A stretch of DNA of 35,776 bases from Burkholderiales bacterium (GTDB lineage Bacteria > Pseudomonadota > Gammaproteobacteria > Burkholderiales > Casimicrobiaceae). Of this stretch, positions 1 to 35,776 are shown piece by piece. Positions within the stretch are counted from its first letter, which is position 1. Each line of letters starts with the position of its first letter. Under the pieces are notes generated by a model that did no database searches, had not been told where the DNA came from, and worked only from the letters and a program-made list of their open reading frames with translations. The stretch covers positions 1 through 35,776 of the forward strand of contig JACMNN010000013.1 in NCBI GenBank assembly GCA_014378555.1. Direction: 5' to 3'. The position numbers and the translations under genes are program-made.

Positions 1-760
1 CCGCAACCGGCGCAGCGTTCGCGCTCATCAACACCGCCGGCGCAGGCTGCAAAGTATTTGCGCCACGTATCGCGCCGATGATGCGGTTTTGCTCAGCAAG
101 ATTTCCGTGCGCGTTGCGAGCGTAATCAGGCAAACGACTGGTGATGGTGATCTCGCGCGCGCAGTTAGTGACGCAAATTGCGCCCTGCACATCGGGCTTC
201 GCGTTCACGTTCCATAACGAATGGACCGTGGTCGTACCGTTTCGGTTCGGCAGTTTTTGCTGCGTCTGGGCAATATTCTTATCGGTCAGCACAAAATCCG
301 CGGGCACGATGTTGCCAAGGTTCAAAATGTAGGCGGTCACCGCGTAAACGTCATCGGTACTCAGGCTTTTCGGCGCGTTCCACGGCATCGCACGATTGAT
401 GTAGTCCCACAGCGTTGAGAGCTGCGAGAGCTTCATCAAACTGGTGCGCTGCGGCACCGTCTCGGCGCTCAGGGCGGAAACGTGGCCCGATAGCATATCG
501 CCCGGTTTGGTGTGGCCAATGATCGGTGTGAAGTAAGCGTTGGACTCGCCAAATGCGCCATGACAGCTTTCGCATTTCGACTCCCAAACCTCCTGGCCTT
601 GGCTGACCGAGCCCGAGCCCGCCGGGAGGCCCTTAAAGTCGGGGCGAACGTCGATGTCCCAAGCGCGGATTTCGGCGGGCGTGGCGGGGCGGCCGAGGTT
701 CTGGAATTTGGGTTGAGCAAACGCGCTGCTCGTCAGCGACAAAAGAGTTAGCGCGAGCAA
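1..760 (-). CDS. soxD: Cytochrome c subunit of sulfite/sulfane dehydrogenase (SoxD-like), C-terminal part truncated by the left window edge
   Basis: Not in the ORF track. Minus-strand translation gives LLALTLLSLTSSAFAQPKFQNLGRPATPAEIRAWDIDVRPDFKGLPAGSGSVSQGQEVWESKCESCHGAFGESNAYFTPIIGHTKPGDMLSGH..., i.e. signal peptide plus CxxCH heme motif, and stays open to base 1. Lies directly downstream of the soxC-like gene. Start codon (TTG near 760) uncertain. Confidence 0.75.
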   Translation of the reverse strand, partial: MLALTLLSLTSSAFAQPKFQNLGRPATPAEIRAWDIDVRPDFKGLPAGSGSVSQGQEVWESKCESCHGAFGESNAYFTPIIGHTKPGDMLSGHVSALSAETVPQRTSLMKLSQLSTLWDYINRAMPWNAPKSLSTDDVYAVTAYILNLGNIVPADFVLTDKNIAQTQQKLPNRNGTTTVHSLWNVNAKPDVQGAICVTNCAREITITSRLPDYARNAHGNLAEQNRIIGAIRGANTLQPAPAVLMSANAAPVA

Positions 761-767
761 CGTTCTA

Positions 768-902
768 CTCCCTCTCCCGCGCGCGGGAGAGGGTTGGGGT
801 GAGGGTGCGACGGCAAGCGGAGCAATGTTTGCGCTTCGCGAGAGCACTACGACACCCTCACCCGCCCCTTCGGGGCACCCTCTCCCGCTTGCGGGAGAGG
901 GG
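768..902. repeat. Dispersed GGGAGAGGG-type palindromic repeat pair
   Basis: ctccctctcccgcgcgcgggagagggttggggtgaggg (about 768-807) and ccctcacccgccccttcggggcaccctctcccgcttgcgggagagg (about 855-902), inverted relative to each other. Same family as at 7111, 11240 and 28434. Confidence 0.75.
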
Positions 903-929
903 CGAATCGCAACGCTGTGCATTGCGTGA

Positions 930-2285
930 CTAACCCACCTGAACATTGCTGACCTCCCCATTCGGCGAGACCAGCCAACTTTGAATCGCGTTGTTGTGAT
1001 AAATCGATCGTGTGCCGCGCACTTTGCGCATCGCGCTGATCGACGCCTGCACCTGCCCCGTTGAATCGGTCGCACGCGACATCAAAATCGCGTCACGCCC
1101 ATCCCACGTCCAATCAATATTGAACCGGGTCAAACATTTGTCGAGCACCGGCGTTTCCAGTCGCGCCGCGCGCCAGTTTTTGCCACCGTCCACCGACACA
1201 TCCACTCTACGGACCTTGCCGCGACCGCTCCAGGCAATACCGGTCACATTGAAAAATCCGCTGTCGAGCAGCACCTGTCCGCCCGATGGCGAGGTGATGA
1301 CGCTTTTGACCTCCTGAATACTTGAGTACTGGCGATGCTGCCCGTCAGGCATTAGGTCCACGTAGTGCAGCGTTTCGTCTTTCGCAGCGTACGGCATATC
1401 GCCGACTTCGATGCGGCGCAGATATTTCACCCACGACACGCCCTGCACGCCCGGCACCACCAGCCGCAGCGGATAGCCGTTCTCCGGGCGCAACATTTCG
1501 CCGTTCATGCCGTACGCGACCATCACATCGTCGAGCGCATTGGCAAGATTGATGGTGCGGGTCATGCTGCTGCCGTCGGCGCCTTCAGCAAGAATAAATT
1601 TCGCCTTTTTAAGGTCAATGCCGCAATCGTCAAGCAGCCATTTCAACGGCACGCCGGTGAACTCGCAGCACGACAGCATGCCGTGTGTGTACTGCACGGT
1701 AGGCACCGCGTTGTTACCCCATTCCATACCGGTGTTGGCGCCGCATTCGATGAAATGCATGCGCGAAATGCTCGGCATGCGCATCAAGTCGTCCATGGCG
1801 TAGACCTTGGGGCGGGCGACCAGACCGTTGATCATGAAACGATGCTGCGATGGATCAATGTCCCACCAGCCTTGATGATGCCGCTCGAAATGCAAACCGC
1901 TGGGCGTGATCATGCCGAAAAAGCCCTGCAGCGGCGCAAAGCTCACGCTCGCTGCGCCGATCCGCGTAAGGCCCGGGGACTCGCGGCGTTGCAGATTTTC
2001 TTCAAACTTGGACGGCAGGCCATAGCCGCGTGATGCCACCGGCTGGCCTAAGCCTTTGCTGTGGGCGGGTAGATTCAAAATTGCCGGATCACCCAAAGCC
2101 TCGTTAGCGGCGAAAGTGCGGCCCGATGCGCCGGCCAACGTAGCAGCACTCGCCGCAAGAAACGCCTTGCGCAGAAATGATCGACGGTCATCACGCGGCA
2201 GCGTCATAGCCTCGCGCGAAAGAAAAAACTCGGGCGCTTTTTGCAGGCGACCAAGGCGCGTACTCAACGGCGCGGACCCGCTCAT
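930..2285 (-). CDS. soxC: Sulfite/sulfane dehydrogenase molybdopterin subunit (SoxC family)
   Basis: 451 aa ORF with Tat-like signal (DDRRSFLRKAFLAASAATLAGA) and sulfite-oxidase-fold motifs (HFIECGANTGMEW, RLVVPGVQGVSWVKYL, VDVSVDGGKNW). Start could be 2285 (ATGA overlap with the upstream gene) or a later ATG. Confidence 0.88.
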   Translation of the reverse strand: MSGSAPLSTRLGRLQKAPEFFLSREAMTLPRDDRRSFLRKAFLAASAATLAGASGRTFAANEALGDPAILNLPAHSKGLGQPVASRGYGLPSKFEENLQRRESPGLTRIGAASVSFAPLQGFFGMITPSGLHFERHHQGWWDIDPSQHRFMINGLVARPKVYAMDDLMRMPSISRMHFIECGANTGMEWGNNAVPTVQYTHGMLSCCEFTGVPLKWLLDDCGIDLKKAKFILAEGADGSSMTRTINLANALDDVMVAYGMNGEMLRPENGYPLRLVVPGVQGVSWVKYLRRIEVGDMPYAAKDETLHYVDLMPDGQHRQYSSIQEVKSVITSPSGGQVLLDSGFFNVTGIAWSGRGKVRRVDVSVDGGKNWRAARLETPVLDKCLTRFNIDWTWDGRDAILMSRATDSTGQVQASISAMRKVRGTRSIYHNNAIQSWLVSPNGEVSNVQVG

Positions 2286-2857
2286 TGTGCCGCCTTAGCA
2301 GCGCTCGCAACGCTAACAGCAGCCGCGACGCGAGAAACAGCCCCAACGCTCGCAGGCCCCGCAACGCGAGAAACCCGAGACCCCGTTCGCCCTGAGCGCA
2401 GCGAAGGGTCTGATGAATCAACGCCGTCAAACCCTTCGCTACGCTCAGGGCGAACGGATTTGATGGGGGTATCAATTACGCCCTGCGCCATAAATTGCGC
2501 GGCGCTTTCTTGCAACGTACTAGCAACAGCCAGCTCATCGCTCTCGCGTGCCATCAGACTTACACAAGCGGTGCGGCAAATTTCGGTGAGTGTCGTGTCG
2601 CTGATGACGTACAACGCCTGCGCGCCCGCCTTCCGCCGTGAAGCGACGCCCGACAGATGCAAGTGAGTGAGGTGCCGCGACACAGCACTCTGCGACAAAC
2701 CGGTGGCTGTCATCACGTCGGTCACGCTCTGCTCGGTGTTACACACGGCGTGGATGACCTTCAGCCGCGATGCATCCGAAAGCAGCGAAAAATACCGAGC
2801 GACCTTGTTAAATACGGGCTCAAGTTCTTGCATGTTGAAAACGCTTCCTTTCCACAA
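2282..2857 (-). CDS. ArsR-family winged-helix transcriptional regulator (SoxR-like by context) with a repeat-derived C-terminal extension
   Basis: FNKVARYFSLLSDASRLKVIHAVCNTEQSVTDVMTATGLSQSAVSRHLTHLHLSGVASRRKAG is a classic ArsR helix-turn-helix domain. The C-terminus (SVRPERSEGF...DPSLRSGRT...) is translated palindromic repeat. Confidence 0.82.
   Translation of the reverse strand: MWKGSVFNMQELEPVFNKVARYFSLLSDASRLKVIHAVCNTEQSVTDVMTATGLSQSAVSRHLTHLHLSGVASRRKAGAQALYVISDTTLTEICRTACVSLMARESDELAVASTLQESAAQFMAQGVIDTPIKSVRPERSEGFDGVDSSDPSLRSGRTGSRVSRVAGPASVGAVSRVAAAVSVASAAKAAQ
2384..2457. repeat. Inverted repeat (TTCGCCCTGAGCG[C/T]AGCGAAGGG family) inside the arsR-like CDS
   Basis: Left arm cgttcgccctgagcgcagcgaagggt (2384-2409) and right arm acccttcgctacgctcagggcgaacg (2431-2456), one mismatch. 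Confidence 0.9.
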
Positions 2858-2948
2858 TTATGCGTGTACGCGCATATTCGCGAATTGGGGTTTTCCCGTT
2901 TTGTGCAGCGGTTTTCTTGTTCTTGCAGGGCGCTCTAGTTACAAGCCG

Positions 2949-3548
2949 TTACGGGTACTTGATGCTGCAACCATACGGTTGCGCTGTGGCCACCGACACC
3001 GGTTTGCCTGCCAGTGTTTCATCCAGCGCAGCACGCACGTAGTTTTTTGCGGTCTTCACGTCAGCCGGGTTGGCGCTGCGTTTGTCGTCAATACCGCCCG
3101 CATAAACCAGCTTTCCCGTGGGATCGATTACGTACATATGTGGCGTGGTTTTCGCCGCATAAGCCTGCCCGGCCTTGCCGCTTTCGTCCATCAGCAAATA
3201 GCTGGAAGCGCCCTTCCATTCACCGTTGATTTTGGCGTTGAGCTTGGCCGGTGCCAGGTAATCCGAGTGATTTTTTTCGGTGCTGTTGATCGACAGCCAC
3301 ACCACGCCTTTCGCCTTCGCGTCAGACTGCAGCGACTGCATGTTGTTTGAACCATAGTGTTTGACCACAAACGGGCAACCGGGGTTGGTCCACTCCAACA
3401 CCACATTTTTGCCTTTGAAATCGGATAGTTTTACGGTCTTGCCGTTGACATCGGTCAGGCTGAAATCAGGGGCAGCTTGACCCACGGTGACCGCGTGAGC
3501 GGCGGCCATTGCAGTGGTCACGAAAAGGGCGGCGAGGGCGCGGATCAT
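2949..3548 (-). CDS. Periplasmic redoxin/thioredoxin-like protein (AhpC/TSA-redoxin fold)
   Basis: Signal peptide MIRALAALFVTTAMAAAHA, then VGQAAPDFSLTDVNGKTVKLSDFKGKNVVLEWTNPGCPFVVKHY...TTPHMYVIDPTGKLVYAGGIDD. Confidence 0.85.
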   Translation of the reverse strand: MIRALAALFVTTAMAAAHAVTVGQAAPDFSLTDVNGKTVKLSDFKGKNVVLEWTNPGCPFVVKHYGSNNMQSLQSDAKAKGVVWLSINSTEKNHSDYLAPAKLNAKINGEWKGASSYLLMDESGKAGQAYAAKTTPHMYVIDPTGKLVYAGGIDDKRSANPADVKTAKNYVRAALDETLAGKPVSVATAQPYGCSIKYP

Positions 3549-3593
3549 GGAGACTCCTTGGTTAAAGATGGGACAGAATTTGCCAATAACGCG

Positions 3594-5759
3594 CTACGGC
3601 AGTGCGAGCAAGGCTTCTTTGACGATGCCGGTCGTCAGCAGTTCCGGCAACAGCTGCGGCGCTTTGCCCGGCGCATGCAACACATACACCGGCACGCCGG
3701 AGCGGTTCATCGCCGCCAAAGCCTGTGTGATGCGTTCGTCGCGATTGGTCCAATCGGCGCGCATCAGCGTGACCTGTTTTTGTTCAAACAGACTGACAAT
3801 CTCCGCGCGAGAGAGTACTAATCGTTTGTTCGCCTGACAGCTTACGCACCAAGCAGCCGTGAAATCAACGAACACCGGTTTGCCTTCAGCGTTGAGTTTG
3901 GCCACCGTCGCCGGATCCCACGGTTGCCAGTTCGCTTTGCTTGGTGTTGCTGACATGACTGCGGCTTGGGCGAGTTCAGCGGTCGGCCATGCCAGCGCCA
4001 TCGCGGTCACCGCTGCGGCCACTCCGGCCCAGCGCACGCCAGACCGCATTGAGCCAATTAACCAGGCCGCAAACGCCAACCCGACCAGGCCGAGCAAACC
4101 GATCGCTGCGCCGTCCGCGCCCGCTTGCAACGAAATCACCCACACCAGCCAGACCACCGTCAAGAACATCGGAAACGCCAGTAACTGCTTGAACGTAACC
4201 ATCCATTGCCCCGGACGCGGCAGCTTGTCCAGCCACTTTGGGAACCACGCCAGCAGCACATAAGGCAGCGCCATGCCGACGCCCAGTGCGGCGAACACCG
4301 CCAGCGCGGCCGCGGCACTCTGCGTCAGCGCAAAGCCGAGCGCTGCGCCCATAAATGGCGCGGTGCAGGGGCTTGCCGCGATCACCGCCAACACGCCGGA
4401 GAAAAACGCATCGATGCCGGGATGTTTTGCCTGCATCGACAGCAGTGATGACGGCGCGAGTTGGCCGACCTCGAACGCGCCCATCAGGTTAAGCCCGATC
4501 ATAAAAAAGATGACCGCCAGCACCCAAACCACACCGGGGTTTTGCAACTGAAAGCCCCAGCCAATGCTGCTCCCAGCGCTCTTAAGTGCAAGCATGACAC
4601 CTGCCAGTGCGAGAAACGAAAGCACTACGCCGACCGCGTAATAAATGCCGTGTTGGCGCATCGCAGTGCGGCTTTCTGCCGCTTTGCCCGAGTGCTTTGC
4701 AAACGAAAGTATTTTCAGCGATAACACCGGAAACACACACGGCATTAAGTTCAAAACCATGCCACCGATAAACGCCAATAACAGCGCTGACCAAAATGTC
4801 AGCGCGTTTGCCGACGAGTCGGCGCTGCTTGCCGCTCCACCCAATGCCGACGCCCCGGCCGGCAATACAAACGCTGTGTTGCTCACCGTCGCCAGCGTGG
4901 TGCCCGCCGTTTCACCCTTTGCGCCAATGGGGTTAGAGGCCGCCAGCACAATCGGCATGCGCTCCGGCAACTTAACGCCATCGACCAGCTTCAACTTGAC
5001 CGCGTAGCCCTGGGGGGTGCGGTAAACCTGCTGCACCGACGGGTCATTGACTTGTTCTAGCACTGGGAACACGTCGAGCGCGGTCAGTGCAGTTGCGCCC
5101 GCAGGGGCCACCAAGTCAAGCCACGCATCTCGTGCCGGATTGGCGGCGGTGTGCAGGGTTGCCTTCCACGCGCTTGCGTCACCGGGTGTGGCCGCGCGTG
5201 CGGCGGCGAAGCGTGCGCCGTCAGCGCCAATCGCGTTACTTGCCGCGACCGGCAACGTCACCGACACATTACCTTCTTCCGGAATGCACACATCTTTGCA
5301 AACCAACCACTCGGCTTTCCCTTTAAGCGTTACCGATTCGCCGACCTTTGCGGCAAGCGGCACGCTGATCGTGACCGGCAGCAGCACCTCGCCCTCGTAG
5401 CCAAAATTAACAATCGGGCCGGTGGCAAGCCGCTTCGGCGTTGGCCAGTCAAATTCACCGACACCGTAACCGGGCGGCACATCCCAGGTAATTTTTGTTG
5501 GATAGCCCGAGTCGCCGGGGTTTTTCCAGTACGTATGCCAGTGCGGCGCATGCTTGATCGACAAACCGATTAGGTTTTTTTCACCCGCGACTAACGCGGT
5601 CTTCTCGGCGATCAGTTCGACTTCGGCGTGCTCGGTTTTAATGGGTGCAGCATGAAGCAGCGTCGCACACAAAAAAGCCGCAACTCCCGCAAGCAATGTC
5701 GTCGTCTTGGCGAAGGTTGGGAGCCTGTGTTTTTGGGTGGCGGAGGCGGAGATGTGCAT
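3594..5759 (-). CDS. dsbD: Thiol:disulfide interchange protein DsbD family
   Basis: 721 aa: periplasmic N-domain with CKDVCIPEE, membrane domain with GGMVLNLMPCVFPVLSLKI and ASPCTAPFMGAALG, C-terminal thioredoxin domain VFVDFTAAWCVSCQANKR. Confidence 0.9.
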   Translation of the reverse strand: MHISASATQKHRLPTFAKTTTLLAGVAAFLCATLLHAAPIKTEHAEVELIAEKTALVAGEKNLIGLSIKHAPHWHTYWKNPGDSGYPTKITWDVPPGYGVGEFDWPTPKRLATGPIVNFGYEGEVLLPVTISVPLAAKVGESVTLKGKAEWLVCKDVCIPEEGNVSVTLPVAASNAIGADGARFAAARAATPGDASAWKATLHTAANPARDAWLDLVAPAGATALTALDVFPVLEQVNDPSVQQVYRTPQGYAVKLKLVDGVKLPERMPIVLAASNPIGAKGETAGTTLATVSNTAFVLPAGASALGGAASSADSSANALTFWSALLLAFIGGMVLNLMPCVFPVLSLKILSFAKHSGKAAESRTAMRQHGIYYAVGVVLSFLALAGVMLALKSAGSSIGWGFQLQNPGVVWVLAVIFFMIGLNLMGAFEVGQLAPSSLLSMQAKHPGIDAFFSGVLAVIAASPCTAPFMGAALGFALTQSAAAALAVFAALGVGMALPYVLLAWFPKWLDKLPRPGQWMVTFKQLLAFPMFLTVVWLVWVISLQAGADGAAIGLLGLVGLAFAAWLIGSMRSGVRWAGVAAAVTAMALAWPTAELAQAAVMSATPSKANWQPWDPATVAKLNAEGKPVFVDFTAAWCVSCQANKRLVLSRAEIVSLFEQKQVTLMRADWTNRDERITQALAAMNRSGVPVYVLHAPGKAPQLLPELLTTGIVKEALLALP

Positions 5760-5969
5760 AAAGAAAAATGTCGCTGGGCTTCTGCCCGATCGATGTGTAG
5801 ATTTATCCTGAGCCTGACCAAGGTCGCAGCGACGATGATAGGAGTGAATGAACGCGTTAAGGTTCCGCCTGCGGATGCCCGAGAACCTTACAATTCAAGG
5901 CCTTGCAGGCTGCGTAGCCTACGTTAGCAATTTTAGTGCGCAGTCCGCCGGCTGCGCCCAGATCGAGAC

Positions 5970-8726
5970 ATGGAATCTACTTACAACCACAAAGCGGTTG
6001 AAGCCGCCGCGCAATCGCATTGGTCGCAAACCAACGCCTACACCGTAGTCGAGAACGACCCGCGCTTCCCGAAAGGCAAGTATTACGCCTGTTCGATGCT
6101 GCCCTACCCATCGGGCAAACTGCACATGGGCCATGTGCGCAACTACACGATCAACGACATGATGTACCGCCAGCTTCGTATGCGCGGCTACAACGTGTTG
6201 CAGCCCATGGGCTGGGATGCGTTTGGGCTGCCGGCCGAAAACGCGGCGATGAAAAACAAGGTGCCGCCCGCGAAGTGGACCTACGAAAACATCGCTTATA
6301 TGAAGAAGCAGATGCAGTCGATGGGGCTCGCCATCGACTGGTCGCGTGAAATGGCGGCCTGTTCGCCGGATTACTACCGGTGGAATCAGTGGCTGTTTTT
6401 AAAGATGCTGGAAAAGGGCATCGCTTACCGAAAAACCCAAATCGTGAATTGGGATCCGGTAGACATGACAGTGCTGGCCAACGAGCAGGTGATCGACGGT
6501 CGCGGCTGGCGCACCGGTGCACCGGTCGAGAAGCGGGAGATTCCCGGCTATTACTTAAAGATTACCGATTACGCGCAAGAGCTGCTTGATCCGGTCGCGA
6601 ATCCTGAAAGCCCCGACTACCTGAAGGGCTGGCCGGATCGGGTGCGTGCGATGCAAGAAAACTGGATCGGCAAATCTGAGGGCGTTCGCTTCGCGTTTCC
6701 GCATGACATCACCGATAAAAACGGCGCGCCGATTCAAGACGGCAAGATTTATGTGTTCACCACCCGTGCCGACACCATCATGGGTGTGACGTTCGTAGCG
6801 GTGGCCCCTGAGCATCCGCTGGCGATGCGCGCGGCTGAACGTGATCAGGCGCTGGCTTTACGGATTGAAGCGTTGAAAGCCGGCGGTACCACTGAGCTTG
6901 AGCTCGCCACCAAAGAAAAAGAAGGTGTGGCGACCGGGTTGTTCGTCAGCCATCCGTTGACCGGCGACAGCATTGAGTTGTGGGTGGGCAACTACGTGCT
7001 GATGAGCTACGGTGACGGCGCCGTGATGGGCGTTCCGGCGCATGATGAGCGGGATTTTGCGTTTGCCAAAAAGTACCGGTTGGCGATTAAGCAGGTGGTC
7101 GGTTTTGTCCCCTCCCCCCGGGGGGGAGGGGTTGGGGGAGAGGGAGATGGTGCTCCAAACCAAATGGCTTTGAACGCCACGACCCTCTCCCCACCCCTCC
7201 CCCCCGGGGGGAGGGAGTTTTCCCACGATACCTGGCACGACTGGTATGGCGACAAACAAATCGCTGCCTGCGTCAACTCAGGTAAATACGACGGCCTCAG
7301 CTACAAAGCCGCAGTCGACGCCGTGGCTGCCGACCTCGCCGCCAAAAACCTCGGCGAAAAGAAAACCACGTGGCGTCTGCGCGACTGGGGCATTTCGCGC
7401 CAGCGCTATTGGGGCACACCGATCCCGATCGTGCACTGCGAAGAGCACGGTGCGCAGCCGGTGCCGTACGACCAGCTGCCGGTGATTCTTCCGGAAGACT
7501 GCATCCCCGACGGCTCCGGCAATCCGTTGCACAAGCACGAAGGTTTCCACCACGGTGCGACCTGCCCGGTGTGCGGCAAAGCCGCGCGACGCGAGACCGA
7601 CACGATGGATACTTTCGTAGATTCGTCGTGGTACTTCATGCGCTACACCTCGCCCGGTAATAAAGAGGCGATGGTCGACGAGCGCAATGATTACTGGATG
7701 CCGATGGATCAATACATCGGCGGCATTGAGCACGCGATTCTTCACCTGCTCTACGCGCGCTTCTGGACCAAGGTAATGCGCGACACTGGGCTGGTGAAGT
7801 TCAGCGAACCGTTCACCAAGCTGTTGTGTCAGGGCATGGTGCTCAATCACATTTTCTACACGCGCGGCAGCAACGGCGGCAAGGACTATTACCCGCCCGC
7901 CGAGATAGCAATGACCTTTGATGCGCAGGGCCGCATCAATGGCGGCACCGCGAGCGACGGCAGCAAAGTCGAGTACGGCGGCGTCGGAAAAATGGGCAAG
8001 AGTGAGAGAAACGGTGTCGACCCCGAAGACATGATCGAGAAGTACGGCGCCGATACCTCGCGCCTGTACATGATGTTCACCGCGCCACCGGAAGCCACGC
8101 TGGAGTGGAACGATGCGGCGGTTGAGGGATCGTGGAAGTTCTTGCGCCGGGTGTGGAATTTTGCCGCGAAAAACGAAGCCGCGTTGCGTGCCGGCATTAA
8201 AGGCCCGCGTAACGAAGCAAAGTTCAGCGACGCCGCGAAAGCGTTGCGCAAAGAAATTCACACCACGCTCAAGCAGATCAACTTCGACTTCGAGCGCATT
8301 CAGTACAACACGGTGGTGTCGGGCTGCATGAAGCTGCTCAACGCAATGGAAGCAGCGGATGCCGCTGCTGTCACGCCGGCAGCGCTGGCCGAGTGTTTCT
8401 CGATTTTGCTGCGCGTGCTGTATCCGGTTTGCCCGCACATAACTCAGTCGTTGTGGGGTGAATTGGGGTATGCCGAAGGCTGCGGCGAATTGCTCAATGT
8501 TGCGTGGGCGGATGTTGATGACAAAGCGCTGGTCAGCGACACCGTCGAGCTGGTGTTGCAAGTTAACGGCAAGACGCGCGGGGTGGTGGTGGTCGCTTCA
8601 AACGCGGACAAAGCAACCATAGAAGCCACAGCCGCCGCATCACCTGACGTTGCAAAATTCGGCGAAGGCCGCACACCGAAAAAAATTATCGTGGTGCCGG
8701 GTCGGCTTGTGAACGTGGTGGTGTGA
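5970..8726 (+). CDS. leuS: Leucyl-tRNA synthetase, with an in-frame palindromic repeat insertion
   Basis: 918 aa: [25 protein letters not shown] (HIGH region), [66 protein letters not shown] (KMSKS region). Confidence 0.97.
7111..7215. repeat. Palindromic repeat inserted in frame within leuS
   Basis: Left arm cctccccccgggggggaggggttgggggagaggg (7111-7144) is the near-perfect reverse complement of ccctctccccacccctcccccccggggggagg (about 7183-7214). Encodes [34 protein letters not shown]. Confidence 0.9.
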
Positions 8727-9271
8727 AGATGAACAGCCGCAGCACGCGTCTTTCTGCATTCGCCACCGCGATCATTGTTGCTGCGCTACTCAGCGCCTGC
8801 GGCTTTCAGCTGCGCGGCGCGGCGGTTTATCCGTTCACCAGTGTGTTTGTGCAACGCCCCACCACGTATGGCGTTGGCACGATAAACATCGCAGGTGCGG
8901 TTGCACCAGTGGTGCCTGACGTGATTGCCAGCCTCACCAACAACGGGGTGCAAATCAAAACCAAGATTGAAGACGCAGACTTTGCGATTCGCTTCGTGCA
9001 AGTGTTTTTCGACAAGCGCGTGTTGTCGCTTTCTGGTGGCGGTCGCGCCCGTGAGTTTGAGCTTGAATATCGAGTGCGATACGAGTTCGTCGATGCCAAA
9101 GGCCGCGCGTGGGGCGAACCCGGAGAGATCACCATTCGTCGCGACTTCTCGTTTTCGGAATCGCAAGCACTAGCCAAAGAGCGAGAAGAGCGGCAACTCA
9201 TTCGTGACATGCAGCTTGATGCCGCCGCACAGGTTTTGCGGCGTTTGCAAGCGGTGAAACGACCTGGATGA
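8723..9271 (+). CDS. lptE: LPS-assembly lipoprotein LptE
   Basis: Lipoprotein signal ([13 protein letters not shown]), LptE-like size, ATGA overlap with leuS, and conserved leuS-lptE-holA order. Confidence 0.88.
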
Positions 9272-9350
9272 AAGCACGCACCGTCCGCCCGGGGTTGATC
9301 GTCAGTGCCGCATATTGGGCCAGTGAAAAGGACTCGACTAACGCACACAC

Positions 9351-9421
9351 CGTTCGCCCTGAGCGTAGCGAAGGGTTTGATTCCATCGCCATCGAACTCT
9401 TCGCTACGCTCAGGGCGAACG
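9351..9421. repeat. Inverted repeat of the TTCGCCCTGAGCGTAGCGAAGGG family between lptE and holA
   Basis: cgttcgccctgagcgtagcgaagggt (9351-9376) versus actcttcgctacgctcagggcgaacg (9396-9421). Same family as 2384-2457. Confidence 0.88.
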
Positions 9422-9453
9422 GCGGTTGCGTTACCTGCGGCAGCAGCTAATCC

Positions 9454-10467
9454 ATGCAAGTCTCCCCCGACCAACTCCCCAACCGCCTGACCGATACGCT
9501 GAAGCCCATCTACGTCATTCATGGCGAGGAGACGCTGACCAAACTTGAGGCGGCCGACGCCGTTCGTGCCGCGGCACGCAAAGCGGGCTACAGTGAGCGC
9601 GAGCACTTCGTGGTTGAGGCGCATTTCGACTGGAGCCTAGTCACGCAATCGAGCGACAACCTGTCGCTTTTTTCTAGCTTGCGGATTGCTGAAATCACCA
9701 TCAACACCGCTAAACCGTCAGTCGACGCTGGCGCGTTTTTCGCCAAACTCGCCAACGATCCGCCGTCTGACATGCTGTTCATTATCAACCTGCCCAAATT
9801 GGATCGCACCGCGACCGATTCGTCGTGGTTTGCGGCCTGTGATCGCGCTGGCGTTACGGTCGCCGCCCCCCTAGTGGAGCGCGATCAATTGCCGGGATGG
9901 ATCAAGTCACGGCTGCGGCTGGCCGGTTTTGATGCGGCTCGCGAAGTCATTGAACTGATCAGCGAACGCTGTGAAGGCAACTTGCTAGCAGCAAAGCAGG
10001 AAATCGAAAAACTCGCGCTGCTGGTGAAGCCCGGCAAGCTCGCCATCGAAGATGTTTTGAACGCGGTGACCGATGTCGCCCGTTACGATGTGAGCGAGCT
10101 CTCTGAGGCGTTTCTGCGCGGCGACTTGGCCCGCTACGCGCGCGTGCTTGCGGGCCTGCAAGCCGAGGGCGAGCAAGCGCCACGATTGTCGTGGCAGTTG
10201 TCGGAAGACGTGCATGCGCTGGGCAACATTTTTATGGCGAAACGCGAAGGCGTGCCAATGATGCAGGCACTGCGCAATGCGCGGGTGTGGGGCAAACGGC
10301 AGAAGGCGATGGAGATCGCGATCAACCAGATTGATTCGCGACGCATCGCGTCGTTGCTGAAGACCTGCGCCACGCTTGATGCGCAGAGCAAGGGCCAAGC
10401 GGCGGGAGACGCGTGGCTGACGTTAGGCGGGCTCGCAGCGCGGGCGCACGGCGCCCTGGCGCTTTAG
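9454..10467 (+). CDS. holA: DNA polymerase III delta subunit
   Basis: 337 aa: LKPIYVIHGEETLTKLEAADAVR, RDQLPGWIKSRLRLAGFDA, ERCEGNLLAAKQEIEKL. Gene order leuS-lptE-holA. Confidence 0.92.
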   Translation: MQVSPDQLPNRLTDTLKPIYVIHGEETLTKLEAADAVRAAARKAGYSEREHFVVEAHFDWSLVTQSSDNLSLFSSLRIAEITINTAKPSVDAGAFFAKLANDPPSDMLFIINLPKLDRTATDSSWFAACDRAGVTVAAPLVERDQLPGWIKSRLRLAGFDAAREVIELISERCEGNLLAAKQEIEKLALLVKPGKLAIEDVLNAVTDVARYDVSELSEAFLRGDLARYARVLAGLQAEGEQAPRLSWQLSEDVHALGNIFMAKREGVPMMQALRNARVWGKRQKAMEIAINQIDSRRIASLLKTCATLDAQSKGQAAGDAWLTLGGLAARAHGALAL

Positions 10468-10491
10468 CGCTTTAGGATTAGGCATGTGCCG

Positions 10492-11202
10492 CTATTGCAA
10501 CGACCCCAACCACACTAGCGCCGCAATCGCTGCGGTTTCGGCGCGTAAAACGGTGGGGCCCAGGCGCAATCTGTGGTCGCAGCGCTTTCGCAGCAGCGCT
10601 AGTTCAGAACCTGAAAATCCACCTTCCGGACCGATAAAAACCGCACTTGATGTCGTGGTGGCTGACAGCGATTTACCCGTCGAGCCGTCGGCGTCAAGCA
10701 AGATCAGCGACTGATCGGCGAGCGAGGCAAGCGCATCGCTCGCCTCATTCAGCGAGACCGGCGGGTAAATTTTCGGTATTTGATTTCTGCCGCATTGTTC
10801 GCACGCGGCGATGGCCACGCCACGCCAATGTTCGGCGCGCTTGTCCACATCCCCGGGGATGCGTTGCGAACGTTCGGTGTAGATCGGCTGAATTACCGCC
10901 ACGCCTAACTCAGTGGCTTTTTGTACCAGCCAATCGAATCGATCATTCGCGATTAACGATGCATATAGCGTGACGCCGCGCAGCATTTCGCGTTCGATGG
11001 CAACGTGCTCAGATGTTGTTGCCAGCACGTCGCGTTTGCCGATTTGCGTGATCGTTGCAGGTGTTTCTCCGCCGCTGCCGTCGAATAGAACGATGGCGTC
11101 CCCCTCACGCAGCCGCAGCACGCGCACATGTTGAGCGATGCGTGCGTCGAGAGCAACGGTTGCGTTTTGCTGGATGGAGTCGACTGAGAAGAAACGGGGC
11201 AT
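10492..11202 (-). CDS. rsmE: 16S rRNA (uracil1498-N3)-methyltransferase
   Basis: MPRFFSVDSI...HVRVLRLREGDAIVLFDGSGGE...KATELGVAVIQPIYTERSQ...FIGPEGGFSGSELALL...LRLGPTVLRAETAAIAAL, characteristic RsmE motifs. Confidence 0.93.
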   Translation of the reverse strand: MPRFFSVDSIQQNATVALDARIAQHVRVLRLREGDAIVLFDGSGGETPATITQIGKRDVLATTSEHVAIEREMLRGVTLYASLIANDRFDWLVQKATELGVAVIQPIYTERSQRIPGDVDKRAEHWRGVAIAACEQCGRNQIPKIYPPVSLNEASDALASLADQSLILLDADGSTGKSLSATTTSSAVFIGPEGGFSGSELALLRKRCDHRLRLGPTVLRAETAAIAALVWLGSLQ

Positions 11203-11239
11203 GGTTGACTACGAGTGTCGGGAGGTGTTTGCAAGCATC

Positions 11240-11352
11240 TGCTCCCTCTCCCTGGGGGAGAGGGTTGGGGTGAGGGACGTTGCGTCCGATCCAAGTTTGA
11301 ATGGAACTGACAGACCCTCTCCCCTAGCCCCTCCCCCCCAGGGGGAAGGGAA
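11240..11352. repeat. Dispersed GGGAGAGGG-type palindromic repeat pair
   Basis: ctccctctccctgggggagagggttggggtgaggg ... ccctctcccctagcccctcccccccagggggaaggg, inverted arms between rsmE and the hydrolase gene. Confidence 0.8.
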
Positions 11353-11380
11353 CAGAACCAAGACTGCGCGCGTCAATTGC

Positions 11381-12190
11381 TCACTCATTGGCAAACCGCC
11401 AAAGCGCCGCTAGCGTCACATCGGGCGCCTCAAGCGTCATGTTGTGTCCCGCATCAGAAATCGTTTCCGTGCGCACTGACTGCAATGCCGCGATCACCCC
11501 CAGCGCCGCTTTTGGCGCAGTCATCAAGTCGCGTTCACCCATCAACACCAACGCCGGACAGCGCACCGATGCAGCGGCGCTTAAACCGTTCACGTACGCC
11601 TTGCACGCTGCAAGATCGTTGTGCAGCACGCCTTTAGCCATGCGCCGCATCAGCGCCAAAGAACTTCCGGGCAGCCAAGTGCCGGGGACTTTGTGATTGT
11701 TGCCAATGTGGGAGTTAGGCGCGAGCGACCAATCGACGATCATGCGCCGTGCTTTTTCTTCATCGTTCAACGCCGCATCGAGCAACACGTCTCCCACCGC
11801 CATCGGCACCGCACTGCCGACCAGCGCCAGTTTGCTCACCAAGTCAGGCCGCCGCGCGGTGAGTTCAAGCGCGGTCAGCGAGCCCATGCTGTGGCCGATC
11901 AGCACCGCTGTTTCTACCTGTGCTGCGTCGAGCAACGCCGCGACCCAATCGGCGAGTGCATCGATGCTGGTGCACAACGGCCCGTCGCTTTGCCCATGTC
12001 CGGGCAAGTCAACCGCCAGCACGTTCCAGCCGTGCCAAGCGAAATACCGCGACTGCAATGCCCACACGCTGTGATCGTTGGCCGCGCCGTGGATGAACAC
12101 GGCGGTGCGGTGCGCTGCGTTGAATTCGCGACTGCCGGTGTAGGCGTAAGCCCGGGCGTCAGCGGACGCGTTGTTGAGGGTAAATTTCAT
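11381..12190 (-). CDS. Alpha/beta hydrolase
   Basis: 269 aa: VFIHGAANDHSVW, VDLPGHGQSDG, LIGHSMGSLTALEL (GxSxG), LVLMGERDLMT, ISDAGHNM. Confidence 0.88.
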   Translation of the reverse strand: MKFTLNNASADARAYAYTGSREFNAAHRTAVFIHGAANDHSVWALQSRYFAWHGWNVLAVDLPGHGQSDGPLCTSIDALADWVAALLDAAQVETAVLIGHSMGSLTALELTARRPDLVSKLALVGSAVPMAVGDVLLDAALNDEEKARRMIVDWSLAPNSHIGNNHKVPGTWLPGSSLALMRRMAKGVLHNDLAACKAYVNGLSAAASVRCPALVLMGERDLMTAPKAALGVIAALQSVRTETISDAGHNMTLEAPDVTLAALWRFANE

Positions 12191-13488
12191 TGCTGCACCC
12201 GCTCCGCCGCTTTCAGCGCCCGCGTCAGGTCTTCAATTAAATCCTTTGCATCTTCCAATCCAATCGACAACCGAATCGTGCCCTCCGTGATGCCCGCTGC
12301 CAGCAGCGCCTCGGCGCTCATGCGCGAATGGGTGGTGCTCGCGGGGTGAATCACCAGCGATCGGGCGTCGCCAACGTTTGCCAGGTGCGAGAACAGGCGC
12401 AGGTTATCGATGAACGCTCGGCCCTGTGCACGGGTGCCTTTGAGGTCAAACGCAAACACCGCACTCGCGCCCTTTGGAAAATACTTTTTTGCGAGATTGT
12501 GGTCGCGATGTTCGGGCAATTCAGGATGATGAATCGCGCCCACAAACGCGTGTGAGCGCAAAAAATCTAGTACTTTGCGGGTGTTGCTGATGTGTCGCTC
12601 CATGCGCACCGGCAGCGTCTCAATGCCCTGCAAAATCTGCCATGCGGTGGCCGCAGCCATGCAGGCACCAAAATCGCGCAAGCCCTCGCGACGACAACGC
12701 AGCAGGAAGGCCGCAGTCGACGATTCTTCTGCAAACACCATGTCATGAAATCCGCGATACGGCTCGGACAGCGTCGGAAAGTTTTTACGCGCCAATTCAC
12801 CGAGCCAGTCAAACTGTCCGCTATCCACCAACAGCCCGCCGATCACTACGCCGTGTCCTTGCAAGAATTTGGTGGCGGAGTGAAACACGATGTCCGCACC
12901 ATGCTCGAACGGGCGGATTAGGTAGGGCGTGGTGAGCGTGGAGTCCAACATGAGCGGCACCCCCGCCGTATGCGCAATCTCGGCAACTTTTTCAATGTCG
13001 ATCAGCAGATTGCCGGGGTTGCCCAGCGTCTCGCCGAAAAAAAGCCGCGTTTCCGGGCGCACTGCCGCGCGCCACGCATCGAGATCGCCCGGATCAACGA
13101 ACGTCGTGTTGATGCCGAAACGCGGCAGCGTGTAGTCGAGCAAGTTGTGCGAGCCGCCGTACAGCGCGCGGCTGGCGACGATGTGGCTGCCTGCGCCCAT
13201 CAGTGTGACGATGGCCAAATGCAGCGCCGCCTGACCGGACGCAACCGAGATGGCGCCGACGCCCCCTTCGAGCGCGGCGATGCGTTCTTCCAACACCGCG
13301 TTGGTAGGGTTCGAGAGGCGCGAATAAACGTGGCCTGCGCGCTCCATGTTGAAAAGCGCTGCCGCGTGGTCGGAGTCCTCGAACACAAACGACGTGGTTT
13401 GGTAGATGGGTGTGGCCCGTGCGCCCGTTGTTGGATCGGGGCGAGCGCCGGCGTGGACGGACAGTGTGTCTAACTCAAACATGAACAA
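12187..13488 (-). CDS. O-acetylhomoserine sulfhydrylase/aminocarboxypropyltransferase (Cys/Met metabolism PLP enzyme)
   Basis: 433 aa: LDTLSVHAGARPDPTTGARATPIYQTTSFVF, YSRLSNPTNAVLEERIAALEGG, DSTLTTPYLIRPFEHGADIVFHSATKFLQGHG, VGDARSLVIHPASTTHSRM. ATGA-type overlap with the hydrolase. Confidence 0.93.
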   Translation of the reverse strand: MFMFELDTLSVHAGARPDPTTGARATPIYQTTSFVFEDSDHAAALFNMERAGHVYSRLSNPTNAVLEERIAALEGGVGAISVASGQAALHLAIVTLMGAGSHIVASRALYGGSHNLLDYTLPRFGINTTFVDPGDLDAWRAAVRPETRLFFGETLGNPGNLLIDIEKVAEIAHTAGVPLMLDSTLTTPYLIRPFEHGADIVFHSATKFLQGHGVVIGGLLVDSGQFDWLGELARKNFPTLSEPYRGFHDMVFAEESSTAAFLLRCRREGLRDFGACMAAATAWQILQGIETLPVRMERHISNTRKVLDFLRSHAFVGAIHHPELPEHRDHNLAKKYFPKGASAVFAFDLKGTRAQGRAFIDNLRLFSHLANVGDARSLVIHPASTTHSRMSAEALLAAGITEGTIRLSIGLEDAKDLIEDLTRALKAAERVQQ

Positions 13489-13823
13489 ATCCTCGACATA
13501 TGTGTTGCCCGTTAGAAACTCGATTTAGCGTGAGCTGGATGGAGATTTAATTACGTTTACGGTGCTTTGACCGCACGGAGAGGCTTTGAATACGAACTGA
13601 AGCGACGAAATTGGGCACTATTCAGTAAGAAAGTTCCCAAAATTGTCGGTAAAGTGTCTCTAAATTACAACAGATTTGCAACAGCTTTTAGGGTAAACGA
13701 CCGTCTGATCGAGGCTATCGCGTGGAAATTGCAATTGTCAGGTTGTCTAAAATAGATACTTAAGCCACGATTTAACGCGGCTCGCAGGCGAAAAGCTATT
13801 CGCTCACTCGGCTGCCAAAAGCG

Positions 13824-15725
13824 TTATAAAAGTTCGCCCGGTGCAAGCGGTTCCATTTCGTTCAACATCGCGTGCATTTTGTCTCGCGCCTGGATAAACG
13901 TCGACTGATTTCCCGCCACTGCCAAAAAGTCGTCGAATCGATCGCCGTGTGCCCGGCGCAGATGCTCCACCAGCTTGATAAATGCCGTGACCATGCGCGG
14001 CTCGAAATGCGTGCCCGATGTGCGCTCAATTTCGAGCACCGCTTCGGCGTGCGTCCAGGCATGTTTGTAGGCGCGCGCATGAGTCAGCGCGTCGTACACA
14101 TCGGCGAGTGCTGCGATGCGCGCCACCTCGGGAATGTCGTCGCCTTTAAGGCCCTTTGGGTAGCCGGTGCCGTCCCACTTTTCGTGATGATGCAACGCGA
14201 TAAGTTCAGCCATACGAAACGCTGGATGCGAGCATTGCTGCAGGATCTGCGCACCAATCGTTGTGTGCCGTTGCATCACGGTGAACTCTGCATCGGTGAG
14301 CTTACCCGGCTTCATTAACAAGCCGTCAGGAATGCCCAATTTGCCGATGTCATGGAGGCGTGCAGCGACCTCGATGTCTTGCGCATATTTGTGGCCGTAG
14401 CCGAGTGAATTTGCGAGCAGGCCGGTGAGTTTTCCGACCCGGTATGCGTGGCGGCCAAATGAATCTTCGCGTAGCTCTGCAGACACCGCAAGCCGCTCCA
14501 GCGCGTCACGGTAGAGCGATTCAGGCACCTCAATTTCTTCTTTCTGCGCCCCCGGAATTCTCTGGATTGCCTTGATGACTGCGCGCGCATCATCTTTGCC
14601 CGGCATCGGCGTTTGAATGCGTTCGCGAATCACTTCGAGCTTACTGCGCACGGCAGCAACCTGAGACTGCCCGAGAAACTCAACCAACTCCCCCAAATAC
14701 AGAAGCGCGCCGACGTGATCCTTACCTTTTTCATAGGCCCTCACCAACAGAACGAGGTTGTCGCGATAGATGCCCGGCATCTTTTTAGAGTGCTTCAACA
14801 TCTCCAATAATTTGGCCACTGCGATGGTCAAGTTGCCTGCATAAATTTCGTAGGCGGCCTCGGCAAGTTCGCGATTCAACGTAAGGCGTGGCGATTTGAA
14901 TGCATCAGACAAGTCGCGAATCATTTTGAGGCGCGTCTCGATAGTCGCGTCGTCTTTAAGTCCTATAGCGCTCTTCAGCCACACGCCTTCGGCAATTACC
15001 CGGTTTAGCAGACCATGACCATCGCGCGGCAGGCCGACAGATTCACACGCTTCACGAGCCGATTCAGCAGCTAAAGAGAAATGCTGGAGCGCCAGCGCAG
15101 CGCTCGCCATATTAGTTCGTGCAACGGCAACGAAACTGCCGCAATCGGGGCGGGGTTTGAAGCGTTTAATAATGCGCAAGGCAACAGAAACTGTCTCGCG
15201 ATAGAGCCCCATTGTGTAGAGCGCTGCGGTCATATTGCTGAACGCAGACGCCACACCCATTTGGTCGTCAAGCTCATCGGCGATGGCAGCAGAGCGCAGC
15301 GCGAATTCGACCCCCCGCGCAGGGATACCCACATCAGTGCTAACGACCGCGTAGAAGTTACACGCGCGACGCAACTCTTTTTTAAGCTTGTGATCGGTCG
15401 CTAAATCCAATGCTCGTTCTACTAGCGGAATCGCGTCTACCGAAAGCCCACGTGCGACGTGAGCGCCAGCGACGTCAAGCAGGATGGAGATACATGCAGG
15501 TACCGGCTCGGGATGCTGACTGAAAGCGATCAAGCGAGCCGCCTGAACCATAAGCCTGAAATCCTCTGCGTTCGGGGATTTCAACAGCGAGGGCATGTCA
15601 GCCTGCAATTGTGTGACCAGATCAGACAAACCTTCGCTGTCGAACTCAGTTACGCATGCGTCAATCAACCCAATCAGTGCTTGTTGTTCCACTTGTCTTT
15701 TCCCTGATGCCGCCGTCATAATCAA
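13824..15725 (-). CDS. HD-GYP domain protein (c-di-GMP phosphodiesterase family) with N-terminal TPR-like helical repeats
   Basis: 633 aa. C-terminal HD-GYP signature: RLHDIGKLGIPDGLLMKPGKL...RHTTIGAQIL...ALHHHEKWDGTGYPKGLKGDDIPEVARIAALADVYDAL. N-terminal about 400 aa is alpha-helical repeat (AIPLVERALDLATDHKLKKELRRACNFYAVVSTDVGIPARGVEFALRSAAIADELDDQMGVASAFSNMTAALYTMGLYRE...). Confidence 0.92.
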   Translation of the reverse strand: MIMTAASGKRQVEQQALIGLIDACVTEFDSEGLSDLVTQLQADMPSLLKSPNAEDFRLMVQAARLIAFSQHPEPVPACISILLDVAGAHVARGLSVDAIPLVERALDLATDHKLKKELRRACNFYAVVSTDVGIPARGVEFALRSAAIADELDDQMGVASAFSNMTAALYTMGLYRETVSVALRIIKRFKPRPDCGSFVAVARTNMASAALALQHFSLAAESAREACESVGLPRDGHGLLNRVIAEGVWLKSAIGLKDDATIETRLKMIRDLSDAFKSPRLTLNRELAEAAYEIYAGNLTIAVAKLLEMLKHSKKMPGIYRDNLVLLVRAYEKGKDHVGALLYLGELVEFLGQSQVAAVRSKLEVIRERIQTPMPGKDDARAVIKAIQRIPGAQKEEIEVPESLYRDALERLAVSAELREDSFGRHAYRVGKLTGLLANSLGYGHKYAQDIEVAARLHDIGKLGIPDGLLMKPGKLTDAEFTVMQRHTTIGAQILQQCSHPAFRMAELIALHHHEKWDGTGYPKGLKGDDIPEVARIAALADVYDALTHARAYKHAWTHAEAVLEIERTSGTHFEPRMVTAFIKLVEHLRRAHGDRFDDFLAVAGNQSTFIQARDKMHAMLNEMEPLAPGELL

Positions 15726-15779
15726 TTTATAGATTTTGTGCTTTTATTCTCCGACTTACAACTATCAAGGATCGCCGAA

Positions 15780-15899
15780 ATGGAACAGCAACTCAACTCA
15801 GTTCAAGAACTCAGCCTGACCGCCGAACTACTCCGCGATCTTCTCGACAATGAAATTATCCTGATCGGCGGCGGCGAAGCAGCCAGCAGCCTGTATTAA
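15780..15899 (+). CDS. Double-glycine-leader small peptide, copy 1 (39 aa; predicted core EAASSLY)
   Basis: MEQQLNSVQELSLTAELLRDLLDNEIILIGGGEAASSLY*. aagga-like RBS upstream. Paralogous to the next three ORFs; GG-leader consensus L-12/E-8/I-7/I-4/G-2/G-1. Confidence 0.85.
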   Translation: MEQQLNSVQELSLTAELLRDLLDNEIILIGGGEAASSLY

Positions 15900-15947
15900 G
15901 CCACTAGCGATTCAAGCCACTTACCAAATCTTTTTTTAGGAACGAAC

Positions 15948-16067
15948 ATGAACAGCCAACTCGACAACGCACAAGACATCAGCCTCAACGACGAAATCCT
16001 TCGCGATCTTCTCGACAACGAAATCATATTGGTCGGCGGCGGCGAAGCAGCCAGCAGCTTGTACTAG
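15948..16067 (+). CDS. Double-glycine-leader small peptide, copy 2 (39 aa)
   Basis: MNSQLDNAQDISLNDEILRDLLDNEIILVGGGEAASSLY*, preceded by taggaacgaac (RBS-like). 168 nt downstream of copy 1 start. Confidence 0.87.
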   Translation: MNSQLDNAQDISLNDEILRDLLDNEIILVGGGEAASSLY

Positions 16068-16115
16068 GTTTCTGAAGCTTTTCCCTCAATCGTCATATCC
16101 CTCTTAGGAACAATC

Positions 16116-16235
16116 ATGAATAGCCAACTCGACAACGCACAAGACATCAGCCTCAACGACGAAATCCTTCGCGATCTTCTCGACAACGAAATCATATTGG
16201 TCGGCGGCGGCGAAGCAGCCAGCAGCTTGTACTAG
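16116..16235 (+). CDS. Double-glycine-leader small peptide, copy 3 (39 aa)
   Basis: MNSQLDNAQDISLNDEILRDLLDNEIILVGGGEAASSLY*, same protein as copy 2. Preceded by taggaacaatc. Confidence 0.87.
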   Translation: MNSQLDNAQDISLNDEILRDLLDNEIILVGGGEAASSLY

Positions 16236-16284
16236 GTTTCTGAAGCTTTTCCCCTCAATCGTCATAGCGCTCTTAGGAACAATC

Positions 16285-16404
16285 ATGAATAGCCAACTCG
16301 ACAACGCACAAGACACCAGCCGCAACGACGAAATCCTTCGTGATCTTCTCGACAACGAAATCATCCTAATTGGCGGTGGCGAAGCAGCCAGTAGCCTGTA
16401 CTAG
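16285..16404 (+). CDS. Double-glycine-leader small peptide, copy 4 (39 aa, leader variants I11T and L13R)
   Basis: MNSQLDNAQDTSRNDEILRDLLDNEIILIGGGEAASSLY*. Preceded by taggaacaatc. Confidence 0.85.
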   Translation: MNSQLDNAQDTSRNDEILRDLLDNEIILIGGGEAASSLY

Positions 16405-16720
16405 TTTCCCAACGCCACCCGCTTCCTGGCCATGGCCACCGTTGAGTCACGGTGCGCGATGAGTAGCGTGGTGATGCCGAGGTTTTTGACTACTTGATTG
16501 ACGGCACGTTCGCGCTCGGTATCCGGCGCACTGGTGGCCTCGTCGAGCAACAGAAACTTCAGCTTTCGGTAGAGCGCCCGAGCGAGCATTAGCCGCTGGC
16601 GCTGCCACCTAAAAGCGCGCTCCCGGTGTTGCCGACCCGAGTTTCGCCGCCATCTCCATGCGCTTGCCTGATGCAGCCCTGACGGTCCTCGTAGCGCTAT
16701 CCGATATCGGCGATATCGGT
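16401..16720 (-). pseudogene. Remnant of a peptide-exporter-type ABC transporter ATPase C-terminus (frameshifted, 5'-truncated)
   Basis: Frame 1: GETRVGNTGSALLGG (Q-loop distal/signature region). A single missing base near ggtggc|agcgccag moves it into frame 2: QRQRLMLARALYRKLKFLLLDEATSAPDTERERAVNQVVKNLGITTLLIAHRDSTVAMARKRVALGN*. No Walker A seen. Confidence 0.8.
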
Positions 16721-16879
16721 TGACGACACGACCGTACAAACTACTTCACCACACTCGGGCACGTCTTCAGCGGCACAGAAGCCGGCCTTTGTAGCTTGCC
16801 CAACGAAGAACGCATTCAGGCTCGACAAACTCGAATTTCACCTTCGGAAATCTGTTGCCGCAATGGCGCCGTGCGGATT

Positions 16880-17427
16880 CGCGACATCTAAAACTGGTGC
16901 TCGGTTTGTTGACACCCAATGAGGGCGACATTCGCATTGGTGGCATTCCGTTGCAACAATTGGGGCCGACACAGTATCGATCCATGATGGCAGCGGTGAT
17001 GCAGAACGACGCGCTGATGGCGGGATCGCTTGCCGAAAACATCGGATGCTTTGACCCCACACTTAATCACGAGCGGGTTGAGCAGTCAGCCAAGCTTGCG
17101 CAGGTGCATGAGGAAATTGCTGCGATGCCGATGGGGTGTCAAACGCTGGTGGGGGATATGGGCAGCACGCTTTCGGGCGGGCAAAGGCAACGCGTGTTGC
17201 TCGCGCGGGCGCTGTATGCGCAGCCGAAAATTTTGGCGCTTGATGAGGCGACGAGTAGCTTGGACGGTGACAACGAACGCAAAGTGAATGCGGCGGTTAA
17301 GGTGCTGCCGTTAACACGCATCACTATTGCGCATCGGCAGGAAACGATCAACGCAGCAGAGCGGGTAATCGTGTTGACGGGTGGATATGTTGTGCGGGAT
17401 TTGAATGAGATCGTTAAGGCGGCGTAG
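16880..17427 (+). pseudogene. Truncated ABC transporter ATPase domain of CvaB/RaxB-like (peptidase-containing) bacteriocin exporter type
   Basis: LKLVLGLLTPNEGDIRIGGIPLQQLGPTQYRSMMAAVMQNDALMAGSLAENIGCFDP...MPMGCQTLVGDMGSTLSGGQRQRVLLARALYAQPKILALDEATSSLDGDNERKVNAAVKVLPLTRITIAHRQETINAAERVIVLTGG. The expected Walker A (GPSGxGKTT) is replaced by unrelated sequence (QWRRADSRH) before LKLVLG. Confidence 0.82.
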
Positions 17428-17522
17428 GCTCAGCGTCGGCTCCACATGGCAAACGGACATGTGACGAATCACCCTCAACCCAACCCTCGCCCGCTTGCGC
17501 GGGAGGCGGCAGAACTTAACTG

Positions 17523-17586
17523 GCGAATGGCGCGCTCTGAGCGCTTGGGCCTAACGTAGGGGTTGTGTTGATCTGCTCGCGTGTGA
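17523..17586 (+). repeat. Direct repeat R1, a copy of the 3' end and downstream region of the lipoprotein gene at 17677-20118
   Basis: 64 nt, 59/64 identical by eye to 20101-20164 (gcgaatggcgcgctctgagcgcttggg...gttgatctgctcgcgtgtga). Confidence 0.92.
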
Positions 17587-17676
17587 TAACTAAAAGCGTA
17601 ATATGCATAGATCGCGTCATTCAGCGCCAATTGCGGCTCGGGTTTCCGGCCGCTTCACCTTGGCCATTGCCTCCGC

Positions 17677-20118
17677 ATGAAATCATCAAAACTGCCGCGT
17701 CAACACCTTCGCGCTATCGCGTGCTTCATCGCAACAGGTGCCCTCGGCGCAGTGCTAAGCGGCTGCGGCGGCGGCTCGGACCCTGCGGTTCTGCCGCCCA
17801 CACCTCCGCCGATAGCTGTAGTGCCCATGTTGCAGCCGGTGGGCGCAGTTGCGGAAGGCAACACCGTCGCGGTGACGGAATGCGCTGCGCCAACGGCGGT
17901 ACCTATTATTGGCAAAGCCGATATGGCTCGCTATCCAAAAGCCAACGGCGTGTTTCGCGGTTGGCCTTTATTCGGCTGGCCGACGGCCGTGAATTACACG
18001 TCCCCTTTGCAATTGCGCGCTGACCGAGCGGGCGGCTTTGTTGTGTCGCACTGGACAGACGCCAATGGCGCGATGTTTAAGGTGGCCGCCAACGGCGACA
18101 AATCGGTGCTCCCAATTCCGTACAGCGCGAGCTTCGATGTCGCTGCCGACGGGTCTGTCTGGTTTATCGCTAACGGTGCGCTGTCAATGGCCACGCCGGA
18201 TGGCAAGGTCACTCAACTCGCCACACTCGGTGGCGGCATCGCCGCCGCCGCCGATGGGCCGCTCGGCGCATCGCCTCTGGGCCCGGTCACGCTAGTGGCG
18301 GCGGGTCGAGACAAAATTTACCTGTTGGCCGAAGAGACACCCGCCGACACAATGGGACTGCCAGCGCCCATCGCGTTTACGCGCAGCCTGAAAGTACTGT
18401 CCCGTTCGACACAAGCAGCAACCGGGTGGGTAGTCACCACGGCACCCCTGTGGAGCAGCGTACAGACAGTGGATGTTGTCTCTGCGATGCGTGTGGATGC
18501 TAACGATCAACTGGTGGTACTTGCTAACGAACCCTTCAAAAAAATCGTTACGCAAAACGGCTCCTACTATAAATTCGCCGCTGAAGCGTGGGTGCGGATT
18601 CGCAATACCAGCGGGCTATGGGTCGACGTTGCAAGCAGAGCGTTCGAGCTTACGGCTGGGCAGACCGGCGGCATAATGGGGGGGCACCAGGGTAACTCCA
18701 GAAGATACACACTCGACGCCCAAACCCTCAGCGTTGCGCCCAATGGCGACATTTGGGTGGGCGGGGCGGCGGCCACCTTCAAAGTGAATCGTGAATTAGG
18801 CTGGCAGCGCACGGGTCGGTCGGCGGCAGCGCCATCTGACCAAATTGGCCTGGATGGTTCGCTAGCCGACGCGACGTTTGCAAGCGCCAATCAGTTGGTC
18901 GCCGACAACGCCGGCGTCACTTTTTATGATGGCGAAACCTGCCAGATTCGACGCCTTACCGACACTCAAATCGCAACCCTCTCGGGACCACGATTGGGAG
19001 GCGTCAATTTTGCCTCGGCCGGATTTCTTGGGCAGGACAATCGAGGTGATTTGCTGCTTGCACGCGGCGCCCCCGCTGAAAATTCGGACAACGGTCGGTT
19101 TAGGACGCTGCAGGATGCGATCGACGGTCGCTATAAAACGCTAGCCACATTGCTGAGGGCGAGCCTAAGCACGCCGAATTTCAAAGCAGAGGTCGTAAAG
19201 TCACTCGCCGCCCCGCTCATACCCAACGCTGACTGCAATTATGAATTCCCCGGTCTTAGTTTTTCCCCGACATTGGTCTGCACCGGCGCGACGACCGATC
19301 CTTCAGCTAGCCGCGGAATGTGGCTGGGCAGCGGTACTTCGGGCGTGCTGGCGAGAGTCGACAACAATCTGATCAGCAGTACTTCGGGCGTGCTGGAGAG
19401 AGTCAACAGCAATCTGATCACAGGCCTTGAGAGCGGTGCTGGAACCGTGATCAGTTCCACCACCGCATGGCCCGGCATTCTCAATGGCGTCGCGCCAAGT
19501 GGGCCATCCGGTGCGCATCTAGATGGCAGCAACTTTTATTTGTTCGGATGGATGCGCTCCGATGTGCGCGGGGAGACGGTTCTCCGCCTCTATCAGTTGG
19601 ACATTCAATCGTCCGCCGTCACGTTGGTTGCAGGCAAATCGATCGCCTCTGGCGTCTACGCGGGTGTGAAGGTCGACCTAAGCCCCGTGATTCCGTCGGG
19701 TGGTGGCGGACCAGCATTTGTGCAGCATCGCAGCGATGGCAAGTTTTGGTTGTCCAACGGTAAAGATATCTGGCTGCTTGATACCGCGGGGCAGTTGCAA
19801 CGTATTGCAGGCCTGTCAACTTCGGCGGCGGGTGTGGACGGGGCAAGCGCCAACGCCAGCTTTGCACTGATCAGCAGCATCCGTGTGTTGCCCGACAATC
19901 GTTTGCTGGTGGTTGATCAGGGCGCACACGCCGTTCGCCTGCTGGGAGATGACGGTAAGGTCAGCACCATCGTTGGCACGCTCAACACCAAGGGCAGCAG
20001 TTTCGGCGCGCTGCCGGCGGCGCTCGACACGCCCATTGATGCGTTTGCCGTCGGCAAAGACATCTACATCACAACGCAGACTTCGAGTAATCTGTTGCGT
20101 GCGAATGGCGCGCTCTGA
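17677..20118 (+). CDS. Putative lipoprotein with NHL/beta-propeller-like repeats
   Basis: 813 aa, lipobox ALGAVLSGCGGGS. Repeated propeller-like segments, e.g. GVDGASANASFALISSIRVLPDNRLLVVDQGAHAVRLLGDDGKVSTIVGT and GLDGSLADATFASANQLVADNAGVTFYDGETCQIRRL. Confidence 0.82.
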   Translation: MKSSKLPRQHLRAIACFIATGALGAVLSGCGGGSDPAVLPPTPPPIAVVPMLQPVGAVAEGNTVAVTECAAPTAVPIIGKADMARYPKANGVFRGWPLFGWPTAVNYTSPLQLRADRAGGFVVSHWTDANGAMFKVAANGDKSVLPIPYSASFDVAADGSVWFIANGALSMATPDGKVTQLATLGGGIAAAADGPLGASPLGPVTLVAAGRDKIYLLAEETPADTMGLPAPIAFTRSLKVLSRSTQAATGWVVTTAPLWSSVQTVDVVSAMRVDANDQLVVLANEPFKKIVTQNGSYYKFAAEAWVRIRNTSGLWVDVASRAFELTAGQTGGIMGGHQGNSRRYTLDAQTLSVAPNGDIWVGGAAATFKVNRELGWQRTGRSAAAPSDQIGLDGSLADATFASANQLVADNAGVTFYDGETCQIRRLTDTQIATLSGPRLGGVNFASAGFLGQDNRGDLLLARGAPAENSDNGRFRTLQDAIDGRYKTLATLLRASLSTPNFKAEVVKSLAAPLIPNADCNYEFPGLSFSPTLVCTGATTDPSASRGMWLGSGTSGVLARVDNNLISSTSGVLERVNSNLITGLESGAGTVISSTTAWPGILNGVAPSGPSGAHLDGSNFYLFGWMRSDVRGETVLRLYQLDIQSSAVTLVAGKSIASGVYAGVKVDLSPVIPSGGGGPAFVQHRSDGKFWLSNGKDIWLLDTAGQLQRIAGLSTSAAGVDGASANASFALISSIRVLPDNRLLVVDQGAHAVRLLGDDGKVSTIVGTLNTKGSSFGALPAALDTPIDAFAVGKDIYITTQTSSNLLRANGAL
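19334..19423 (+). repeat. In-frame 45-bp tandem duplication within the lipoprotein gene
   Basis: gtacttcgggcgtgctggcgagagtcgacaacaatctgatcagca / gtacttcgggcgtgctggagagagtcaacagcaatctgatcacag, encoding TSGVLARVDNNLIS / TSGVLERVNSNLIT. Confidence 0.9.
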
Positions 20119-20164
20119 GCGCTTGGGACCAACGTAGCGTTGGTGTTGATCTGCTCGCGTGTGA
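20101..20164 (+). repeat. Direct repeat R2 (3' end of the lipoprotein gene and downstream region)
   Basis: Matches R1 at 17523-17586. Confidence 0.92.
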
Positions 20165-20267
20165 CGGTTTACAGAAATACGCGGCAGAGAAGTAGCGAGG
20201 GTGCCGCTGCGAGAACGGCACGAGAGACACACGCGAGGGAAACGCAGATTTATTTATTCATTCTTTC

Positions 20268-20371
20268 GTCGTTCCGGCGCAGGCCGGAATCCATGCGCCC
20301 TTACCAATCATTAGGTTGCATTGGGCGTGGGCCCCGGCCTTCAGTCACCCCGGTGAAGACCGGGGCGCGGA
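20268..20371. repeat. Pair of REP-like short palindromes
   Basis: cgttccggcgcaggccggaatcc and tcaccccggtgaagaccggggcg, between convergent gene ends. Confidence 0.6.
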
Positions 20372-20404
20372 AACGAATAATTCCGTGTGTTCCTAAAAAC
20401 CGCG

Positions 20405-22462
20405 CTACACCTGTTCCAGCAACCCTTTTTTGCGCAACATAGGCTCGACCTTGGCCGCGCGTCCGCGAAACGCCGCATAAGCGTCGCGTGGCTCGATGGT
20501 GTTGCCTGCCGAGTAAACGTAGCGGTGTAGCCGTTCGGCGGTGGGCGCATCAAACGGATCACCTGCCTCAACAAAGGCGTCGAACGCATCAGCGTCGAGC
20601 ACTTCGGCCCACATGTACACGTAATAACCGGCCGCGTAACTGTCGCCTGCGAACAGGTGCCGGAAGTGGCTTAGTCGGTGCATCATCGGAATTGGGCTTG
20701 GCATGCCGAGGCGTGCGAGTTCTGCCTTTTCAAAGCCAACCAGGTCAAATTCGTCGTAGCTTGTTAGCGCGTGCGCGGCCATATCGACCAACGCGCTGGC
20801 GGTGTATTGCACCGTCTCAAAACCCTTGTTGAACAAACGCGCCGCTTCGATTCGTTGGCGTAAAACGGCGGGAATCGAGGCGCCGGTTTGGTAGTGCTTG
20901 GCGTGCTTGTCGAGCACCACCGATTCAAGCGCCCAGTGTTCAAATAATTGCGATGGCAACTCAACGTAATCCTGCAACACGTTGGTGCCAGACAGTCGCT
21001 CGAACGTGACGTTCGACAGCAATCCGTGCAGGCCGTGACCGAATTCGTGGAATAAGGTGCGAACGTCGTCAAGACTCAATAGCGTCGGCTCTCCCGCCGG
21101 CGCTTTAGCAAAATTGTTGTGATTGGCAATGATCGGGATGACGTCAGTATCGGCCATGCGCGACTGCAAGCGATAGGCGCTCATCCACGCACCGCCGCTC
21201 TTCGAGGCGCGTGCAAAGTTGTCGGACAGAAAGATTCCAACCAGTGCACCTTGCGCGTTTTTAACTTCAAAGGTGCGCACGTCCGGGTGATACATCGGCA
21301 CCCCCAATTTTTCTTCAAACGCGAGCCCGAACAGTTTGCCTGCGCAGTCAAACATCGCGCCCATCATCGCGTTCAATTCGAAGTACGGCTTGGTTTCGGC
21401 GTCGTCTAGTTGATATCGGGTCTGACGAACTTTTTCTGCGTAAAAACGCCAGTCCCATTGCTCGATCGGGTGCGTGCTTCCGGTGGCAAGCGCGGTCGCT
21501 TTGATTGCATCAAGCTCAGCGTTGGCGCGCTGTTTGGCGGGTTCCCACACTTTGCCCAGCAATTCCTGCACAGCTGCTGGTTGACCGGCCATGCGATCGA
21601 CCAGCGCGTAATCGGCAAACGTTTTGTAGCCGTGCAGATTGGCCTGTTCGAGCCGCAGTTTCAAAATTTCAAGGGCAATCGGGCGGTTGTCGCTGGCGCC
21701 CGTTTGTTCGCCGCGCGCAAGCCATGCCGTGAGCGCTTGTTCGCGCAAATCGCGACGTTCGGAAAACGTGAGAAACGGCATCAACAGCGAACGCGACAAG
21801 GTGATCGCGTGAGCGTCTTTAATGCCGCGCGCCTCGGCAGCGGCCTTTGCGGCATTGCGCAGAAACACCGGCAGACCGGAAAGATCAGCCTCGGTCGTCA
21901 GCAGCAGTTGATAGCCAGCTTCATCGGCGAGCACATTCTGCGAAAACTGCGTGGTGAGTTCGGCAAGCTTGGCGACCACTTGTGCATAGCGCGTTTTTGA
22001 CGCGTCCGCGAGATTTGCGCCAGCACGCACAAAATCGAGATGCACGCGGTCCAGCAGGCGGCGTTGCTCAAGCGACAGCCCCAGCGAATCGGCCTGCGTT
22101 TGAATGGTGTTGATGCGCGCGAACAGCGCAGCGTTCATGTAAATGGCGCTGTTGTGTGCAGCCAGAAGCGGGGCGATTTCGAGTTCGACTTTTTGCAGCG
22201 CAGGAGACGTTTCTGCCGCAGCGAGGTTGAAGAACAGCTCGCGCACGCGGGCGAGCAGGCGACCGCTGCGGTCAAACGCGCCTAGGGTGTTGGCAAAGGT
22301 TGGCGCGTCGCTGGCGGCGGCCAAAGTGTCAATTTCGTTTCGTTGCTCGGCGAGCGCCGCTGCAAATGCGGGCAGGAAATGGTCGGCATTGACAAGCGCG
22401 AACGGCGGTAGGCCGTACGGCGTGACCCAAGTGTCAAGAAGTGGATTACTGCTCATGTGCAA
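20405..22462 (-). CDS. prlC: Oligopeptidase A (M3 family metallopeptidase)
   Basis: 685 aa with HEFGHGLHGLLS zinc motif, SGGAWMSAYR and FSERRDLREQALTAW. Start may be 22456. Confidence 0.93.
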   Translation of the reverse strand: MHMSSNPLLDTWVTPYGLPPFALVNADHFLPAFAAALAEQRNEIDTLAAASDAPTFANTLGAFDRSGRLLARVRELFFNLAAAETSPALQKVELEIAPLLAAHNSAIYMNAALFARINTIQTQADSLGLSLEQRRLLDRVHLDFVRAGANLADASKTRYAQVVAKLAELTTQFSQNVLADEAGYQLLLTTEADLSGLPVFLRNAAKAAAEARGIKDAHAITLSRSLLMPFLTFSERRDLREQALTAWLARGEQTGASDNRPIALEILKLRLEQANLHGYKTFADYALVDRMAGQPAAVQELLGKVWEPAKQRANAELDAIKATALATGSTHPIEQWDWRFYAEKVRQTRYQLDDAETKPYFELNAMMGAMFDCAGKLFGLAFEEKLGVPMYHPDVRTFEVKNAQGALVGIFLSDNFARASKSGGAWMSAYRLQSRMADTDVIPIIANHNNFAKAPAGEPTLLSLDDVRTLFHEFGHGLHGLLSNVTFERLSGTNVLQDYVELPSQLFEHWALESVVLDKHAKHYQTGASIPAVLRQRIEAARLFNKGFETVQYTASALVDMAAHALTSYDEFDLVGFEKAELARLGMPSPIPMMHRLSHFRHLFAGDSYAAGYYVYMWAEVLDADAFDAFVEAGDPFDAPTAERLHRYVYSAGNTIEPRDAYAAFRGRAAKVEPMLRKKGLLEQV

Positions 22463-22535
22463 CTTTAAAACGAAGGAAATAATCGGCTGATTGTACGATC
22501 GACTTGCCGCAATTCAACGCTGCGCTAACCAACGC

Positions 22536-23108
22536 CTACTCGGTGGCCGCCGCTGCCCCTGCGCTGCGCCCTTTGTGCCACAGCACATCCGGCTGCCCGT
22601 TCACACGATTTAACACGCGCGACAACACGAACGCCATATCGCTCAGGCGATTTAGATAAATCCGTGACGGCATTGAAACCTCTGCGATATCGGCCAGCGC
22701 CACCAAGGTGCGCTCGGCACGCCGCCCGACGGTGCGCACCAAGTGGGCGTATGCCGCAGCCCGGGAACCTCCGGGCAGGATGAAATCCTTGAGCATCGGC
22801 AAGTCTTCGTTTAATGATTCGGTGAGCGCTTCAAGCCGTTCGACGTGCGCGTCGGTGATGGCGTAGTAGCCGGGAATCGACATCTCACCGCCAAGGTCAA
22901 AAAGATCATGCTGCACGTCAGTCAAGGCCGACCGTAGCGCCTCTGGGAGCGGCTCGGTGAGTAGCAATCCGACCACACTATTGAGTTCATCAATGTCGCC
23001 CAGTGCGGCCACCCGCGGATGACTTTTTGCGATGCGCGAACCGTCACCCAACCCGGTGGTTCCCGCGTCACCGGTTTTAGTTGTAATCTTCGACAAACGA
23101 TGGCCCAT
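22536..23108 (-). CDS. Cob(I)alamin adenosyltransferase, PduO/MMAB type
   Basis: MGHRLSKITTKTGDAGTTGLGDGSRIAKSHPRVAALGDIDELNSVVGLL...LPGGSRAAAYAHLVRTVGRRAER...YLNRLSDMAFVLSR. Confidence 0.93.
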   Translation of the reverse strand: MGHRLSKITTKTGDAGTTGLGDGSRIAKSHPRVAALGDIDELNSVVGLLLTEPLPEALRSALTDVQHDLFDLGGEMSIPGYYAITDAHVERLEALTESLNEDLPMLKDFILPGGSRAAAYAHLVRTVGRRAERTLVALADIAEVSMPSRIYLNRLSDMAFVLSRVLNRVNGQPDVLWHKGRSAGAAAATE

Positions 23109-23142
23109 GAGCTTCCCGACAATCTGTGTTTTTACTGAATAA

Positions 23143-23931
23143 ATGAGTGTAGAAGAATCGTTTGTGTTGGCGGAAACCGACGGCGCGGTGGCGACGTTAA
23201 CGCTGAACCGTCCAGCTCAGTTCAACGTGCTGTCGAGCGGCATGATCAGCGCCTTGCAAACGGCGCTCGATGAGGTGCGCATAAATGGTGCGATTCGGGT
23301 GGTCGTTTTGGCGGGTGCAGGGCGCGCGTTTTGTGCCGGACATGATTTGCGCGAAATGCAAGCAAACGCCGATAAAACCTGGCTTACAGAACTGTTCGCA
23401 CAATGCTCGAAAGTCATGCTCACCATTAGCGAGATGGCGCAGCCGGTGATTGCCCGCGTTCAGGGAGTGGCGACCGCAGCGGGCTGCCAGCTGGTTGCAA
23501 GCTGCGATTTGGCCATGGCTAGCCACTCGGCCCGATTCGCGACTAGCGGGGTAAACCTCGACCTGTTTTGCTCAACGCCCGCAGTTGCAATCACCCGATC
23601 TCTGGCCAGCAAACACGCTGCCGAGTTGCTATTTGGCGGTGATTTCATCAGCGCTGCGCAAGCCGAACGCTGGGGACTGGTCAACCGTTGTGTTGACGAG
23701 TCGATGCTGGCGCAGGCCACGCACGATTGGGCGCAGGCCATCGCGTCCAAATCCGGCGCAGCGATCAGCTCGGGCAAAGCGCTGCTTCGCAAGCAACGAA
23801 ACCTGTCGCTCAGCGACGCTTATGCTGCCGCAGGAGAGAATATGGCTAATGACATGTTCACGAAAGATGCAAACATGGGCATTAATGCCTTTCTCAACAA
23901 ACAACTCGCCCCCGGCTGGACGCACCGATGA
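23143..23931 (+). CDS. Enoyl-CoA hydratase/isomerase family protein
   Basis: 262 aa crotonase fold: VATLTLNRPAQFNVLSSGM, AGAGRAFCAGHDLREM, VATAAGCQLVASCDLAMAS. Confidence 0.9.
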   Translation: MSVEESFVLAETDGAVATLTLNRPAQFNVLSSGMISALQTALDEVRINGAIRVVVLAGAGRAFCAGHDLREMQANADKTWLTELFAQCSKVMLTISEMAQPVIARVQGVATAAGCQLVASCDLAMASHSARFATSGVNLDLFCSTPAVAITRSLASKHAAELLFGGDFISAAQAERWGLVNRCVDESMLAQATHDWAQAIASKSGAAISSGKALLRKQRNLSLSDAYAAAGENMANDMFTKDANMGINAFLNKQLAPGWTHR

Positions 23932-24272
23932 GTCTGCTGCGCCGCGATCTTCCGCCGCCTACTGATTCATGGGATGCACTGCGCGAATGGTCAAGACAGT
24001 CCTGGTGGCAGCGCTACCGCGTGTCGTTAATGGTGATGGCGCCATTCACCACCCTCGTCCTGGCGTTGGCAGGGATTGGTCTTTTAATCGCTGAGCCGTC
24101 GTGGCGATCTGCGCAATTAATTGGCGTGCTTTGGCTGATTGGCGTTCCGCTCACCGCACTGGGCAACATGCGGCGCATGGCACGCGCGGCGGCCCAGGTA
24201 CCGCCGATCTCAGAGGCAAGCCGCAACCCCACCACTGCGGTGGACATTCGCGGCAATCGTGGGCCGGATTGA
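23928..24272 (+). CDS. Small hypothetical membrane protein
   Basis: 114 aa, ATGA overlap with the crotonase gene; two hydrophobic segments (VSLMVMAPFTTLVLALAGIGLLI, AQLIGVLWLIGVPLTAL). Confidence 0.65.
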   Translation: MSLLRRDLPPPTDSWDALREWSRQSWWQRYRVSLMVMAPFTTLVLALAGIGLLIAEPSWRSAQLIGVLWLIGVPLTALGNMRRMARAAAQVPPISEASRNPTTAVDIRGNRGPD

Positions 24273-24286
24273 CCGGGGTCGTACGG

Positions 24287-24673
24287 TTAACGATGCAAGT
24301 GCCGACGCGCCGAAAAGAAGTTGACGCAAAAACCGGCTGCGGCTCCCACCAAAACGGCACCCCAGATTTGCCACCACTCGCGAGCTGACACGTAAATTAA
24401 GGCCGATGAAACTGCGAAGTTAAGCGCGGTGCCCATCAATTGCTGCAGCAGGTATTGCCCCCAGTCTTGCAAGCTCGCCGGGTGTTGCGGCGAAAACGTG
24501 TAGCGCCGATTAAAAAAATACGTCGTCGTTACACCGGCCAGCAAGCCCGCCGACCGCGCCGCCAACACCGGCCATCCCGCTTGCATACCCAACGTCACCA
24601 TGCCGAGATCAACGGCCAACGCCATAAACGCGCCGATCAAATAGCGCCCTGCTTGTTGCAACGTTTCGCGCAC
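24287..24673 (-). CDS. GtrA-family membrane protein
   Basis: 128 aa, four hydrophobic helices, YLIGAFMALAVDLGMVTLG...TTYFFNRRYTFSPQ...GFCVNFFSARRHLHR. Confidence 0.82.
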   Translation of the reverse strand: MRETLQQAGRYLIGAFMALAVDLGMVTLGMQAGWPVLAARSAGLLAGVTTTYFFNRRYTFSPQHPASLQDWGQYLLQQLMGTALNFAVSSALIYVSAREWWQIWGAVLVGAAAGFCVNFFSARRHLHR

Positions 24674-24695
24674 TACGTAGTCCTCAACAGTAAGC

Positions 24696-26582
24696 TCATT
24701 CGATCGGCTTGGCTGGCGTTTTGCTGGCGGCCACGGTTGCGACTGACACCGTTTGCGGCAGCCCCCCCCGAATTTTTAATCGCCATTCAACCTCCCCCGC
24801 GGCGCAATCGGTGCAGCGAAAAATCGCTGTATTTGCGATGGTTGTAGTCGCAACGATTTGGCGCCCATTCACTTCAGCCGTCACATTAAACAGTGGCGAC
24901 GTTGGCAGCAAATTGCTCACGATAACGACGTCACTGGAGGACGCCGGCGTAACCATTAACCACGCCTCCTGTCGCGCTGCGGCCAACATCAGATCGAAGC
25001 GTGGCGGATAGCGCTTGCCGGACGCTGCTGGCAATGACGAAGCGGGGGAAAACACAGCGTTTGCTGGTGCCAGGCCATAGGCTCCCACCAACTCGGTCGG
25101 CTGCAGCCCTGCTTGTTGCCACACCGATATGGGCAGGCCTACGTACGGCTGATGACGACCTCCGACGTTGTCACTGCGCCGTTGCTGGCGGCAGGCTAAA
25201 TCAGTTTCAACATGCAAACCCACATCAAACGCGGAAGCAATGTCTCCGTGCAGACTCACCGCATCAGGCTGCGCACAAAGCCACCGCGCCAACGCATCAC
25301 GCGTGGTGTTTGCCAGAACCGATTCGCGGTGTGCGGTGGTACTGACGTCCTGCATATCGGAATGCAATGGCAAGTACGAATTGACCCGTCCAAGGCGGGC
25401 AATATTGATCAATCCGGCGGCCACCACCAGATGCAACGCGACCACCGCAACGATTACAAAGATCCACAGTGCTCGACGCCACTTCGTGCGCCCGTCAAGC
25501 AAAGCCAGCCATGCCACCGCGAACACGACCGACAACGGCACGAGCGCTACAAACAGCATGTAAAAAGGCGTGTGGTTGCGCAGCAATGCGACTGCTGCGA
25601 CCGTCCAAATCAAGCTTAGCAACGCACCTATCAACGTGCGACGTAAGTGTGCGGTCATGCTGGCCATCACGATGCCAATCAACGTGGCGATCAGCACGAC
25701 AACCCAAACTAACAGAGCGAGCTGTGCACCCTCAACGCCTTCATTCAACAGGCTGTCGAATATATTTTTTGCCTGCATCCAGAGCATATTGGGCGCGATG
25801 CCTGTAACCCCCGCTATCGAGCCGCCAATGCCACTCGGGCCGACCGCATTGTCTGCGGCGCCTTGCGCGGCCAAGGCGGGAAACACGGTGCCAACCAACC
25901 ACGGGGAAAACACGGCGAACGCGGCTAATGCTGAAACTATGAGCGCGCGCCAGCGGTGGCGAGACGGCAAGGCGACAATGGCCACTAGCGCCCAAGGCAG
26001 CAACAGCACTGCGGTCGGGTGCGCATGCAAAGCGAGCGCCGCGGCAAAGCCCAAACCCATCGCCCAGCGCGTTTGGTCAGGCGCATCGCATAGGCGCAAC
26101 GCACACCAGGCGGTCCACCAAAGTGCTGCTTCAACAAACCACGGATGCCCCAAACCCAGCATCTGGTAGCTCGCCACTCCGGGCAGCGCCGCGGCGACCG
26201 CTAGCGACACTCCAAATGCCGGCCCAAGCCAGCGCTTTCCGACCACATACGCCAAGGCAAACTTGCTTGCCAACAAGCAGCCCATCAGCGCGAAGTACAC
26301 CGTCAGCGATCCGCTAACGGCGAGCACCGCCGCCACTAGGTAATACCAGACCGGGCCCAGCAACATGGTGGTGCCCACCGGCGGTCCGATCAACGGCAGC
26401 GCCTCTCCAAGCACGATACGCTGACCCCAGTACAGGTCGCGGGCCACATCGATCGAAACCACACCATGTACGATTGCCGCCACGTAGGCGGCAGTCAGCA
26501 GGAACACGCAAGTCCAACCTATTGCGTTTGCCGGAGCGATGTTGCGTTTCAGGACGTGGGTCATTACCCAAGCGTAATGCAT
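24696..26582 (-). CDS. Polytopic membrane protein, glycosyltransferase family 39/PMT-like
   Basis: 628 aa, many TM segments, N-terminal GT-C-like region with acidic residue (VVSIDVARDLYWGQRIVLGEALPLIGPP) and a C-terminal periplasmic domain. Confidence 0.65.
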   Translation of the reverse strand: MHYAWVMTHVLKRNIAPANAIGWTCVFLLTAAYVAAIVHGVVSIDVARDLYWGQRIVLGEALPLIGPPVGTTMLLGPVWYYLVAAVLAVSGSLTVYFALMGCLLASKFALAYVVGKRWLGPAFGVSLAVAAALPGVASYQMLGLGHPWFVEAALWWTAWCALRLCDAPDQTRWAMGLGFAAALALHAHPTAVLLLPWALVAIVALPSRHRWRALIVSALAAFAVFSPWLVGTVFPALAAQGAADNAVGPSGIGGSIAGVTGIAPNMLWMQAKNIFDSLLNEGVEGAQLALLVWVVVLIATLIGIVMASMTAHLRRTLIGALLSLIWTVAAVALLRNHTPFYMLFVALVPLSVVFAVAWLALLDGRTKWRRALWIFVIVAVVALHLVVAAGLINIARLGRVNSYLPLHSDMQDVSTTAHRESVLANTTRDALARWLCAQPDAVSLHGDIASAFDVGLHVETDLACRQQRRSDNVGGRHQPYVGLPISVWQQAGLQPTELVGAYGLAPANAVFSPASSLPAASGKRYPPRFDLMLAAARQEAWLMVTPASSSDVVIVSNLLPTSPLFNVTAEVNGRQIVATTTIANTAIFRCTDCAAGEVEWRLKIRGGLPQTVSVATVAASKTPAKPIE

Positions 26583-26734
26583 GCCGTTTGCCGAGCGCCT
26601 TAGAGCAGCTGCTCAAAGCAGGATGCGACCGCTGCGTGCGGGCTGCCAAATTTCTATAATCAATTGGTTACGGTCTGCGCTACTTGCGCCGCGACCGCGC
26701 CTATCTAGGCGGCCCTACCCTCAAGGAGAGAAGT

Positions 26735-27484
26735 TTGAAGATATTGGTTCCGGTCAAACGCGTCGTTGATTACAACGTCAAAGTACGCGTCAAGGCTGAT
26801 AGTTCGGGTGTCGACATCGCCAACGTGAAGATGTCGATGAACCCGTTTTGCGAAATTGCTATTGAAGAAGCGGTTCGGCTGCGCGAAAAAGGCGTCGCCA
26901 CCGAGGTGATCGCGGTTTCAGCGGGCCTGTTGCAATGTCAGGAAACGCTAAGAAACGCCATGGCAATCGGCGCTGATCGGGCGATTTTGATTGAGACTGA
27001 TGTTGAATTGCAGCCATTGGCAGTCGCCAAGTTGCTCAAGGCCATCGTCGACAAAGAGCAGCCCGGCTTGGTGATTCTTGGCAAGCAGGCCATTGACGAC
27101 GACGCCAATCAAACCGGGCAAATGCTTTCTGCATTGCTCGGTTGGGGTCAGGCGACGTTTGCGTCAAAAGTGGAAGTCAGCGGCGACACCGCTACAGTCA
27201 CCCGTGAAGTCGACGGCGGTCTTGAAACCATTTCGCTCAAGCTACCCGCGATTATTACCACCGACCTTCGCCTGAACGAGCCGCGCTATGCAACGCTGCC
27301 CAACATCATGAAAGCGAAGAAAAAGCAGCTTGATAACGTCAAGCCAGCTGATTTGGGAGTAGACGTCACCCCGCGCCTGACCACGCTCAAAGTGGAAGAG
27401 CCGCCGAAACGTCGCGGTGGCGTCAAAGTGGCGGACGTCGCCGCGCTGATGGATAAATTGAAAAACGAAGCAAAGGTGATCTGA
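26735..27484 (+). CDS. etfB: Electron transfer flavoprotein beta subunit
   Basis: [53 protein letters not shown]. Likely TTG start at 26735 preceded by aaggagag. Confidence 0.95.
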
Positions 27485-27486
27485 AC

Positions 27487-28419
27487 ATGGCTAATCTTGT
27501 TATTGCCGAGCACGATCATGGCTCGCTGAAATCCGCCACACTGAACGTCATTTCTGCGGCGGTTGCCATCGGTGGCGACGTACACGTGTTGGTCGCCGGT
27601 GAAAATGCCAGTGCCGCTGCAGCTGCCGCGGCTCAGGTCGCCGGCGTGTCCAAGGTGTTGCTCGCTGACGGCGCTGCGCACGCAAAACTGTTGACGGAAA
27701 ACGCCGCCTTGCAAGTTGTTGCAGTCGCTGCGGGCTACAGCCACATTCTGGCCCCGGCAACCGCCTACGGCAAAAGCGTTGCGCCTCGGGTTGCAGCACT
27801 GCTCGACAAAGCGCAGATCAGCGACATCATCAAGGTGGTCGATGCCGACACCTTTCAACGTCCGATCTACGCTGGCAACGCCTACGCAACGGTTAAATCC
27901 AGCGACAGCGTAAAGGTGTTGACGGTGCGCGGCACGGCGTTTGGCGCCGCGGCAGCAACCGGCGGCAGCGCCACCGTTGAAAGCGTTACGGCGGTTGCTG
28001 ACTCGGGGCTGTCGAGCTTCGTATCGGCCGAACTGACCAAGAGCGAACGGCCTGAACTCACCGCCGCAAAAATCATTGTTTCTGGCGGACGCGGCCTCGG
28101 TTCCGGTGAAAAATATCGCGAATTGTTGACGCCACTGGCCGACAAACTCAATGCAGCGATGGGTGCATCGCGCGCGGCGGTTGACGCGGGCTTCGTGCCC
28201 AACGATTATCAGGTCGGCCAAACCGGAAAAATCGTTGCGCCGGACCTCTATATCGCCGTCGGCATTAGCGGGGCGATCCAGCACTTGGCGGGCATGAAAG
28301 ACAGCAAGGTCATCGTCGCCATCAATAAAGACCCTGACGCGCCGATTTTCGGCGTCGCCGATTACGGGTTGGTGGGTGATTTGTTTGAACTGGTGCCACA
28401 ACTAACCGCCGAGCTGTAG
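27487..28419 (+). CDS. etfA: Electron transfer flavoprotein alpha subunit
   Basis: 310 aa: [101 protein letters not shown]. Confidence 0.96.
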
Positions 28420-28433
28420 CGCGGTTTAACTCC

Positions 28434-28502
28434 TCTCCCGCTTTGGGAGAGGGTTAGGGTGAGGCGACTTAAAGTCGTCGCCTGACCTTAACCCGAGTTG
28501 TG
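28434..28502. repeat. Dispersed GGGAGAGGG-type repeat, partial
   Basis: ctcctctcccgctttgggagagggttagggtgagg followed by cgacttaaagtcg and gcctgaccttaaccc. Confidence 0.7.
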
Positions 28503-28558
28503 CCGTCCGGCGCCACTCACCCACGCCCTCGCATCACGCTGCGAGCGCAACACTCAGG

Positions 28559-30370
28559 ATGTTCGATATGAGTACCTACCAAGCCCCCCTAAAAGAGATG
28601 CACTTGCTGCTGGAGACGGTCGCACCCATCTCTGAAATTTGCAAGCTGCCGCACTTCGCGGACGCCACGCCGGACACGGTTGCAGCGATTCTCGAAGCTT
28701 CGGCCCAATTTGCAACCGAGGTGCTTGATCCGCTCAACTGGTCGGGTGATCAGGAGGGCGCACGGCACAACCCTGCCGACAACTCAGTGACCACACCCAA
28801 AGGCTTCAAAGCCGCCTATGCGGGTTACCGCGAAATGGGTGGCACCGGCATGCCGATGCCAACTGATTTTGGTGGCATGGGCATGCCGCGCTCGGTGGTC
28901 ACGTTAACCGACGAAATGCTGCATTCGGCCAACATGGGTTTTGGCTTATTGCCGATGCTCACGCAGGGCGCCATCGAGGCCATTTTGTTAGCCGGCTCCG
29001 ACGAGCTGAAGGCCACTTTTGCTGAGAAGATGGTCAGCGGCGAATGGAGCGGCACCATGAACCTGACCGAGCCGCAGGCGGGTTCCGATTTGTCACTGGT
29101 GAAAACGCGCGCCGAGCCGCAGGCTGATGGCAGCTACAAAGTATTCGGCACCAAAATCTACATTACCTACGGCGAACACGACTGGGCGGAAAACATCGTG
29201 CACTTGGTGCTCGCGCGTTTGCCCGATGCCCCGCCGGGTGTTAAAGGCATTTCACTACTGGTGGTGCCCAAGTTTCTGGTCAATAAAGACGGCAGCCTTG
29301 GCGCGCGCAACGACGTAAAGTGCATTTCCATCGAACATAAGATGGGCATTCATGCGTCACCCACTGCGGTGATGCAGTTTGGCGATGCCGGCGGCGCAAC
29401 GGGCTACATCGTGGGTGAGCCGAACCGCGGCCTGGAATACATGTTCATCATGATGAATCTCGCGCGTTTTGGTGTCGGCTTGCAGGGCGTGGGCATTAGT
29501 GAGCGCGCCTATCAACGCGCCGTTGCCTTTGCGCGTGACCGCGTGCAGTCGCGCGACGTTGGCGCACCGCGCCAACCTTCGGTATCAATCATTCATCATC
29601 CGGACGTGCGCCGCATGCTGCTGCGCATGCGCGCGCAAACCGAGGCCGCGCGGGCATTGGCGATGGCCACCGCGTATGCGTTTGATTTGGCTGCAGCACA
29701 CCCCGATGCGGCCGTTCGCGCAAGCAACGCAGCTTTTGTTGATTTGATGATCCCGATTCATAAAGGTTGGGCGACCGAGATGGCGCAAGAGACCACCTAT
29801 CAGGGCATACAAATTCACGGCGGCATGGGTTTTATCGAAGAAACTGGCGCCGCGCAGTATTACCGCGATGCCCGCATCACCACGATCTACGAAGGCACCA
29901 CAGCGATCCAAGCAAACGACCTGATAGGGCGCAAAATGGCGCGTGAAAATGGCGTCACCGCAAAGGCATTGATCGCCACCATGCGCGAATTTGCTGTTGA
30001 ATTGGCAACGTCACAGCATCCCCATTTAAAAGCGACGCATGCGCGTTTGATTGCAGGCATTGAAGCGGTCGAACGCGCTGTCGAATTTAATCTCGCCAAT
30101 TTCAACAGCGACATTCGCGCCTGTTTCGCCGGCTCGGTGCCGATGTTGAAATTGTTCGGCATCGTGTGTGGTGGTTGGCAGTTGGCGCGGGTTGCGCTGG
30201 AAGCAGAAAAACGGCTCAATGCAGGTCATGCCGACGCGGCGTTTTATGAGGCGAAACTGGCAACAATGCGTTTCTTTGCCGACACTATGATTCCCGAAGC
30301 GATTGCTGCTGCGGACACCATTGTCAATGGCGCTGAAGGCACCATGGCGATGGCGGAAGCTGCGTTTTAG
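28559..30370 (+). CDS. Acyl-CoA dehydrogenase
   Basis: 603 aa: MNLTEPQAGSDLSLVKTRAE, YIVGEPNRGLEYMFIMMNLARFGVGLQGVGISERAYQRA, QIHGGMGFIEETGAAQYYRDARITTIYEGTTAIQANDL. The start may be the ATG at 28559 or 28568. Confidence 0.94.
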   Translation: MFDMSTYQAPLKEMHLLLETVAPISEICKLPHFADATPDTVAAILEASAQFATEVLDPLNWSGDQEGARHNPADNSVTTPKGFKAAYAGYREMGGTGMPMPTDFGGMGMPRSVVTLTDEMLHSANMGFGLLPMLTQGAIEAILLAGSDELKATFAEKMVSGEWSGTMNLTEPQAGSDLSLVKTRAEPQADGSYKVFGTKIYITYGEHDWAENIVHLVLARLPDAPPGVKGISLLVVPKFLVNKDGSLGARNDVKCISIEHKMGIHASPTAVMQFGDAGGATGYIVGEPNRGLEYMFIMMNLARFGVGLQGVGISERAYQRAVAFARDRVQSRDVGAPRQPSVSIIHHPDVRRMLLRMRAQTEAARALAMATAYAFDLAAAHPDAAVRASNAAFVDLMIPIHKGWATEMAQETTYQGIQIHGGMGFIEETGAAQYYRDARITTIYEGTTAIQANDLIGRKMARENGVTAKALIATMREFAVELATSQHPHLKATHARLIAGIEAVERAVEFNLANFNSDIRACFAGSVPMLKLFGIVCGGWQLARVALEAEKRLNAGHADAAFYEAKLATMRFFADTMIPEAIAAADTIVNGAEGTMAMAEAAF

Positions 30371-30475
30371 TAGTGCCTGGCGTTACGTGGGGCGTGGTTC
30401 CAGCCCTAGTTTCGTCGTGTGCAAGCACTGTCGCGGTAACAACGTCCCCTTTCAAAAAACATTACTGAACTTCGT

Positions 30476-31150
30476 ATGCTGCAACTTCACTACTTTCCCT
30501 CCAACGCCTCATTCACACCGCACGTTTTGCTCGAAGAAATGGGTCTGCCGTTCGAGCTGAAATTGGTTGATCGCACTCAGAACGCGCACAAATCTGCCGA
30601 GTACTTAAAACTTAACCCGAACGGGCTGATTCCGGTGTTGGTAGACGGCGATCTGGTGCTTTACGAGACCGCAGCAATCTGTCTGCATCTCACTGATTCA
30701 CATCCAGAAAAAAATCTGGCGCCCGCGGTGGGCACTAAACAGCGCGCAGAGTTCTACAAGTGGCTGATGTGGATGACCAACACCTTGCAGCCGGCAATGG
30801 TCATGTATTTCTACACCGATCGTTACACCTCTTCAACCGACCCCGAAGTGCTCGCTCAAATCACCGCGAAAACGCAAGAACGCGTGGGCGGAATGCTCAA
30901 GCAACTCGATGAACATTTGGCGGCAAATGGCGGGCCGTGGATGATGGGCCAGACGTTCACCGTGCTCGACGTTTACGCCTTCATGCTGGGGCGCTGGACG
31001 CGTGGCTTCAAGGGCGATCCATCGTCAACACAACCGGCACGCTCGGTGGCCGCATGGCCGCATCTGGGTCCGCTTATGGAGCGAGTACGCAATAGACCGT
31101 CAGTGCAGCGCGTGGCTGTCACCGAAGCGCTGAAGGATATTGCCGGTTAG
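30476..31150 (+). CDS. Glutathione S-transferase family protein
   Basis: 224 aa: MLQLHYFPSNASFTPHVLLEEMGLPFELKLVDR...YLKLNPNGLIPVLVDGDLVLYETAAICLHL. Confidence 0.92.
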   Translation: MLQLHYFPSNASFTPHVLLEEMGLPFELKLVDRTQNAHKSAEYLKLNPNGLIPVLVDGDLVLYETAAICLHLTDSHPEKNLAPAVGTKQRAEFYKWLMWMTNTLQPAMVMYFYTDRYTSSTDPEVLAQITAKTQERVGGMLKQLDEHLAANGGPWMMGQTFTVLDVYAFMLGRWTRGFKGDPSSTQPARSVAAWPHLGPLMERVRNRPSVQRVAVTEALKDIAG

Positions 31151-31284
31151 ACGATCTGCATTTCGCCAAGCGAGTTTCGAAAGTTTTAATTTAGCGTTGC
31201 TGTCATCAGCGGAACATAAAGCATCGCTACACTCTTCAGTTCGTATTTCGAAGGGTACTCCCTCGAATTAACAGAGAGGAAGCG

Positions 31285-32418
31285 GTGGCACCCATCATTA
31301 GCATCAGCGGTTTGCGCGTGGCGTACGGCAATCATGAAGTGCTCAAGGGCATTGATCTGGCGATTGCGCCGGGCAGCTTTGTTGCGCTGTTGGGCGCATC
31401 CGGTTGCGGCAAAACCACGCTGCTGCGCACCCTAGCCGGATTCACGCCAGCCAGCGGTGGCTCGATTCGCGTCGAGGGTAGGGACGCTTTAACGCTGCCT
31501 CCGGAGCGGCGCGGCATGGCCATGGTGTTTCAGTCCTATGCGCTGTGGTCGCACATGACGGTGGCGCAAAACATAGGTTATGGCCTCAAATTACGCGGTA
31601 TGCCGCGCGACAAAATCGGCCAACGGGTGGCGGCACAATTGGCGATGCTCGGGCTTACTGGCTATGAGCAACGCTCCGTCGCTGAGCTTTCGGGCGGGCA
31701 GCGGCAACGCGTCGCGCTCGGTCGTGCACTTGCCGTTGAACCCAAAATCCTACTGCTCGACGAGCCGCTGTCGAACCTCGACGCGCGCATCCGTGTACAG
31801 ATGCGCCATGAGATTCGCAGTATTCAAAAAAAGCTCGGCCTGACCGCGATATTGGTCACCCATGACCGCGAGGAGGCGATGGTCATGGCCGACCTTGTGG
31901 TGGTTCTCGATCAGGGTCGCATTGCGCAAATGGGCACGCCAGAGGCGGTTTTTCAACGGCCCGCTTCACCGTTTGTTGCAGCCTTTATGGGCGCTGAAAA
32001 TATCATCGATTGCGAGGCCAAGCGCAACGGCGCTGGCATTGATCTGCGCATTCCAGCGATACCCGCCAGCCAACTGCATTGCCCGATGAGCAGCAGTGAG
32101 GACGTCGCTAGCGCTAGCGTTGCAGCCGATGCCGACGGCCCGGTGCAGGTCCACTTTCGTAGCGAGGCGGCTTTTCTGCGCGAAGCCGGTGCGTCAGTCG
32201 CGGCAACGCTGCAATTTCCGGGTCGCATCAGCCAGGTCAGCTATCTCGGTAGCGGCTATCGCTGCGAAGTCAACACCGATTGCGGTGCTTTTTTCGTCGA
32301 CCATCCGACGCGCTTTGCGCCAGACGACGGCGTCACCGTTTGTATTCCCGGCAACGCGCTGCACGTATTTCGACGCGATCTGTCGCGTCAAGCCGCACCG
32401 GCGAAAGCGTTCCAATAA
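31285..32418 (+). CDS. ABC transporter ATP-binding protein (PotA/FbpC-like importer ATPase)
   Basis: GASGCGKTTLLRTLAGF Walker A, ELSGGQRQRVALGRALAVEPKILLLDEPLSNLDARIR, C-terminal TOBE-like region. GTG start. Confidence 0.93.
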   Translation: MAPIISISGLRVAYGNHEVLKGIDLAIAPGSFVALLGASGCGKTTLLRTLAGFTPASGGSIRVEGRDALTLPPERRGMAMVFQSYALWSHMTVAQNIGYGLKLRGMPRDKIGQRVAAQLAMLGLTGYEQRSVAELSGGQRQRVALGRALAVEPKILLLDEPLSNLDARIRVQMRHEIRSIQKKLGLTAILVTHDREEAMVMADLVVVLDQGRIAQMGTPEAVFQRPASPFVAAFMGAENIIDCEAKRNGAGIDLRIPAIPASQLHCPMSSSEDVASASVAADADGPVQVHFRSEAAFLREAGASVAATLQFPGRISQVSYLGSGYRCEVNTDCGAFFVDHPTRFAPDDGVTVCIPGNALHVFRRDLSRQAAPAKAFQ

Positions 32419-32453
32419 TCTTTATCGCAAATAACTTTTAAGGATAGAAGCTC

Positions 32454-33605
32454 ATGAAAACCCCGTTACGTATTGTTGCGCTGGCAGTGAGCGCAGCGCT
32501 CAGCACTGCCTCAATGTCGGCGCATGCCCAGACCACATTGACCGTGCTGTCTGGCGGTTCACAGAACATGGTCGACTACGTCACCGACTACTTAGGCCCG
32601 CTGTTTGAAAAACAGAACGCCGGCGTCAAGGTGGTGGTGGTGGGCGTCGGCCCGGACGATGCAGGATCGCAGAAAATTCTCGAGAAATTGCAGGCGCAAA
32701 AAGGTGCGGCCACTTGGGACGTTGATGTGATCGTGCCTAACCAGCAAAAAACCGGCGAGATGGCCAATGCCGGGTTGTTGCTGAAATATCGCGACAGCAT
32801 CGCCACTGGCAAATATGCAGTAAGCCAATCGTCAAAGCAAGCGCTGGGCGTCAACGTGGACGGTTACGTGATGCCCATGTTCGAAAGCCAGACAGCGATG
32901 GCCTACAACCCGGACCTGGTGAAAAGCCCGCCCTCCTCCTATGACGAGTTGCGCGCATTCGTCACCAAGAATCCCAAGCAATTTGGTTATAACGGGCTGA
33001 AAAACGGCATGTCTGGTGTGGCCTTCGTGGTCGGCTGGATGTATGCCTATGGCGGCAATGCAACCGCACTTCAGCAAGGCCCCTACGACGCCGCCGGTAA
33101 AGCCAGTAGCGGCTGGAATAAAGCCTACGCTGATCTAAAAGTGTTCAATCAAAGCGTGACATTTACGCCTGGCAATGCCGGCACACTGGACATGCTTAAC
33201 CGTGGTGAAATCGCGATGGGTCCGGTCTGGGTGGACATGTTCTACACGTGGAAGGCCGATGGTCGTCTGTCGCCTAGCCTGAAGCTGAAACTGCTGTCGC
33301 CCGGCATGCCAGGCCAGCCTTATTACTACGCGATTCCCGCGAAAGCGAAGAATGCTGATCTCGCCAAAAAATTCATCGCACTGGCAACCAGCCCAGCAGT
33401 GCAAGCTGAAGGAATCGTGAAGCGCTTTAACTGGTATCCAGGCATTGATGCCAACGCGGTGAAACCTGCGCTCGACCCGAAAGTGTGGGCGAACCTGTTC
33501 ACCGACATCTCGCCCGCTGATCTCGCAAAAAATGGCAAACCGTTCCCGATTGCACCGTTCTTCACTGACTTGCGCGAGCAGTACGAGAAACAGGTGGGCA
33601 ACTAG
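32454..33605 (+). CDS. ABC transporter periplasmic substrate-binding protein
   Basis: Signal peptide MKTPLRIVALAVSAALSTASMSAHAQ, family-1-like extracellular solute-binding protein, operonic with ATPase and permeases. Confidence 0.9.
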   Translation: MKTPLRIVALAVSAALSTASMSAHAQTTLTVLSGGSQNMVDYVTDYLGPLFEKQNAGVKVVVVGVGPDDAGSQKILEKLQAQKGAATWDVDVIVPNQQKTGEMANAGLLLKYRDSIATGKYAVSQSSKQALGVNVDGYVMPMFESQTAMAYNPDLVKSPPSSYDELRAFVTKNPKQFGYNGLKNGMSGVAFVVGWMYAYGGNATALQQGPYDAAGKASSGWNKAYADLKVFNQSVTFTPGNAGTLDMLNRGEIAMGPVWVDMFYTWKADGRLSPSLKLKLLSPGMPGQPYYYAIPAKAKNADLAKKFIALATSPAVQAEGIVKRFNWYPGIDANAVKPALDPKVWANLFTDISPADLAKNGKPFPIAPFFTDLREQYEKQVGN

Positions 33606-33652
33606 AACTTAGCGATCCGCACAGCGAAACCGGGCGCTCTGGTTTCGCTGAC

Positions 33653-34516
33653 TTGTCGGTCACCCATGTGATGCAAAAACGTTCCTCGTACCCGCTGGCA
33701 CTGCTGCTACTGTCGCCTGCCCTTTTGATGGTGGGGCTACTGTTTATTTATCCGTTGGGCTATTCGCTTTCGTATGCGTTTCGCAACGAAAAAAGTGCGA
33801 CGTGGGATCTGTCGAACTTTGAAAAAGCGTTCTCGCTTTACGGCAACGACATCGTCTACACCCTCGTTATTCTGGTGATGGCCACGACGCTGACTGGTCT
33901 GTTTGCGCTTGCCATTGGCGGCTACCTGACGCTCGGCGAGAACAAGCGCGCCGTGAGTTTTTTACGCTGGTTATACCGGTGGCCGCTATTTATTCCGATG
34001 GTGGTTGCCGGCCAATTGATGCGCACCTTCCTGGCCAAAAACGGCATGCTCAATAACGCCTTGATGTCGCTCGGCATTCTTGATCCTATCAACGCCATGA
34101 GCATGCTTGACTGGCGCGGCGTGGTGATTACTTTTGTCTGGAAGCAGTTGCCCTTTGCGGCATTGTTAATTTCCGGTGCGATGGCGTCGATGGATCGATC
34201 AATGATCGAAGCGGCGCGCAATCTCGGTGCCAGCAGACTGCGCGCATTAGTTGAGATTGTGATTCCGCAGATCAAAGCAACGCTTCTGGTTGCCCTGATT
34301 CTGTCGTTCGTCACCATGCTTTCGGCGCTGTCAGTGCCGATGATGATCATTGCCGGTTCGCCTACGATGATTACGGTCGACATGGCGTGGCGTGTAAATT
34401 CGTACGGCGACTACGGCGTCGCCAATGCACTTGGATTTATTTCCTGCGCGATGAGCGGCGTTGTGGCGTGGTTTTATTTGCGACACAGCGTGCGCGAACA
34501 GACAGCCACGCGATGA
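33653..34516 (+). CDS. ABC transporter permease
   Basis: 287 aa, BPD-transport EAA motif EAARNLGASRLRALVEIVIPQIKATLL. Start codon may be slightly further downstream (ATG 33668). Confidence 0.9.
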   Translation: MSVTHVMQKRSSYPLALLLLSPALLMVGLLFIYPLGYSLSYAFRNEKSATWDLSNFEKAFSLYGNDIVYTLVILVMATTLTGLFALAIGGYLTLGENKRAVSFLRWLYRWPLFIPMVVAGQLMRTFLAKNGMLNNALMSLGILDPINAMSMLDWRGVVITFVWKQLPFAALLISGAMASMDRSMIEAARNLGASRLRALVEIVIPQIKATLLVALILSFVTMLSALSVPMMIIAGSPTMITVDMAWRVNSYGDYGVANALGFISCAMSGVVAWFYLRHSVREQTATR

Positions 34517-35340
34517 GCGCGTTGACACAACGCTTGCCTAAGTTGGGTGGCGCCATCTTGCGCAGCGTGTTGATCGGCTTGCTAGCGGTTGCGATTTTTG
34601 GCCCACTGCTGAATATGTTGATTTGGACGGTGGCCGAGGCTTGGTACTTCCCAGCCAAACTGCCGATACGCTGGGGCTTTCAATTTTGGCATCGCGTGTT
34701 TCGACCTGAGGCGGGCGCCATGGCCGCGTTGTGGACCAGCATCATCATTGCATTGATGACCGTGGCGCTAAGCCTGTTGGTATCGATCCCGGCGGGTTAT
34801 GCGTTATCGCGTCGAACCTTGCCGTTACGTGGCGTATTTTTGCTGATATTTTTATTGCCACAAGCGTTTCCTGCGATTGCGGTACATATGAATATTGCGC
34901 GAATTTTTTACGGCTTGGGACTCAACGGCACACTGTGGGGCGTCATGCTTGTGCACGCGATTCAAGGGCTAGTGTTTTCGGTGTGGATCGCGTCGGCCGC
35001 TTTTGCGTCGGTCGATTCTGAACAGGTCGAAGCCGCGCGCAATCTTGGCGCAACGCCTTGGCGCGCGTTCGTCAGCGTATCGCTACCGCAGGCAGCGCCG
35101 GGATTGATGGCGAGTGCAATTTTCGTTTTTTTGATTTCGCTAGACGAGTTTTCTGGAACGTTTTTTGTCGGCGTTCCCGAGGTACGCACATTGCCGCTGA
35201 CCATGCTTAACGCAGCACTTGAGGGCAACTATCAGATCGCCTCGATCACCGCACTACTGCTGCTGGTTCCGTCGATTGCGTTTATGCTCTTCGTCGAAAA
35301 ATTTCTTAAGGCCGATGTATTGGCGAAGGTGGGCACATGA
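34513..35340 (+). CDS. ABC transporter permease
   Basis: MSALTQRLPKLGGAILRSVLIGLL...VEAARNLGATPWRAFVSVSLPQAAPGLMAS. ATGA overlap with upstream permease; the track ORF start (34387) is too far upstream. Confidence 0.92.
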   Translation: MSALTQRLPKLGGAILRSVLIGLLAVAIFGPLLNMLIWTVAEAWYFPAKLPIRWGFQFWHRVFRPEAGAMAALWTSIIIALMTVALSLLVSIPAGYALSRRTLPLRGVFLLIFLLPQAFPAIAVHMNIARIFYGLGLNGTLWGVMLVHAIQGLVFSVWIASAAFASVDSEQVEAARNLGATPWRAFVSVSLPQAAPGLMASAIFVFLISLDEFSGTFFVGVPEVRTLPLTMLNAALEGNYQIASITALLLLVPSIAFMLFVEKFLKADVLAKVGT

Positions 35341-35776
35341 GCAACGCGGAGAGCGAATACTCGCTGTGGTTGCTGCCTGCCGAAGCCACGCAACTTGAGT
35401 TAGCCGCGCTGATCGCGCGGCTCGGCGTCCGATTCGGCAGCCAGCCGTTTACGCCACACCTCACCATTCAAGGTGATCTATCTCTGTCGCTCGACAGCGT
35501 TTCTCGTGCCGCTCAATCGGTTGCGGCGCAGTGGCCGCCGCAACGCTGGCGTGTAGCAGCGGTTGCCGGTAGCGAGCACTTTTTTCGCAGTCTGTACCTG
35601 CGTTTCGATGAAACTCCGGCCTATGTTGGCGGAAAAAAAGAGTTGCAATCTGCGAGTGGCAGCGCTGACGGGCTGTCGCTATTTCCTCACTTGAGCTTGG
35701 CTTATGGTGCGACCGATGAGGTGCAAAAGCGTGTCGTCATCGGCGAGCTTTCAGCAATGATCGGCAGCGAGATCAC
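35337..35776 (+). CDS. 2H phosphoesterase superfamily protein, cyclic phosphodiesterase (CPDase)-like, truncated by the right window edge
   Basis: Reads MSNAESEYSLWLLPAEATQLELAALIARLGVRFGSQPFTPHLTIQGDLSLS...GLSLFPHLSLAYGATDEV, with two HxT/S motifs (HLTI, HLSL). ATGA overlap with the permease gene. Confidence 0.78.
   Translation, partial: MSNAESEYSLWLLPAEATQLELAALIARLGVRFGSQPFTPHLTIQGDLSLSLDSVSRAAQSVAAQWPPQRWRVAAVAGSEHFFRSLYLRFDETPAYVGGKKELQSASGSADGLSLFPHLSLAYGATDEVQKRVVIGELSAMIGSEI

Follow-up and report, generated by a model that had tools for sequence, protein, structure and literature searches.

This locus raises the question of what is encoded by four short tandem open reading frames (ORFs), each carrying a double-glycine leader, and with which neighbouring genes their product might work. 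The ORFs lie on the plus strand at positions 15780-16404 of the window, by which we mean the whole 35,776-nucleotide stretch of DNA analysed; it is contig C232 of a 3.55 Mb genome in 274 contigs. The features discussed are as follows.

13824..15692, minus strand: gene for a 622-aa TPR-HD-GYP protein (Pfam HD_5, 4.2e-34; homologue alignment, AlphaFold model and fold search)
15693..15779: divergent intergenic region of 87 bp between the TPR-HD-GYP gene and the array
15780..15899, plus strand: peptide precursor copy 1, MEQQLNSVQELSLTAELLRDLLDNEIILIGGG-EAASSLY, with RBS-like AAGGA
15948..16067, plus strand: peptide precursor copy 2, MNSQLDNAQDISLNDEILRDLLDNEIILVGGG-EAASSLY
16116..16235, plus strand: peptide precursor copy 3, the same protein as copy 2
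16285..16404, plus strand: peptide precursor copy 4, ...LIGGG-EAASSLY
16401..16739, minus strand: remnant, the C-terminal end of an array-convergent C39-peptidase ABC exporter (homology to a gene on contig C93)
16855..17427, plus strand: second C39-ABC exporter remnant, comprising the nucleotide-binding domain alone (homology to contig C97)

The four ORFs of 39 aa have start-to-start distances of 168/168/169 nt and each is preceded by a Shine-Dalgarno-like AAGGA or TAGGA (4/4), so that the coordinates, spacing and ribosome-binding-site-like motifs given in the first-pass annotation of this DNA are all confirmed. Every copy ends in GGGEAASSLY, with LIGGG or LVGGG before the EAASSLY core, while the leaders vary. 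Copies 2 and 3 encode an identical peptide, copy 4 differs by three residues, and copies 1 and 2 share 72% identity. Copy 1 encodes the same core on quite different DNA, its codons 1-17 being 65% identical to those of copy 2 and its flanks less. The core codon differences among the four copies are all synonymous (CTG/TTG, TAT/TAC, AGC/AGT), which indicates that the protein is kept and not the DNA alone. The array occurs once in its own genome, and the precursor has no match above cut-off among Pfam and NCBIfam families. A promoter search of the 87-bp intergenic region returned one weak sigma-70-like match, no better than those in shuffled sequences.

The peptide family was found in 16 of the 18 genomes of the genus (14 with a profile built from the four copies, one with a broader profile, and one with a visible leader and an N-masked core). 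Two other Burkholderiales families have it too, and tandem arrays are its usual form. The named records of the genus are uncultured Burkholderiales or Betaproteobacteria MAGs. The two genus genomes without the peptide (G015 and G021) are the smallest and lack the TPR protein too. Recurrence in 15 further genus genomes, with gene order preserved in every case where the contig permits the comparison, excludes a chance origin of the ORFs; the leader-plus-short-tail pattern had no matches in 62.7 kb of unrelated loci from the same genome. A tblastn search of plasmids with the peptide gave no match, and a weak match in another genome (G055) was rejected as chance, as it sits within a 559-codon frame.

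In an alignment of 16 sequences, L at -12, E at -8 and the GGG are invariant, position -7 is I, V or L and position -4 is I or V. The precursors therefore have the leader of a C39 substrate (L -12, E -8, hydrophobic residues at -7 and -4, GG at -2/-1), which supports the predicted cleavage after the third glycine, and most peptides outside the genus keep the same register. Cores of 7 aa were counted in 44 of 47 distinct precursors and cores of 6 aa in the other three. This argues for a seven-residue product, as first predicted.

EAASSLY had been called invariant, and it is so inside its own genome, but the tail changes across species. Other tails in the genus include EAVGTTY, ESLTNCH, DTIVGLY, EGLFNFQ, EVVILGI, EIAVVGS, EISGNFR, DVITSGY, EFSGLLN, DVSLGLY, EAAQMYG, DVIVGLY, EVSLSAY and DVVQMGG. 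Leader and core also trade places depending on the comparison: within arrays of the genus, the core is 97% and the leader 82% identical, whereas between species the core is 20% and the leader 38% identical. The same inversion is found outside the genus (82% for the core versus 47% for the leader within arrays, 17% versus 32% between species). Variable codons were counted within 15 arrays: those of the core were synonymous-only in 35 cases and nonsynonymous in 10, and those of the leader (the 17 codons before GGG) in 50 and 78, respectively (Fisher p ~1e-5), the array copies being related by duplication, perhaps with gene conversion, and the codon columns not being fully independent. Judging from these codon patterns, the tail is under purifying selection within an array. 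Taken together, the codon counts and the inversion of identities indicate that the core is translated, and that it stays unchanged inside a genome but is exchanged from species to species. This is the reverse of a DNA repeat that is conserved without its reading frame, the outcome named beforehand as evidence against the peptide: here the frame is preserved, and most core changes within an array are synonymous.

The short core, in which Tyr is often the last residue within the genus, would also suit a RiPP precursor whose product is modified, for instance at the C-terminal Tyr in the manner of mycofactocin or PQQ, and tailoring of this residue had been proposed from the window. The last residue is not conserved, however: it is Y in about half of the genus species and H, Q, I, S, R, N or G in the others, and outside the genus it is usually G, A, L or F. 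In the conserved neighbourhood, both in the genus and in the other families, no tailoring gene, whether radical SAM, PqqD-like or of another kind, was recognised, and the precursor has no NCBIfam RiPP match. We regard a modified product as very improbable.

Three features were absent from the first-pass annotation, whose interpretation is supported in part: the adjacent TPR-HD-GYP gene, the remnants of exporters and the variation of the tail between species. The gene order in the genus is leuS-lptE-holA-rsmE-metZ, then the TPR-HD-GYP gene, the array diverging from it, and a C39-peptidase ABC exporter with its HlyD adaptor convergent to the array; altronate dehydratase, SDR and FAH genes follow on the right beyond HlyD. 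Names of the housekeeping genes were read from the sequences and the exporter and HlyD were assigned by Pfam. The arrangement of TPR-HD-GYP gene, divergent array and convergent C39-ABC and HlyD genes is found throughout the genus and again in two other families, in which the exporters are only 47-50% identical.

The peptide and the TPR protein recruit each other. All 12 loci that were recruited by the TPR half alone carry an adjacent double-glycine peptide, whose core is N-masked at one locus, and both loci that were found outside the genus by the peptide profile alone (cores DAGPNWP and DFEPEWP) have an adjacent TPR-HD-GYP gene. A LuxR-type gene is also adjacent at these two loci, and at a third in genome G213. 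In this variant, the LuxR-type HTH gene lies between the double-glycine peptide and the TPR-HD-GYP gene (L107, 9291-12182; L108, 9066-12122; L142, 6715-9723), the cores being DAGPNWP, DFEPEWP and DSTPNW. The TPR protein was present in 13 of 400 genomes sampled across the order, six of them in the source genus, and in 0 of 47 genomes from other genera of the family. Most TPR-HD-GYP genes in other families adjoin arrays, together with C39-ABC and usually HlyD, and their tails include CGDVIWG, GGDVFVG, QAVMVFL, CGEVIMA, SGDVIF and DVTVVIA. No peptide was found near one distant TPR-HD-GYP gene (L140), and two other genes sit at contig edges. Plasmid matches to the TPR-HD-GYP protein were mostly generic HD-GYP proteins and were set aside; no double-glycine peptide was found beside the TPR-HD-GYP genes of two Deinococcus plasmids. 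A class-wide search with a broad TPR profile returned only short generic TPR matches beyond the order, and we therefore claim no wider range.

TPR-HD-GYP paralogues in two genomes (G006 and G010) have their own double-glycine heptapeptides (TGHGSGV and EVVIGTK) and no adjacent C39 exporter, which identifies the TPR protein as the constant partner of the peptide. One of these paralogues (L106, 8206-9840) has degenerate HD and GYP motifs and lies beside an intact peptide gene with the core EVVIGTK; it is possibly a sensor without an enzyme. At another locus (L141, 3502-10087), three TPR/HD-GYP-type genes are interleaved with the double-glycine peptides SGIYLF and SGIFVLA in a genome that also has a full module (L136).

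The TPR-HD-GYP protein of the window starts at a conserved GTG at 15692 (the longest ORF begins at a TTG at 15725). It consists of a TPR superhelix (residues ~20-343) and an HD-GYP domain (~393-590) with the motifs HDIGK and HHEKWDGTGYP, and has no predicted membrane helix. Both the HD and the GYP motifs are present in 23 of 26 homologues, the exceptions being L065, which is cut off by a contig end, the degenerate paralogue above (L089, the same as L106) and L121, whose HD motif is altered. Pfam TPR families match homologues outside the genus and gave no match to the window protein. Its AlphaFold model has a TPR superhelix to residue ~343, in blocks mostly at 75-93 pLDDT (mean pLDDT of 72.9, from 11 sequences). 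A search of PDB folds returned HD-GYP domains first, followed by LGN peptide-binding TPR domains, MalT, Rap with bound pheromones, and NprR. The highest TM scores on the query (0.36-0.41) were those of MalT, Rap and NprR, and Rap-pheromone complexes reached ~0.65 on the target; LGN and MalT score like Rap, and the matches are to TPR superhelices in general. Across 21 diverse homologues, only N153, N194 and L313 are invariant, and we presume that the two asparagines occupy the TPR helix-A position that contacts the ligand in many TPR proteins. These features make the protein a candidate peptide receptor and c-di-GMP phosphodiesterase.

The TPR half evolves fast. Mean identities within the genus are 0.59 for the TPR half, 0.74 for the HD-GYP half, 0.88 for metZ, 0.77 for holA and 0.79 for the exporter, and where close pairs differ in their tails, the rate of divergence of the TPR half is 1.8-4.4 times that of the HD-GYP half. 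Genomes G011 and G008, with the tails EIAVVGS and DVITSGY, are 90% identical in the exporter, 87% in HD-GYP and 94% in metZ but 57% in TPR, whereas G011 and G007, the only pair with the same tail, are 100% identical in TPR and 98% in HD-GYP. A partial Mantel test of TPR distance against tail distance gave p=0.004, and p=0.16 once the near-identical pair G011/G007 was dropped, at which point the indication of coevolution is weak.

Transport genes for the peptide are present outside the window. Its own genome has an intact C39-ABC and HlyD pair on contig C93 (Peptidase_C39, 1.2e-35), with the usual right-hand neighbours of the genus, as well as TolC-type outer-membrane channels and 12 oligopeptide-binding proteins. 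No importer was found among the neighbours of the peptide locus, all 12 oligopeptide-binding proteins being unlinked to it. An intact C39-ABC exporter is thus found at the loci of relatives and in the source genome, and the window itself holds only a remnant. The remnant at 16401..16739 matches the end of the intact exporter gene on C93 at 91.8% identity over 257 bp (16408-16662), and that at 16855..17427 is 97% identical over 369 bp to contig C97. The two stand back to back at 16401-17477 and match the 3' ends of intact exporters on C93 and C97; these contigs share a 32-bp end overlap, which would set the 3' ends of both intact exporters face to face. The remnants may have arisen by inversion, duplication or assembly.

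The two remnants from 16401 and the fragmentation of the genome into 274 contigs would fit a locus that is a decaying relic in the source genome, its adjacent exporter lost, with the system working in relatives. A relic is unlikely, as none of the four peptide frames is disrupted, the TPR-HD-GYP gene is whole, every difference in core codons is synonymous, and the exporter-HlyD pair on C93 is intact with its usual neighbours. The remnant state of the adjacent exporter and the unlinked importer, together with the pairing of peptide and TPR protein at two loci without an adjacent exporter (L104 and L106), would also suit a precursor or tail that serves as an intracellular ligand of the TPR-HD-GYP protein in the producer, the exporter only clearing it or timing its action, with no signal between cells. 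This too has a low probability in our view: the leader is a good C39 substrate in an invariant register, exporter and HlyD are retained beside the array in most species and in two other families, and the sharp boundary between the conserved leader and the variable tail of 7 aa is consistent with cleavage.

A third possibility is a secreted bacteriocin or microcin that harms competitors, with the TPR-HD-GYP protein merely its regulator. Double-glycine peptides of Gram-negatives have reportedly been screened in silico (Dirix et al. 2004, as cited in PMC3262810), and the leader and the C39-ABC and HlyD genes found here are shared with them and with class II microcins; competition could also diversify the peptide. 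A class II microcin locus encodes an antibacterial product of tens of residues and an immunity gene. The core here has 7 residues, far below known class II microcins, no immunity-like gene recurs in the conserved neighbourhood of the genus and the other families, several copies carry the same core, and the constant partner is a soluble TPR-HD-GYP protein. A toxin is accordingly less probable than either of the two preceding alternatives.

We favour, at a probability of roughly 60%, a pheromone that leaves through the C39 transporter, re-enters cells and is sensed by the TPR-HD-GYP protein, which in turn sets c-di-GMP; this agrees with the signalling pheromone guessed at in the first-pass annotation. 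From the leader/core anatomy, the selection on the core, the three-part gene order, the fast TPR evolution, the intact HD-GYP motifs and the TPR fold, all read from sequence, we infer the following route. The array products would be matured to a linear peptide pheromone of seven residues, EAASSLY in the source species, with multiple gene copies giving a higher dose. The C39-peptidase ABC transporter with its HlyD adaptor would cut after Gly-Gly-Gly and export the heptapeptide, which would then be taken up into cells, most likely via an oligopeptide permease. Inside, it would bind in the superhelical TPR groove of the cytoplasmic TPR-HD-GYP protein encoded next to the array and switch the HD-GYP phosphodiesterase, such that the c-di-GMP level would follow population density. 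The channels of different species would be kept apart by heptapeptide and TPR groove changing together. We give about even chances to the fuller claim that this is an undescribed Gram-negative form of peptide quorum sensing, with a C39-released heptapeptide, an intracellular TPR receptor fused to a c-di-GMP phosphodiesterase, species-specific dialects, and paralogous pairs within one genome.

The closest parallel is the RRNPP group of Bacillota (Rap-Phr, NprR-NprX, PlcR-PapR and Rgg-SHP). In both, a small propeptide gene adjoins the gene of a cytoplasmic TPR protein, the final peptide, here a predicted one, is C-terminal, unmodified and of ~5-8 residues, the peptide is species-specific and the TPR half evolves fast; the modelled TPR fold of the window protein also matches Rap and NprR structures. 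The present system differs in its host, a Gram-negative of the Burkholderiales, and in its tandem identical propeptide genes. RRNPP peptides leave by Sec or PptAB and are cut by outside proteases, whereas a double-glycine leader and C39-ABC/HlyD are found here. An oligopeptide permease brings RRNPP peptides back into the cell, where they bind in the TPR groove; for uptake, the source genome offers the 12 unlinked oligopeptide-binding proteins. RRNPP receptors have 250-500 aa with an HTH or Rap-type N-terminal part, in contrast to ~620 aa with a C-terminal HD-GYP phosphodiesterase here, a LuxR-type HTH being a separate gene in one module variant. The proposed system works like RRNPP signalling, yet its receptor architecture and its export route place it outside that group.

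ComC/BlpC-type pheromones share the double-glycine leader, processing and export by C39-ABC, and pherotype-like product variation, but those products are longer and are sensed by a membrane histidine kinase, and the neighbour here is a soluble TPR protein. RpfG, the HD-GYP output of DSF quorum sensing, is a response regulator under a sensor kinase with a fatty-acid signal. A cell-density signal would likewise end in an HD-GYP c-di-GMP phosphodiesterase in our proposal, but it would be a peptide signal, sensed by a TPR domain fused to the enzyme. A literature search, which reached few subscription papers and preprints, found no description of this combination of parts.

Short linear peptides with cytoplasmic TPR receptors are regarded as a Gram-positive speciality, and the known role of Gram-negative C39 exporters is to export toxins, while wider functions have been suspected but not proven (PMC10986499, PMC10075063). 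A large RRNPP survey covered Bacillota and viruses only (PMC10075063). Our reading would carry peptide-TPR signalling into Gram-negatives, with C39 export and a c-di-GMP output. A peptide-receptor pair wired to c-di-GMP would join two fields and give a direct peptide input to the switch between biofilm and motility, and the system would provide a natural library of matched peptide-receptor pairs. A different heptapeptide in nearly every species is what a private bacterial chemical language would be expected to look like.

Two further observations were made in the source genome. A second double-glycine precursor, MKQLTIQQCEEVNGGIFPILLMPVSAGAIWAAGALSFTFGFTAGAFLTHQAK, is encoded on contig C97 (L026, 2870-3070, minus strand). 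Downstream of it lie genes for a putative zincin peptidase (DUF3267) and a second C39-ABC exporter, and this locus looks like an ordinary class II bacteriocin locus. A recurrent REP-like palindromic repeat of the CCCTGAGCGGAGCGAAGGGT type lies at 2383-2458 and 9349-9422 of the window and at 9607-9675 of another locus (L025).
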